NCBI RefSeq assembly: GCF_964059955.1
Contig: NZ_OZ060924.1
Span: 124,001-188,000 of the forward strand
Direction: 5' to 3'
Source: Sodalis-like secondary symbiont of Drepanosiphum platanoidis
GTDB lineage: Bacteria > Pseudomonadota > Gammaproteobacteria > Enterobacterales > Enterobacteriaceae
DNA: 64,000 nt
Below are positions 1 to 64,000 of this stretch, in pieces. The translations under genes were made by a program, and so were the position numbers. The notes under the pieces are model-generated. The model was not told where the DNA came from, made no database searches, and saw nothing but the letters and a program-made list of their open reading frames with translations. Position 1 is the first letter of the stretch; every line of letters begins with the position of its first letter.

Positions 1-65
1 AACCTTCCATAATCTCTTATTTTTTTAAAAGATTTAATTAATTGATTAGATAAAATTTCAAACAT
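1..65 (-). CDS. ffh: Signal recognition particle protein Ffh, N-terminal fragment
   Basis: Only the first 21 codons lie in the window; the gene continues beyond base 1. The visible peptide begins MFEILSNQLI and continues into KSFKKIRDYGR. It aligns with the start of E. coli Ffh (MFDNLTDRLS, then RTLRNISGRGR), the first helix of the N domain. Ffh is the GTPase of the signal recognition particle; with 4.5S RNA it delivers nascent membrane proteins to FtsY and the translocon. The ATG at 65 is preceded on the minus strand by AAGGTG, a good Shine-Dalgarno sequence. The identification rests on a short stretch, but sequence, start and ribosome site agree. Confidence 0.75.
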   Translation of the reverse strand, partial: MFEILSNQLIKSFKKIRDYGR

Positions 66-105
66 TTTAATTTAAACACCTTCAATAAAAAATATTTTTA
101 TAGTA

Positions 106-153
106 TTTTATATAATAAAATTTTAATAAATATTAAAATTTTATTATATAAAA
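106..153. repeat. Perfect 23-bp inverted repeat, AA centre
   Basis: Arms 106-128 and 131-153 are exact reverse complements separated by two bases. All base pairs are A-T. It lies about 40 bp upstream of the ffh start codon and about 380 bp past the nusB stop. It could end the nusB transcript or act in the ffh leader; position alone does not decide. Confidence 0.7.
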
Positions 154-185
154 AATTTTAATTTTAAAAATTATTTAAAATTTTA

Positions 186-236
186 TTAAATATTTATTTA
201 TATAAAAATATATTTTTTATATAAATAAATATTTAA
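186..236. repeat. Perfect 23-bp inverted repeat, 5-nt loop
   Basis: Arms 186-208 and 214-236 are exact reverse complements around TATAT. A second large A/T hairpin so close to the one at 106-153 is more than I would expect by chance even in this base composition. Confidence 0.7.
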
Positions 237-534
237 ATTTTTATAAAAATTTAATAATATTTTTTTAAAAAAATTAAAATATCAATTAATATAAATATTT
301 TTATTTTAAATAAAAATTTAAATATTAAAATAATAAAATTATATAAAAATATTTATATTTAAAATTTTTTATAATTAAAATAATTTTTATTTTTTTATTA
401 ATTTATAAAAATAAAAAAAATTAATAAAAATAAATTAAAAATTTAACATTTTTATAAAAAAAATATAATTTAATATTATTAATAATAATATTATATATAA
501 TTTTAAAATTTAATCATTTTTTTAAATAAATTTT

Positions 535-948
535 TTATTTAAATCTTATTTTTTTACAAACTTTGTCTAATACAGCATTTACAAATTTATAACTTTCAGT
601 TGGACCAAAAGATTTTGTAAGTTTTATTGCTTCATTTATGATAACCTTATATGGTATTTCCTTTTTTTTACAAAGTTCATATAATGCAATACGTAATATT
701 GCAGATTCTATGTATCCTATATTTTCTATAGGACGAGATAAATACGGAATCATAAGTTTATCTAAAAATTTAAAGTTAAAAGCTACTTTTAAATATAATT
801 CACTAAAATAATTAATATCAACATATTTCATATTTTTTTTTTTTAGAAAAAAATTTTCAATAGAATATATATCATTTTTGGATACCTCTAATGCATAAAG
901 AGCTTGTACAGCTTTTTTTCTTGCTTGATGACGAGGAGATAAATTCAA
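535..948 (-). CDS. nusB: Transcription antitermination factor NusB
   Basis: NusB binds boxA RNA with NusE (ribosomal protein S10) and supports antitermination of rRNA transcription. The protein is 137 aa against 139 in E. coli and aligns along its whole length: ARKKAVQALYALEVS at the N-terminus, MIPYLSRPIE in the middle, then AILRIALYEL and VPYKVI-like helices, and ESYKFVNAVLDKV at the end. The start codon is TTG at 948, chosen because the alignment begins exactly there and AAGGA lies upstream; no in-frame ATG fits. It is the last gene of ribD-ribH-nusB, the order of the E. coli ribD-ribE-nusB operon. Confidence 0.95.
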   Translation of the reverse strand: MNLSPRHQARKKAVQALYALEVSKNDIYSIENFFLKKKNMKYVDINYFSELYLKVAFNFKFLDKLMIPYLSRPIENIGYIESAILRIALYELCKKKEIPYKVIINEAIKLTKSFGPTESYKFVNAVLDKVCKKIRFK

Positions 949-971
949 TATATTTTTTTCCTTATATAAAA

Positions 972-1442
972 TTATATATTTTTTATGTATTTAATAATAT
1001 TAATAGATTCTAATGCACTTAATGCTGCATCTATTCCTTTATTTCCTAATTTTGTTCCTGAACGTTCTATTGCTTGTTCAATATTATTAGTAGTTAATAT
1101 TCCAAATATTATAGGTAATGAATTTTTTATTGATATAGAAGATATTTCTGAACTACATGAACTAGAAATAAATTCAAAATGTGATGTATTTCCTTTAATA
1201 ATAGTAGCTAATGCTATAATAGCATCAAATTTTTTTAAACTTAGAATATTAACAATTAATGGAATTTCATAAGCTCCAGGAACCCATACAATAGTAATAT
1301 TATCATCTTTAACTTGTCCAACTCTTTTTAAAGTATTTAATGCTCCATCAAGTAAATTATTATTAATAGATTTATTAAATCTTGAAACTACAATTGCTAT
1401 TTTTGATTTTGGAGATAAAATTTTTCCTTCAATAATTTTCAT
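972..1442 (-). CDS. ribH: 6,7-dimethyl-8-ribityllumazine synthase
   Basis: This enzyme joins 5-amino-6-ribitylamino-uracil with 3,4-dihydroxy-2-butanone 4-phosphate to make lumazine, the penultimate step of riboflavin synthesis. It is 156 aa, the E. coli length (called RibE there). Visible landmarks are VWVPGAYEIPL, the catalytic histidine in TSHFEF near residue 88, and the phosphate-binding EQAIERSGTKLGNKG segment. The ATG at 1442 has AGGA upstream. It lies between ribD and nusB in one minus-strand cluster. Everything needed for activity appears intact, which suggests that flavin supply is a maintained function of this symbiont. Confidence 0.96.
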   Translation of the reverse strand: MKIIEGKILSPKSKIAIVVSRFNKSINNNLLDGALNTLKRVGQVKDDNITIVWVPGAYEIPLIVNILSLKKFDAIIALATIIKGNTSHFEFISSSCSSEISSISIKNSLPIIFGILTTNNIEQAIERSGTKLGNKGIDAALSALESINIIKYIKNI

Positions 1443-1481
1443 TATTTATCCTTTATTTTTAAATTTTTTATTTTTATTTAA

Positions 1482-2612
1482 TTATTTTTTATATATTGGT
1501 TTTAATTTAAATCTTATATCTTCCCCTATTTTTTTAAAATTAATAATATTAAATTTAGGAGCTTTATTTATATTTAATAATCCTTTTATTTTAAATAATG
1601 GATAAGAATCACTACCTAATAATTTAGGTGATTGATATAAAATTAATTCATCTATTATTTTTAATTTTATTAAATTACCAGCAAAATTTGATCCTGATTC
1701 TATCCAAACACTATTAATATTTTTAGATCCAAGATATTTAAATAAATATATTATATCAATATAATTAAAATTTTTATTTTTAACATATTTAGGAATTATT
1801 ATTTGTTTTACATTTCTTAACCATTTATGATTATCTAATAAAAGATGAATTAATAATATTTTTCCATAATTTTTAAAAATTTTATATTTTGGATTTATTC
1901 TATTAGAACTATCAATAATAATTCTAATAGGTTGTTTAAAAAAAGAATTTTTATATAATTTTTGAATTTTTAATGGTAAAGAATTTTTTCTTACTGTAAG
2001 TAATGGATTATCTTTAATAATTGTTGATGAAGTAGATAAAATTGCATCATTTTTTGCTCTATATAATTGTACATCATTTCTAGATTCTGTAGAAGTAATC
2101 CATTTACTTGATCCATTTTTTAATGCAATTCTTCCATCTAAAGATGTTGCTAATTTTAAACTTATCCATGGAAATCCAGTAGTCATTTTTTTTATAAAAA
2201 ATTTATTTAAATCTTCTGATTCTTCTTTCATTAAACCATATGATACATCTATTCCTATTTTTTTTAAATAATTAAAACTTTTTCCAGATACTTTTGGATT
2301 AGGATCTAAAATTGAAAAAACAACTCTAGATATACCAGAAGATACTAAAGCTTGTACACAAGGTGGAGTTTTTCCATAATGAAAACATGGTTCAAGGTTA
2401 ATATAAGCAGTAGCTCCAATAGATAATTTATTAGACATTTTTAATGCATTTATTTCTGCATGATTTTCTCCAGGATAAAAATGATATCCTTCACCAACAA
2501 TTTTATTATTATTAACAATAACACATCCTACCATAGGATTAGGTGAAGTAGTAAAACGACCTTTTTTTGCTAACTCTATAGCGCGAGTTAAATAAATTTT
2601 ATCGTTTTTCAT
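1482..2612 (-). CDS. ribD: Bifunctional riboflavin deaminase/reductase RibD
   Basis: RibD deaminates the pyrimidine product of GTP cyclohydrolase II and then reduces its ribosyl side chain. The 376-aa protein (E. coli 367) has both domains. The N-terminal zinc deaminase shows PNPMVGCVIV, the HAE triad near residue 50 and EPCFHYGKTPPC as zinc ligands. The C-terminal reductase begins at about residue 150 with SLDGRIA and KWITSTESRNDVQ. The ATG at 2612 has AAAGGA upstream. It is the first gene of the ribD-ribH-nusB cluster; nrdR, which precedes ribD in E. coli, is absent. Confidence 0.96.
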   Translation of the reverse strand: MKNDKIYLTRAIELAKKGRFTTSPNPMVGCVIVNNNKIVGEGYHFYPGENHAEINALKMSNKLSIGATAYINLEPCFHYGKTPPCVQALVSSGISRVVFSILDPNPKVSGKSFNYLKKIGIDVSYGLMKEESEDLNKFFIKKMTTGFPWISLKLATSLDGRIALKNGSSKWITSTESRNDVQLYRAKNDAILSTSSTIIKDNPLLTVRKNSLPLKIQKLYKNSFFKQPIRIIIDSSNRINPKYKIFKNYGKILLIHLLLDNHKWLRNVKQIIIPKYVKNKNFNYIDIIYLFKYLGSKNINSVWIESGSNFAGNLIKLKIIDELILYQSPKLLGSDSYPLFKIKGLLNINKAPKFNIINFKKIGEDIRFKLKPIYKK

Positions 2613-3470
2613 TTTTTTCCTTTAATTTTTTAAAGTTTAAAATATTTTTTTAAATAAATTTTAACTTTTTAACAATTTTTAATAAAATTTTATTAATTAT
2701 TATTTTATAATATATTTTTTAATTAAAATTATATATAAAATTTTAATAATTATAATTTTATTAAATTTTTATAAAAAATATAAATAAATTTTATAAAAAT
2801 TAAAGTATTAAGATATATATAATTATAAAATATATAATAATTTTTTAAAAAAAAATAATTTATTATAATTTTTTATTTTTTTATAAATTTTTAATAAATT
2901 ATTAAAAATATTTATTTTATTTTTTTATTTATTAATAAATTATTTTAAATTAAATTTAATTATTTAAATAATATAATTATAAAATATTTTTTAATTAAAA
3001 ATAATTATTATAAATTTTATTATAAAATAAATAATTATCATATCATAATTATTTTTACGATTTTTTTTGTATATATAATTTTTAATTAATTTTATATTTT
3101 TTAAATATTTTTTTTATTTTAATTAAAATAAAAAAATATAAAAAATTTAAATATTATATTAAAAACAAAAAATTAATATTAATTAATTTTTTTATTAAAA
3201 AAAAAATATAAAAAATTTTAATTAAAATTTTATAATATTATATTTTATATATAATTTTATATAATACAAATATTATTATTTTATTTTAAAAGTTTTTAAT
3301 ATAAAAATTATATTTTTTAAATAAAAATATTTAATAATTATTTAATTTTTAATATTTTTTATATAAATAAATTATAAAATTATAAATATTTTTATATAAA
3401 TTTTTAAAAAAGTTTTATAAATAAATTAATTTAAAAATTAAATATTTAATTCTTATTAAAAGGATAACAA
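2613..3470. other. Long A/T spacer, no gene recognised
   Basis: About 860 bp between divergent ribD and the AI-2E family gene. No coding or RNA signature is visible: G and C are nearly absent, and neither strand keeps a frame. It contains a 14-bp arm palindrome at 3109-3136 and a 10-bp hairpin with a CATATC loop at 3029-3054. It is probably the remains of deleted genes that have drifted to base composition. Confidence 0.5.
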
Positions 3471-4451
3471 ATGTTTTTTAATCATTTTCAAATAAGAATT
3501 ATTTCTTATTTATTAATAACAATTTTTATGATTTTAATATTTATTTTAAATTTATTTCCTTGTTTTATTTCTGGATTTTTAACATATGAATTTATTATTT
3601 TATTTTCTCGTTTTCTTGAACCATTAATTAATAAAAAAATATCTAGATACATTATAATATTTATTATTATTTTAATTTTTTTAATAATTATTATATTATT
3701 AATATATAAAATATTTATTTATATTAATTTAATTAAATTTATTAAAATAAAAAATATAGATAATTTTTTATCTTATATATATGAAAAAATTATATATAAT
3801 ATACCTAATATATATTTAAAAGAAGTTTATATTTTAAAAAAATATTTTTTATTTTTAATAAAAAAAAATATATATAATACTAAATATTTTATACAAAATT
3901 TTTTTCATATAATATTTAATATATTTATAGGTTTTATTATTGGATTAATAATATCTACTAATATAAATTATAATTCAAATAATTATTTAAAAATACAATG
4001 TTTAAAAAGATTAAATAATTTATCTATTGCATTTAAAAATGTTATTATATCTCAAATTAAAATATCTATCATTAATACTTTATTAACATCTATTATTATA
4101 ATAGTATTTTTTCCAATTTTTGGAATAAATTTAATTTATAAAAATTTTTTAATTTTAATAACTTTTATTTTTGGATTAATACCAATTATTGGAAATATTA
4201 TTTCTAATATTATTATTATATTTATATCTTTATATACATCTGTTAAAGTAAGTTTTATTATGTTAATTTATTTAATTTTTATTCATAAATTAGAATATTT
4301 TTTAAATGTTAAAATAATTGGAAATAAAATTAATTCAAAATCATGGGAACTTTTATTAATTATGATTATTTTTAAAGAAATTTTTGGTTTAAGTGGATTA
4401 ATAGCAGCTCCTATATATTATTCTTATGTAAAAACAGAATTAAAATTTTAA
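3471..4451 (+). CDS. AI-2E family (PerM-like) inner membrane protein
   Basis: A 326-aa, very hydrophobic protein with about eight predicted membrane segments. The family signature lies in the C-terminal third: FGLIPIIGNII, then HKLEYFLNVKIIGNKI, and GLSGLIAAPIYYSYVK near the end. These match the AI-2E transporter/PerM family (Pfam AI-2E_transport). Members include an autoinducer exporter and a sodium/proton antiporter, so the substrate cannot be inferred. It stands alone, convergent with grxC, and starts at an ATG with AGGATAAC upstream. Of the E. coli paralogues (PerM, YdiK, TqsA) I cannot pick one with confidence. Confidence 0.8.
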   Translation: MFFNHFQIRIISYLLITIFMILIFILNLFPCFISGFLTYEFIILFSRFLEPLINKKISRYIIIFIIILIFLIIIILLIYKIFIYINLIKFIKIKNIDNFLSYIYEKIIYNIPNIYLKEVYILKKYFLFLIKKNIYNTKYFIQNFFHIIFNIFIGFIIGLIISTNINYNSNNYLKIQCLKRLNNLSIAFKNVIISQIKISIINTLLTSIIIIVFFPIFGINLIYKNFLILITFIFGLIPIIGNIISNIIIIFISLYTSVKVSFIMLIYLIFIHKLEYFLNVKIIGNKINSKSWELLLIMIIFKEIFGLSGLIAAPIYYSYVKTELKF

Positions 4452-4465
4452 TAAATTTAAAAAAT

Positions 4466-4714
4466 TTATATATTATTTTTTATATATTTTTTAAAATCTT
4501 CAAAACCTCCTATATATTTTTTATTAATAAAAATTTGTGGAACAGTATTAATTATTTTACCAATAGTTTTAGATAAATCATTTTTAGATATTTTTTTTTT
4601 TTTTATATCAATAAATTTATAACTAAATTTTTTTTCTTTTACTAATTTTTTAGCTAAAATTTTAGCATAAATACAATATGGACATTCATTTTGACCAAAA
4701 ATTACTATAAACAT
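4466..4714 (-). CDS. grxC: Glutaredoxin 3 (dithiol)
   Basis: A small thioredoxin-fold protein of 82 aa (E. coli GrxC 83). It carries the dithiol active site CPYC at residues 11-14, the cis-proline segment TVPQIFINKKYIGG and a C-terminal FEDFKKYI helix. It reduces protein and glutathione mixed disulfides using glutathione, and can serve ribonucleotide reductase. Glutathione reductase (gorA) is also in this window at 47.4 kb, so the reducing chain is present. The ATG at 4714 is preceded by a GAG ribosome site. It is convergent with the AI-2E family gene, 14 bp away. Confidence 0.93.
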   Translation of the reverse strand: MFIVIFGQNECPYCIYAKILAKKLVKEKKFSYKFIDIKKKKISKNDLSKTIGKIINTVPQIFINKKYIGGFEDFKKYIKNNI

Positions 4715-4967
4715 ATTTATATCTCGTATATTAAGTTTTTAAAATTTTTAAATTAAAGTTATTAATTAAATTTATAATATTTTAATTATTTATAATAAAA
4801 ATATAAATTTATATATAAAATAAAATTTAATTTATTAAATATTAATATAATTTTATAAAAAATTTTTATTAAAAAATTAAAATATAAAATATATATTTAT
4901 ATTATAAATAATTTTATAATTAAAATTATAAATATTTATTTATAACATAAAAATTGGAGAAATATAA

Positions 4968-6962
4968 ATGATTTCTAAAAAAATTCTTGCTGATACTATT
5001 AGAATATTAACTATTGATGCTATACAAAAATCTAATTCTGGACATCCAGGAGCCCCTATGGGAATGGCTGATATAGCAGAAGTTTTATGGCGAGATTATA
5101 TGAATCATAATCCTAATAATCCTAAATGGATTAATAGAGATAGATTTGTTTTATCTAATGGTCATGCATCAATGTTATTATATAGTATATTATATCTTAC
5201 TGGATATAATATTTCTATAAAAGATATTAAAAAATTTCGTCAATTTAATTCGAAAACTCCTGGACATCCTGAATTTAATAAAAAATTAGGAATAGAAATA
5301 ACTACTGGTCCATTAGGTCAAGGATTTGCTAATGCTGTAGGATTTGCAATTGCAGAAAAAACATTATCTGCACAATTTAATAAACCAAACTATGAAATAA
5401 TTAATCATAAAACTTATGTTTTTCTTGGTGATGGATGTATGATGGAAGGAATTTCTCATGAAGCAGCTTCCTTAGCAGGTACATTAAAGCTTGGAAAATT
5501 AATAGCATTTTATGATGATAATGGTATATCTATAGACGGTAATGTTAAAGAATGGTTTAATGATAATACAAAAATGCGTTTTGAATCATATGGTTGGCAT
5601 GTAATATCTAATGTAGATGGACATGATAGTTTATCTATTAGTAAAGCTATTAAAAATTCTATTAAAATATCAAATAAACCTTCATTAATAATATGTAAAA
5701 CTATAATTGCTTTTGGATCTCCTAATAAATCTAATACTCATGAATCTCATGGATCTCCTTTGGGTAAAGAAGAAATAAAACTTATAAGAAAAAATCTTAA
5801 TTGGAATTATTCTAAATTTATTATTCCAAATAATATATTACATGCTTGGAATGCATCAAAATGTGGGCAAAATAAAGAAAATTTATGGAAAATAAAATAT
5901 AAAGAATATAAAAAAATATATCCTAAATTATCAAAAGAATTTAAACGTAGAATTATAGGAGATTTACCAAATAATTGGGAAATTAAAACTAATAAATTTA
6001 TAAAAAAATTACAAAAAGAATTTTTAAATATTTCTACTAGACATGCTTCACAAAAATCTTTAAACTTTTTTTCTAAAATTTTTCCAGAACTTATTGGAGG
6101 TTCAGCAGATTTAACTCCAAGTAATTTAACATTTTCATCAACATCTAAATCTATAGCAAAATTTCCAGAAGGAAATTATATACATTATGGAGTTAGAGAA
6201 TTTGCTATGACTGCAATTGCTAATGGAATTTCTGCTTATAATGGTTTTATACCATATACATCTACTTTTTTAGTATTTATGGAATATGCTCGTAATGCAG
6301 TACGTATGTCATCTTTAATGAAATTAAAACATATTATGATTTATACTCATGATTCTATAGGATTAGGAGAAGATGGTCCTACACATCAACCAATAGAACA
6401 AATATCTAGTTTAAGAATTATACCAAATATTGTTACATGGAGACCTTGTGATCAAGTTGAAACAGCCATAGCTTGGAAAGAAGCAATTAAATCTAATAAT
6501 CCAACAGCTTTAATATTTTCAAGACAAATTACTTCTCATCAAAAAAGATCCAATAACACTTTATTAAATATTTATAAAGGTGGATATATATTAAAAGATT
6601 GTAAAAATATTCCAGATATAATTTTTATATCTACAGGATCAGAAGTTGAATTAGCCGTTAAAGCATATAAAATTTTAAAAAATGAAGGATATAATGTTAG
6701 AGTTGTATCTTTTCCTTCTACTCAAATTTTTGATATGCAAGATATAAAATATAAAAATTTAGTTCTTCCACCTAATATTAAAAAACGTATTTCTATAGAA
6801 GCTGGTTCATCTGATTTTTGGTATAAATATGTAGGATTAGATGGTTATGTTATTGGAATTGATAGATTTGGAAAATCTGCTCCTTTTCAAGAAATTTATG
6901 AAGAATTTGGATTAAATTTAAAAAATATTTTATATAAATCATATAAATTATTAAATAAATAA
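4968..6962 (+). CDS. tktA: Transketolase
   Basis: Transfers two-carbon ketol units between sugar phosphates with thiamine diphosphate, linking the pentose phosphate pathway to glycolysis. The 664-aa product matches the E. coli length (663). Landmarks: [18 protein letters not shown] at the N-terminus, the cofactor motif [13 protein letters not shown] near residue 155, [15 protein letters not shown] in the pyrimidine domain and the C-terminal [17 protein letters not shown]. The ATG follows TTGGAGA. A strong inverted repeat lies directly downstream. It is well conserved relative to its neighbours. Confidence 0.97.
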
Positions 6963-6976
6963 AATTTTTAAAAAAA

Positions 6977-7016
6977 TTTATAAATATTATTTTTTAATAA
7001 AAATAATATTTATAAA
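6977..7016. terminator. Bidirectional terminator between tktA and corA
   Basis: An exact 18-bp inverted repeat (6977-6994 with 6999-7016) around TAAT. It sits 15 bp past the tktA stop and 45 bp past the corA stop, which is where both convergent transcripts should end. All pairs are A-T, so it lacks the GC stem of a classical intrinsic terminator; the role is inferred from position. Confidence 0.6.
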
Positions 7017-7061
7017 GAAATTTATTTATTTTTTATATAAATTTTTAAATTTATATAAAAA

Positions 7062-8018
7062 CTATAACCATTTTTTTATTTTAAAATATAAATAAGGTAA
7101 TAATCCAGTAAAAATCATAAGAATAATAGCAAATGGATATCCTAAAATCCAATTAAGTTCTGGTATAAACTTAAAGTTCATTCCATAACTTGAAGCAATA
7201 AGAGTAGGAGGTAAAAATATTACTGAAACTACAGAAAATATTTTAATTATACGACTTTGCTCTATATTTATAAATCCCATAGCTGATTGCATTAAAAAAT
7301 TAAATTTTTGTAATAAAGATTCATTATGTGATAATAATGATTCAACATCTCTTAATATTTCTTTAGAAAGTTTATGATAAGAAGTTGGTAACTTAGATTT
7401 ACGAATAATAAATTTAATAGCTCTTTGTGTATCTACTAAACATAATCTAACTTTCCAACTAATATCTTCTAAAACAGATAATTTTGATAATGCTTTATTA
7501 TAATTTTCTTGTGTATTAGTTCCATTCATAATAAATATACTTAATGATTCTAACGAATTATATAAGTTTTCTATTTTATCAGCAAGTTGTTCTATTTTAA
7601 TTTCAAATATATTAAGAAATATTTCATATGCATTTCCATCTATTAAAGATTCATTTTTTAATTGATAAATACTGAATGTTGGTAATTCTCTTTCTCTTAA
7701 AGTATATAATATATTTTTACTTATTGTAAAAGCAACAGTAGAATTACCAAAATGCACAGAAGAATCTGAATAAAAAAATAATGAATGAATATGCAATCCT
7801 TCTGAATCTTCAAAAAATCTTGCAGAAGATTCTATATTTTCTAGTTCAAAACTAGTAGTTAATTTTTGTCCTAATGTAATATTTATTTTTTCTCTTTCTT
7901 TATTACTAGGTTTAATAAGATCTATCCATAAAGATTTTTTTAAAAAATCATATTTAATAGAAGTTAATTTTAATAATTTTTTTTTATTTAATTTAAATGC
8001 ATTAATCATACATTTCAT
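7062..8018 (-). CDS. corA: Magnesium/cobalt transporter CorA
   Basis: Pentameric inner membrane channel for Mg2+ uptake. The protein is 318 aa (E. coli 316) and near-colinear: [22 protein letters not shown], the long coiled helices, [16 protein letters not shown], then the signature GMN between the two C-terminal membrane helices and [12 protein letters not shown] at the end. The ATG at 8009 aligns with E. coli Met1 and has GGA 11 nt upstream; the ATG at 8018 would add three residues. It follows uvrD on the same strand, as in E. coli, with the genes between them lost. Confidence 0.96.
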
Positions 8019-8099
8019 TTTTCCAAAAATTAAAAATAATTTATTTTATAAAAAATTTATTTATAATAAAATTTATATTTTATTTTTAAATAAATTTAA

Positions 8100-8118
8100 T
8101 AGTATATATTATATACTA
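8100..8118. repeat. Short hairpin between uvrD and corA
   Basis: TAGTATAT and ATATACTA pair around ATT, an 8-bp stem including one G-C pair. It lies after the uvrD stop and about 80 bp before corA. It may end the uvrD transcript or lie in the corA leader. Confidence 0.35.
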
Positions 8119-8179
8119 ATAAAATATAAATATTTAAAATTTTATAAAAAGTTAATATTATTAAATATTTTATTTTTTT

Positions 8180-10333
8180 TTAAAAATTTAAAATATTTAC
8201 ATAAGTTGATAAAATCCATTTTATTCCATATTCTTTAAAAGAAATTTTTAAGTATATATTATTTCCACGATTTTCTTTTTGAATTAAAAAACCATTACCA
8301 AAAATAGAATGATTAATTTTTGATCCTATTTTAAATTTATTATTTTTTTCATTATTATATATATTTATTTTTTTATTTTTTAAATAAACACATTTTTTAT
8401 AAGATATATTTATATTTTTTAAATATTTTTTTGGTAATTCATTAATAAATCTAGAGGGTTTTTGGAAATTTTTTTTTCCATATACATTTCTATAAATAGA
8501 ATAAGTTATTGTTAATTTTTTCATAGCTCTAGTTATTCCAACATAAGCTAATCTTCTTTCTTCTTCTATATTTTCATTTTTATTTATAAAAGTTTCTGAA
8601 GGAAAAATTCCCTCTTCCATACCAATAATAAAAACTTCTTTAAATTCTAATCCTTTAGCAGAATGTAAAGTCATTAATTTTATTGAATCTTGAGAATTTT
8701 TTTTATCACGATTTATATCATTTAATATGGAATTTGATAAAAATAATTGTATAGGATCTATTTTATCTGAAATATAATTATATTCATAAGTTGAATTAAT
8801 AAATTCTTTTATGTTATCTATTTTTTCATTTCCAATAATTTCATTTTTTTTATAATAAAAATCCCATAAACCAGAACCTTTAATAATTTTTTTTACTTTA
8901 ATATGAAGTGGTATATTTAATGTTTTTTTATCTAAATGATTTATTAATTTAATAAAATTATATAATGAAGAAAACGTTTTTTTTAAAATTAATTTTTTTG
9001 ATAAAATTATTTTACTAGAATCCCAAAATGTTAAATTATATTTATTTGATATTTTTTTAATTAAATTTAATGTATTTTTACCTATACCTCTTGAAGGAGT
9101 ATTAATTATTCTTTCAAATGCATAATTATCATTTCTATTAACAATTAAACGTAAATAAGCAGATGAATCTTTTATTTCTTTTCTATCAAAAAAACTTATT
9201 CCTCCATATATATTATATGATAATTTTTTTTTAAATAAAATTTCTTCTATAATTCTTGATTGCAAATTTTTTCTATAAAGAATTGCAAAATTATTTAAAT
9301 TTTTTCCAGATTTTTTGCTATTTTTAATAGAATTTGCTACAAATTTAGCTTCTTCTATTTCATTAGATGCACAATATACAGAAATTAATTCTCCATTATT
9401 ACTATTTGTCCATAATTTTTTTTTAAAACGACTTTTATTATTTGATATTAAATTATTAGCAGCTTGAATAATATAATTTGTTGATCTATAATTTTGTTCT
9501 AATCTAATTATTTTTAATTTTGAAAAATCTTTAACAATATTATTTATATTATCTGGTCTAGCTCCTCTCCATCCATATATAGATTGATCGTCATCACCAA
9601 CAATCATTGTATTAGTATTTTTATTAGATATCATTTTAATCCATGAATATTGAATTGAATTAGTATCTTGAAATTCATCTATTAATAAATATTTAAATTT
9701 TTTATGATAATTTTTTAATATATAAGGTTTATTTTTCCATAATTCATAAATACGTAAAATTAATTCAGAAAAATCTATTAATCCAGAAATATTGCAAAAT
9801 TTTTGATAAGAATTATATATTTTATACCATACATGTTCTGAAGAATTATTAAATAATATATCTTTTGGTCTTATTCCTAAATTTTTTTGTTTATTAATAT
9901 AATTAATTACATGACGATAAGAATATTTTTTTTCATTAATATTTAAATCGCACATAATTTTTTTTATTAATTTTAATTGTTCTTCTTGACTAATTATTTG
10001 AAAATATTTATTTAAATTCGCTTCTTTATAATAAGTTTTTAAAATTCTATAGGATAATCCATGAAATGTTCCTATCCACATTTCTTTTTTATCATATCCT
10101 AATAATTTTTTTATTCTATTTTTTATTTCATTAACAGCTTTATTTGTAAATGTTACTGCTATAATAGATTTAGGTGATATTTTTTTTTTTAATAAAAGCC
10201 ATGCAATTCTATATATTAAAACTCTAGTTTTTCCACTCCCTGCTCCAGCTAATATAAGTATATTTTTAGAAGAAGTTGTTACGGCTTCCTTTTGAGGTTT
10301 ATTTAAATTTTGAATAAATTTTTTAAAATTCAT
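8180..10333 (-). CDS. uvrD: DNA helicase II UvrD
   Basis: A 3'-5' superfamily 1 helicase used in nucleotide excision and mismatch repair. It has 717 aa (E. coli UvrD 720). Motifs are intact: AGAGSGKT at residues 29-36, VTFTNKA, the Walker B LLIDEFQDTN, GDDDQSIYGWRGA, EQNYRST, LMTLHSAKGLEF and VGITRA. The C-terminal tail FKIGSKINHSIFGNG with GIKWILSTYV identifies UvrD rather than its paralogue Rep. Starts at an ATG with no upstream alternative. It is followed by corA on the same strand, as in E. coli. Confidence 0.95.
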   Translation of the reverse strand: MNFKKFIQNLNKPQKEAVTTSSKNILILAGAGSGKTRVLIYRIAWLLLKKKISPKSIIAVTFTNKAVNEIKNRIKKLLGYDKKEMWIGTFHGLSYRILKTYYKEANLNKYFQIISQEEQLKLIKKIMCDLNINEKKYSYRHVINYINKQKNLGIRPKDILFNNSSEHVWYKIYNSYQKFCNISGLIDFSELILRIYELWKNKPYILKNYHKKFKYLLIDEFQDTNSIQYSWIKMISNKNTNTMIVGDDDQSIYGWRGARPDNINNIVKDFSKLKIIRLEQNYRSTNYIIQAANNLISNNKSRFKKKLWTNSNNGELISVYCASNEIEEAKFVANSIKNSKKSGKNLNNFAILYRKNLQSRIIEEILFKKKLSYNIYGGISFFDRKEIKDSSAYLRLIVNRNDNYAFERIINTPSRGIGKNTLNLIKKISNKYNLTFWDSSKIILSKKLILKKTFSSLYNFIKLINHLDKKTLNIPLHIKVKKIIKGSGLWDFYYKKNEIIGNEKIDNIKEFINSTYEYNYISDKIDPIQLFLSNSILNDINRDKKNSQDSIKLMTLHSAKGLEFKEVFIIGMEEGIFPSETFINKNENIEEERRLAYVGITRAMKKLTITYSIYRNVYGKKNFQKPSRFINELPKKYLKNINISYKKCVYLKNKKINIYNNEKNNKFKIGSKINHSIFGNGFLIQKENRGNNIYLKISFKEYGIKWILSTYVNILNF

Positions 10334-10434
10334 AATAATATTTTATATAAATTATTTTAATAAAAACTTATTTTTAATAAATACTTAATAAATTAAAAAT
10401 ATTTTTAATATATTTTTTAATTTTTTTTTAAAAA

Positions 10435-13293
10435 TTATAAATTTAATATAATTAATTTATATTTTTTTAATTTTTTTTTTGTAAAAATATATTTTTTTAA
10501 TTTATATTTTTCTTTTTTAAAAAAATTTTTATTAATTTTTTTAATAAAATGTTTTTCTAAAAATTTATTTTTTATTATAGATATTTTATTATTAATATAA
10601 TTTATTTCTTTGTTTATACGATTAAGTTCAATATTTTTATTTATTAATTTTTTTATTGGTACAAGTAAATCAGTATTTTTTATTGATTCTAAAATACATG
10701 CTGGTTCTATTATATTTTTTTCTAAAAAAATTATTTTTTTTATATTACAAATACATAATATTATATTTATATTATTATTTATAATATCATAAATATCTTT
10801 TGTATAATTTTTTACTATTAATTTTATTTTTATTTTAAAAGAAATTTGAATTTTTTTTCTTATTTTACGTATTGAATCTATAATTTTTTGAATATAATAA
10901 AAATTTTTTAAAATTTTTTTATTTTTTAATTTATTAGAATATTTTGGATATTTTTCTAAAAAAATATTATTTCCTGTAATGTACATATAAGATTTTATTT
11001 TTTTCCATATAAATTCTGTAATAAATGGAATAATAGGATGAGATAATCTTAATAAAGATTCAAAAACATTTAAAAATGTATTATATATACTATTATTTAT
11101 ATATTTTTTTTTATTTTGTTTTAAAATTAATTTACTATATTCTAAATATTTATTACAAAATTTATTCCATATAAAATTATATAAAATATTTGCAGCTAAA
11201 TCAAATCTATAATTATCAATTTCATTTCTAAAATCTTTTATTAATTTATTATGTTCTATTAATATCCATTTATCTATTAAAGATAATTTATTTATTTTTG
11301 AATATTTAAAATTATTTTGATTTTTTAAAATATTTAATATAAATAAACTAGCATTCCAAATTTTATTACAAAAATTTTTATATCCTTCTAATCTATTCAT
11401 GTCCCATTTAATATCTTTACCTGTACATGCTAAAGTAGTTAAAGTAAATCTTAATGCATCTGTTCCATATTCTTTAATTCCATTAGGAAATTTTTTAATA
11501 GTTTGTTGACGTATTTTATTTTCTAATGTAGGTTTCATCATATAATTAGTTCTTTTTAAAATAAGATCTTTTAAAGAAATTCCATCAATCATATCTAAAG
11601 GATCTATAACATTTCCTTTAGTTTTTGACATTTTTTCTCCTTTTTCATCACGAATTAAACCTGTAATAAATACATTTTTAAAAGGAATTTGTACTTTTTT
11701 TTTATTATTTTTATTTAAATATATACTTAACATAATCATTCTAGATATCCAAAAAAATATAATATCAAATCCACTAACTATAACGTTAGTTGGATAAAAA
11801 GAATTAAAATATTTAGATTTTTTTGGCCAACCAAGAGATGCAATAGACCATATTCCAGAAGAAAACCAAGTATCTAATACATCTTCATCTTGTATGAGAA
11901 TAACATTTTTATTAATTTTATATTTTTTTCTAATTTCTAATTCATTAAATCCCACATATACATTTCCTTTAATATCATTCCATGCTGGTATTCTATGTCC
12001 CCACCATAATTGACGAGAAATACACCAATCTTTTATATTATTCATCCATTGAAAATAAATTTTTTTATATTTATTCGGAATAAAATTAATTTTATTATTT
12101 TTAACTACTTCAATAGCTAATTTTGATAATGATTTTGTTTTTAAATACCATTGATCACTTAACATGGGTTCAATTATAGAATTACTTCTATCACCATATG
12201 GGACCATAATATTACTTTGTATTTTTTTTTCTAATAAATTAATTTCTTTTAATTTTTTAATAATTTTATTTCTTGCTTTAAATCTATTTAATCCAGAAAG
12301 AAAATTAGGAATTTTATATTTTAAATTAGAATCTAAAATTCCTTTTGAATTAAACATTTTTGGTATATTTCTAATATTACCATCTATAGTAAATATAGAT
12401 ATCATAGGTAAATTATGTTTTTGACTAATTTCATAATCATTAAAATCATGTGCTGGTGTAATTTTAACACATCCAGTACCTTTATTAATATCTGCATAAT
12501 TATCTGAAATTATGGGTATTTTTTTATTTATTAATGGAATAATTACTTTTTTTCCTATTAAATTTTTATAACGATTATCATTAGGATTAACTGCTACTGC
12601 AACATCACCTAAAATAGTTTCTGGTCTAGTTGTAGCTATTACTAAATAATTTAATTTATCTTTTGTATAAAGATTTTTTTCTAATGGATATTTTAAATAC
12701 CACATCCATCCTTTTAATTCTTTATTTTCTACTTCTAAATCAGATATTGCAGTTTTTAAACTTATATCCCAATTAACTAATCTTTTTTTTTTATAAATTA
12801 AATTTTTTTTATAAAGTTTTATAAATGTTTTTTTAACAGAATAAGAAAAATCTTTATCCATAGTAAATCTTTTTTTATTATAATCTATAGAATTACCTAA
12901 TCTTTTCATTTGATAATAAATTAATTTACTTGCATATTTTTTCCATTGCCAAATTTTATTAATTAATTCTTCACGATTAAAATCTTTTCTATTTTTATTT
13001 TCTTCAGATAAAATTTTTTTTTCTACAATCATTTGTGTTGCAATACCCGCATGATCTAATCCTGATTGCCATAATGTATTTTTTCCTTTCATTCTATTAT
13101 ATCTTATTAAAATATCCATTATAGTATGTTGAAAGGCATGTCCTAAATGTAAACTTCCAGTTATATTTGGAGGAGGCATTATAATACAATAATTTTTTTT
13201 ATTAATATTATTATTTGGTTTAAAAAAACCATATTTTTTCCATTTTTTATAAATAGAATATTCTATATATTTTGGATTATATTTTTTTTTCAT
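10435..13293 (-). CDS. valS: Valyl-tRNA synthetase
   Basis: Class I synthetase that charges tRNA-Val. Length 952 aa (E. coli 951). Signatures: PPPNITGSLHLGHAFQ (HIGH motif) near residue 42 and EKMSKTKGNVIDP (KMSKS) near 555. The editing domain retains TTRPETILGD and GTGCVKITPAHDFNDYE, so proofreading against threonine looks preserved, unlike leuS in this window. A lysine-rich C-terminal coiled coil is present but diverged. In E. coli, pepA and holC lie just upstream of valS; both are missing here. A promoter candidate lies at 13573-13601. Confidence 0.96.
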   Translation of the reverse strand: MKKKYNPKYIEYSIYKKWKKYGFFKPNNNINKKNYCIIMPPPNITGSLHLGHAFQHTIMDILIRYNRMKGKNTLWQSGLDHAGIATQMIVEKKILSEENKNRKDFNREELINKIWQWKKYASKLIYYQMKRLGNSIDYNKKRFTMDKDFSYSVKKTFIKLYKKNLIYKKKRLVNWDISLKTAISDLEVENKELKGWMWYLKYPLEKNLYTKDKLNYLVIATTRPETILGDVAVAVNPNDNRYKNLIGKKVIIPLINKKIPIISDNYADINKGTGCVKITPAHDFNDYEISQKHNLPMISIFTIDGNIRNIPKMFNSKGILDSNLKYKIPNFLSGLNRFKARNKIIKKLKEINLLEKKIQSNIMVPYGDRSNSIIEPMLSDQWYLKTKSLSKLAIEVVKNNKINFIPNKYKKIYFQWMNNIKDWCISRQLWWGHRIPAWNDIKGNVYVGFNELEIRKKYKINKNVILIQDEDVLDTWFSSGIWSIASLGWPKKSKYFNSFYPTNVIVSGFDIIFFWISRMIMLSIYLNKNNKKKVQIPFKNVFITGLIRDEKGEKMSKTKGNVIDPLDMIDGISLKDLILKRTNYMMKPTLENKIRQQTIKKFPNGIKEYGTDALRFTLTTLACTGKDIKWDMNRLEGYKNFCNKIWNASLFILNILKNQNNFKYSKINKLSLIDKWILIEHNKLIKDFRNEIDNYRFDLAANILYNFIWNKFCNKYLEYSKLILKQNKKKYINNSIYNTFLNVFESLLRLSHPIIPFITEFIWKKIKSYMYITGNNIFLEKYPKYSNKLKNKKILKNFYYIQKIIDSIRKIRKKIQISFKIKIKLIVKNYTKDIYDIINNNINIILCICNIKKIIFLEKNIIEPACILESIKNTDLLVPIKKLINKNIELNRINKEINYINNKISIIKNKFLEKHFIKKINKNFFKKEKYKLKKYIFTKKKLKKYKLIILNL

Positions 13294-13700
13294 ATTATTA
13301 AAAAATCACAAAAATAAGTTTATAAATAAATAATTAAATTTTTTAAAAAATTTAATTTATTGTAAACAAAAACTTAATTATTTAAAATATTAATTTTTAA
13401 TTAATTATATAAATTTTTAAAATATTTTTATATTTTATAAATAATTAATTTTTTATTGAAAGGATATAAAATTTTTCATGAAATGAATAATTTTTATTAA
13501 AAGTAATAAATATATTTTTTTATAAAAAAATAATTAAAAAATTTTAAATACTTATTTAATTTAACAAAAATTAATTTAAACCAATAGATATATTCTGTCA
13601 AGATAATATTTTTATATATAAAAAATATTAAAATTATATATAATATATTTTTTTTAAAAAAATTAAATATATATTATTTTTAATATAAATAGGTATAATT
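13294..13700. other. Divergent valS/lptF spacer (site of lost holC and pepA)
   Basis: A 407-bp region with no surviving gene. It holds the valS promoter candidate (13573-13601), a 13-bp arm palindrome at 13332-13357 in the presumed valS leader, and a slightly GC-containing patch around 13455-13490 with a TTTCATGAAA palindrome. In E. coli this interval contains holC and pepA, so it probably represents their deleted position. Confidence 0.5.
13573..13601 (-). promoter_or_regulatory. Sigma-70-type promoter candidate for valS
   Basis: On the minus strand TTGACA (13601-13596) is an exact -35 consensus, followed by a 17-nt spacer and TAAATT (13578-13573), a four-of-six -10 match. Exact TTGACA is rare in these spacers, and the spacing is ideal. 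The start would lie about 270 nt upstream of the valS ATG, implying a long leader. Confidence 0.55.
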
Positions 13701-14801
13701 TTGATTATTATTAAATATTTAGTACGAGAAACATTTAAAAACCAATGTATTATATTTAGCATTCTTTTAGTAATATTTTTTTGTCAAAAATTATTAAAAA
13801 TTCTTGGTTCAATTGTAGATAATGAAATACCTATTCATATAATTTTTTTTTTATTAAGTTTAAATATTCCAGAAATATCTCAATTAATACTTCCTTTTAG
13901 TTTATTACTTGGAATATTAATAACTTTTAATAAATTGTATTCTGAAAATGAAATAATAATTATTTATGCTTGTGGTTTAGGAAAAAAAATTATTGTTTAT
14001 TCAATTTTAATATTGATTTTTTTTACTACTATATTAGAAATAATTAATTTAGATTTATTATCACCTTTATCAAATTTTTATCAAAATAAAATTTTATTAA
14101 ATTATAAATTAAATTTTGATATTAATAATTTTATAGGAGGTAGATTTCAATCATTAAAAAATAAAAATTCTGTTTTATTTATTAATAATATAAAAAATAA
14201 TTGTTTTAAAAATGTTTTTTTTGCTCAAATAAAAAATTATAAAAAAAATTTTCCTTTTATAATTATATCTAAAAATATAAAAATATGTAAAAAATCTAAT
14301 AATATAAAATTTTTAATATTTTATAATGGTAAATTATATAAAAAATCATCTAAATTTAAAAATTTTTATATTATATATTTTAAAAAATATATTATATTTC
14401 TTGATTATAAAAAAATGAATAAAAAAAATAATAATATTAAACAAATGAATTTTTATAATTTATGGAATAATAGTAATAATAATATAAGAATATTAACAGA
14501 ATTAAATTGGAGAATTACTTTAATATTATCAATTTTAATTATGGGAATGTTAGTTATTCCAGTTTCTTTAAAAGAAAATAATTCTAAAAAAATTATACAT
14601 AATATAATATTAATATTTTTATACTTTATATTTTTTATAATACAATCATCTTTTTATTCTAATGGTATTAGAAATAAATATAATCCAATTATAAAAATTT
14701 GGATTATTAATATAATATATTTTTTAATTATATTAATTTATAACATTTATGGAGTTATTTTTTTTAAAAAAAATATTAAAAATTTTAAAAAAATAAATTA
14801 A
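13701..14801 (+). CDS. lptF: LPS export permease subunit LptF
   Basis: One of the two inner membrane subunits of the LptB2FG transporter that extracts LPS from the inner membrane. 366 aa, as in E. coli. The start is TTG at 13701 behind AGGTATAATT; the alignment IIIKYLVRETFKNQ begins exactly there, so the TTG is well supported. Three N-terminal membrane helices (FFCQKLLKILG, LILPFSLLLGIL), a diverged periplasmic beta-jellyroll (about 110-260), then LNWRITLILSIL and three further helices. The stop is 2 bp before lptG, an operon arrangement. Confidence 0.94.
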   Translation: MIIIKYLVRETFKNQCIIFSILLVIFFCQKLLKILGSIVDNEIPIHIIFFLLSLNIPEISQLILPFSLLLGILITFNKLYSENEIIIIYACGLGKKIIVYSILILIFFTTILEIINLDLLSPLSNFYQNKILLNYKLNFDINNFIGGRFQSLKNKNSVLFINNIKNNCFKNVFFAQIKNYKKNFPFIIISKNIKICKKSNNIKFLIFYNGKLYKKSSKFKNFYIIYFKKYIIFLDYKKMNKKNNNIKQMNFYNLWNNSNNNIRILTELNWRITLILSILIMGMLVIPVSLKENNSKKIIHNIILIFLYFIFFIIQSSFYSNGIRNKYNPIIKIWIINIIYFLIILIYNIYGVIFFKKNIKNFKKIN

Positions 14802-14803
14802 TT

Positions 14804-15865
14804 ATGTTTTTAATTTTAGAAAAATATATATGTTCTATAATATTAAAAATTAATTTAATAATACTATCTGTACTAATTTTTTTATCTGGAATTATTAAAT
14901 TTATTGAACAATTAAAACAAATAGGAAAAGGAAAATATTTTATTAGTTCTGCAGGATTATATACTATTTTAAGTATTCCAAAAGATATTCAAATATTTTT
15001 TCCAATGTCAATTATGATTTCAACAATGTTTGGATTAGGATTTCTTATTAAAAAAAATGAATTAATAATTATGCAAACATTAGGTTTTAGTCGTATACAA
15101 ATAATTCGTTCTATTATGAAAGTAATTATTCCTCTTATATTTATTAATATGATTATTAATGAATTTATTACACCATCTATAGATCAATTAGCAAGAAAAT
15201 ATAGAACTAAAATGATGTATAACAATTCTATAATTTCTATTAAAGATGGTGTATGGATTAAAGATAAAAATAAATTTATTTTTATAAAAAAAATAATAGA
15301 AAAGAATAAACTTAGAGATATTCATATATATGAATTAAATTTATATAAAAAAATAATACGAATATATAATGCGAAAAGTGCAATTATTTTTAATAAAATA
15401 TGGAATTTATCAGAAGTTACAGAATATATATTTAATAATAAAAAAAAAATTTATTATAAAAAATATTTTTTAAAAAAAATAAAAACTTCAATTACTTCTA
15501 AAAAATTAAATATAGTTTTATTAAAACCAGAATCTCTTTCTATTTATCAATTGTATAATTATATAAAATATCTTAATAAAGATAAACAAAATTCTATTCA
15601 ATATCAAATACATATGTGGAATAAAATTTTTTCACCTATTTATATATTTATAATGGTATTAATGGACATTTTTTTTATTATTGGATCTATTTTTGTTAAA
15701 AAAAAAATTTATATAAGAATTTTTATTGGAATTTTTTTTGGATTTTTATTTTATATAATAACTCATATAATTGAATATATAATATTATTTTATAACATTT
15801 CTCCAATATTAGGAATATTTTTACCTATTATAATAATTTTTTTTATTATATTATTTTTATTTTAA
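14804..15865 (+). CDS. lptG: LPS export permease subunit LptG
   Basis: Partner of LptF in the LPS extraction transporter. 353 aa (E. coli 360). Typical features are IKFIEQLKQIGKGKY in the first periplasmic loop, GLGFLIKKNELIIMQTLGFSRIQIIRS (the coupling-helix region that contacts LptB), a periplasmic domain with SAIIFNKIWNLSEV, and C-terminal helices with FGFLFYIITHI. Start ATG two bases after lptF. The presence of lptE, msbA and the lipid A genes elsewhere in this window supports a working LPS export route. A convergent hairpin at 16071 lies downstream. Confidence 0.94.
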   Translation: MFLILEKYICSIILKINLIILSVLIFLSGIIKFIEQLKQIGKGKYFISSAGLYTILSIPKDIQIFFPMSIMISTMFGLGFLIKKNELIIMQTLGFSRIQIIRSIMKVIIPLIFINMIINEFITPSIDQLARKYRTKMMYNNSIISIKDGVWIKDKNKFIFIKKIIEKNKLRDIHIYELNLYKKIIRIYNAKSAIIFNKIWNLSEVTEYIFNNKKKIYYKKYFLKKIKTSITSKKLNIVLLKPESLSIYQLYNYIKYLNKDKQNSIQYQIHMWNKIFSPIYIFIMVLMDIFFIIGSIFVKKKIYIRIFIGIFFGFLFYIITHIIEYIILFYNISPILGIFLPIIIIFFIILFLF

Positions 15866-16070
15866 ATATAAATATTATATATAATATATATTTATATGAA
15901 TTTTATATATTATATATATAATTAAATTATATATTTAAAAAAATAATAATTTTATTAATTAAATATATTATAAAATAATAATTATTTAAATATATTTTTA
16001 ATAAAATTTTAAAAAATATTATTTAATAACAATTAATTAATTTATAATTAAATTTTTATAAAAAAATATT

Positions 16071-16100
16071 TTAATAATTTTATAATTATAAAATTATTAA
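16071..16100. terminator. Terminator-like palindrome between lptG and ribE
   Basis: A perfect 15-bp arm palindrome without loop, lying 45 bp past the end of ribE and 205 bp past lptG in a convergent spacer. A second, imperfect A/T hairpin directly follows the lptG stop at about 15866-15900. Confidence 0.45.
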
Positions 16101-16145
16101 TTTTTTAATTAAATTTTTTTAAATATTTATTTAAAATATTTTATT

Positions 16146-16763
16146 TTAAGTATTTTTTTTTAATAAAATGAATTTTTCTACTGTATCAACAATTATTTGA
16201 GTTTGTAAATCTATTTCAATATTAACTTTATCTCCACATTTTTTTTTACCTAATGTCGTTGTTCTTAAAGTTTCAGGAATTAAACAAACAGAAAATAATG
16301 ATTTTTTTATATTATTAATTGTTAAACTAATTCCATCTATACTAATATATCCTTTATAATAAATATATTTACATATATTTTTTTGAGAAATGTTAAACCA
16401 TATAATATAATTATTATTTTTATTTAAAATTTTATTTATTATTGCTGTACAAATTATATGTCCAGATAATAAATGTCCTCCAATTTCTTCTCCAATTTTT
16501 GCAGATCTTTCTATATTTACAAAATCTCCAATTTTTAATAATCCTAAATTTGTTAAAGTTAAAGTTTCTTTTGTTAAATCAAAACTAATAATTTTATCTT
16601 TTATATTAGTTACTGTTAAACAACATCCATTATTTGATATAGAAGCACCAATAGATAATTTTTTTAATAAAAATTTTTTTATATTAATTTCATATGAAGA
16701 AAAATTTTTTTTATTTTTTATTGAAATAATTTTACTAGTTGATTGAATGATTCCTGTAAACAT
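16146..16763 (-). CDS. ribE: Riboflavin synthase (alpha subunit)
   Basis: Dismutates two lumazine molecules into riboflavin and the pyrimidine precursor, the final step of the pathway whose earlier enzymes are RibD and RibH at the start of the window. 205 aa (E. coli RibC 213). It starts with the invariant MFTGII and shows the two internal repeats: NNGCCLTVTNI and SFDLTKETL in the first, SIDGISLTINNI and IPETLRTTTLG in the second, plus GEEIGGHLLSGHI. The C-terminus is slightly short. It is divergent from mdtK, the same pair as in E. coli. Confidence 0.95.
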   Translation of the reverse strand: MFTGIIQSTSKIISIKNKKNFSSYEINIKKFLLKKLSIGASISNNGCCLTVTNIKDKIISFDLTKETLTLTNLGLLKIGDFVNIERSAKIGEEIGGHLLSGHIICTAIINKILNKNNNYIIWFNISQKNICKYIYYKGYISIDGISLTINNIKKSLFSVCLIPETLRTTTLGKKKCGDKVNIEIDLQTQIIVDTVEKFILLKKNT

Positions 16764-16964
16764 ATTATTCCTTATATTTTTTTAATAAAAAAATTAATTA
16801 AATTTTATGAAAACAATTTTTAAACATATTTATATAATATATGATATAATTTATTTTATAAATATATATATTTAATCATATATATTTTTTTTTAAAAATA
16901 AAATTTTTAAAATATAAAATTTTTTATAAATTTATTAATATTTAAATATAAATGGTAATTAATA

Positions 16965-18347
16965 ATGAAAAATGTGAAAAAATATTTTAAGGAAACGCAA
17001 ATAATACTTTCTTTAGCGATTCCAGTAATTTTTTCTCAATTTTCTCAAACTGCAATGGGAGTTGTAGATACAATTATGTCTGGATCAGTAAGTGCAATTG
17101 ATATGGCTGCAATTGCAGTTGGTACTTCTATATGGCTTCCTATGATACTTTTTGGTCATGGTTTAATTATGGCTTTAACTCCAGTTATTGCACAATTGCA
17201 TGGATCAAATAAAAGAAAATATATTAATAATCAAATAAAACAAGGTTTTATAATATCTATTGGTATATCTATTATAATTATGATATTACTATATAATAGT
17301 AGATTTATTATAGGTTATATGCCAGATATAGAAGAGGAATTGTCTAAAAAAGCAATTTTATTTTTAAGATATTTATTATGGGGTACTCCAGGATATCTTT
17401 TTTTTCAAGTTTTAAGATCTCAATGTGAAGGTTTATCACAAACAAAACCTGGAATGTTAATAGGTTTTTTTGGTTTTATTATTAATATTTCTATAAATTA
17501 TATATTAATTTATGGAAAATTTGGTACATATGCTTTTGGTGGAGTTGGATGTGGAATTTCTACAGCTTCAGTACATTGGATAATGTTTTTATTATTGAAA
17601 TTTTATACTAAAAAATCAAAATATTTTTCTGATTTATATGTTGATAATATTCCTTTTAAACCAAATTGGATTATTATAAAACGTTTATTATCATTAGGAT
17701 TTCCTGTTGCATTATCTTTATTTTTTGAAGTAACTCTTTTTGCTCTTGTAGCTTTATTAATTGCTCCTTTGGGAATAATTGAAGTAGCTGGGCATCAAAT
17801 AGCACTGAATTTTAGTTCATTAATGTTTGTTCTTCCTTTATCTATTGGAGTATCAGCTACTATTAGAGTAGGATTTCGTTTAGGAGAAAAAAAAGTAGAA
17901 GAAGCACATATAAGTGCACATACAACTTTATTTATAGGTATAATATTATCATGTTGTACAGCTTTATTTACTGCAATCATGAGAAAAAAAATTGCATTAT
18001 TATATAATAATACACCAGAAGTTGTTTCTGTTGCTTCTCATTTAATGTTATTAGCTGCATTATATCAATTATCAGATTCTGTGCAAGTAATAGGAAATGG
18101 AATTTTAAGAGGATATAAAGATACTAAATCAATATTTTATATTACTTTTTCATCTTATTGGCTTTTAGGACTTCCATTTGGATATATATTAGCATTAACA
18201 AATATTATTTGTCCAGCTATGGGTCCTAGTGGTTTTTGGATAGGATTTATTATAGGACTTACATCTTCAGCTATTTTAATAATGTTAAGAATGATATGGA
18301 TACAAAATCAAACTAAAGAACAAATATTAAAAATGTCTTCTAAATAA
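16965..18347 (+). CDS. mdtK: MATE family multidrug/sodium antiporter MdtK
   Basis: Twelve-helix inner membrane exporter driven by sodium or proton gradients. 460 aa (E. coli 457), strongly conserved: [97 protein letters not shown] and [12 protein letters not shown]. Its coding sequence is noticeably less AT-eroded than most neighbours. Survival of an exporter in a genome this small suggests it moves something important, perhaps a metabolite; that is inference. It ends 11 bp from the convergent mnmE. Confidence 0.95.
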
Positions 18348-18358
18348 ATTTTATAAAA

Positions 18359-19732
18359 TTATTTTCCAATACAAAATTTAGAAAAAATTTCTTTTAATAA
18401 ATTATCTGAAGTAAATTTTCCAGTAATTTTATTTAAATATTTTTGTGCAATTTTTAATTCTTCAGATAAAAATTCAATTTCTATATTTTTTTTGAATTTA
18501 TTTTCTATATTTTTTAAACAATTAAAAGATTTTTTTATTAAAGAAATATGTCTTTGTCTTGCTAAAAAAACTCCTTCTAAATTATTAGAATTTAGTATAT
18601 TTTTTTTTAAAAAATTTTTTAATAAATTAATATCTTTAGAAGATTTAGCAGATAATATAATAATAGTATATTGTTTATATTTTTTTATATTAAAATCTTT
18701 ATTTATTAAATCAGACTTATTAATAATAATAATTAATGGAATATTTTTTGGAAATTTTTTTAAAAATTTTTTTATAGATTTATTAAAATAAAAAATATTT
18801 TTTTTAAAAAACATAGAACTTTCTTCTATAAAAAATAAATAATCTGCATTATTAATTTCTTTCCATGATTTTTTTATCCCAATAGATTCTATTATATTAG
18901 ATACTTTTCTTAATCCTGCAGTATCAACAATATTAATGCATACATTATTTAAATAAATAAATTCATGTAATATATCACGTGTAGTACCAGGAATATTTGT
19001 TACTATAGAAGTATCATGTTCTGATAAAGAATTCATTAATGTAGATTTTCCAGTATTAGGTCTACCAGTTAATACTATTTTTATTCCTTCTTGAATTTTT
19101 TTACCTTGATATGAATCTTTTATAAGAATAGTTAACTTATTTATTAATTTATTAAGAAATTTTTTAAATTTTTTTTTTGAAAATATTTTTGTATTTTCTT
19201 CTGGAAAATCAATTATATATTCTATAAATTTTCTCATTGATATAATATTTTTTATTAATTTATAAATTCTTTTAGAAAAAAGTCCATTTAAAGAATTAAT
19301 TGATGCTTTAGCTGCTTGGATTGAATTTGATTCAATAAGACCAGAAATAGCCTCTGCTTGAATTAAATCAATTTTATTATTTAAAAAAGATCTAAGAGAA
19401 AATTCTCCAGGATTAGCAATTCTTGTATTAGATATTTTTAAAATTTGTTTTAATAAAATATTTAATACTATTATTCCTCCATGACAATGAAATTCTAAAA
19501 TATCTTCTCCAGTAAATGAATTAGGACGTGGAAAAAATAATACTATACCTTTATCTATAACTTGTTTTTTTTTTTTAAAAAAAGTTAAATATTCTGCATA
19601 TCTAGGTTTAGGTATTTTTCCTAAAATAAACAAAGATATTTTTTTTACTTTATTTCCAGATATACGAATAATTCCTACTCCTCCTTTACCAATAGGAGTA
19701 GCTATAGCTACTATAGTTTTATTACTATACAT
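18359..19732 (-). CDS. mnmE: tRNA modification GTPase MnmE (TrmE)
   Basis: With MnmG it makes the 5-carboxymethylaminomethyl group on uridine 34 of several tRNAs. 457 aa (E. coli 454). N-terminal folate-binding domain with KGGVGIIRISG and FTGEDILEFHCHGG; G domain inserted at about 215-375 with GRPNTGKSTLMNSL, the K-loop region, DTAGLR and NKSD; C-terminus CIGK, containing the catalytic Cys. All switch motifs are present. It ends the rpmH-rnpA-yidD-yidC-mnmE cluster exactly as in E. coli. Confidence 0.96.
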   Translation of the reverse strand: MYSNKTIVAIATPIGKGGVGIIRISGNKVKKISLFILGKIPKPRYAEYLTFFKKKKQVIDKGIVLFFPRPNSFTGEDILEFHCHGGIIVLNILLKQILKISNTRIANPGEFSLRSFLNNKIDLIQAEAISGLIESNSIQAAKASINSLNGLFSKRIYKLIKNIISMRKFIEYIIDFPEENTKIFSKKKFKKFLNKLINKLTILIKDSYQGKKIQEGIKIVLTGRPNTGKSTLMNSLSEHDTSIVTNIPGTTRDILHEFIYLNNVCINIVDTAGLRKVSNIIESIGIKKSWKEINNADYLFFIEESSMFFKKNIFYFNKSIKKFLKKFPKNIPLIIIINKSDLINKDFNIKKYKQYTIIILSAKSSKDINLLKNFLKKNILNSNNLEGVFLARQRHISLIKKSFNCLKNIENKFKKNIEIEFLSEELKIAQKYLNKITGKFTSDNLLKEIFSKFCIGK

Positions 19733-19810
19733 AAGTAATGTTTCTTTTTTTAAGAAATTAAAAAATATTTAAATTTATTTTAAATAAATTTAAATATTTT
19801 TTATATGAAT

Positions 19811-21427
19811 TTATTTTTTCCAAAAATTTAAACCTTTTTTATCAAGATTTTTATAAATTATATATTGTTGTATAATTGTTATTAAATTACTTACTATATA
19901 ATATAACACTAATCCTGATGGAAACCAAAGAAAGAAAAAAATAAAAATTATTGGAGTAAACATCATAATTTTTTTTTGTGATTGATCAGAAGATGTAGAA
20001 GGAGAAATTTTTTGAATAAAAAACATGGTTAAACCCATAAAAATTGGTAAAATATATAAAGGATCTTTATCTGATAAATCATATATCCATAAATAAAAAG
20101 GTGAATGTCTCAATTCTATAGAACTAGAAAGAACATAATATAATGATAAAAAAATAGGCATTTGAATAATTAAAGGAAAACAACCTCCAAGAGGATTAAC
20201 TTTTTCTTTTTTATATAACATAATTATTTCTTGACTTTGTTTTTGTTTATCATTTTTAAATTTTTCTCGTATAAATAATAATTTTGGATGTAAAATTTTT
20301 ATTTTTGCCATAGATATGTATTGAGATTTAGTTAAAGGATACATAATAATTCGTATAATTAGAGTAATTAATATTATTGATAAACCCCAATTATTAACAT
20401 AATAATTAATAAATTTTAATAATTTAAATATTGGTTGAGAAATAAACCATAACCATCCATAATCAACAGTTAAATCTAAATAAGGAGCTGTTTCTTTCAT
20501 TTTTTCCTGTATTTCTGGTCCAACCCAAAGCTTAGATATAAATTTATAAGAAGATTTTGGAGGTATAATTATAGTTGAAGATCTAAATCCAATAGATACA
20601 TAATTTTTATTATAATATTTACTATAAAAAGTATTAGTACCACTATTTAATGGTATCCATGCTGTAGCAAAATATTGTTGCAACATAGCAATCCATCCAT
20701 TATTTGTTTTAATTTTTAAATTATTATTTTTTATATTATCAAAACTATATTTTTGATATTTATTTAAATCTGTAGAATAAGCAGCACCTCTATATGTATG
20801 TAATGAAAATTTATTTAATTTTTTATTATTTTTTATAGGTAAATTATAAGATTGAATAAGTTTTCCAAAAAATTTTACATTTATTGAATTTTTACTTTTA
20901 TTATTAATATAATGATTTACTTGAATTGCAAAGTCATTTTTTTTAAATAAAAAAACTTTTTTATAAATTATTCCATCAGGAGATATATATTTAATTGGTA
21001 CTAATAAATTATTTTTTTTCTTATTAAGAACATAATTTTTTTTTTCAGAATGATATAATTTAGATTTATTATTAATTTTTTTATTACTAATATCTTTTAT
21101 TTCACTATTAGCTTTATATACAAAATTTTTATTACATTTTAATAAATGTATAGGTTTTAATGATTCAATTTTATCTTTATAATTTAATAAAAAAACATCT
21201 CTAATATTTCCACCATTCATATCTATTAATACAGATAAAACATCAGTTTTTACTTTAATAAAATTATTTATTTTATTTATTTTTTTTTTAAAATTATTAG
21301 ATAAATTATATAATTTAGATTCATTAATTTTATTTTTTTTTATATTATTTAATTCAAAAGATTGCCATATTAATAAAAATATAAATAATATTGTTATAAA
21401 AATAATATTTCTTTGAGAATCTGTCAT
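19811..21427 (-). CDS. yidC: Membrane protein insertase YidC
   Basis: Inserts and folds inner membrane proteins, alone or with SecYEG. 538 aa (E. coli 548). The N-terminal signal anchor SQRNIIFITILFIFLLIWQ is followed by a diverged, lysine/asparagine-rich periplasmic domain with GWIAMLQQYFATAW and YKFISKLWVGPE. The conserved core begins near residue 340: GWLWFISQPIFKLL, NWGLSIILITLIIRI, YPLTKSQYISMAKI, NPLGGCFPLIIQMPIFLSLYY and PSGLVLYYIVSN. Start ATG at 21427, 45 bp after yidD on the same strand. Confidence 0.96.
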   Translation of the reverse strand: MTDSQRNIIFITILFIFLLIWQSFELNNIKKNKINESKLYNLSNNFKKKINKINNFIKVKTDVLSVLIDMNGGNIRDVFLLNYKDKIESLKPIHLLKCNKNFVYKANSEIKDISNKKINNKSKLYHSEKKNYVLNKKKNNLLVPIKYISPDGIIYKKVFLFKKNDFAIQVNHYINNKSKNSINVKFFGKLIQSYNLPIKNNKKLNKFSLHTYRGAAYSTDLNKYQKYSFDNIKNNNLKIKTNNGWIAMLQQYFATAWIPLNSGTNTFYSKYYNKNYVSIGFRSSTIIIPPKSSYKFISKLWVGPEIQEKMKETAPYLDLTVDYGWLWFISQPIFKLLKFINYYVNNWGLSIILITLIIRIIMYPLTKSQYISMAKIKILHPKLLFIREKFKNDKQKQSQEIIMLYKKEKVNPLGGCFPLIIQMPIFLSLYYVLSSSIELRHSPFYLWIYDLSDKDPLYILPIFMGLTMFFIQKISPSTSSDQSQKKIMMFTPIIFIFFFLWFPSGLVLYYIVSNLITIIQQYIIYKNLDKKGLNFWKK

Positions 21428-21471
21428 AATAGCTCTCTATTTTTTATTATATAAATTATATATAAAATATT

Positions 21472-21681
21472 TTATTTAAAAAATCTATTACATCTAATTA
21501 TTCTAAGAAAAATTAAATATAAACCTTTTATTATTCCAAATTTATTAATTGATTCAATACTATATTGAGAACAAGTTGGATTAAAAATACATCTAGATTT
21601 TAAAAATGGACTAATAATTATTTGATATATTTTAATAAAAAAAATAAATATTTTTTTTATTAAAAATAATATTGATTCCAT
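21472..21681 (-). CDS. yidD: Membrane protein insertion efficiency factor YidD
   Basis: Small inner-membrane-associated protein thought to help YidC-dependent insertion. 69 aa (E. coli 85). The conserved cysteine core is intact: IYQIIISPFL, CIFNPTCSQYSIESI and FGIIKGLYLI, then IIRCNRF. The family's C-terminal tail, with HPGG and a DPVP-like segment, is missing, so the protein is shortened after the last conserved Cys. The ATG at 21681 lies inside the 3' end of rnpA, a 22-bp overlap that is common for these genes. It sits between rnpA and yidC. Confidence 0.9.
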   Translation of the reverse strand: MESILFLIKKIFIFFIKIYQIIISPFLKSRCIFNPTCSQYSIESINKFGIIKGLYLIFLRIIRCNRFFK

Positions 21682-21994
21682 AATATTTCTAATATTTTAA
21701 ATATATGTTTATTTTTTATATTTTTTAATTTTGAATTTATTTTAATAATAAAATCCATATTTGGTAAATTATTTTTTTTAATTCTAAAACTTTCTCTTAC
21801 TATTCTTTTGAATTTATTTCTATTAAATGACTTATTAATATATTTTTTACTAACACAAATTCCAATTCTTGGATTTTTAATATTATTTTTTTTTCCATAA
21901 ATACAAATATTTTTTTTTATTTTAAATTTTTTACAAAAAAAAAATAATTTTTTTTAATTAAACGAAATTTTTTATTAAAAGATAAATTAGACAT
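21660..21994 (-). CDS. rnpA: Ribonuclease P protein component, frameshifted in a poly-A/T run
   Basis: The protein cofactor of RNase P, which matures tRNA 5' ends. The ATG at 21994 opens MSNLSFNKKFRLIKKNYFFF. The frame then hits TAA at 21919-21917 after 25 codons. The break follows ten consecutive T on the coding strand (21944-21935). With one more T the frame runs on to TAA at 21662-21660 and gives about 111 aa (E. coli 119). The restored part contains NPRIGICVSKKYI and NRNKFKRIVRESFR, the RNR signature, then NLPNMDFI. Position between rpmH and yidD confirms identity. It could be rescued by polymerase slippage, be a sequencing error or be a true pseudogene; as the gene is normally essential, one of the first two is likelier. 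Confidence 0.85.
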
Positions 21995-22004
21995 TTTAAA
22001 AAAT

Positions 22005-22148
22005 TTATTTAGTAGATATTGTTAATTGAAATCTTTTTTTTGCTCTACGACGAGATAAAATTTTTCTTCCATTTTTTGTTTTCATTCTAGCTCTAAATCC
22101 ATGATTTCTTTTTTTTTTTAAAATAGATGGTTGAAATGTACGTTTCAT
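22005..22148 (-). CDS. rpmH: 50S ribosomal protein L34
   Basis: A 47-aa basic protein of the large ribosomal subunit (E. coli 46). It starts [20 protein letters not shown] and continues with [19 protein letters not shown]; almost every position of the E. coli protein is recognisable, with a short Gln-Leu-Thr-Ile-Ser-Thr-Lys tail. The ATG is at 22148. It is first in rpmH-rnpA-yidD-yidC-mnmE, 10 bp before rnpA. In E. coli dnaA lies divergently next to rpmH; here the next gene is rho. Confidence 0.96.
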
Positions 22149-22687
22149 ATATTGCCTAAAATTAATTATTATATTAAAATTTTTTATAATTTTATTTTTA
22201 TATAAAATATATAAAAATAAAATAATTATTAATTTTTTATTAAAATTTATATAAAATTAATATAATAATATTTATTTTATTAAAAATAAAAATTTTTAAA
22301 ATTTTTTAATAAAAAATAATTTATAATTAATAATTAAATATTAATTTTTTTAAAAAAATTATATATTTTTTTTAAATAAAATTATATTATATATAATTTG
22401 TATTAAAGTGCAAGGAAGTATATTATTTATTATATATAATTTTAATTATATTTTTATAAAAATATTTTATATTAAATAAAATTTAAAATAAAATATTTTT
22501 ATTAAATAATTAAATTTATATACTAGAAATTTATAAACAAATGTGATAAAATAATTTGCTTATTTTTTATAAAATTAAATATATTTTTAATTTTTAATTT
22601 AATGATTTAAATAAAACTTTATTTGTACTCAATTATATATAAAATATTTAGTACTTTGATATACTTCAAGTTTAAGAACCCACCATT
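22149..22687. other. Divergent rpmH/rho spacer with the rho leader
   Basis: About 540 bp. No dnaA or dnaN is present, although these flank rpmH in many gammaproteobacteria. Most of it is A/T-only, but GC-containing islands stand out: one near 22405-22425 (GTGCAAGGAAGTA), one near 22535-22560 (ATAAACAAATGTGATAAA, only loosely like a DnaA box) and the rho leader at 22655-22687. Promoters for both genes must lie here, but none is convincing. Confidence 0.5.
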
Positions 22688-22741
22688 ATGAATCTTACCG
22701 AATTAAAAAATATGCCGGTTTCTGAATTAATTGTTCTCGGC
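22655..22741 (+). promoter_or_regulatory. Conserved rho leader and start region
   Basis: The leader reads CTTCAAGTTTAAGAACCCAC just before CATTATG. From memory the E. coli rho leader has CTTCAAGTTCGAGAACCCAC before GATTATG. The first 22 codons retain ACC, CCG, CTC, GGC and GGG, which are rare elsewhere in this window. GCCG at 22714-22717 can pair with CGGC at 22738-22741. Conservation at synonymous and untranslated positions suggests an RNA-level role, plausibly the autogenous control of rho. Confidence 0.6.
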
Positions 22742-23947
22742 GGAAATATGGGGCAAGAAAATCTTGCTCGTATGCGTAAACAAGATATTATTTTTTCTAT
22801 TTTAAAACAACATGCAAAAATTGGAGAAGATATTTTTGGAAATGGTGTTTTAGAAATTCTTCAAGATGGATTTGGTTTTCTTAGATCTAGTGATAGTTCA
22901 TATTTAGCTGGACCAGATGATATTTATGTTTCTCCTAGTCAAATAAGAAGATTTAATTTACGTACTGGAGATACAATTTCTGGGAAAATTAGACCTCCAA
23001 AAGAAGGAGAGCGTTATTTTGCTTTACTTAAAGTTAATGAAGTAAATTATGATAAACCAGAAAATTCTAGAAATAAAATACTTTTTGAAAATTTGACTCC
23101 TTTACATGCAAATTCTAGATTAAGGATGGAAAGAGGTAATGGATCAACAGAAGATTTAACTGCAAGAGTATTAGATCTTGCATCACCAATTGGTAGAGGA
23201 CAAAGAGGATTAATAGTTGCTCCACCAAAAGCAGGAAAAACTATTTTATTACAAAATATTGCACAAAGTGTTGCATATAATCATCCTGATTGTGTATTAA
23301 TGGTATTATTGATTGATGAACGTCCAGAAGAAGTAACAGAAATGCATAGATTAGTTAAAGGAGAAGTAATTGCTTCTACTTTTGATGAACCATCTTCTAG
23401 GCATGTACAAGTTTCTGAAATGGTTATAGAAAAAGCTAAAAGATTAGTAGAACATAAAAAAGATGTAATTATTTTATTAGATTCTATTACAAGATTAGCA
23501 CGTGCATATAATACAGTAGTACCAGCATCTGGTAAAGTATTAACTGGAGGAGTAGATGCTAATGCTTTACATAGACCTAAACGTTTCTTTGGTGCAGCAA
23601 GAAATATGGAAGAAGGAGGAAGTTTAACAATTATTGCTACAGCTCTTATTGATACTGGTTCTAAAATGGATGAAGTAATTTATGAAGAATTTAAAGGAAC
23701 AGGTAATATGGAATTACATCTTTCACGTAAAATTTCTGAAAAACGTGTATTTCCAGCTATTGATTATAATAGATCAGGAACACGTAAAGAAGAATTACTT
23801 TCTACACAAAATGAATTACAAAAAATGTGGATTTTAAGAAAAATTATTCATCCAATGAATGAAATTAATGCAATGGAATTTTTAATTAATAAATTATCTA
23901 TGAGTAAAACAAATGATAAATTTTTTGAAATGATGAAAAGATCTTAA
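22688..23947 (+). CDS. rho: Transcription termination factor Rho
   Basis: Hexameric RNA helicase that ends transcription at C-rich, untranslated sites. 419 aa, identical in length to E. coli and the most conserved protein in the window. Cold-shock-like RNA-binding domain at about 48-125 ([22 protein letters not shown]), Walker A PPKAGKT near residue 180, Walker [17 protein letters not shown], the Q-loop [26 protein letters not shown] region and the R-loop. Retention in a genome with almost no C is notable, because rut sites need C-rich RNA. Start ATG at 22688 inside a conserved leader. Confidence 0.98.
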
Positions 23948-23979
23948 TTTTTAATTAAATTTATAAATTTAATTAAAAA
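23948..23979 (+). terminator. Palindrome directly after the rho stop codon
   Basis: A perfect 16-bp arm palindrome with no loop begins at the base after the rho TAA. Its position suggests the 3' end of the rho message, either a terminator or a stabilising hairpin. All pairs are A-T. Confidence 0.5.
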
Positions 23980-24349
23980 AAATAAATAAAATTTTATAAA
24001 AATATTTAATAAATAAAATTTATTTAAAATTTTATAAATTTTATAAAAAAATAAAATTAATTAATATTAAAATTATATAAAATAATTAAAATAAAAATTT
24101 ATTAAAAATATTTTATTATAATTAAAAAATTATTATTAATTAATAATAATTTTTTAATATATAAATTATTTATTTTTTAAATTTTTAATATTTATACATA
24201 TAATTATTTTAATTTATTTTTATAATAAATAATTTTTTAATTTTAATAAAAATAAATATTTTATAAATTTATTTTAATAAATTATTAATTTTTTATACAA
24301 AAACTTTAATTTAAATATATTAATATATATAATTCTCATAAAATTAAAT
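23980..24349. other. Spacer between rho and rnt
   Basis: About 370 bp of almost pure A/T between two plus-strand genes. No coding or RNA signature is visible. It holds the perfect palindrome at 24121-24158, listed separately. Confidence 0.5.
24121..24158. repeat. Perfect 19-bp arm palindrome
   Basis: Bases 24121-24139 and 24140-24158 are exact reverse complements with no spacer, centred on TTAA. It lies mid-spacer, 173 bp after rho and 190 bp before rnt, so neither a terminator nor an operator is clearly indicated. Confidence 0.65.
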
Positions 24350-25006
24350 ATGATTATAAATAATATAAATAATATTCGTAATAGATTTAGAGGATTTTAT
24401 CCAGTTATAATTGATATAGAAACTGCTGGATTTGATCCAAATAATAATCCATTATTAGAAATAGCAGCAATTACTATAAAAATGAATAAATATGGATGGA
24501 TTTCAATAGATAATATAATTCATTTTCATATTAAACCTTTTTCTGGATCTTTTTTAAAAAAAGAAGCATTAGAATTTAATAAAATAGATCCAAATAATCC
24601 ATTAAGAGGTGCTGTAAAAGAAATTACAGCAATTTCTAAAATTTTTAAAATTATTAATAAAGAATTAAAAAATCAATTATGTAATAAAGCAATTGTTGTT
24701 GCTCATAATGCTTCATTTGATCATAGTTTTTTAATGGCTGCTATTACAAGAGTAAATATAAAAAATAATCCATTTCATCCTTTTACAATGTTTGATACTG
24801 CAACTTTAAGTGGAATACTTTTAGGTCAAACTGTTTTATCTAAAGCATGTATAGTAGCTGGAATTAATTTTAATAATTCAGAAGCTCATTCAGCTTTATA
24901 TGATGCTCTTCGTACTGCTGAATTATTTTCTGAATTAGTAAATAAATGGAAAAAATTTGGAGGATGGCCTATTTCTTTTTTTTCAAAAAATAAAAAAAAT
25001 AAATAA
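24350..25006 (+). CDS. rnt: Ribonuclease T
   Basis: A DEDD-family 3'-5' exoribonuclease that trims tRNA 3' ends and matures 5S and 23S rRNA. 218 aa (E. coli 215). Catalytic residues are present: Asp22 and Glu24 in [11 protein letters not shown], Asp in [13 protein letters not shown], and His and Asp in [15 protein letters not shown]. The dimer-specific [16 protein letters not shown] and the basic patch are also visible. tRNA genes here lack an encoded CCA, so end trimming matters. It is convergent with grxD; in E. coli the two are separated only by lhr, missing here. Confidence 0.95.
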
Positions 25007-25032
25007 AATTTTTATATTTTTTATAAAATTTT

Positions 25033-25077
25033 TTAATCTTTTAAAAAAATTTTTATACTATTTTTTTAAAAGATTAA
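25033..25077. terminator. Bidirectional terminator between rnt and grxD
   Basis: Exact 18-bp inverted repeat (25033-25050 with 25060-25077), loop TTTTATACT. Each arm includes one G-C pair and a run of seven A or T. The right arm overlaps the last codons of grxD. Placement in a 51-bp convergent spacer makes a shared terminator the natural reading. Confidence 0.7.
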
Positions 25078-25366
25078 ATAATGTATTATTTTTATGCATT
25101 TCTGTAACAATATCACATCCACCAATTAATTTTCCAGAAATCCATAATTGTGGAAAAGTAGGCCATTGTGAAAAAATTGGTAATTCTAATCTAATATCTT
25201 GATGATCTAATACATCTATATATGCAAATTTTATATTATAAGTAGAAATTATTTTAGAAACTTTAGCAGAAAAACCACAAAGTGGAATTTTAGGAGATCC
25301 TTTCATATATAATATTATGAAATTTTTTGAAATTTGTTTTTTTATTTTTTTTATTGTTAAATTCAC
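25058..25366 (-). CDS. grxD: Monothiol glutaredoxin GrxD
   Basis: A CGFS-type glutaredoxin that binds and transfers [2Fe-2S] clusters. 102 aa (E. coli 115, the tail is shorter). Landmarks: ILYMKGSPKIPLCGFS with the active Cys30, FAYIDVLDHQDIRLELP, the WPTFPQLWISGKLIGG glutathione-binding segment and CDIVTEMHKN. The start is GTG at 25366 with AAGGA upstream; the E. coli protein aligns from about this point. It probably serves iron-sulfur cluster assembly. Confidence 0.95.
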   Translation of the reverse strand: MNLTIKKIKKQISKNFIILYMKGSPKIPLCGFSAKVSKIISTYNIKFAYIDVLDHQDIRLELPIFSQWPTFPQLWISGKLIGGCDIVTEMHKNNTLFNLLKK

Positions 25367-25460
25367 TTATTAATCCTTAATTAATATTATAATTAAATTT
25401 TATTTTTATATATTTTTTAAAAATATTAAATAAAATTTATTTATTATTTAATAAATATTA

Positions 25461-26222
25461 TTATAAACATTCTTGTATATTATTTATTATAGATATAAAA
25501 TTATTAATTTCAAGTGAAGATTTTCCAATTAAAAATCCATTAATATCTTTTTGAAAAAATAAATCTTTTACATTATCAATGTTAACAGATCCACCATATT
25601 GAATAATAATACTTTCTGATATTTTTTTATCATATTTTTTTATATATTTTCTTATATTTTTATGAACTTTTTGTATATGTTCTTTATTAGCTGCATGTCC
25701 AGTTCCTATGGCCCAAATTGGTTCATATGCTATAACAATATTTTTAAAAAATTTTATACCTAAATTATTAATTATACAAGAAATTTGATTTATACATGTT
25801 TGTATACTTTTATTAGAAATATATTCTTTTATATTTTCCCCAACACATAAAATAGGAGTAATATTATTTTTAATTAAAATATTAAATTTTTTTGAAATAT
25901 ATTCATAATTTTCTTTATGAAAATTTCTTCTCTCAGAATGACCAATAATAGAATATTTTACTCCAATATCTTTTAACATCTTAGCAGAAATTTCACCAGT
26001 AAAAGATCCATTTTCATGGATATCAACATTTTGTGAACAAAGAAAAATATTTTTTTTTCCTATAATTTTTTTTAAAATATTTAAATATATTATTGGAGGT
26101 GCAATAGCTATATTAATATTTTTAACATTATTAAATTTATTATATAAATTTTTTACATATTTTGTTAAAATATTTTCATTTCCATTTAATTTCCAATTAG
26201 CAACAATTAATGGAATTTTCAT
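25461..26222 (-). CDS. tpiA: Triosephosphate isomerase
   Basis: Interconverts dihydroxyacetone phosphate and glyceraldehyde 3-phosphate. 253 aa (E. coli 255). Catalytic elements are all present: Lys in VANWKLNGN (residue 11), His in SIIGHSERR, Glu in IAYEPIWAIGTG (loop 6 follows), and the phosphate-binding IQYGGSVN. The ATG at 26222 follows AAGGAAC. It lies downstream of tsgA on the minus strand, separated by 108 bp. Confidence 0.97.
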   Translation of the reverse strand: MKIPLIVANWKLNGNENILTKYVKNLYNKFNNVKNINIAIAPPIIYLNILKKIIGKKNIFLCSQNVDIHENGSFTGEISAKMLKDIGVKYSIIGHSERRNFHKENYEYISKKFNILIKNNITPILCVGENIKEYISNKSIQTCINQISCIINNLGIKFFKNIVIAYEPIWAIGTGHAANKEHIQKVHKNIRKYIKKYDKKISESIIIQYGGSVNIDNVKDLFFQKDINGFLIGKSSLEINNFISIINNIQECL

Positions 26223-26330
26223 ATAAAGTTCCTTATAAATTATTTATATATATTATAATTTATTTTTAATTTTTTATTAAAAATTTTAAATATTTTAAAT
26301 AAAATAAATTTTTATTAAAATTTTTTAAAA

Positions 26331-27509
26331 TTATTTATTAATTTTATAATAACTAAAAAAACCAAGTGTTAAACATAATAAAAATACTATTATATATAAT
26401 ATATTTGATATATATAATGCTGATTTAATTCCAAAATTATATACAAAAGGACCTGTTATTATAAATGTTAACATAGTTCCAATAGTTCCAAAAATTAAAA
26501 TCATATTAACAATTATTGGAGATACTACTTTAGTTTGTTGTGATCCAAGTGTAATTATAGTTGTATATATAGAACTTGAAAAAAAACCTAAAAAACAAAG
26601 ATAACTTGGAAACATACATAAATTTGTAGAATTAATTAAAAGATATATAATATATGAAGATATAGCAGTTAATATTGTAATAGTATATTGAAGATTAAAA
26701 TAACGTAATAATATACTAAATACCCACATACCTATCATGTAAGAAGTCCAAAAATAACTTACTAATCTACTTGAATATTCCATTTTTACATTAAATTGAG
26801 ATGTAACATATAAAGGAAGCCAAGAAATTAAACTTAATTGACCAAGAATATAACATAATGCAGATATAGATAATAAAATTATAGGAAAACCTAATTTTTC
26901 TTTAAAAGAAAATATAAATTTTAATTTAATTTTATTTTTTTTTTCTATAAAAGAAAAATCAGAAAAAATTGTTAAAATAAAAATAATAAAATATATTAAA
27001 GTAATACATATATAAATCCAATACCATTGGATATGATGTGAAATAAATATTCCTCCTAATATTGGAAATAAAGTACCAGCCATACTAAAAAAAGAATCTG
27101 TTAATAATAATTTTGATCCTCTAATTTTTCCTTTATATAAAATTGTAATTAAATAAGTTCCAATTGACATAGTTATTCCACTAACTAATCCAAAAATAAA
27201 CATAGAAATAGAAAATAAAATTAAATTTTTTGCTAAAATTAAATTAATTGTAGAAACTACCATTAATATAAATCCAAATATTAATTCTTTTTTTAAAGAT
27301 ATTTTTTCCATTAACCAAGAATTAATAAAAATTGCTGTTAAAATACCTGCATTTAAAAAAGTAAATGTATTGCTCATTTTTGAAATAGATAAATTAAAAT
27401 AATTTGCAACATTTTCAAGTATTATTCCTGTTACAATAACTAATGCACCAGTTAATCCATATGATAAAAAACTAATCCAAGTTAATTTTAATAAATTGTT
27501 TTTATTCAT
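26331..27509 (-). CDS. tsgA: Major facilitator superfamily transporter TsgA
   Basis: Twelve-helix MFS protein, 392 aa (E. coli TsgA 393). It aligns throughout: LTWISFLSYGLTGALVIVTG, SKMSNTFTFLNAGI, GLVSGITMSIGTYL, LLLTDSFFSMAGTLFPIL, LCYILGQLSLISWLPLY, GFFSSSIYTTIITLGSQQTKV and GTIGTMLTFIITGP. TsgA has no firmly known substrate; the E. coli name derives from a tellurite and selenite phenotype. Retention in a minimal genome suggests a real nutrient or efflux role. Start ATG with GGA upstream; divergent from cysS. Confidence 0.93.
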   Translation of the reverse strand: MNKNNLLKLTWISFLSYGLTGALVIVTGIILENVANYFNLSISKMSNTFTFLNAGILTAIFINSWLMEKISLKKELIFGFILMVVSTINLILAKNLILFSISMFIFGLVSGITMSIGTYLITILYKGKIRGSKLLLTDSFFSMAGTLFPILGGIFISHHIQWYWIYICITLIYFIIFILTIFSDFSFIEKKNKIKLKFIFSFKEKLGFPIILLSISALCYILGQLSLISWLPLYVTSQFNVKMEYSSRLVSYFWTSYMIGMWVFSILLRYFNLQYTITILTAISSYIIYLLINSTNLCMFPSYLCFLGFFSSSIYTTIITLGSQQTKVVSPIIVNMILIFGTIGTMLTFIITGPFVYNFGIKSALYISNILYIIVFLLCLTLGFFSYYKINK

Positions 27510-27946
27510 TTAATTTCCATTAAATTATTTATTAATTTTTAAAAAAAATAATTATTTTTATATTAATTTTATATTAAAAATATTAAAATATTATTTACAT
27601 AAAAAATAATTAAAATTATATTTAATATAATATTTTTAAGTTATATATATTTTTTTATAAAATTCATAAATTAGTTGAAAATATTTTTTATTAAAAATTT
27701 TTTATATATTTGATATATAAATTATTTTAATTAAATATATTAACATATTTTATATTTTAATAAAATTTGAATTATTAGATATTTTTTATAAAAAAAATAT
27801 ATTAATCTTAATTATTTATAAAAATTTTATTTATATAAAAAATATATATTTTTAATTAAAAATTAATTATATTTTTTATTAAAAATTTTTTATATATTAA
27901 TATATTAATTTTTTAAAAAAATAATTATTTTATATAGGAGTATTTT
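27510..27946. other. Divergent tsgA/cysS spacer
   Basis: A 437-bp A/T-rich spacer that must hold both promoters. I see the cysS ribosome site (AGGAG at 27937) but no convincing -35/-10 pair. No RNA gene or coding remnant is recognisable. Confidence 0.45.
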
Positions 27947-29314
27947 ATGTTAAAAATTTTTAATACACTAACTAAAAAAAAAGAAAAATTTAAATCAATA
28001 TATTCAAAAATTGTTAATATATATGTATGTGGTGTAACTGTATATGATTTATGTCATATTGGTCATGGAAGAACTTTTGTAATTTTTGATATGATAGTTC
28101 GTTATTTTAATTATATTGGATATAAAGTTAATTATATAAGAAATATAACTGATATTGAAGATAAAATAATAATACAATCAAATAAATTAAAAAAAAATAT
28201 TTATCAATTAACAAATGATATGATTTATGAAATGCATAAAGATTTTGATAAATTAAATATACTTAGACCAACTTTTGAACCTAGAGCTACTAATAATATA
28301 AAATATATAATTAAAATTATTAAAATATTATTAAAAAATAAAAAAGCATATATAGCTCCAGATGGAAATGTATTTTTTTCAGTTTCTAGTCAAAAAAATT
28401 ATGGTAATTTATCAAAACAAAACATTTTTAAATTAAAAGAAGGAATTAGAATAAAAAAAAATTTTAATAAAAAAAATTTTAAAGATTTTATTTTATGGAA
28501 ATTATCTCCTTTACAAGAACCTAGTTGGGATTCACCATGGGGAAATGGACGTCCTGGTTGGCATATAGAATGTTCTTCTATAAATTATAAGTATTTTAAT
28601 TCTCATTGTGATATACATGGAGGAGGATCAGATTTAATTTTTCCTCATCATGAAAATGAAATAGCACAATCATTTTCTATAAAAAATAAATCTTGTGTAA
28701 ATTTTTGGATTCATAGTGGTACTATTATTAATAATAATAAAAAAATGTCTAAATCATTAGGAAATTTTTTATATTTAAGAAATATAATGAAAAAATATCA
28801 TCCTGAAGTTATAAGATATTTTTTTATGTCATCACATTATAGAAATAATATTTCTTATAAAGAAAATGAATTAATTAAATCACAAAATTCTTTAAAAAAA
28901 CTCTATACTGTATTAAATAATACAAATACAAATATTAAACCTTTTGGAGGAGATATTTTTATTAAAGAATTTAATAAATCTATGAATAATGATTTTAATA
29001 CTCCACAAGCATATTGTGTTTTATTTAAATTAGTAAAAAAAATTAATTATATGAAAAAAAAAGAATCAAAGTTAATAAATGGTTTATCATCTACTTTAAA
29101 ATATCTTGGTCAAATTCTTGGTATTTTTAAAGAAAATCCAAAAAATTTTTTAAAAAATTTTACAAAAAAAAATAATAAATATATAATTAAATTAATTAAA
29201 CAACGTAATATTGCAAGAGAAAAATGTCAATGGGATATATCAGATAAATTAAGAAAAAAACTTTTATCTATGGGTATTTTTATTAAAGATAAATCATATA
29301 AAAAAAATATTTAA
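27947..29314 (+). CDS. cysS: Cysteinyl-tRNA synthetase
   Basis: Charges tRNA-Cys. 455 aa (E. coli 461). Signature elements: YVCGVTVYDLCHIGHGRTFV (first zinc Cys and HIGH motif), WHIECS, the zinc-binding HGGGSDLIFPHHENEIAQS and KMSKSLGNF near residue 268. The C-terminal anticodon domain ends REKCQWDISDKLRKKLLSMGI. Start ATG with AGGAG. It lies near lpxH and folD, as in E. coli, where ppiB and two small genes separate them. It is convergent with folD, 48 bp away. Confidence 0.96.
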   Translation: MLKIFNTLTKKKEKFKSIYSKIVNIYVCGVTVYDLCHIGHGRTFVIFDMIVRYFNYIGYKVNYIRNITDIEDKIIIQSNKLKKNIYQLTNDMIYEMHKDFDKLNILRPTFEPRATNNIKYIIKIIKILLKNKKAYIAPDGNVFFSVSSQKNYGNLSKQNIFKLKEGIRIKKNFNKKNFKDFILWKLSPLQEPSWDSPWGNGRPGWHIECSSINYKYFNSHCDIHGGGSDLIFPHHENEIAQSFSIKNKSCVNFWIHSGTIINNNKKMSKSLGNFLYLRNIMKKYHPEVIRYFFMSSHYRNNISYKENELIKSQNSLKKLYTVLNNTNTNIKPFGGDIFIKEFNKSMNNDFNTPQAYCVLFKLVKKINYMKKKESKLINGLSSTLKYLGQILGIFKENPKNFLKNFTKKNNKYIIKLIKQRNIAREKCQWDISDKLRKKLLSMGIFIKDKSYKKNI

Positions 29315-29362
29315 AGTATATTTATATATTTAAATTTATATAAAATTTTAATAATTTTTTAA

Positions 29363-30226
29363 TTAAAATTTATTATATTTTTCACAAATTAACAAAATAT
29401 TTTGAATTAATGAAATAACTGTCATTGGACCAATTCCTCCAGGAACAGGAGTAATATAAGAAACATTATTTATAGCATTTAAAAAATCAACATCTCCTAC
29501 TATTTTACCAGAATTTAATCTATTTATTCCTACATCTATTACAATAGCTCCTTTTTTAATCCAATATCCAGGAATAAAATTTGGTTTACCAACTGCTACA
29601 ATTAATAAATCAGCTTGTTTAATATGATATTTTAAATTATTAGTTAAACTATGTGTAATAGTAACTGTACACCCAGAAATTAATAATTCTAAACTCATTG
29701 GTTGTCCAACAATATTTGATTTTCCAACTATTACTGCATGCAATCTTGATATTTTTATTTTATAATATTTTATTAATGTTATAATTCCTAAAGGAGTACA
29801 TGGATGTATTATTGGATTATTTTGACATAATTTTCCAATATTATATGGATGTAAACCATCTACATCTTTATATGGAGATATTTTTTCAATAATATTATTT
29901 TTATTTATATGTTTTGGTAATGGATATTGAATAAGTATTCCATCAATATTTTTATTATTATTTAATTTATTTATTAATTTAATTAAATTATATTCATTTA
30001 TATTTTCAGATAAATTATAAATAATAGATTTTATTCCAACTTCATTACAAATTTTTTGTTTTTTTTTAATATAAATTTTTGAAGGAATATCATTTCCAAT
30101 AAGTATTGCTGCAAGAACAGGAATTTTTTTATTTTTTTTTATACGTTTATTAATTTTTTTAGTTATTTTATATTTAATTTTTTTAGATACATATTTACCA
30201 TCTAAAATTTTTTTATTTATTTTCAT
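29363..30226 (-). CDS. folD: Methylenetetrahydrofolate dehydrogenase/cyclohydrolase FolD
   Basis: Bifunctional enzyme that oxidises 5,10-methylene-THF and hydrolyses the product to 10-formyl-THF, feeding purine and formyl-Met synthesis. 287 aa (E. coli 288). Catalytic Lys lies in [12 protein letters not shown]; other landmarks are [26 protein letters not shown], the NADP-binding [12 protein letters not shown] and [14 protein letters not shown]. All functional motifs are intact. It follows lpxH on the minus strand across a 249-bp spacer. Confidence 0.96.
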
Positions 30227-30475
30227 ACATAATCTTATTTGAGAAATAATTAAAATAAAATTTATATAATTTTATTTTAATTATTTAATTTAATAATTAT
30301 TAAATTAATATATTTATATTTTTTTAAAATTATTTTAAAAATTTAATTTTTTAATAAATATTAATAAATATAAATAATGTTTATTATTTAATAAATATTA
30401 AAATATTTTAAAATATATATATTTACATATATAAAAAATATTTTTTTTAATTAATAATAATTTTTTTATTATAAA

Positions 30476-31186
30476 TTAAAATAAAAAATTAATTAATTTT
30501 ATTTTTGATTTTGTAATATATATAGCAGATCCATTATTTTCCCATGATCCTAAAACAGCTCTATAAAAAATTTTATTTTTATTTTTTAATATAAAAATAT
30601 TTTTTTGATGTATATGACCATGAATCATAATATCAAAATTTGTTTCATTAAATATTTTTAAAATTTTTTTTTCATTAATTTTTATATTAAATTTATATTT
30701 TTTTTTTAAATTAGATTTGTTTTGAATTTTTTTAAATATTTTTAAACGCAAATATAATGGAAGACGTAAAAATATATTTTTTAAAAATTTAGATCTTATT
30801 ATATATCTAAATATTTTATATGAATAATCATTAATACAAAGAGAATCACCATGTAATATAATTATTTTTTTATTTAAAAAATTAATTATTTTTTTTTCAG
30901 GTAATAAAATCATTCCACAAGATTTTGCATAATATTTTCCAATTAAAAAATCATGATTTCCTGGAATAAAATAACATGATATACCTCTGTTTTTTAAAGA
31001 AAAAAGTTCATGAGCAATTTTTTTATATAATATATTTTTATAATCGTCTCCAATCCATACATCAAATAAATCACCTAAGATATATAAAGATTTTATATTA
31101 TTTAAAGAATATTTAAGAAATTTTAAAAATTTTTTAATTGTTATTGGATTTTTTATATTAAGATGTATATCTGATATAAAAATCAT
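30476..31186 (-). CDS. lpxH: UDP-2,3-diacylglucosamine pyrophosphatase LpxH
   Basis: Peripheral membrane metallophosphoesterase that cleaves UDP-2,3-diacylglucosamine to lipid X in lipid A synthesis. Motifs: SDIHL, ILGDLFDVWIGDD, PGNHDFLIGKYYAKS, IILHGDSLC and the C-terminal IHGHIHQKN. I place the start at the ATG at 31186 (236 aa, E. coli 240), which has TTGGA 10 nt upstream; an in-frame TTG at 31201 would add five residues but has no ribosome site. The dinuclear metal ligands all appear to be present. One of five lipid A/Kdo genes in this window. Confidence 0.94.
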   Translation of the reverse strand: MIFISDIHLNIKNPITIKKFLKFLKYSLNNIKSLYILGDLFDVWIGDDYKNILYKKIAHELFSLKNRGISCYFIPGNHDFLIGKYYAKSCGMILLPEKKIINFLNKKIIILHGDSLCINDYSYKIFRYIIRSKFLKNIFLRLPLYLRLKIFKKIQNKSNLKKKYKFNIKINEKKILKIFNETNFDIMIHGHIHQKNIFILKNKNKIFYRAVLGSWENNGSAIYITKSKIKLINFLF

Positions 31187-31420
31187 AAATATTTTATCCA
31201 AAAATGTTTAAAAATTTTATTACAAATATTTTAAATATTTTTAAAAAAAGATTTAAAATATATGTTTAAATTATTTTTTAAATAAAAAAATAATTAAAAT
31301 AAATTTTTTATTAAAAATAATGATATATATCATATTTTTTATATAAAATTTTATTTTTATATAAAATTAAACTTTATTAATATTAATTTTAAAAATATTA
31401 AATAGTTATGGAACTTATAT

Positions 31421-33622
31421 ATGTTAATTGTAAAAGTAGCTCTTCCTATTCCATTAATTAATACATTTGACTATGTAATTATTGAATATGATAATATTTT
31501 ATCTGGTATAAGAGTTAAAGTACCTTTTAAAAATAAAGAATATATAGGTATTATTGTAGATATTTATACAAATAAAAATAATTTTTTTAAAAAAAAATTA
31601 AAAAAAGTTATTAAAATTTTAGATAAAAAACCCTTATTTTCAAAAGATATATGGTCTATGCTTTTATGGTCTGTTAATTATTATCATTATCCAATAGGAA
31701 AAATTTTATTTTATTCATTACCTATTTTATTACGTAAAGAAAATTTTTTTAAAAAAGAAAAACCATTAGAATGGTATTTTTTAAATAAAAAATCAAATAT
31801 TGATTTAACAAAATTAAAAAATGCACCTAAACAAAAAAAAGCTTTATTAAGATTAATAAAAGGACCTTTAAAAAAAAATCAAATAAATAAATTAGGATTT
31901 TCAAAAAAAATATTTCAAGAATTAGAAAATAAAAAATTATGCTATATTAAATTTTTATCATTAAAAAATGATATTTATATTTCAATTTTTAAGAAAAAAT
32001 ATAATAATCTTTTTTTAAAAAAAAATAATAATTTTGATTTAAAAGATTTTTTTAAAAAAATTAATAAATTTTCTGTATGGTTATTATCTCAAAATATATT
32101 TTATATTAAAATTAAAATGTATTTAATAATTTTAAAAAAAATATTTTTAAAAAAAAAACAAGTTTTATTTCTTGTACCAAAAATTAGTTTAATATTACAA
32201 ATTTTTAATATTTTAAATAAGTATTTTTCTATATCTATAGCAATATTTCATTCTAAAATTAATAAAAAAAAACAACTTTCTATATGGTTAAAAGTAAAAA
32301 ATGGAAAATATTGTGTTGTTATAGGAACTAAATCTGCTTTATTTATACCTTTTAAAAAATTAGGAATAATAATAGTAAATGAAGAACATGATTTTTTATA
32401 TAAACAACAAAATGGATGGCTTTATAATGCAAGAGATCTTTCTATTTTACGAGCACGTATAAAAAATATACCTATAATATTAGATAGTATAACTCCATCC
32501 TTAGAAACATTATATAACATTAAAAAAAAAAAATATAATAAATTTTATTTTTTTAATTTAAAAGATAAATCATATTTTTATAAAAAAAAATTAATAAATA
32601 TAAAAAAAAAAATATTAATAAATGGAATTTCTAATGAACTTTTAAAAAAAATCAAAAAACATATATTTTTTGGAAATCAAGTTCTTATTCTTTTAGAAAG
32701 AAAAAAATTTTCTAAAATATTATTTTGTTGTAAATGTAATTATATTTTAAAATGTTTATTGTGTAATAATAATTACAATTTACATAAATATAATAAAAAA
32801 TTATATTGTTATAATTGTAATTTTCAAGAAAAAATTTTTAAAACTTGTCCACAATGTTTATCAAAAAAATTTATTAAAGTTGAAATAGGTACAAAACAAA
32901 TAGAAAAATTTTTAAAAATAAAAATTCCAAAAATACCAATTATAAGAATAGATAAAGATAAATTTTTTTGTCAAAAAAAAATTAAAGAAAATTTAAAAAA
33001 AATTAAAGAAAATAAATATAGAATTTTAATTGGAACTAATTCTTTAGTAAAAGAATATTATTTTCCTTATGTAACTTTAGTTGGTATTTTAGATATTGAT
33101 AATATGTTATTTTCAAATGATTTTAGATCATCTGAAAAATTTTCTCAAATATATACACAAATTTCTTTAAAATCTTCTCAAATAAAAAAGAAAGAAATAT
33201 TATTACAAACTAATTATCCAAATCATCCATTATTAATAAAATTATTAAAACTTAAATATAAAGAATTTTCTTATATTATTTTAAAAGAAAGATTTTTAAC
33301 AATGTTACCTCCATTTATATATCATATTTTATTTTATTCTGAAGATTCTTATAACATATTTTCAAAATCTTTTCTTAAAAAAATTAAAAATTTATTAAAT
33401 AAAAATATTTTTATCAAAAAAAACTTTTTTAGAGTAATTGGTCCAATACCAGCTTTTTCTTTTAAAATTAATGGAAAATTTCGTTGGAATTTATTAATAT
33501 CTGGACATAATAGAATACATTTAAATTATTTAATAAAAAAAAATTTAAAATTTATTTTAAAATTACCAGAAATAAAAAAAGTAAAATGGATTATTGATGT
33601 TGATCCTATTTCAATAAAATAA
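31421..33622 (+). CDS. priA: Primosomal protein PriA, helicase motifs degenerate
   Basis: PriA reloads the replicative helicase at broken forks. The 733-aa protein aligns end to end with E. coli PriA (732). The DNA-binding N-terminus, all eight zinc cysteines (in FCCKCNYILKCLLC and YCYNCN plus CPQC) and the C-terminus VKWIIDVDPI are kept. The ATPase motifs are not. Where E. coli has GVTGSGKT, residues 224-231 read QNIFYIKI; DEEH is NEEH (Asn320); QVAGRAGRAGK of motif VI is QISLKSSQIKK (from residue 580); the motif V AKGHHFP-like segment is VKEYYFP. It probably assembles primosomes without helicase activity. Start ATG at 31421 with GGA upstream. Confidence 0.93.
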   Translation: MLIVKVALPIPLINTFDYVIIEYDNILSGIRVKVPFKNKEYIGIIVDIYTNKNNFFKKKLKKVIKILDKKPLFSKDIWSMLLWSVNYYHYPIGKILFYSLPILLRKENFFKKEKPLEWYFLNKKSNIDLTKLKNAPKQKKALLRLIKGPLKKNQINKLGFSKKIFQELENKKLCYIKFLSLKNDIYISIFKKKYNNLFLKKNNNFDLKDFFKKINKFSVWLLSQNIFYIKIKMYLIILKKIFLKKKQVLFLVPKISLILQIFNILNKYFSISIAIFHSKINKKKQLSIWLKVKNGKYCVVIGTKSALFIPFKKLGIIIVNEEHDFLYKQQNGWLYNARDLSILRARIKNIPIILDSITPSLETLYNIKKKKYNKFYFFNLKDKSYFYKKKLINIKKKILINGISNELLKKIKKHIFFGNQVLILLERKKFSKILFCCKCNYILKCLLCNNNYNLHKYNKKLYCYNCNFQEKIFKTCPQCLSKKFIKVEIGTKQIEKFLKIKIPKIPIIRIDKDKFFCQKKIKENLKKIKENKYRILIGTNSLVKEYYFPYVTLVGILDIDNMLFSNDFRSSEKFSQIYTQISLKSSQIKKKEILLQTNYPNHPLLIKLLKLKYKEFSYIILKERFLTMLPPFIYHILFYSEDSYNIFSKSFLKKIKNLLNKNIFIKKNFFRVIGPIPAFSFKINGKFRWNLLISGHNRIHLNYLIKKNLKFILKLPEIKKVKWIIDVDPISIK

Positions 33623-33703
33623 TTTTTTTTAAATTAAAATATATTTATTTTTTTAATAAATATTAAATATTAATTTATTAAATATTTTTAAAAATTAAAT
33701 ATA

Positions 33704-36349
33704 TTAATATATTTGTCCATGACATCTTTTAAATTTTTTATTAGAACCACATGGACATAAATCATTTCTTTTAATATTTAAATTTTTATTTTTATAGAAA
33801 AAAATATTATTTATTAAAGTTTTTTCTTTTTTATTTATATTTTTATTATTTGTTTTTTTAGATAAATTTTTTTGTATAATACTTAATTTACTAATTATTT
33901 CACATTTTAATAAATTTAACATTTTATTAAACATTTTAAAAGATTCTATTTTATATTCTTGTTTTGGATCTTTTTGTGCATAACCTCTTAAATGTATTCC
34001 TTGTCTTAAATAATCTATAGCAGATAAATGATCTTTCCAATAATCATCTATTACTTTTAACATAATTTTTTTTTCTAAATCATGTATATATTTATTATGT
34101 TTCCAATTTTTTTTAAATTTTTTAATTAAATTTAATATTTTTATAAATAATTCTTTTCTTTTTATATATTTATCATTAATCCATTTTTTTATTGGTATTT
34201 TTATATTAAAATTATTTTTAATTTTTTTTTGTAAACTATTTATTTTCCAATTATTTTTTTTACATTTTTTAGGTATATATAAATTAAATAAAAATAAAAT
34301 TACATCTTCATAAATATTATCAATAATTTTTTTAATATTTTTAGATTTTAATAATTCATTTCTTTGTTTATAAATTGATAATCTTTGATCATTAGCTATA
34401 TCATCATATTCTAATAATTCTTTTCTCATTTCAAAATTTCTATTTTCAACTTTTGCTTGAGCATTAGCAATAGCTTTAGTAACAAGTGGATGTTCTATAG
34501 CTTCTCCTTCTTTCATTCCTAATTTTTTCATAAATTTAATAATTTTTTCTGAAGTAAACATTCTCATTAAAGGATCTTCCATAGATAAGTAAAATCTAGA
34601 TGATCCAGGATCTCCTTGTCTTCCAGATCTACCTCTTAATTGATTATCTATTCTTCTTGATTCATGTCTTTCAGTTCCAATAACATGTAATCCTCCTATA
34701 GATATAACTTTATTATATTGTTTTATATATTTATATTTTATAGAATTTTTTAAAAAATTATTTTCTTTTTTTAATAAGGAAATTTCATTTTTATAATTTC
34801 CTCCAAGAACAATATCTGTACCACGTCCTGCCATATTAGTAGCTATAGTAACAGATTTAAGTTTACCTGCTTGAGAAATAATTTCTGCTTCTTTAGAATG
34901 AAATTTAGCATTTAATACTTTATGAGGTATATTAATTTTTTTTAATTTTTTAGAAATTATTTCAGATTTTTCAATAGATATTGTTCCAACTAATACTGGT
35001 TGATTTTTTTTATAACAATATAATATATCTTTAATTATAGCTTTAATTTTTTCTTTTTCAGTTATATAGACTAAATCTGGCATATCTTTTCTTATCATAG
35101 GACAATTTGTAGGAACTACAATAGTATCTAATTTATAAATAGAATTAAACTCAAAAGCTTCAGTTTTTGCAGTTCCAGTCATACCAGATAATTTTTTATA
35201 TAATCGAAAATAATTTTGAAATGTAATAGATGCTAAAGTTTGATATTCGTTTTGGATTGGAACATTTTCTTTTGCTTCTATTGCTTGATGTAATCCATCA
35301 GACCAACGTCTTCCATGCATAGTACGTCCAGTATGTTCATCAACAATTATTATCATTTTATTTTTTACAATATAATCTATGTTTTTTATAAATAATACAT
35401 GTGCTTTTAAAGCAGATATAATATATTGCATAAGTATAATATTTTTTGAAGAATATAAAGATTCTTTTTTTTTTATAATTTTATTTTTTATCATAAGTTT
35501 TTCAATAAAAATCATTCCATTTTCTGTTAAATCAACTTGACGATTTTTTTCATCTATAAAAAAATGTCCATTTCCTTTAAAAAATTCAGAATCTTCTTTT
35601 TTTTGTAAAATAAGACTAGGAATCATTTTATTAATTTTTTCATATAAAATAGAACTATCTTCAGATGGACCAGAAATTACTAATGGTGTTCTAGCTTCAT
35701 CTATTAAAATAGAATCTACTTCATCAATTATTGCATAATTTAATTTACGTTGTACTTTATCATATTGATTTAATACCATATTATCTCTAAGATAATCAAA
35801 TCCATATTCATTATTAGTACCATATGTAATATCAGAAGAATATGCAATACGTTTTTCTTTTATAGATATATTTGGTAAAGTTATTCCAGTAGTTAATCCA
35901 AGAAAATTAAAAAGAGGTTTATTATTTTTAGAATCTCTTTTAGCTAAATAATCATTTGCAGTAACTATATGTACTCCTTTTTTTGTTAAAGCATTTAAGT
36001 AAGCTGGTAAAGTAGATGTTAAAGTTTTTCCTTCTCCAGTTTTCATTTCAGCAATAGAACATTCATGTAAAACAATACCTCCTAATATTTGAACATCAAA
36101 TAAACGAATACCAAAAATTCTCTTAATAACTTCTCTTACTGTAGCAAAAGATTCAGGTAATAAATTATTAATATTTTCTTTATTTTTTAATCTTTTGCGA
36201 AATAAAACAGTTTGATTTGATAATTGATCATCATTTAATTTTTCTATTTTTTTTTCTAAAAAATTAATTTGTTTTATTATTTTATTCATTCTATTTAACA
36301 TTTTTTTATTTTTTGTATAAAAAAGTTTTTTTATAATTTTTTTAAACAT
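33704..36349 (-). CDS. secA: Preprotein translocase ATPase SecA
   Basis: Motor ATPase of the Sec export pathway. The ATG at 36349 aligns with E. coli Met1 ([16 protein letters not shown] against MLIKLLTKVFGSRNDR) and has AAGAGA upstream; an in-frame ATG at 36388 would add 13 residues without homology or a ribosome site. Length 881 aa (E. coli 901). Landmarks: [44 protein letters not shown] and [13 protein letters not shown]. The C-terminal zinc finger [13 protein letters not shown] is intact, though the linker before it has become lysine-rich. secM is absent upstream. Confidence 0.96.
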
Positions 36350-36457
36350 AATTAAATAATTTCTCTTAATAATAATATAATTAAACATTTTTTTAATATT
36401 TATATTTTTTATAAAATTTATATAAATTTAAAAAAAATAATAGTTTATTTTTTATTT

Positions 36458-36515
36458 AAAATATATAATAAAATTATATTTTTTAAATAAAAAATATAAT
36501 TTTATTATATATTTT
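36458..36515. repeat. Perfect 27-bp inverted repeat, AAAT loop
   Basis: Arms 36458-36484 and 36489-36515 are exact reverse complements. This is the longest perfect stem I found in the window. It lies 109 bp from the secA start and about 200 bp from dciA, upstream of both, so it is not an ordinary terminator. It could extrude as a cruciform or fold in a leader RNA. Confidence 0.75.
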
Positions 36516-36521
36516 TTTATT

Positions 36522-36560
36522 ATTTATTTTAAATAAATTTTAAATTTATTTAAAATAAAT
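36522..36560. repeat. Perfect 19-bp inverted repeat, 1-nt centre
   Basis: Arms 36522-36540 and 36542-36560 pair exactly around a single T. It follows the 27-bp repeat by six bases. Confidence 0.7.
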
Positions 36561-36716
36561 TTTTAATATTTTATATATAAAAAAAATTAATTAAATTAAA
36601 AATTTTATTAAAAAATTATTAAAATAAATTTTATAATATTAAAATTTTTATATAATTTATATATAATTTATAAAAATTATATAAAAAATAACAGTTATTT
36701 AATTTTAAAATATTTT

Positions 36717-37232
36717 ATGCATAATAAAAAACCATATCCTATTTACTTTTTTTTTACAAAAAATAAAAAATTATCTAAAGAAAGTTTTTATTTAGAAAAA
36801 ATTAAAAATCATTCTTTAATGCTTTTAAAAATAACTTGTTTTCTTAAATTTATACTTCCATTTCCATTAAAATATAAATTTCGTGTATTAAATATTAAAA
36901 ATAAAATTCTTTTTTTAGAAACATCTAATTCTGCTTGGATGACAAGACTTAAATTTGAAAGTATTAAAATTTTATTTTTGTTAAAAAGTAAAATTTTACC
37001 ATCTTTATCTTATATTGATATTAAAATAAATCCTGATATTGAAATAAAATCAATAATTAATAATAAAATAAATATTTATAATTTAAAAAATAATAAAAAA
37101 AATAAAATTTATAATAATAAAAAAATAACTAAAAAAAGTATAAAATCAATTTTATATGTTTCAAGAAACAATAAAAATAATTTAAGTATAGTTTTAAAAA
37201 GAATTGCAAATATTATTAAAAAAAATATTTAA
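36717..37232 (+). CDS. dciA: DciA-like (DUF721) protein, putative replicative helicase loader
   Basis: 171 aa with no E. coli K-12 counterpart that I recognise. Residues of about 50-105, FRVLNIKNKILFLETSNSAWMTRL and on to SYIDIKINP, resemble the DUF721/DciA core: beta strands, a conserved small-Ala-Trp turn and a helix. In other gammaproteobacteria dciA sits between lpxC and secA, the exact position here, and this context strongly supports the call. DciA loads or assists DnaB in bacteria without DnaC. The C-terminal third is a low-complexity Asn/Lys/Ile stretch, probably drift. It is convergent with lpxC. The alternative is another DUF721 protein of unknown role. Confidence 0.65.
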   Translation: MHNKKPYPIYFFFTKNKKLSKESFYLEKIKNHSLMLLKITCFLKFILPFPLKYKFRVLNIKNKILFLETSNSAWMTRLKFESIKILFLLKSKILPSLSYIDIKINPDIEIKSIINNKINIYNLKNNKKNKIYNNKKITKKSIKSILYVSRNNKNNLSIVLKRIANIIKKNI

Positions 37233-37283
37233 TTTTTAAAAATATTTTTATTTTTATTAAAAATTTTTTAAATATTATATTTT

Positions 37284-38177
37284 TTAAAAAATTGAAAATG
37301 GATTATTTAAATTATCTAATTTAATAAATTTCCAAGATTTTTTAGATTTTAAAATAGTTCTTAATAATTTATTATTCATTTTATGACCTGATTTAAATGC
37401 ACTAAAAGATCCAATAATATTATATCCACACATATATAAATCTCCTATAGCATCTAATATTTTATGTCTAACTAATTCATTTTTAAAACGAAGTCCATTT
37501 TTATTAATAACTTTATAATCATCAAGAATAATTGCAGAATTTAAATTTCCACCAAGTATTAAACCTTTTGATCTAAGATTTTTTATATTTTTAACAAATC
37601 CAAATGTACGAGCAGGACTTATTTTTTTTATAAAATTATTAGAAGAAAAATTAAAAAAATAATTTTGAACATTTATATCAATAGCAGGATGATTAAAATC
37701 AATAGTAAAATTAAAAGTAAAACCATTAAAAGGACTTAATTTTACCCATTTATCTTTATCATTAATAATAATAGTTTTTTTAATTTTTATAAATTTTTTA
37801 TCAGTTTTTAATTCTTTAATTCCAGATTTTAATAAAAGATATATAAAAGGAATTGAACTTCCATCCATTATAGGAATTTCAGGACCATTAACTTCAATTA
37901 TAATATTATCAATACCGAGTCCTGAAAGTGCAGCATGTAAATGTTCTACAGTAGAAATACGTACATCATAATTATTTATTAAACAAGTACAAAAAAAAGT
38001 ATTTTTTACAAGATTTGCATTAACTTTAAAATCAACATATGGATTTAAATCAATACGTCTATATATTATTCCGGTATTTTCTAAAGCAGGTTTTAATATT
38101 AAAGTTATTTTTTTTCCTGTATGTAATCCTATTCCATTTGTTTTTATAATATTTTTTAATGTTCTTTGTTTAATCAT
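37284..38177 (-). CDS. lpxC: UDP-3-O-acyl-N-acetylglucosamine deacetylase LpxC
   Basis: Zinc enzyme of the committed step of lipid A synthesis. The ATG at 38177 gives [10 protein letters not shown], matching E. coli [10 protein letters not shown], with GAG upstream. An in-frame TTG at 38189 is rejected. 297 aa (E. coli 305; the C-terminal tail is short). Zinc ligands lie in [11 protein letters not shown] and [16 protein letters not shown]; the catalytic His is in FKSGH. Upstream on the same strand is rsmH, so all genes that separate rsmH from lpxC in E. coli are missing here. Confidence 0.96.
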
Positions 38178-38360
38178 TATAAATCTCAATGTAAAAATTA
38201 AATTTTTAAAAATTTAAATAAAAATTTATTTTATTAAAAATATTTTTATATTTAATTTATTTTTAATTTAAATAAATTTTTAAAATTTATTTAAAAATTA
38301 ATTTTATAAAATTTTATATAAATTTTATTTAATTTTAAATTTTAATTTATATATAATATT

Positions 38361-39305
38361 TTATATTTTTAATTTTTCTGCTGATCTTAAAATAGCACTA
38401 CGTGATCTATAATTAATAGATATTTCTTTTTTTGAAGGTTTTTTTTTACCTAAATATTTAATTTTTAAAATATTTTTATAATTATTTTTAATTTCTAATT
38501 CAGTTAATGGTAATTTTTTAATAAATAAAGGTAATTGACTATATTTAATCATAAAATTTTTAACTATTTTATCTTCTAAAGAATGAAAACTAATTATAGA
38601 TATTCTTCCATATGGAGCTAATAATAATAAACTATTTTTTAAAATTATTTTTAATTCTTCTAATTCATTATTAATAAAAATACGAATAGCTTGAAATGTT
38701 CTTCTTGCTGGATGTTTATATTTGTTCCAACATGGAATTGAATTAATAATAATTTTTGATAATTCATTAGTTCTAGTAATTTTTTTTATTTTATTTTGTA
38801 AAAAAATTTTTCTTGCAATTAATTTTGCAAATCTTTCATTTCCAAAATTTTTTAATACCCAACAAATTTTTTTTTCTGAAGCAGAATATAACCATTTAAA
38901 AGCAGGAATTCCATTATTTTTATCCATTCTACAGTCTAATGGTCCATCTTTTTTAAAAGAAAAACCTCTTGTAGAATCATCTATTTGAATAGATGAAACT
39001 CCTAAATCTAATATAATACCATTAATTTTTCCTAATAAATTATAATTTTTCATATAATTTTTTAATAAAGAAAAAGTACTATGTATTACATGTAATCTTT
39101 TGTCTTTAATTAAAGATGCTATTTTTATTGATTCAATGTCACGATCTATTGAAAATAATTTACCATCATTATTTAATTTAGATAAAATAAGTTTTGAATG
39201 ACCTCCACCCCCAAAAGTAGCATCAATATATATTCCACTTGGATTTATATTTAAACTTTCAATAGATTCTTTTAATAAAACAGTATTATGATTATAATTT
39301 TTCAA
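38361..39305 (-). CDS. rsmH: 16S rRNA (cytosine-1402-N4) methyltransferase RsmH
   Basis: Methylates C1402 in the ribosomal P site, formerly MraW. 314 aa (E. coli 313). The start is TTG at 39305, supported by the alignment KNYNHNTVLLKESI with E. coli ENYKHTTVLL; no ribosome site is obvious. AdoMet-binding YIDATFGGGGHSKLIL, DLGVSSIQIDDSTRGFSF, GPLDCRMD, RRTFQAIRIFINNELEEL and ISFHSLEDKIVK are intact, and it ends with RSRSAILRSAEK. It is the only gene of the early mra/dcw cluster remaining at this place. Confidence 0.95.
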   Translation of the reverse strand: MKNYNHNTVLLKESIESLNINPSGIYIDATFGGGGHSKLILSKLNNDGKLFSIDRDIESIKIASLIKDKRLHVIHSTFSLLKNYMKNYNLLGKINGIILDLGVSSIQIDDSTRGFSFKKDGPLDCRMDKNNGIPAFKWLYSASEKKICWVLKNFGNERFAKLIARKIFLQNKIKKITRTNELSKIIINSIPCWNKYKHPARRTFQAIRIFINNELEELKIILKNSLLLLAPYGRISIISFHSLEDKIVKNFMIKYSQLPLFIKKLPLTELEIKNNYKNILKIKYLGKKKPSKKEISINYRSRSAILRSAEKLKI

Positions 39306-39625
39306 AATTTTTTTTATTTTTTATATTAAAATTTTTTAAAATATTTTAAAAAATTTATAGAATTAATTATATTAAATTATAAATAATTATTATATATATA
39401 ATATATATTATTAATTATTTATATAAAATAAATAATAAAATTTTATTTAATAAATTTTTAAATAAAAAATTATTAATTAATATTGTATATATATTATATA
39501 TAATAAATCAAAATATTTTTTATATAAAATAGTTTATTTTATATAAAAAATATTATTAATTTAATTTAAAAATATTAAAATAAAATATTATATTAATTTT
39601 AATTTATTTTAAAGGATTATTTTAT
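39306..39625. other. Divergent rsmH/leuS spacer
   Basis: A 320-bp A/T spacer with no gene. It contains a perfect 20-bp inverted repeat at 39512-39554 and an imperfect long hairpin near 39380-39425. The leuS ribosome site AAAGGA lies at 39612-39617. Confidence 0.5.
39512..39554. repeat. Perfect 20-bp inverted repeat, GTT loop
   Basis: Arms 39512-39531 and 39535-39554 are exact reverse complements. It lies 71 bp before the leuS ATG, in a divergent spacer, so it would fall in or near the leuS promoter or leader. Confidence 0.7.
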
Positions 39626-42172
39626 ATGAAAGAATTTTATTTTCCAAAAAAAATAGAAATTAAAGCACAAAAATATTGGGAAAAAAATAAAACATTTAAA
39701 GTTTTTGAAAATTCTCAAAAGAAAAAATATTATTGTTTATCAATGTTTCCATATCCTTCAGGAAAATTACATATAGGTCATTTAAGAAATTATACTATTG
39801 GAGACGTTATATCTCGTTATCATCGTATGTTAGGTTATAATGTATTACAACCTATTGGTTGGGATGCTTTTGGTTTACCTGCAGAAACAGAAGCTTTAAA
39901 AAATAATATAACTCCTAAAGATTGGACTAAAAAAAATATTTTATATATGAAAAAACAATTAAAAACTTTAGGTTTTTCTTATGATTGGAGTAGAGAAATA
40001 ACTACATGTGTTCCTGAATATTATAAATGGGAACAAAAATTTTTTATTAATTTATATAAAAAAGGATTAGTATATAAAAAAATGTCTTTAGTTAATTGGT
40101 GTGAATATGACAAAACAGTTCTTGCAAATGAACAAGTTATTAATAATTGTTGTTGGAGATGTGGTAATTTAATAACAAAAAAAAATATTTCACAATGGTT
40201 TATTAAAATAACAAATTATGCTAATCAGTTATTAAAAGATTTAAATATTCTAAATAAATGGCCATCTAAAGTAAAAAACATGCAAAAAAAATGGATTGGA
40301 AAATCTAAAGGAATAAAAATTATATTTAAAATTAAAAATTTAAATAAAAATATAAAAATATATACAACATACCCAGATATGTTTATGGGAATTACTTATA
40401 TTGCAATATCTATGTATCATCCATTTTCCATAAAAGAATCAAAAAAAAATATAAATATTTTTTCTTTTATAAAAAAGCAAACATTTAATATAAATACTAA
40501 AAAATATTTTAAAGAAAAAAAAAAATTAGGAATATTTTCAGGATTATATGCTATTCATCCTATTAATAAAAAAAAATTACCTATTTGGATAGTTAATTTT
40601 ATTGATTTAGATTATGGAACAGGAGCTATTATGGGAGTTCCAGCTTATAATAAAAATGATTTTGAGTTTGCTAAAAAATATAATATACCATTAATAAAAA
40701 TTTTTTGTTTTAAAAAAAATAATAAAGAAATATTATATAATTCTGGTGAATTTAATGGTTTATCTAGAAAAGAAGCTTCTAAAGCTATTATTAAAAAATT
40801 AATTAATCTTAAAATAGCAAAATATTTAACATGTTATAAATTACGTGATTGGGGAGTTTCTCGTCAACGTTATTGGGGAACTCCTATTCCAATGATTACA
40901 TTAGAAGATGGAACAATAATTCCAATAAAAGAAAATGAATTACCAATAAATTTACCAAAATTAAAATCTTTAAATAAAAATTCTTTAAAATCTTTAAAAG
41001 ATTATCCTGAATGGTTTAATATAAATTTTAATGGAAAAAAAGCATTTAGAGAAACTGATACATTTGATACATTTATAGAATCTTCATGGTATTTACATCG
41101 TTATACTTCTCCTAACTTTGAAGGAATAATAAATCCTGTATCAGCTAATTATTGGTTACCTGTAGATCAATATATAGGTGGAATTGAACATGCAACTATG
41201 CATCTTTTATATCTTAGATTTTATCATAAATTATTAAGAGATGAAGGATTATTAATAACTGATGAACCTGTTAAAAGTCTTATTTGTCAAGGTATGGTAT
41301 TAGCAGATACATTTTATTATATAAATAATAAAAATGAAAAAATTTGGGTTTCTCCAGATAATATTTTTATTACAAGAGATAAAAATGGAAAAATTATAAA
41401 AGCTATAGATAATAAAAATAATGATTTAATATATTGTGGAATGAAAAAGATGTCTAAATCGAAAAAAAATGGAATTGATCCACAAAAAATGATAGAAAAA
41501 TATGGAGCTGATACAATGAGATTATTTATAATGTTTTCAGCTCCTATTGAAATGAACTTAGAATGGAAAGAATCTGGAATAAAAGGATCTTATAGATTTA
41601 TAAATAAATTATGGAAACTTATATATCAACATATAAATAATAAATACATAAATATAAAAAATAAAATATTAGATAAAAATTATAAAAATATTAAATATAT
41701 GCTTAATAAAACTATTTTAAAAGTTACAAATGATATTAATAAAAAAAATAATTTTAATACAGCCATTTCTTCAATTATGGAATTTATAAATTTTTTATCT
41801 AAATTAAATAAAAATTCTAAAAAAATTAATTTAGTAATGCAAGAATCTTTTTCAGTTATTGTTAGAATGTTATATCCTTTTATACCACATGTATGTTTTT
41901 ATTTATGGAAATGTTTAGGTTACAATAGTAATATTGATTATGTTAAATGGCCTAAAATTAAATATAAATATCTTATAAAAGAAGAAATACTTATAGTTAT
42001 TCAAGTTAATGGAAAAGTTAGAGAAAAAATTATGGTTCCAATTAATTTTAATAAAGATAAAATAAAAAAGTTTTCATTAAAAATGAAATCAGTTAATAAA
42101 TATATATTAAATACTTCAATAAAAAAAATTATTTATGTTCCAAAAAAATTAATAAATTTTGTTACAAATTAA
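39626..42172 (+). CDS. leuS: Leucyl-tRNA synthetase, editing site altered
   Basis: Charges tRNA-Leu. 848 aa (E. coli 860). Catalytic parts are intact: PYPSGKLHIGHLRNYTIGD, the zinc module CEYDKTVL with CCWRCG, the WGTPIPM region and KMSKSKKNGIDP. The CP1 editing domain is not. Where E. coli has TTRPDT (residues 247-252), this protein reads TTYPDM at 40364-40381, giving Arg249 to Tyr and Thr252 to Met; Asp342 is Asn but Asp345 is kept (40658-40660). Post-transfer proofreading is probably weakened or lost. First gene of leuS-lptE-holA, as in E. coli; the ATG follows AAAGGA. Confidence 0.96.
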   Translation: MKEFYFPKKIEIKAQKYWEKNKTFKVFENSQKKKYYCLSMFPYPSGKLHIGHLRNYTIGDVISRYHRMLGYNVLQPIGWDAFGLPAETEALKNNITPKDWTKKNILYMKKQLKTLGFSYDWSREITTCVPEYYKWEQKFFINLYKKGLVYKKMSLVNWCEYDKTVLANEQVINNCCWRCGNLITKKNISQWFIKITNYANQLLKDLNILNKWPSKVKNMQKKWIGKSKGIKIIFKIKNLNKNIKIYTTYPDMFMGITYIAISMYHPFSIKESKKNINIFSFIKKQTFNINTKKYFKEKKKLGIFSGLYAIHPINKKKLPIWIVNFIDLDYGTGAIMGVPAYNKNDFEFAKKYNIPLIKIFCFKKNNKEILYNSGEFNGLSRKEASKAIIKKLINLKIAKYLTCYKLRDWGVSRQRYWGTPIPMITLEDGTIIPIKENELPINLPKLKSLNKNSLKSLKDYPEWFNINFNGKKAFRETDTFDTFIESSWYLHRYTSPNFEGIINPVSANYWLPVDQYIGGIEHATMHLLYLRFYHKLLRDEGLLITDEPVKSLICQGMVLADTFYYINNKNEKIWVSPDNIFITRDKNGKIIKAIDNKNNDLIYCGMKKMSKSKKNGIDPQKMIEKYGADTMRLFIMFSAPIEMNLEWKESGIKGSYRFINKLWKLIYQHINNKYINIKNKILDKNYKNIKYMLNKTILKVTNDINKKNNFNTAISSIMEFINFLSKLNKNSKKINLVMQESFSVIVRMLYPFIPHVCFYLWKCLGYNSNIDYVKWPKIKYKYLIKEEILIVIQVNGKVREKIMVPINFNKDKIKKFSLKMKSVNKYILNTSIKKIIYVPKKLINFVTN

Positions 42173-42188
42173 AATATAAATATTAATA

Positions 42189-42704
42189 ATGAATAATTTT
42201 ATTAAAATAATAATAATTTTTATAGCATATATATGTTTTGGATGTAGTTATCATATAAATAAAAATATGTATAATTTTAAAAAAATAAAATATATAATAT
42301 TAAAAAATTATAATTCAAGTGATCTTCTTATGCGTATTATTAAAAGACAAATAAAATCATATAATATATTAATTGAAGAAAATAATAATAAATTTAAAAA
42401 TAAAAAATATTTAATTTTAAAAATTAAATATTTTAAAATAAAAAAAAAATATAAATTATTTTCTATATTAAAAAAAAATGAAAATATAGAACATAATTAT
42501 ATATTTATATTAAAATTATATATTATTACACCTAATAAGAATATATATCCAATTTTAATAAAAATTAATAAAACTTTTTTTGAAAATCCATTATTAATTT
42601 TACAAAAAAATTCATCAAAAAATTTTTTATTTAAAGAAATATATAAACAAATAGCAGAAATTATTTTTAATAAAATATTAAAAATATATTCTTATATAGA
42701 ATGA
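42189..42704 (+). CDS. lptE: LPS assembly lipoprotein LptE
   Basis: Outer membrane lipoprotein that plugs and helps fold LptD. 171 aa (E. coli 193). A hydrophobic signal is followed by a lipobox, ending FGC with Cys19 as lipidation site, then SYHINKNMYNFKKI, comparable with E. coli GWHLRDTT. The rest is much diverged and Lys/Ile/Asn-rich; identity comes mainly from the lipobox and the position 16 bp after leuS and before holA, exactly as in E. coli. Confidence 0.85.
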   Translation: MNNFIKIIIIFIAYICFGCSYHINKNMYNFKKIKYIILKNYNSSDLLMRIIKRQIKSYNILIEENNNKFKNKKYLILKIKYFKIKKKYKLFSILKKNENIEHNYIFILKLYIITPNKNIYPILIKINKTFFENPLLILQKNSSKNFLFKEIYKQIAEIIFNKILKIYSYIE

Positions 42705-42735
42705 TTTATTTAATAAATAAATATTAGTAATTAAA

Positions 42736-43740
42736 ATGATAAATTTACCATTTTATAAATTAGAAAAACACTTAAATAATTATACATATAATTGTTATTT
42801 TTTATTTGGAAATAATATTTTATTTTTACAAGAAAGTCAAAATTATATTTTTAATAAATTAAAAAAAAAATTATATGAATGTACTACAATAATTTTAAAT
42901 AATAAAAATGATTGGAATTATATTTTTATGATATTTCAAACATTTAGTTTATTTTCTTATAAAAAATCTTTATTATTAATTTTACCAGAAAATGGAACTA
43001 ATAATTTAATAGATAAAAATTTAGAAATATTATCATCTTTAATACATAAAGATATTATTCTAATTATAAGATCCAATAATATTTTATCTAAAAAAGAAAA
43101 AAGAAAAAAATGGTTTAAAAATTTAAGTACTTTAAGTATATTAATAGATTGTAATAATCCTATATCTTCAAAAATATCAGAATGGATTTATAATAGAGCA
43201 AAAAATTTTAAAATAATTTTAGATAAAAATTCTTGTGATTTTTTATCTTATAATTATAATGGAAATTTGTTAGCATTAAATCAAATATTTCAACAATTAA
43301 GACAAATATATTTTAATAAAAATATTAATTTTAAAAAAATTAAAAAATTTATTATTAATTTATCATATTTTACACCAATAAATTGGACTGATGCTATATT
43401 TCTTAAAAAAATAAAATATTCTTATCATATTTTAAATAAACTTAAATTATTATCAATAGATCCTATAATTCTTCTTAGAACAATTCAGAGAGAAATATAT
43501 TTATTATTAAAAATAAAAAAAAAACTAATAAAAAATTATTCTCTTAAATATTTATTTTATAAATATAAAATTTGGAAAAATAAACAAGAAATACAAAAAT
43601 ATGCATTAAAAAATTTTAAATTTAATAAAATTAAAAAAATATTAAAATTAATGATAAAAATAGAATTAATTATAAAAAAATATAATACAGATTTAGCTTG
43701 GGAAGAACTTAATATGTTAACATATTTTTTATGTAAATAA
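42736..43740 (+). CDS. holA: DNA polymerase III delta subunit HolA
   Basis: Clamp-loader subunit that opens the beta sliding clamp. 334 aa (E. coli 343). Recognisable segments: YNCYFLFGNNILFLQES at the N-terminus, FSLFSYKKSLLLILPENG, a central KKIKKFIINLSYFTPINWTD and the C-terminal helices with LDPIILLRTIQREIYLLL and NTDLAWEELNMLTYFL. Sequence is diverged, but length, fold pattern and the leuS-lptE-holA order agree. nadD, next in E. coli, is absent. Confidence 0.88.
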   Translation: MINLPFYKLEKHLNNYTYNCYFLFGNNILFLQESQNYIFNKLKKKLYECTTIILNNKNDWNYIFMIFQTFSLFSYKKSLLLILPENGTNNLIDKNLEILSSLIHKDIILIIRSNNILSKKEKRKKWFKNLSTLSILIDCNNPISSKISEWIYNRAKNFKIILDKNSCDFLSYNYNGNLLALNQIFQQLRQIYFNKNINFKKIKKFIINLSYFTPINWTDAIFLKKIKYSYHILNKLKLLSIDPIILLRTIQREIYLLLKIKKKLIKNYSLKYLFYKYKIWKNKQEIQKYALKNFKFNKIKKILKLMIKIELIIKKYNTDLAWEELNMLTYFLCK

Positions 43741-43992
43741 TTTAATTATTTATTTTAAATAAATATCATATAATTTTTATCATAAATATTTAATTATTAA
43801 ATATAAATTTAACTTTTAATTAATTTATAAATTATAAAATAAATAATTTTAATTTAAAAATTTACTTAATATTTTAAAAAATAAATAATTTATTAAAATT
43901 ATTAAATATAATAAATATTTTTAAAAAAATACTATATTTTTTAAAATTATTTAATTTTTATAAATAATTAATAATACTATGGATTTTATAAA

Positions 43993-44277
43993 ATGATAAT
44001 TATAAATGCAAAAATAAGAAAAGATATAGGCAAATCTTCTAATAAAAGATTACGATTATTAAATCAAATACCAGCAATTATATATGGAAAAAATATAAAA
44101 CCTTTAAAAATTAAATTTTGTTATAATATTATTTCTAATAATAAATATAAAAATGATTTTTATAAAAATTTCTTTATTATAAAAATTAATAAAAAAGAAA
44201 TAAAAGTAAAAATTCATTCAATACAATATCATCCATTTAAAGATAAAATTATTCATTTTGATTTTATTTATATTTAA
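43993..44277 (+). CDS. rplY: 50S ribosomal protein L25
   Basis: Binds 5S rRNA. 94 aa, the E. coli length, without the CTC extension of other bacteria. Conserved: INAKIRKDIGKSSNKRLR, IPAIIYGKNIKPL, INKKEIKVKIHSIQYHPFKDKI and the terminal HFDFIYI. The ATG has TATGGA upstream. It stands alone between holA and yajR. Confidence 0.94.
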   Translation: MIIINAKIRKDIGKSSNKRLRLLNQIPAIIYGKNIKPLKIKFCYNIISNNKYKNDFYKNFFIIKINKKEIKVKIHSIQYHPFKDKIIHFDFIYI

Positions 44278-44511
44278 TTTTTATAAAAAAATAAATAATT
44301 TTAAATTTAAAATATTTAATAATATTTAATTGCTAATTTTAATAAATGTTTTAAAATTAAATTATTTTAATATTTATTTTTTTTAAATTTAACATAAAAC
44401 AAATAATTTTAATTATAAATTTTATTTAATATTATTAAATTTTTTATAAAAAAATTATATATAATATTAAAATTTTTAATAAATTTAAATATTTATGAGA
44501 AATAAAAATAA

Positions 44512-45669
44512 ATGAATTACATGGAAATACGTGCCTCTATAGGTTTATCATTTGTTATATTTTTACGTATGGTTGGTATATTTATTACAATGCCAATTTT
44601 AAGTATATATGGAATGACTTTATATGGAAATAACAAGTATCTTATTGGAATTTCTATAGGAATATATGGACTTATACAATCTATTTTTCAAATTCCTATG
44701 GGATTTCTTTCTGATTTTATAAAAAGAAAATTAATTATTAATATAGGTTTATTATTATTAATAATAGGAAGTATAATAAATGCTATAACAAATAATATTT
44801 GGGGTTTTATAATAGGAAGAGCATTACAAGGATCTGGAGCAATAACAAGTGTTATTATGGCATTACTTTCTGATTTAGTTTCTAAAAAAAATCAAACAAA
44901 ATCTATGTCATTTATAGGAATAAGTTTTGCATTATCATTTATAATTGCTTTTATATTAAACCCTATAATAATAAATATTTTTGGTATAAAATCAATTTTT
45001 TGGTTTGTATCTTTTTTATCTTTTGTAGCAATTATAATAGTTATATATATAGTTCCTAATCCTTTAAATAAAATAAATAAATTTAATGAATTTAAAATAA
45101 AAAATTTATATAAAATATTTATAAATAAAAAATTATTAAAAATAAATTATAATATATTTTCTTTACATGCTATATTATCTTCAAATTTTATATCAATACC
45201 TATTATTATGAATAAATATTTTTTATATAAAATAAATCAATGGAAAATTTATTTATTTATTTTAATAATATCTTTTATAATTAATTTTTTATTTACTATA
45301 TATTTTAAATTTAAAAAAAATTTTAATAAAATATTTTTATTAATAATAATATTTTTATTTTTTTCAGAAATTATATTATTTTTTAATAAAAATAAAATTG
45401 AATTATTATTAGGTTTACAATTTTTTTTTATATCATTTACTATATTAGAAGTATTATTGTCATCTATGATAATAAGAAAATCTAATAAAAAATATAAAGG
45501 AATATCTATGTCATTATATTCTTCAAGTCAATTTTTAGGATTAGCTATAGGAGGAATATCTAGTAGTTATTTTTTTAATATAAAAAATATTAATTTAGTA
45601 TTTATTGTTGGAGTTATTATTTCTTTTATATTAATAATTATTAATATAAAAAATATTTATAAAAATTAA
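44512..45669 (+). CDS. yajR: MFS transporter YajR without its C-terminal domain
   Basis: Twelve-helix major facilitator. It matches E. coli YajR along the membrane part: FLRMVGIFITMPILSIYGM, GIYGLIQSIFQIPMGFLSD, the motif GRALQGSGAITSVIMALLSDL and SQFLGLAIGGISS. The protein is 385 aa against 454: the cytosolic ferredoxin-like YAM domain that follows the last helix in E. coli is entirely missing. Substrate unknown; an efflux role is usually assumed. The start ATG at 44512 follows TATGAGAAATAAA. Confidence 0.9.
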   Translation: MNYMEIRASIGLSFVIFLRMVGIFITMPILSIYGMTLYGNNKYLIGISIGIYGLIQSIFQIPMGFLSDFIKRKLIINIGLLLLIIGSIINAITNNIWGFIIGRALQGSGAITSVIMALLSDLVSKKNQTKSMSFIGISFALSFIIAFILNPIIINIFGIKSIFWFVSFLSFVAIIIVIYIVPNPLNKINKFNEFKIKNLYKIFINKKLLKINYNIFSLHAILSSNFISIPIIMNKYFLYKINQWKIYLFILIISFIINFLFTIYFKFKKNFNKIFLLIIIFLFFSEIILFFNKNKIELLLGLQFFFISFTILEVLLSSMIIRKSNKKYKGISMSLYSSSQFLGLAIGGISSSYFFNIKNINLVFIVGVIISFILIIINIKNIYKN

Positions 45670-45803
45670 AATATTTATTTTTTAAAGTTTAAAATATTTT
45701 AATAAAAAATATTTATATAATTTTTTAAAAAAAATAAATATTATTACATTTATTTATAAATAATTTATAAAATATTAATTAAAAAATTAAGACAATTAGA
45801 TAT

Positions 45804-46685
45804 ATGAAAAAAAAATTTTTATTAGTTGATGGTTCTATTTATTTATATAAAGCATATTATTCTGCTCCTTTTTTAAAAAATTCTTTAAAAAAACCTTCTG
45901 GAGCTATATTTATTATGATAAATATGCTTAAAAAATTATTTATAAAATATAATCCACAATATTTTTTAATTGTTTTTGATGCAGGTGGTAAAACATTTAG
46001 ACATAAATTATTTTTTAAATATAAATCAAATAGATCTTCTATGCCTGAAAATCTTAAAAAACAAATTAAACCTTTGTATTCTATTTTAAAATCTATTGGG
46101 TTACCATTAATATCAATTAATGGTATAGAAGCTGATGATATTATTGGTACTTTAGCTATAAAAGCACAAAATAATAATTTTGATGTTTTTATTAATACTG
46201 ATGATAAAGATATGGCTCAATTAGTATCTAAAAATATTAATATTATTAGTATTAATAATAATATACTTTTTAAATCTAAAGATATAAAAAAAAAATTTGG
46301 TATAAATCCTTCATTAATAATAGATTATTTATCTTTAGTTGGAGATGATTCTGATAATATTCCAGGAGTTTTAGGTATAGGAAAAAAAACTGCTATATAC
46401 TTATTAAATACAATAGGAAATATTAAAAACATATATAAATTTTTAGATAAAAATAAAAAATTAAATATAAGTAAAAATAAATTTATAAAAAAAACATTAA
46501 TTAAAAATAAAAAAATAGCTTTTTTATCTTATAAATTAGCAAAAATAAAAACAAATATTTCATTAAAATTTAATATTGAAAAATTTATTATAAAAAAACC
46601 TAATATTAAAAAAATAATATTTTGGTGTAATTATTTTGAATTTAATTCTTGGAAAAACAATATTAAAAAAATTTTATTTATTTAA
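45804..46685 (+). CDS. polA: DNA polymerase I reduced to its 5'-3' exonuclease domain
   Basis: 293 aa, corresponding to the first third of E. coli PolA (928 aa). Metal ligands of the 5' nuclease are intact: Asp in LLVDGSIYLYKAY, VFDAGGKTFRHK, GIEADDIIGTLA, TDDKDMAQL and GDDSDNIPGVLGIGKKTA. The reading frame ends cleanly after EFNSWKNNIKK, before any proofreading or polymerase sequence, and the next gene starts 46 bp later, so both are deleted. It should still remove RNA primers and flaps; gap filling must be done by another polymerase. It neighbours engB, as in E. coli. Confidence 0.95.
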   Translation: MKKKFLLVDGSIYLYKAYYSAPFLKNSLKKPSGAIFIMINMLKKLFIKYNPQYFLIVFDAGGKTFRHKLFFKYKSNRSSMPENLKKQIKPLYSILKSIGLPLISINGIEADDIIGTLAIKAQNNNFDVFINTDDKDMAQLVSKNINIISINNNILFKSKDIKKKFGINPSLIIDYLSLVGDDSDNIPGVLGIGKKTAIYLLNTIGNIKNIYKFLDKNKKLNISKNKFIKKTLIKNKKIAFLSYKLAKIKTNISLKFNIEKFIIKKPNIKKIIFWCNYFEFNSWKNNIKKILFI

Positions 46686-46730
46686 ATATTTTTTTAAAAA
46701 ACTATTTTTAATATTATTAAGGTATTTATT

Positions 46731-47384
46731 TTGTTAAATTCATTAAATTATAAAAATATTAACTTTATATCTAGTTATTTAAATATTAACGATCTTCCAA
46801 TAGATAATTTTATTGAAATTGCTTTAATTGGTAAATCTAATGTAGGAAAATCAAGTATTTTAAATATTTTATCAAACAAAAAAAATCTTGCTAAATTTAG
46901 TAAAACACCTGGAAGTACTGAATTTATTAATTTATTTGAAATTTCTGAAAAAATACGTATTATAGATCTTCCTGGATATGGTTATTTAAAAAATTTTAAA
47001 AAAAAAAATAAAATACAAAATTTATTAAATTTATATTTAAAATATAGAAAAAATTTAAAAGCTTTAATTATTTTAATTGATATTCGTCGTTTTATTAGTT
47101 ATAAAGATAAAAAAATTTTATTATGGGCAAAATATTATAAAATTCCATTTTGTATTTTTTTAACAAAATCAGATAAATTTTCTAAAAAACAATCTAAAGA
47201 AAAATTATATAAAATAAAAAAATTAATAAATAATTATTTTAATGATTATTATATAAATATAAATATTTTTTCTTCATTTAATAAAATTGGTTTAAAATTT
47301 TTAAAAAAAATAATAAATATTTGGTATCAAGATATTTCTTTTTATTCATCAATAGAATTAATTAGAAAATCTCCAAAAATTTAA
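46731..47384 (+). CDS. engB: Ribosome biogenesis GTP-binding protein EngB (YihA/YsxC)
   Basis: Small GTPase needed for large-subunit assembly. 217 aa (E. coli 210). G motifs: GKSNVGKSSILN near residue 34, TPGSTEFINLFE, DLPGYGY and TKSDKFSKKQ. The start is TTG at 46731 with AAGG nine bases upstream; alignment of LNYKNINFISS with E. coli LNYQQTHFVMS supports it. The Spot 42 RNA gene found between polA and this gene in E. coli is absent. Confidence 0.94.
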   Translation: MLNSLNYKNINFISSYLNINDLPIDNFIEIALIGKSNVGKSSILNILSNKKNLAKFSKTPGSTEFINLFEISEKIRIIDLPGYGYLKNFKKKNKIQNLLNLYLKYRKNLKALIILIDIRRFISYKDKKILLWAKYYKIPFCIFLTKSDKFSKKQSKEKLYKIKKLINNYFNDYYININIFSSFNKIGLKFLKKIINIWYQDISFYSSIELIRKSPKI

Positions 47385-47420
47385 TTTTTAAAAAAAAATA
47401 AAATTTATAAAAATTTATAA

Positions 47421-48773
47421 TTATTTCATAGTTATAAATTCTTCTGATGAAGTTGGATGAATTGGCATAGTTTTATTAAAATCTTTTTTTTTAGCACCCA
47501 TTTTTATAGCAACTGAAAATCCTTGAAGTATTTCATCCATTCCATATCCAATACCATGTAAACCAATTATTTTTTCTTCTTTTCCATAACAAATTAATTT
47601 AAAAAAAGATAATTGTTTATTTTTTGTAATAGATGTATACATAGAAATAAATGAAGATTTATATATTTTAATTAATTTTTTTCCATATTTTATAATAGCA
47701 TTTTTTTCTGTTAAACCAATTGATCCAATTGGAGGATCACTAAAAATAACTGTAGGAATAAGTTTATAATTTAAATAAGCATTTTTATTATTATTAAATA
47801 ATCTTTCTGATAAAATTCTTCCTGAAGATATTGCTACTGGAGTTAAAGCAATAGATTTTGTATTATCTCCAAGAGCATAAATATTTGAAATACTAGTATT
47901 TTGAAATTTATCTACATATATATATCCATTTTTATTAGTTTTTATACCAATTTTATTTAAATTTAAATTTTTTGTCATAGGAGATCTTCCAATAGCCCAA
48001 AGAATTTTATCAATTTTAAATTTTTTATTATTCTTTAAAATTAATGTAAAAGTATTATCAGAATTTTTTATTACTTCTTTAGGTTTAGAATTTGTAAATA
48101 ATGATATGCCTTCATTTATCATTGTATTAACTAATACATCTACTATAGATGAATCAAATTTTTTTAAAGGTTTTTTATTACGAATAAATAATAAAACTTT
48201 TACACCTAACTTATTTAATAAATTTGCTATTTCTATAGCTATATATCCAGCTCCAACTATTGCTATATTTTTTGGAAGACTTTTTAATTTAAAAAAATCA
48301 TCTGAATTTATTCCATATTGTGATCCAGGAATATTAATTTTTTTTGGTTTACTTCCAGTAGAAATTAATATATGATCAGAAGTAATTTTTTTATTATTAA
48401 TTATTAATGTATTAGAATTAAAAAATTTTGCAAATCCTTTAATTATTTTTATTTTATTTTTATAAAATATTTTTTTATAATGTTTATTAATTTTCTTTAT
48501 ATAAATATCACGATTTTTAATTAAAACAGACCAATTAAATGATTTTTTTTTTATAAAAAAACCATAATCATTAGAGTATTTATTAAAAACGTCAGAAATT
48601 TGTGCTGCATACCACATAATTTTTTTTGGTACACATCCTAAATTAACACAAGTTCCTCCAATATTTTTAGCTTCAATAATTGCACATTTTTTATTATATA
48701 TTGATGCTCTATTAATTGATGCAATACCACCACTTCCTGCTCCAATTACAACATAATTATAATGTTTATTCAT
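47421..48773 (-). CDS. gorA: Glutathione reductase
   Basis: NADPH-dependent flavoenzyme that keeps glutathione reduced. 450 aa, as in E. coli. FAD-binding GAGSGGIAS near the N-terminus, the redox pair Cys42 and Cys47 in GGTCVNLGCVPKK, the NADPH-binding VGAGYIAIEIANLL, NIYALGDNT and the C-terminal active-site HPTSSEEF. It serves GrxC and GrxD in this window. The start ATG at 48773 follows TTGGAT. Confidence 0.96.
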   Translation of the reverse strand: MNKHYNYVVIGAGSGGIASINRASIYNKKCAIIEAKNIGGTCVNLGCVPKKIMWYAAQISDVFNKYSNDYGFFIKKKSFNWSVLIKNRDIYIKKINKHYKKIFYKNKIKIIKGFAKFFNSNTLIINNKKITSDHILISTGSKPKKINIPGSQYGINSDDFFKLKSLPKNIAIVGAGYIAIEIANLLNKLGVKVLLFIRNKKPLKKFDSSIVDVLVNTMINEGISLFTNSKPKEVIKNSDNTFTLILKNNKKFKIDKILWAIGRSPMTKNLNLNKIGIKTNKNGYIYVDKFQNTSISNIYALGDNTKSIALTPVAISSGRILSERLFNNNKNAYLNYKLIPTVIFSDPPIGSIGLTEKNAIIKYGKKLIKIYKSSFISMYTSITKNKQLSFFKLICYGKEEKIIGLHGIGYGMDEILQGFSVAIKMGAKKKDFNKTMPIHPTSSEEFITMK

Positions 48774-49702
48774 GATAATCCAATATTAATTAAAAAAATA
48801 TTTAATAAAATTTTAAAAAATTAATTAAAAATTTATATTTAAATGATTTTATTTATAGTTTATTATAAATTAATAAATATGTAATTTATTCATTTAATTT
48901 TATATTTTTTATTTTAAATATTTTTTAAAATTATATGATTAATTATATAATTTATTTTTTAAATAAGTAATTAATATTTATATAAATATAAATTATTTTA
49001 ATTTATTAATTAATATTTATTAATATATAAAATATATTATAAATAATTTTATCATATTAATTATTATTTAAATATTTATTTCTAATAAAAATTAAAATAT
49101 ATTTTTATTTATTAATTTATATTTATATAAATGTTTTAAATAAAAAAATTATTTAAAAAATTAAAATTATTATTCCATTATAAATAAAATTTTTTTAATA
49201 AATATAATTTTAATTACTATATATAAATATTTTAATAATTTATAAAATAATTAAAATTAAAAAAATAATATAAAATATAATAAAATTTTTATATAAAAAA
49301 TTATATATTTTTTTTAATAAATATAATTTTAATTATCATTTTTATTTATTATTATTTAATATTAATTATATTTAGTTTTTTTATATAAATAAAATTATTA
49401 ATATTTAATTTAAATTAATTTTATAAAATAAAAAATATTATTATTTAATAATAAAAAAATAAAATTTATATAAAAATATTAATTAATAATAAAAAAAATA
49501 AATTATAAAATTTATTTTAAAAAATATTATTAATATAAGTTTAATTATAGATTTATAAAATATAAAATTTTTTTAATTAGAATTAATTTATATGTATAAT
49601 AATTTAATAATATTTTTATTTAAAATAAATATAATATATAATTTTAATTTTATTAAATTTTAATAAATTTATTATAATATTAATTATGGCATTTATAATT
49701 TT
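48774..49702. other. Long divergent gorA/msbA spacer
   Basis: 929 bp without any recognisable gene, among the longest empty stretches here. It is almost pure A/T. It carries a 27-bp direct repeat (49190-49216 and 49309-49335). A TATAAT at 49595-49600 with TTTAAT 17 nt upstream could be an msbA promoter, but such boxes are frequent by chance in this composition. Confidence 0.5.
49190..49335. repeat. 27-bp direct repeat in the gorA-msbA spacer
   Basis: The same 27-nt word, starting with seven T then AATAAATATAATTTTAATTA, occurs at 49190-49216 and 49309-49335, 119 bp apart. It may be the trace of a tandem duplication or slippage, or a pair of binding sites upstream of msbA. Confidence 0.6.
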
Positions 49703-51445
49703 ATGTTTAAAAAAAAAAATTCTACTTTTAAAACTTTTCGTAGATTATGGCCAATTATAAATCCATTTAAATTTGGTTTAATAATCTCAATTATATCTTT
49801 AATTTTTAATGCTATTGCAGATACATTTATGTTATCACTTCTTCAGCCTCTTTTAGATGAAGGATTTGGTAAATCTAATAATTATGTTCTTTTTTGGATG
49901 CCAATTTTTATTACTATATTAATGATTATAAAAGGATTTAGTGGATTTATTTCAAGTTATTGCATTTCATGGGTTTCTGGTAAAGTTGTTATGCGTATAA
50001 GAAGTACTTTATTTAATCATATAATGGATATGCCTGTATCTTTTTTTGATGAAAATTCTACTGGAACATTATTATCTAGAATTACTTATGATTCTGAACA
50101 AGTTGCTTCCTCTTCATCTGGATCAATGATAACTATTATTAGAGAAGGATCTTCAATAATTAGTTTATTTTATATGATGTTTTATCATAGTTGGAAATTA
50201 TCATTAATATTAATTTTTATTATTCCTTTAGTTACTATATCAATTAAATTAATATCTAAAAGATTTAGAAAAATTAGTAAAAAAATGCAAAATATTATGG
50301 GACAAGTTACTACAAGTGTTGAGCAAATGTTAAAAGGACATAAAGAAGTATTAATATTTGGAGGACAAAAAGTAGAAAACGAACGTTTTTATCATATTAG
50401 TAATCGAATGAGACAACAAAATATAAAAATGGTAGCAACGTGGTCTATTTCAGATCCATTAATTCAATTTATTTCTTCGTTATCATTAATTTTTATTTTA
50501 TATATAGCAACTTTTCCATTTGTTATGAAAACATTGACCACTGGAACAATTACTGTAGTTTTTACTTCAATCTTTTCTTTAATGCGTCCATTAAAATCAT
50601 TAACTAATGTTAATGCACAATTTCAAAAAGGTATGGCAGCATGTCAAACTTTATTTTCAATATTAGATATGGAAAAAGAACAAGATAAAGGAACAATAAA
50701 TGTTATAAGGGCTAAAGGAAATATACATTTTAAAAATGTTATGTTTTCTTATCCTGGAAAAAATATTATGTCATTAAAAAATATATGTTTTAAAATTCCA
50801 AAAAATAAAACAATAGCATTAGTTGGAAAATCTGGTTCAGGTAAATCTACAATAATAAACTTATTAACTAGATTTTATGATGTTCAAAATGGAAAAATAT
50901 TATTAGATGGTCTTAATATAAAAGAATATACACTTAAATCATTAAGAAAACAAATAGCAGTAGTTTCTCAAAATATATATTTATTTAATGATACTATTGC
51001 AAATAATATTGCTTATGCTCGTAAAAATTTTTATTCACGTAAAGCAATAAAAACTGCTGCTAAACTTGCATATGCCATGGATTTTATTAAAAAAATGACA
51101 AATGGTTTAGATACTATGATTGGAGAAAATGGAATTCTTATGTCTGGTGGACAACGTCAACGTATTGCTATTGCTCGTGCAATACTTAGAGATTGTCCAA
51201 TTTTAGTTTTAGATGAAGCTACTTCTTCTTTAGATATTGAATCAGAAAGAGCTATACAAAAAGCTCTTGAAAAAATGAAAAAAAAACGTACTTTAATAAT
51301 AATTGCTCATAGATTATCTACTATTGAAAAAGCTGATAAAATATTAGTTATTGAAGATGGAAAAATTATTGAATATGGTTCTCATAAAATTTTAATTAAA
51401 AAAGATGGTTTATATGCTAAATTACATAACAATTATTATTCATAA
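49703..51445 (+). CDS. msbA: Lipid A flippase MsbA
   Basis: ABC exporter that flips lipid A-core across the inner membrane. 580 aa (E. coli 582) and strongly conserved. Membrane half: TFRRLWPIINPFKFGLI, DTFMLSLLQPLLDEGFGK, SYCISWVSGKVVMRI, MPVSFFDENSTGTLLSRITY and EQMLKGHKEVLIFGGQ. Nucleotide-binding half: GKSGSGKST near residue 375, the Q-loop VSQNIYLFND, MSGGQRQRIAIARAI, LVLDEATSSLD and the switch IAHRLSTIEKAD. It overlaps the beginning of lpxK, as an operon pair. Confidence 0.97.
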   Translation: MFKKKNSTFKTFRRLWPIINPFKFGLIISIISLIFNAIADTFMLSLLQPLLDEGFGKSNNYVLFWMPIFITILMIIKGFSGFISSYCISWVSGKVVMRIRSTLFNHIMDMPVSFFDENSTGTLLSRITYDSEQVASSSSGSMITIIREGSSIISLFYMMFYHSWKLSLILIFIIPLVTISIKLISKRFRKISKKMQNIMGQVTTSVEQMLKGHKEVLIFGGQKVENERFYHISNRMRQQNIKMVATWSISDPLIQFISSLSLIFILYIATFPFVMKTLTTGTITVVFTSIFSLMRPLKSLTNVNAQFQKGMAACQTLFSILDMEKEQDKGTINVIRAKGNIHFKNVMFSYPGKNIMSLKNICFKIPKNKTIALVGKSGSGKSTIINLLTRFYDVQNGKILLDGLNIKEYTLKSLRKQIAVVSQNIYLFNDTIANNIAYARKNFYSRKAIKTAAKLAYAMDFIKKMTNGLDTMIGENGILMSGGQRQRIAIARAILRDCPILVLDEATSSLDIESERAIQKALEKMKKKRTLIIIAHRLSTIEKADKILVIEDGKIIEYGSHKILIKKDGLYAKLHNNYYS

Positions 51446-52436
51446 AATTATTTATAATATTTGGTCAGGAAAATATTTTTTATATTTAATTTTATTACCA
51501 TTATCATGGATATATAAATTATTTTTTAAAATTAGATTTTTAGCTTATTCATATGGATTTTTTAAAAAATATAAATTTTCTATACCAATTTTAATAGTAG
51601 GAAATATTACTTGTGGTGGAAATGGAAAAACTCCATTAGTTTTATGGTTAATAAAACAATTAAAAATTAATAAATGGAAAGTTGGAGTAGTTACTAGAGG
51701 ATATAAAGGTAAATATAATAATTATCCATTGATAATAAATGATAAAACTAATGTTTATCAATGTGGAGATGAAGCATTACTAATATGGAAACGTACAAAA
51801 GTTCCTGTAATAGTTTCTCCTAAAAGAATTAAAGCAATTCCTATATTAATAAAAAAAAATTTAGATATAATTATATCTGATGATGGTTTACAACATTATT
51901 CTCTTGAAAGAGATTTAGAATGGATTGTTATTGATGGTAAAGAGCGTTTTGGTAATGGATGTTGTATTCCTGCAGGACCATTAAGAGAAAATATTAGTAG
52001 ATTAAAAAATGTTGATCAAATAATAATTAATAATTATTTTAATAATAAAAAAAAAGAATTAACAATGTATCTTAAACCTAAATTAGCTATAAATTTATTA
52101 ACAGGAAAAAAATCTTGTATAAAAAAATTAAAATCTGTTATAGCTATTGCAGGAATTGGTTTTCCAAATCGTTTTTTTGAAACAATAAAAATTTTAGGAT
52201 TAACCCCTAAAAAAAAAATAATATTTCCTAATCATAAAAATTATAATAAAAAAATGTTAAAATCTTTAACAAAATTTGGAGAAAATTTATTAATGACTGA
52301 AAAAGATGCAATAAAATGTTATAAATTTGCTGATATATCATGGTGGTATCTTCCTGTAGAAGCTACTTTTAAAAAAAAAGATTCAAAAAAACTTATTTTA
52401 TCAATTGAAAATATTATAAAAAAATATAAAAAATAA
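51414..52436 (+). CDS. lpxK: Tetraacyldisaccharide 4'-kinase LpxK
   Basis: Phosphorylates the lipid A disaccharide at the 4' position. E. coli LpxK (328 aa) starts MIEKIWSG; here IIYNIWSG lies 11 residues inside the ATG at 51414 (340 aa), and another ATG at 51405 is possible. The true start is uncertain and could be a rare codon near 51440. The P-loop NITCGGNGKTPLVLWL, GVVTRGYKGK, GDEALLIWKRT, SDDGLQHYSLERD, RFGNGCCIPAGPLRE and LLMTEKDAIKC are intact. It overlaps msbA by about 32 bp; kdsB follows, as in E. coli. Confidence 0.94.
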   Translation: MLNYITIIIHKIIYNIWSGKYFLYLILLPLSWIYKLFFKIRFLAYSYGFFKKYKFSIPILIVGNITCGGNGKTPLVLWLIKQLKINKWKVGVVTRGYKGKYNNYPLIINDKTNVYQCGDEALLIWKRTKVPVIVSPKRIKAIPILIKKNLDIIISDDGLQHYSLERDLEWIVIDGKERFGNGCCIPAGPLRENISRLKNVDQIIINNYFNNKKKELTMYLKPKLAINLLTGKKSCIKKLKSVIAIAGIGFPNRFFETIKILGLTPKKKIIFPNHKNYNKKMLKSLTKFGENLLMTEKDAIKCYKFADISWWYLPVEATFKKKDSKKLILSIENIIKKYKK

Positions 52437-52660
52437 TATTTTTTATATTTTAATTAAATTTTATATTATAAATATTTTCATAAAAAAATTATATATTAAA
52501 TTTTTATATAAAAATATTTTAATTTTTAAAAAAAAAATTAAAAAATATTAAAAATTATTATTTAATATATAAATATATTAATTTATTTAAAATTAATTTA
52601 TTTAAAATTTTAATATTTAATTTTTTAAATAAAATATATTAATTTTTAAAATTATATTTC

Positions 52661-53437
52661 ATGAGAAAACTAATGGACTTTATTGCAATTATTCCTGCTC
52701 GTTTTTTATCTAGTAGATTACCAGGAAAACCATTAAAAATTATTAATGGAAAACCTATGATTTTACATGTTATGGAAAAAGTTATTTCTTCTAAAGCAAA
52801 TAGAGTTATAATAGCAACAGATGATTATAAAATATATCAAGTAGTTAAAAAAGCATATGGAGAAGTTTTTTTAACAAGTAATATTCATAAATCTGGAACT
52901 GAAAGAATTTCAGAAATTATTAAAAAACTTAATTTTAAAAATGATCAAATAATTATTAATGTTCAAGGAGATGAACCATTAATTTTACCTGAACTTATTA
53001 ATAAAGTAATTTTTAATTTTATTAAATTAAATCCTAGTATAGAAACATTAGCAGTTCCTATAGTTAGTGAAAAAGAAATGAATAATTTTAATATAATTAA
53101 ATTAATTACTGATATTAATAATTATGCTATATATTTTTCTCGTTCTTCTATTCCATTTATAAATAATAAAAAAAATTTTTTTAAAAATTATAAAAATGAA
53201 ATAAAAAAAAATATTTTTAGACATATTGGAATATATGCTTATACTGCTGGATTTATTAAAAAATATTTAAGTTGGCCAGAAAGTTTTTTAGAAAAAATTG
53301 AATCTCTTGAACAATTAAGAGTATTAAAATATGGAAAAAAAATACATGTAACTATTACAAATAAATATTCTGGGATTAGTGTAGATACAAAAGAAGATTT
53401 AAACATAGTAAAAAAAATTTTTAAAAAATATAAATAA
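52661..53437 (+). CDS. kdsB: CMP-Kdo synthetase KdsB
   Basis: Activates Kdo with CTP for transfer to lipid A. 258 aa from the first ATG; the second ATG at 52673 aligns with E. coli Met1 (MDFIAIIPARF against MSFVVIIPARY), giving 254 aa (E. coli 248), and is the likelier start. Landmarks: SSRLPGKPLKIINGKPMI, SGTERISEII, INVQGDEPLILPELI, YFSRSSIPF, HIGIYAYTAGFI and ESLEQLRVLKYGKKIHV, then GISVDTKEDL. It follows lpxK across a 224-bp spacer; ycaR and ycaQ are missing. Confidence 0.95.
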   Translation: MRKLMDFIAIIPARFLSSRLPGKPLKIINGKPMILHVMEKVISSKANRVIIATDDYKIYQVVKKAYGEVFLTSNIHKSGTERISEIIKKLNFKNDQIIINVQGDEPLILPELINKVIFNFIKLNPSIETLAVPIVSEKEMNNFNIIKLITDINNYAIYFSRSSIPFINNKKNFFKNYKNEIKKNIFRHIGIYAYTAGFIKKYLSWPESFLEKIESLEQLRVLKYGKKIHVTITNKYSGISVDTKEDLNIVKKIFKKYK

Positions 53438-53763
53438 ATTATTTTATTAAAAATTTTATATAAATATTTAAAATTTAATAATTAAAATGTATTTGATTAA
53501 TATTAATATTTTTATATATGTATTTTAAGTTTTTTAAATTATTTATTATATATAATAAATATTATAATTAATATTATTAATTTATTTAAATTAAATAATT
53601 ATTTAATTATAAATATTTTTATATATAAAATAAATATTTTATAAATTTTTATTAAATATAAAAAATTTTAATAAAAATTATTTTATATAAATTTATTAAA
53701 TTAATAGTTTTTATAAAAAATATTTTTTAATTTAATTAAATTAAATCAAAGAGTTAATAATTT
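53438..53763. other. Spacer between kdsB and ackA
   Basis: 326 bp of A/T-rich sequence with no gene. A 13-bp inverted repeat (AATTTTTATTAAA and its complement) lies near 53645-53680, and shorter palindromes near 53540-53560 may end the kdsB transcript. Confidence 0.4.
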
Positions 53764-54969
53764 ATGATTAATCAATTAATATTAGTTTTAAACTGTGGTA
53801 GTTCATCTATAAAATTTGTTATTATAGATCCTAAAAAAAATATAAAATATATTTCAGGTATTGCTGAATGTTTAAATATAAAAAATTCATGTATTAAATG
53901 GAAATTTCATAATACTTCTATTAATAAAGTTTTTTTAAAATCTAAAAGTTCTCATAAGGAAGCATTAATTTTTATTATTAATAATATTTTAAAAAAAAAT
54001 AAAAAAATTTTTAAAAAAATTATAGGAATAGGACATCGTATAGTTCATGGAGGAATAAATTTAAATAAATCAATAATTATTAATAATGAAGTTTTAAAAA
54101 AAATTAAAGATTCTATAATATTTGCACCACTTCATAATCCATCTCATTTAATTGGAATTTATGAAACTAAAAAATTATTCCCTAATTTATCCAATAAACA
54201 AGTTGCTGTATTTGATACTAATTTTTATAAAAATATGCCAAAAATATCATATCTTTATGCTATTCCATATTTAATGTATAAAAAACATGGAATACGTCGT
54301 TATGGTGCCCATGGAATTAGTCATAATTATGTTATATATCAAGCTTCAAAAATTTTAAAAAAATCTTTAAAAAAAAGTAATTTTATTAGTTGTCATTTAG
54401 GAAATGGAGGATCAATAAGTGCAATTAAAAATGGAATTTGTATAGATACATCTATGGGTCTTACACCATTAGAAGGATTAGTTATGGGTACAAGAAGTGG
54501 TGATATTGATCCATCTATTATTTTTTATTTAAATAAAAAATTAAACATGTCAATAAATGAAATTGAAATTTTATTAACAAAAAAATCTGGTTTATTAGGT
54601 TTAACAAATATTACTAGTGATTTAAAATATATAGAAAATAATTATTTTAATAATAAAATTTTTAAACGTGCTATAGATATATATTGTTATAGATTATCTA
54701 AATATATAGGTTCATATAGTGTTCTTATGAAAAATAAAATAGATGCTCTTATATTTACTGGAGGTATTGGTGAAAATTCTTCTATGGTTCGTTTATTAAC
54801 ATTAAAAAAATTAAAAATACTTGGATTTAAAATAGATAAAGAAAAAAATTTAATAACTAATTCTAAAAAAAATGGAATAATTACTACTGATAAAAGTCGT
54901 ATTGCAATTGTAATTTCTACTGATGAAGAAATAATGATAGCTAAAGAAACTTTACGTTTAATTATTTAA
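53764..54969 (+). CDS. ackA: Acetate kinase
   Basis: Makes ATP and acetate from acetyl phosphate. 401 aa (E. coli 400). Motifs: LVLNCGSSSIKF at the N-terminus, GIGHRIVHGG with the catalytic Arg, FAPLHNPSHLIGI, AVFDTNFYKNMP, SCHLGNGGSISAI, DTSMGLTPLEGLVMGTRSGDIDP and FTGGIGENSSMVR. With Pta, 55 bp downstream, it forms the acetate fermentation operon and is probably an important ATP source for a cell with reduced respiration (inference). Confidence 0.97.
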   Translation: MINQLILVLNCGSSSIKFVIIDPKKNIKYISGIAECLNIKNSCIKWKFHNTSINKVFLKSKSSHKEALIFIINNILKKNKKIFKKIIGIGHRIVHGGINLNKSIIINNEVLKKIKDSIIFAPLHNPSHLIGIYETKKLFPNLSNKQVAVFDTNFYKNMPKISYLYAIPYLMYKKHGIRRYGAHGISHNYVIYQASKILKKSLKKSNFISCHLGNGGSISAIKNGICIDTSMGLTPLEGLVMGTRSGDIDPSIIFYLNKKLNMSINEIEILLTKKSGLLGLTNITSDLKYIENNYFNNKIFKRAIDIYCYRLSKYIGSYSVLMKNKIDALIFTGGIGENSSMVRLLTLKKLKILGFKIDKEKNLITNSKKNGIITTDKSRIAIVISTDEEIMIAKETLRLII

Positions 54970-55024
54970 TTAATAAAATTTTATAAAAAATATATATTAA
55001 AATCATATAATTATAGGAGTTTTT

Positions 55025-57160
55025 GTGTCTAAAATAATTATGTTTATTCCTATTGGATCAAAAATTGGATTTTCAAGTATAATTTTAAGTATTTTAAATA
55101 AAATAGAAAAAGAAAATTTATCTTTAAAGTTTTTTCAACCTATTAAAAATGAAAATTTATCAAAAAATTATTTAGATATAACAAAATATCTTTTCAAAAA
55201 AAAATCTAATATATCATCAATAGATTCATTTTCTATAAAATATGCAGAATCTTTATTAAAATCTAATAAAAAAAATGATTTAATAGAAAATATTGTTTCA
55301 AAATGTTATATAAATATGAAAAACACAGATTTAATTTTTATTAAAGGATTATGTTTTAATAATGAATATAAATATATTAATAAAATTAATTATGATATAG
55401 CATCATCATGTAATGCAAATATTATTTTTATAATTGAAATAAATAATAAATATTATATAAAATATAAAAATAAAATTAAATTAAGTTTAGAAAAATATTT
55501 AAAAAATAAATCAAATAATATTTTTGGAACAATTCTAAATAAAATGTTTTATGTAAAAAATAAAAATAATTATATAAATTTTTTTTCAAAAAAAAATATA
55601 AATGAAAATAAATGTTTTTATGTTGATTATAAAAAATTATCTAAAAAATATTCTTTACCTAAAATAAATTTAATTCCTTGGAATAATAAAATATCTTATC
55701 CTAAACCTATAGATATATCTAATTATCTTAATGCAAAAATTATACATAAAGGAAAAATGGATAATCGTAAAATAAAATCAATAATTTATTATAAAAAAAA
55801 TATTTTATTAAATATAGATAATATTTTAAAAAATTCTATATTAATAGCTTCTAAAAATTGCTTAAAAGATTTAATGCTTGCATGTTTATCTGAAATAAAT
55901 GGAATTAAAATAAGTTCTATTATTTTAACTAATAATTTTAATTTTGATAAAAATATATATAAAATATGTAAAAAATCTATTAAATTAGGATTACCTATTT
56001 TTTCTGTAAAGATAAACTTTATAAATACATTAATAAAATTAAAAAATTTTAATATATCATTAGAATTATATAATGATTATAGATTAAATAAAGTTATAAA
56101 TTATATATCTTCTTATATTAATTTTTCTAATTCTTTAAAATTATTAATTAATAATAAAAATAAAAAAAATAATAAATTATCTTCTTTTTTATTTCGTTCT
56201 TATATAACTGAAAAATCTAAAAAATTAAATAAAAAAATTATTCTTCCAGAAGGAGAAGATATAAGAATAATAAAAGCATCTTCAATTTGTGGAAAAAATA
56301 ATATTGCTCATTGTGTTTTAATGGGAAATCCTAAAAAAATCATTAAAAAATTTTTAAAAAATAAAATAGAATTTTCTAAAAATATAGAAATTATTAATCC
56401 AATAAATATACAAAAAAATTATATTTCTCAACTTATTAAATTAAGAAAAGATAAAGGAATGACAGAAAAAATAGCTAAAAAAGAAATAAAAAAAAATATT
56501 GTTTTATCTACTTTAATTTTAAAAAAAAAATTAGTAGATGGATTAGTATCAGGAATTTCAAGTAGTACTGCAGATACATTAAGACCACCATTACAAATAA
56601 TTAAAACTTCTGCTAATACTAAATTAGTATCATCAATTTTTTTTATGTTATTTCCTGATAAAATATTAATATATGGAGATTGTGCTATTAATACTAATCC
56701 TAATGCAGAACAATTAGCTGAAATTGCAATACAATCTTCAGATTCTGCAAAACTTTTTGGAATTAATCCTAAAATAGCTATGATTTCATATTCAACAAAA
56801 AACTCTGGATTTGGTAAAGAAGTAGATAAAGTATATGAAGCAACAATAATAGCAAAAAAAAAACGTCCTGATTTAATTATTGATGGACCATTACAATATG
56901 ATGCAGCTATATCAAAAAAAGTTGCAAAATTAAAAGCTCCTAATTCACCAGTTGCTGGAAAAGCAACAGTATTTATTTTTCCTGATTTAAATACTGGAAA
57001 TACTACTTATAAAGCTGTTCAAAGAACATCTAATATAATTGCTATAGGTCCTATATTACAAGGCATGAAACAACCTGTTAATGATTTATCTAGAGGTGCT
57101 TCAATAAAAGATATAATTTATACTATAGCATTAACATCAATTCAAGCAAATAAAAATTAA
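55025..57160 (+). CDS. pta: Phosphate acetyltransferase Pta
   Basis: Converts acetyl-CoA and phosphate to acetyl phosphate. 711 aa (E. coli 714). The start is GTG at 55025 with AGGAG upstream; E. coli pta also uses GTG, and SKIIMFIPIGSKIGF aligns. The N-terminal P-loop-like and DRTGG regions (about 1-370) are strongly diverged and Lys/Asn-rich. The C-terminal catalytic domain is well kept: LPEGEDIRIIKA, GLVSGISSSTADTLRPPLQ, YGDCAINTNPNAEQLAEIAI, DGPLQYDAA, APNSPVAGKATVFIFPDL and GPILQGMKQPVNDLSRGA. The contrast suggests relaxed regulation by the N-terminal domain. Confidence 0.96.
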   Translation: MSKIIMFIPIGSKIGFSSIILSILNKIEKENLSLKFFQPIKNENLSKNYLDITKYLFKKKSNISSIDSFSIKYAESLLKSNKKNDLIENIVSKCYINMKNTDLIFIKGLCFNNEYKYINKINYDIASSCNANIIFIIEINNKYYIKYKNKIKLSLEKYLKNKSNNIFGTILNKMFYVKNKNNYINFFSKKNINENKCFYVDYKKLSKKYSLPKINLIPWNNKISYPKPIDISNYLNAKIIHKGKMDNRKIKSIIYYKKNILLNIDNILKNSILIASKNCLKDLMLACLSEINGIKISSIILTNNFNFDKNIYKICKKSIKLGLPIFSVKINFINTLIKLKNFNISLELYNDYRLNKVINYISSYINFSNSLKLLINNKNKKNNKLSSFLFRSYITEKSKKLNKKIILPEGEDIRIIKASSICGKNNIAHCVLMGNPKKIIKKFLKNKIEFSKNIEIINPINIQKNYISQLIKLRKDKGMTEKIAKKEIKKNIVLSTLILKKKLVDGLVSGISSSTADTLRPPLQIIKTSANTKLVSSIFFMLFPDKILIYGDCAINTNPNAEQLAEIAIQSSDSAKLFGINPKIAMISYSTKNSGFGKEVDKVYEATIIAKKKRPDLIIDGPLQYDAAISKKVAKLKAPNSPVAGKATVFIFPDLNTGNTTYKAVQRTSNIIAIGPILQGMKQPVNDLSRGASIKDIIYTIALTSIQANKN

Positions 57161-57230
57161 TTTTAATTAAAATAATTATAATATATATTATTAATTATAT
57201 ATATTATATTTTAATAGGATATTTATATAA

Positions 57231-58040
57231 ATGATATTTATTTCTTTTAATATTAATGGTTTAAGAGCTCATTTACATCAACTTGATGCTATTATTAATA
57301 AATATAATCCAGATGTTATTGGACTTCAAGAAACTAAAGTAGATGATAGTATGTTTCCATTAAATTTTATTTTAAATAATTATAAATATTATGTATATTT
57401 TTATGGTCAAAAAAAATATTATGGAGTTGCATTTCTTTGTAAAGAAAAACCTATTTTTATACAAAAAGGATTTATTACTGATAATAAAAATTCAGAAAAA
57501 AGAATTATTATATTAAAATTAATGACTTCTAAAGGAATTATTACTATAATTAATTGTTATGTTCCTCAAGGAGAAAATTGTAATAATATTATAAAATTCT
57601 CAAAAAAAAAAATATTTTATAAAAAAATTAATAATTATATTAATAATAATTGTTTTAATGAATCTTTTTGTATTATTATGGGAGATATGAATATTGCTCC
57701 AAGTAACTTAGATATAGGTATAGGAAAAAAAAATTATATTAATTGGTTAAATTCTGGAAAATGTTCTTTTCTTCCAAAAGAAAGAAAATGGATAAATAAA
57801 TTATTTTCTTTAGGATTTATTGATGTATATAGAAAAATACATCCATTTATTAAAAACAAATATTCTTGGTTTGATTATCGTTCTAATGGATTTATAAAAA
57901 ATAAAGGACTTCGTATTGATTTATTTTTAGTATCTAATAATTTATATAAATATATAAATTATTCTGATATAGATTATTCTATTAGAGAAATGAATAAACC
58001 TTCTGATCATGCTCCTATATGGGTTAAATTTAATATTTAA
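57231..58040 (+). CDS. xthA: Exodeoxyribonuclease III
   Basis: Major AP endonuclease and 3' repair exonuclease. 269 aa (E. coli 268). Active-site residues: Asn7 in SFNINGLRA, Glu34 in GLQETKVDD, Tyr in INCYVPQGEN, Asp/Asn in MGDMNIAPSNLDIG, LRIDLFLVS and the C-terminal SDHAPIWV. The ATG follows AGGA. Together with UvrD and the PolA 5' nuclease it is part of a small remaining repair set in this window. Confidence 0.96.
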   Translation: MIFISFNINGLRAHLHQLDAIINKYNPDVIGLQETKVDDSMFPLNFILNNYKYYVYFYGQKKYYGVAFLCKEKPIFIQKGFITDNKNSEKRIIILKLMTSKGIITIINCYVPQGENCNNIIKFSKKKIFYKKINNYINNNCFNESFCIIMGDMNIAPSNLDIGIGKKNYINWLNSGKCSFLPKERKWINKLFSLGFIDVYRKIHPFIKNKYSWFDYRSNGFIKNKGLRIDLFLVSNNLYKYINYSDIDYSIREMNKPSDHAPIWVKFNI

Positions 58041-59002
58041 AAAATTTATTTAATATAAAATATATACAAAAAATTTTCATTTTATATATTTTTTAATATA
58101 ATTTTTATAAAAAAATTATTATTTATATTATTAATATTTTTTTAAAAAATTCATTTATTAATAATTTATTATAATTAATAAATTTTAATATTATTGATTT
58201 TTTTATTAATATTTTAAATTATTATTTAATATTTTATATATTTTAATTTAAAATTTAATATTTATTTATAATTAATAATTATAAATTTTTTTATTTTTAT
58301 TAAAAATTTTTTAAATAATTTTTTAAATTATTTTTCAATAAATGATTTATTTTAAATATATTTTTTAATAAATTTATTTTTTTTAAAAATTATATATATA
58401 ATAAATTTATTAAAATATTTTATAATTAATAATATATTTTATATTATTATTAATACTATTTTAATATATTTACTTAAAAAATATATTATTAACATAATTA
58501 TAATATTAAAATTAATTAATAAAATTTAATTTATTAAATTTATTTTTAATAAATTTTAAAAAAATTTTTATATAAATTAATTAAATTTAATTAAATAAAT
58601 AATTTTTTAAAATTATTTAATTTAATTTTTTTTATATGTATAAATAAAATATATTTTTTTAAAATAAAATTAATTTTATAATTTTTTAATATTTTAATAG
58701 TTTATTTATTTTTTTAAATATTTAAATTTAAATAATATAAAATTTTTTATTTTTTAATAAAATTTAAAATATAATAATAATTGATATTAAAATATTTATT
58801 TATTTTAAAATTTAAATATTAATTTCTTTTATAAAAAATTTTTTCTTAATTTAATAAATTTATTTATATAAAATATTATTTTTATATATTTTAATTATAT
58901 TATCAAATAATAAAATAATTTTTAATAAATTATTAAAATAACTAAAATTTTTAATTTAAATAAAAAAATTTTAAAAATAATTTATTTTAAAAAATTTTAT
59001 AA
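58041..59002. other. Longest empty stretch, no gene recognised
   Basis: 962 bp between xthA and tRNA-Ser, almost entirely A and T. Neither strand shows a coding frame, and no RNA-like GC clustering occurs until the tRNA. A few hairpins with 8- to 11-bp arms occur (for example ATTTATAATT and its complement near 58264-58286), none exceptional for this composition. It is probably the remains of fully eroded genes. Confidence 0.5.
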
Positions 59003-59093
59003 CGGAGGAAGTGAGATTCGAACTCACGAAAGGTTTTTTTATTCCTTTGCCAGTTTTCAAGACTGGTACCTTAAACCACTCGGTCATTCCTCC
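59003..59093 (-). tRNA. serT: tRNA-Ser(UGA)
   Basis: 91 nt on the minus strand. Seven-pair acceptor stem GGAGGAA/TTCCTCC with discriminator G, D-arm GACCGAGTGG, anticodon stem CCAGT/ACTGG around CTTGAAA (anticodon TGA), a long variable arm with AAAGG/CCTTT as required for tRNA-Ser, and T-arm GTGAG TTCGAAT CTCAC. No CCA is encoded at the 3' end; after the discriminator the minus strand reads TTA. Confidence 0.97.
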
Positions 59094-59103
59094 AAAATAT
59101 ATT

Positions 59104-59270
59104 AATTTTAAAAAAAATTATATAATATATAATTTTTATATAAAATATTTTTAATTTATTTTTATTTTTTATTAAAATAATAAATAGTTTGTTTTTTTAT
59201 ATTTATTTTAGTATAATTTAAAAAAAAAATATTTTCAATAATAAATACATATATTATGTATATTTAATAA
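59104..59270. promoter_or_regulatory. Divergent spacer between the two tRNA genes
   Basis: 167 bp that must contain the promoters of tRNA-Ser (minus) and tRNA-Arg (plus). A palindrome with 12-bp arms begins near 59115 (AAAAATTATATA and complement). No convincing -35/-10 pair could be fixed. Confidence 0.3.
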
Positions 59271-59344
<74 letters not shown>

Positions 59345-59351
59345 TTTTATT

Positions 59352-59391
59352 ATAAAAATATAAATTTTATATATAAAATTTATATTTTTAT
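59352..59391. terminator. Bidirectional terminator between tRNA-Arg and ftsH
   Basis: A perfect palindrome with 20-bp arms (59352-59371 with 59372-59391) begins 8 bp after tRNA-Arg and lies 60 bp past the ftsH stop. Convergent placement suits a shared terminator; all pairs are A-T. Confidence 0.6.
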
Positions 59392-59450
59392 TAAAATTTT
59401 AATTTAAAATATAAAAATTATTTTTTTATTAATTTAATTTATTAATAATT

Positions 59451-61313
59451 TTATTTTTTTATTTTTTTATTATTTTCTTTTTTTGATTTTTTAATTATTT
59501 TTTTAAAATTTTTTGATATATTATTATTCATTAATTTATCAATTTGAATTGAATCTAATGTTTCATACTTTATTAAAGCATCTTTCATAGAATGTAATAT
59601 TTTTATATTTTTTATTAATAATTTTTTAGCACGTAAATAATTTTTTTCAATAATATTTTTAATTTCTTTATCTATTAAACATGATGTTTCATTAGATATA
59701 TTTTTATTTTTTGATAATGATTTATTAATAAATATTTCACTTTCTTCTTCTGTATATAAAAGAGGTCCTAATTTTTCAGAAAAACCCCATTTAGTAACCA
59801 TATTTCTTGCAATAGATGTTGCTATTTTTATATCATTAGAAGAACCAGTAGATATTTTTTTTAATCCATATATTATTTCTTCTGCTAATCTTCCTCCATA
59901 TAATGTAGAAATTTGACTTTCTAATTTTTGACGACTAATACTTATTATATCATTTTTAGGAATAAAAAAAGTTATACCTAAGGCTCTTCCTCTAGGTATA
60001 ATAGTAACTTTATGTACTGGATCATGTTCAGGTACTAAACGACCAACAATAACATGACCTGCTTCATGATAAGCTGTACATTCTTTTTGTTCATCAGTTA
60101 TTACCATAGATCTTCTTTCTGTTCCCATTATAACTTTATCTTTAGCTTTTTCAAATTCATTCATAGATACTAAACGTTTGTTATTTTTAGCAGCATAAAG
60201 TGCTGCTTCATTAACTAAATTAGACAAATCAGCACCAGAAAAACCAGGTGTACCTCTTGCAATTAATAAAGCATTTACATCTTTTGAAATTGGTACTTTT
60301 TTCATATGTATTTTAAGTATTTTTTCTCTTCCTATAATATCTGGTAAATCTACTATAACTTGTCTATCAAATCTTCCAGATCTTAATAAAGCAGGATCTA
60401 AAACATCTGGACGATTTGTTGCAGCAATAACTATAACACTTTCATTTTCTTCAAATCCATCCATTTCTACTAACATTTGATTTAATGTTTGTTCACGCTC
60501 ATCATGTCCACCACCTAAACCAGATCCTCTTTGTCTACCAACAGCATCAATTTCATCAATAAATATTATACATGGAGCTGTATTTTTTGCTTGATTAAAC
60601 ATATCTCTTACTCGTGAAGCTCCAACACCTACAAACATTTCTACAAAATCTGATCCTGAAATAGAGAAAAATGGAACCTTTGCTTCTCCAGCAATAGCTT
60701 TTGCTAAAAGAGTTTTTCCTGTTCCTGGGGGTCCTATCATTAATATTCCTTTAGGAATTTTTCCACCTAATTTTTGAAATTTTATAGGTTCTCTTAAATA
60801 TTCTACTAATTCTTTTACTTCTTCTTTAGCTTCATCACAACCAGCTACATCAGAAAAAGTTATTTTTATTTTATCTTCAGATAACATTCTAGCTTTGCTT
60901 TTTCCAAAAGACATAGCTCCTTTTCCATTTCCTTGTATTTGTTTCATAAAAAATATCCAAACTCCAATTAATAAAATCATTGGAAACCAAGATATAAAAA
61001 TTGATGTAAATATACTAGGATCTTCTGGTTTTGCTCCTAATATTTTAACTTTTTTTTCTAAAAGAATATCTAATAATTTATTATCATGCATAGGAATAGT
61101 AGTAATATACTTTCTACCATTTTTTTTAAAAACAGTAATTTTATCTTTATAAATTTGAGCTTCTTCTATTTGATTATTATTTAATTCATATATAAATGTA
61201 GAATAAGCTATCTTATGATTATTAGAGTTTTTATATCCAAAACTCTGCATAAATGACATAAAAATCACTACAATAATTAACCAGAGAATTAGATTTTTTG
61301 CCATATCACTCAA
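59451..61313 (-). CDS. ftsH: ATP-dependent zinc metalloprotease FtsH
   Basis: Membrane-bound AAA+ protease that degrades LpxC, unassembled membrane proteins and others. The start is TTG at 61313 with GAGGT seven bases upstream; ATG at 61304 (MAKNLILWL) is an alternative. 620 aa (E. coli 644-647). Two membrane helices ([16 protein letters not shown] and [16 protein letters not shown]), [18 protein letters not shown] near residue 195, [15 protein letters not shown], the SRH region [20 protein letters not shown] and the zinc site HEAGH. The C-terminal tail is short and lysine-rich. LpxC, a classical substrate, is retained. It follows rlmE, as in E. coli. Confidence 0.97.
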
Positions 61314-61363
61314 GATATTAACCTCATATTATTACTATGTTTAAGAAATTTTTTATAATTTAT

Positions 61364-62002
61364 TTATTTTTTTCCTAATGCTAAAATATATATTTCACGA
61401 GATCTAGATGAAGATGCATCAGGTTTACGAATTTTTATTTTAAAAAAAAATGATTTTATTTTTTTTATAAATTCTTCAGAACCACTTCCTTGTAATATTT
61501 TAACTAAAAAATTTCCTCCATTAAATAAAATTTTTTTAGATAAATTAAAAGATATATTTGCTAATATAATTGATTTTGGAACATCTATTTCAGGTATTCC
61601 ACTCATATTTGGTGACATATCTGATACAATTAAATTAATTTTTTTATTATTTATTTTTTTTATCAAAAAATTTACAAAAGATTTTTTTAAAATATCTCCT
61701 TGAAAAAAAATTACTTTTTTTATAGGTTTAATTGGTAAAATATCAGAAGATATTAATAATCCATTTTTTCCTATTTTATTTATTATATATTGTGACCATC
61801 CACCTGGAGAAGAACCTAATTCTATAATATTCATATTAGGTTTAATTATTTGATCTTTTTTTTGTATTTGTTCAAGTTTAAACCATGCTCTTGAACGTAA
61901 TTTTTTTATTTTTTTTTTACGAAAATAAAAATCATTAATATGGTTTTTTAACCATCTTTTTGAACTTTCAGAACGATTTTTTTTTTTTAGAATAAATTTC
62001 AT
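61364..62002 (-). CDS. rlmE: 23S rRNA (uridine-2552-2'-O) methyltransferase RlmE
   Basis: Methylates U2552 in the A-loop of 23S rRNA, a late step of large-subunit maturation (formerly FtsJ/RrmJ). 212 aa (E. coli 209). SSKRWLKNHINDFYFRKKK at the N-terminus, RSRAWFKLEQI with the catalytic Lys, AdoMet-binding IELGSSPGGWSQYI, IVSDMSPNMSGIPEID, FLVKILQGSGSEEFI and RKPDASSSRSREIYILA. The KDKE-type tetrad positions appear present. It is 50 bp upstream of ftsH. Confidence 0.95.
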   Translation of the reverse strand: MKFILKKKNRSESSKRWLKNHINDFYFRKKKIKKLRSRAWFKLEQIQKKDQIIKPNMNIIELGSSPGGWSQYIINKIGKNGLLISSDILPIKPIKKVIFFQGDILKKSFVNFLIKKINNKKINLIVSDMSPNMSGIPEIDVPKSIILANISFNLSKKILFNGGNFLVKILQGSGSEEFIKKIKSFFFKIKIRKPDASSSRSREIYILALGKK

Positions 62003-62378
62003 AATAATCTATTAAAATTATAATATTTTTAATTATTTATTATTTAAAATAAAATAAATTTTTTTAAAAATATAATTAATTTTATTTTTAAAAATTTTAA
62101 AATATTTTATAAATTTATATATTATATATATTTTATTTATTAAATTAATTTTTTTTAAAATTTATATTTTTTAAATTATATCATAATACAATATATAATT
62201 GTATAGTTAAGATACTTTTATTATATAAAATAATAATAATATATTTAATATATATAAAATATATATTTTTAATTATACAATTATTTTTTAAAAAATAATT
62301 AATTTATTTTATATAAATATTTTAAAATTAAATATTATAATATTATTTATATTTAATATTTTATTTAAGGAAATAAAT
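62003..62378. other. Divergent rlmE/kdsA spacer
   Basis: 376 bp with no gene. It contains TACAAT-ATATA-ATTGTA at about 62187-62203, an 11-bp arm palindrome at 62279-62300 and a weak kdsA promoter candidate, listed separately. The kdsA ribosome site AAGGAAA lies at about 62367-62373. Confidence 0.45.
62199..62227 (+). promoter_or_regulatory. Weak promoter candidate for kdsA
   Basis: TTGTAT (62199-62204), a 17-nt spacer and TATATA (62222-62227). It has the right spacing, and its spacer contains unusual G and C. Matches to consensus are only 3/6 and 4/6, so this is tentative. Confidence 0.3.
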
Positions 62379-63230
62379 ATGAAACAATTAGTAGTAAAAA
62401 TAGGTAATATTAAAATTAGTAATTCATTACCATTTGTATTATTTGGAGGTATGAATGTATTAGAATCTTTAAATACATCTATGAAAATTTGTGAATATTA
62501 TATTAATATAACTAAAAAACTTAATATTCCATATATTTTTAAAGCTTCTTTTGATAAAGCAAATAGATCATCTATTAAATCTTATAGAGGTCCAGGATTA
62601 AAAAAAGGAATAAAAATATTTGAAAAACTTAAATCAGAATTTAATGTTAAAATAATGACAGATGTACATAATGAAGAACAAGCAAAAATTATATCTAATT
62701 TTGTAGATGTTATTCAAATTCCAGCTTTTTTAGCAAGACAAACAGATTTAATAAAATCAGTTTCAAAAACAGGTTCTGTTATTAATATAAAAAAACCTCA
62801 ATTTATGAATCCTACTCAAATAATAAATATTGTTGAAAAATGTAGAGCATTTGGTAATAATAAAATTATTTTATGTGAAAGAGGAAGTTCTTTTGGTTAT
62901 GATAATTTAATAGTAGATATTTTAGGTCTTCATACAATGAGTGAATTATCTGGTGGATGTCCAATATTATTGGATGTAACACATTCCTTGCAAACAAGAG
63001 ATCCATTCGGAAAAGTTTCATATGGTAGAAGAGACAAAATATGTGATTTAGCTAGAGCTGGTATTGCTGTTATTATATCTGGTATTTTTATTGAATCACA
63101 TTTTAATCCTAATGAAGCAAAATGTGATGGTCCTTCAGCTTTACCAATAAAAAAATTAGAATCTTTTTTAAGTCAAATAAAATCTATTGATCAATTGGTA
63201 AAAAGTTTTATTAAAATTGATATTAAATAA
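62379..63230 (+). CDS. kdsA: Kdo-8-phosphate synthase KdsA
   Basis: Condenses phosphoenolpyruvate with arabinose 5-phosphate to make Kdo 8-phosphate, the first step toward the Kdo that KdsB activates. 283 aa (E. coli 284) and highly conserved: [90 protein letters not shown] and [10 protein letters not shown]. The ATG follows AAGGAAATAAAT. It completes, with lpxC, lpxH, lpxK, kdsB and msbA, much of the lipid A-Kdo route in one window. Confidence 0.97.
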
Positions 63231-63309
63231 TATATTAAACTTTAATAAAATTAAATTTTTTTGAATTTTTTTTAAAATTTAAAAAATTATTAAATTTAAT
63301 AAATAATTA

Positions 63310-63343
63310 TTTTAAAATAAAAATAAATATTTTTATTTTAAAA
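63310..63343. terminator. Hairpin after kdsA
   Basis: Perfect 16-bp arms (63310-63325 and 63328-63343) around AA, 80 bp after the kdsA stop and 137 bp before pgk. It probably ends the kdsA transcript; a related, longer imperfect repeat follows to about 63400. Confidence 0.45.
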
Positions 63344-63479
63344 ATAAAAATTATAATAAATAATTTTAAAATATATTTTTATTAAAAATAAATATTTTCA
63401 TATTTAAAATTTAATTTTATATATATATTATATATTATTTAATATAAATTTTTTAATTCTAATAATAGGAAATTGTTTT

Positions 63480-64000
63480 ATGAATTTAATTAAAATGACA
63501 GATTTAAATTTATTTAATAAACGTGTATTAATTAGATCAGATTTAAATGTACCTTTGAAAGATAAAAAAATTACATCTTTTATGAGAATTACATCATCTT
63601 TACCAGCAATTAAATTTGCAATAGAACAAAAAGCAACTGTTTTAATTGCTTCACATTTAGGTCGACCAATAGAAGGAGAATATAATTCAAACTTATCATT
63701 ATATCCAATAGCAAAATATTTAAAAAAAATATTAAATCATCCTATTCGTTTTGTAAAAGATTATATTAATGGATTTAAAATAAATTCAGGAGAAGTTGTA
63801 TTACTTGAAAATGTTAGATTTAATAAAGGTGAAAAAAAAAATGATGATAAACTAGGAAAAAAATATTCTAAATTATGTGATATTTTTGTAATGGATGCTT
63901 TTGGATCTTTACATAGATCACATGCTTCTACAAATTCTGTAGCAAAATTTTCTTCAATATCATGTGCTGGTCCTTTATTATGCAAAGAAATAAAAGAAAT
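63480..64000 (+). CDS. pgk: Phosphoglycerate kinase, N-terminal part
   Basis: The gene runs off the window; 173 codons are visible. ATG at 63480 with AGGA nine bases upstream. The product begins MNLIKMTDLNLFNKRVLI and shows RSDLNVPLKDKKIT, the substrate-binding SHLGRPIEGEYN, LLENVRFNKGEKKND and FVMDAFGSLHRSHAS, close to E. coli Pgk throughout. The enzyme makes ATP from 1,3-bisphosphoglycerate. Upstream epd, its E. coli neighbour, is absent. Confidence 0.96.
   Translation, partial: MNLIKMTDLNLFNKRVLIRSDLNVPLKDKKITSFMRITSSLPAIKFAIEQKATVLIASHLGRPIEGEYNSNLSLYPIAKYLKKILNHPIRFVKDYINGFKINSGEVVLLENVRFNKGEKKNDDKLGKKYSKLCDIFVMDAFGSLHRSHASTNSVAKFSSISCAGPLLCKEIKE

Follow-up and report, generated by a model that had tools for sequence, protein, structure and literature searches.

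The rnpA locus and its neighbours

The window, by which we mean the whole stretch of 64,000 nucleotides that was analysed (C1:124001-188000 of a two-contig genome of 472,091 bases with a completeness of 98%), comes from a very AT-rich, symbiont-like genome and has a G+C content of 13-21% across its length when taken in 4 kb steps. On its minus strand lie, in this order, rpmH, rnpA, yidD and yidC, and rnpA, which encodes the RNase P protein, is thereby found in the place expected for the RnpA gene. The upstream neighbour rpmH (L34; 22005..22148, with the open frame 22008-22256) and the gene yidD (21475..21681) are intact and were named from motif and position, with no family search, while the downstream neighbour yidC (19811..21427) is likewise intact.

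The rnpA gene (21660..21994, minus strand, the stop codon of the 3' frame included) is not a single open reading frame, but is split over two frames. Its 5' piece (21917..21994) opens with ATG at 21994 and ends after 25 codons at TAA (21919-21917), with a run of ten T on the coding strand (T10, 21944-21935), so the early loss of frame that had been predicted for this gene is confirmed. The 3' piece (21663..21953, with its stop at 21662-21660) consists of 97 stop-free codons, and none of 20,000 simulated sequences (first-order Markov, same stretch) contained a stop-free frame of at least 97 codons. This frame alone matches the Ribonuclease_P family (PF00825) with E 8.2e-19 over profile positions 25-108 of 109, which agrees with the expectation of protein-level conservation 3' of the break, and the solved-structure matches at E ≤ 0.01 are RNase P proteins in 11 of 11 cases (best E 8.6e-17). 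A full-length protein with an RNR signature had also been expected; the 97-codon Ribonuclease_P frame is present, but its motif reads RNK (RNKFKR), a conservative variant of RNR that is also seen in the open RnpA frames of L029 and G005.

The frame change must fall within T10 or the next 15 bases, before TAA; the rest of this interval (21920..21934) reads G T A6 T3 A4, and the heptamer T TTA AAA adjoins the stop. When the missing base is assigned to T10, to the A6 downstream of it or to the A4 next to TAA, a home-made RnpA profile (47 open frames chosen by motif and unchecked one by one) gives 104.9, 105.9 and 106.0 bits, respectively. As these scores are practically equal, no site is preferred and the exact slip site is not fixed: T10, in which the original prediction had put the break, is there and is the likeliest slip site, but the site could be anywhere from T10 to A4 (104.9-106.0 bits).

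An internal restart within the 3' piece was considered as the main idea and rejected, since the first ATG, GTG or TTG is codon 66 of the 97. Codons ATA and ATT, which are rare start codons, are present in this piece from codon 12. At the other end, the read-through frame of rnpA overlaps the start of yidD with its 3' end (ATG at window 21681), and the coupling of yidD translation to rnpA may therefore also be affected when rnpA terminates early.

The reading that we prefer, to which we give a little better than an even chance, is that the one-base break at or just after T10 is real and that rnpA is still in use, with slippage over the run bringing some of the products into the right frame. A different outcome of a real frameshift would be a genuine early loss, in which nothing rescues the gene, RNase P works by its RNA alone and rnpA will decay. 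The RNase P RNA gene (rnpB) lies elsewhere in the genome, intact and at full length (297 bits; model positions 1-367), which would allow such a loss, and Hodgkinia is reported to have rnpB and apparently to lack rnpA, the authors of that study proposing that tRNA 5' ends could there be trimmed by the RNA without a protein (PMC6581868). Given an intact rnpB and this proposal, the statement that tRNA 5' processing depends on slippage was too strong. Against a loss stand the 97 codons that remain stop-free after the break; the downstream half of rnpA has no further stops, gaps or lost motifs, unlike what a pseudogene would show. The same lack of decay would be seen if the break were an error of assembly, which is taken up below.

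The shift required in rnpA is -1, and in-frame slippery heptamers occur up to the stop, so ribosomal -1 frameshifting (on T TTT TTT, A AAA AAT, or T TTA AAA before TAA) might also make full-length RnpA. Slippery heptamers are, however, everywhere in this genome (2,954 in 61,579 codons, with 390 in-frame occurrences of T TTA AAA in the same codons), and owing to the base composition of the genome those in rnpA are uninformative. In addition, shuffled versions of the 95 nt after T10 fold as well as the native sequence (z 0.05; 104 of 200 at least as stable), and no stem stimulator for -1 shifting was found in these 95 nt, where the model covers stems only and pseudoknots lie outside it.

Other long A/T runs, and the split pth gene, in the same genome

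It should also be considered that the break comes from an assembly or sequencing error, the DNA keeping its frame and rnpA being an ordinary intact gene, and a run of ten that comes out one base short is the textbook error of this kind. The intact ORFs of the window contain 31 A/T runs of 10 or more. In a larger sample of 224 kb of the genome (the window and eight stretches of 20 kb) there are 117 such runs in open frames, the two breaking runs included, and 42 of them are at least 11 long; the count covers selected open frames of at least 60 codons, a set that by construction leans toward unbroken frames. Genes are broken at two of these 117 runs, in rnpA and in pth, as found by a scan for neighbouring frames that lack a start codon near their beginning (183 selected open frames, of which 177 have 60 codons or more, and 46 adjacent pairs), which is blind to broken genes whose second piece opens with a start codon. 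In a Pfam check on part of the adjacent pairs only pth was split, the others being different families or full-length paralogues, and the 23-codon piece at L079:312-380 had no Pfam match. Since 115 of the 117 long runs were not seen breaking a gene, in a set that leans toward open frames, such runs are not in general badly assembled here, which speaks against an error in rnpA.

The pth gene of this genome (G000; minus strand, L081 8824-9389, equal to G000:C1:368824-369389) changes frame at an A11 run (G000:C1:369239-369249): profile positions 1-38 match in one of the frames, and positions 38-173 in the other. The runs in rnpA and pth could each be short by a single base, the pattern expected when a homopolymer is under-called; this favours an assembly error and counts against slippage.

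No close relative was found, and the genus holds this genome only. The best SecA identities to this genome among 80 small genomes are 67% over part of the protein and 65% over nearly the whole of it, and a YidC search of genome contigs, from which records of the genome itself were possibly left out, gave seven distant loci, including Candidatus Stammera. As for the second contig (L101, 12,989 bases), it looks like a B-vitamin plasmid, carrying an IncFII-type RepA gene, thiamine genes (ThiC, TMP synthase, ThiF, ThiG, a radical-SAM/BATS protein and phosphomethylpyrimidine kinase) and pantothenate genes of PanB and PanC type.

rnpA and pth in other small genomes

The comparison comprised small genomes of 200 kb to 1.2 Mb, namely a set of 80, a further 30 (one repeated) and the seven that a search gave for the genus g6 (two of them new), 112 distinct genomes in total including this one, all from a single family except G058; some small genomes, e.g., G029, G077 and G079, were not taken. 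rnpA is out of frame in ten of the 112, from five genera (G000, G006, G227, G365, G139, G179, G267, G335, G394 and G416). These ten were read as sequence and most other genomes were judged by the open-frame columns of the search output; where a long open frame gave a partial profile match (as in G187, G221, G409 and G005), the gene was counted as intact.

Nine of the ten breaks lie at or beside A/T runs of 9-11. In two species of one genus, G227 (A10) and G365 (A11) (L051, L082), rnpA is broken at the same run in a KK motif, neither being in frame, and its flanks are identical at 148 of 154 and 185 of 198 positions; G139 is broken at A10 in the same motif. G227 differs in the correction that its run calls for, removal of one base or addition of two, and the break of G006 (L033, about 4200) is of +1 type, at TAT CCC TAG, outside any A/T run; both of these count against slippage.

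In genus g6 (L069-L073), five of the seven species (G179, G267, G335, G394 and G416) share one rnpA break, a base lost directly before T9, and T9 itself is kept in all seven. The 22 codons after this break are open and similar, with a pN/pS of 0.57 versus 0.20 upstream, the wrong frames giving 0.94 and 2.14; there is no third-position excess after the break (6, 3 and 5 variable columns at codon positions 1, 2 and 3), and the codon signal here is weak and suggestive at most. That five species retain a shared break with an open downstream frame argues against early loss.

Several genomes have no match to the families in question, which speaks for early loss: PF00825 was unmatched at E up to 1 in two of the 112 small genomes (G118 and G147), and PF01195, the Pth family, in six of the 80 in which pth was searched (G083, G100, G208, G286, G354 and G409). 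In the same direction, Carsonella is reported to lack rnpA as well as pth (PMC2175510), although the control rplS is absent too in the same table. On the other side, both genes are on the core-essential list of the Enterobacteriaceae (PMC11481867).

A draw of 392 genomes bears on the error explanation. Three full-size genomes in it (G119, G229 and G304) match rnpA weakly, the match being broken up into two or three pieces; these are possibly assembly errors or real breaks, and if they are errors, such errors are part of the background for small genomes too. They also suggest that splits of rnpA arise where rescue by slippage is unlikely, as in full-size genomes. In this draw, an rnpA match was absent from two full-size genomes (G151 and G315) and partial in G028, which is 49% complete.

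Cases of a different nature are those of genus g126, in which TGA occurs within the rnpA match of three genomes, within L19 and SmpB of all four examined, and in frame in the Pth and SecA matches as well. YidC of Candidatus Stammera capleta (L049) has in-frame TGA that falls, under code 4, at W-like places, and L049 and g126 both probably decode UGA as Trp; taken as such, the g126 cases were left out of the count of rnpA genes that are out of frame.

For pth, the set was of 80 genomes (79 others and this one), and a PF01195 match was found in 74. In eight of these 74 the gene is split in two frames near profile position 37-50: in G000, in G018, in all three examined species of g116 (G115, G228 and G302) and in all three of g134 (G133, G240 and G312); in G187, of the same genus as G018, pth is intact. 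All eight breaks are at A9-A11 in the same lysine-rich segment with a shift of -1, a uniform direction that would also suit ribosomal frameshifting, which we nonetheless hold to be very improbable for rnpA. After the break, all eight genes have 133-146 open codons and keep HD(D/E)L and HNG, with (T/S)RHN upstream, motifs that we take to be catalytic. Downstream of the break, pN/pS is 0.44 in g134 (over 140 alignment codons); in g116 (147 alignment codons) it is 0.80, which is not low, and pS there, at 0.43, is probably saturated. Conservation downstream of breaks that are common to several species suggests that some rescue operates in such symbionts. The open codons and motifs retained in eight of eight split genomes count against early loss, which we consider quite unlikely for rnpA.

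Neither of the two controls of comparable size, L19 and SmpB, is split in any of the 80 genomes, SmpB of G337 being found as a fragment only. SecA is not clean as a control, many of the 80 rows having stops inside the match and G409 looking split, so that rnpA and pth stand out by comparison with L19 and SmpB only. In genus g84 (G083, G286, G354 and G409) the SecA match begins near residue 46-56, and in G409 the N-terminal part of SecA lies in another frame, possibly a secA frameshift shared by the genus. As rnpA and pth are out of frame in other lineages too and L19 and SmpB are not, we consider an assembly error at the present locus to be somewhat unlikely.

The proposed slippage and its comparison with known systems

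The indirect evidence favours the rnpA break being a real, tolerated frameshift. Since rnpA and pth look maintained and are also out of frame in other reduced genomes, their products are probably made by slippage, and judged by comparison with pth of this genome, rnpA of g6, and pth of g116 and g134, slippage would be the best-supported mechanism. Most likely, RNA polymerase would slip back on the weak rU:dA hybrid at T10 and add one U, some mRNAs with 11 U would then encode a RnpA of 111 residues, and this protein would join the intact RNase P RNA. The rescue put forward in the original prediction is accordingly kept as the mechanism best supported by analogy and comparison; for rnpA itself we infer a real run length, heterogeneous transcripts and a full-length RnpA made here, with an assembly error as the rival.

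If real, this would be a core-essential enzyme component that is made only through error-prone expression, and the case would bear on the smallest amount of RNase P protein that suffices for such a cell. The recurrence of rnpA and pth breaks across lineages also offers concrete loci for separating rescue from ongoing gene loss. A broader and rather doubtful idea is that rnpA and pth, core-essential genes that handle tRNA, repeatedly acquire, in reduced Enterobacteriaceae, frameshifts that are tolerated, and that slippage limits the amounts of RnpA and Pth, perhaps as a crude control of their level; the limiting of enzyme amounts is drawn from the pth break, which recurs at one lysine-run site in four genera, two of them with species that share it.

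Published work on symbionts offers some measure of such rescue. In a review, corrected transcripts are given as 12-50% in symbiont genes with poly(A) frameshifts (PMC5009743), while a transcriptome study of Buchnera found 151 of 157 transcript insertions in homopolymers, but reports no case of a restored frame (PMC5574713), which counts against the reading that we prefer. In Blochmannia vafer, eight homopolymer-frameshifted genes are described, pth being among these (PMC3017870, Williams and Wernegreen 2010). No mention of rnpA by that term was found in the texts of PMC3017870 and PMC4389277. No rnpA frameshift in a symbiont was found in the literature, as far as titles and the openings of abstracts indicate.

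Programmed -1 ribosomal frameshifting is a feature of the dnaX type and of IS elements. rnpA shares with it the -1 direction and the slippery heptamers, but differs in that no stem stimulator was detected in the 95 nt beyond T10 and the heptamers are at the level of the genome background. With the RNA-only RNase P proposed for Hodgkinia it shares an intact rnpB and an impaired protein gene, with the difference that rnpA is here almost wholly present and conserved.

The likeness is also to the genes of Blochmannia and Buchnera whose homopolymer frameshifts, in the work of Tamas (2008) and Wernegreen (2010), are said to be rescued by transcriptional slippage: an AT-rich genome of symbiont type, and a single break in an otherwise intact gene. 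Their breaks lie in A/T runs of about 9 or more, to which T10 in rnpA would correspond, its site being unfixed within T10 to A4, and pth is a gene that the present genome shares with the Blochmannia and Buchnera set. Their kind has strain-conserved breaks and mixed transcripts, whereas the rnpA break described here is known from the DNA of one genome. On this comparison, rnpA would belong to a known kind, that of homopolymer frameshifts rescued by slippage, in another gene.
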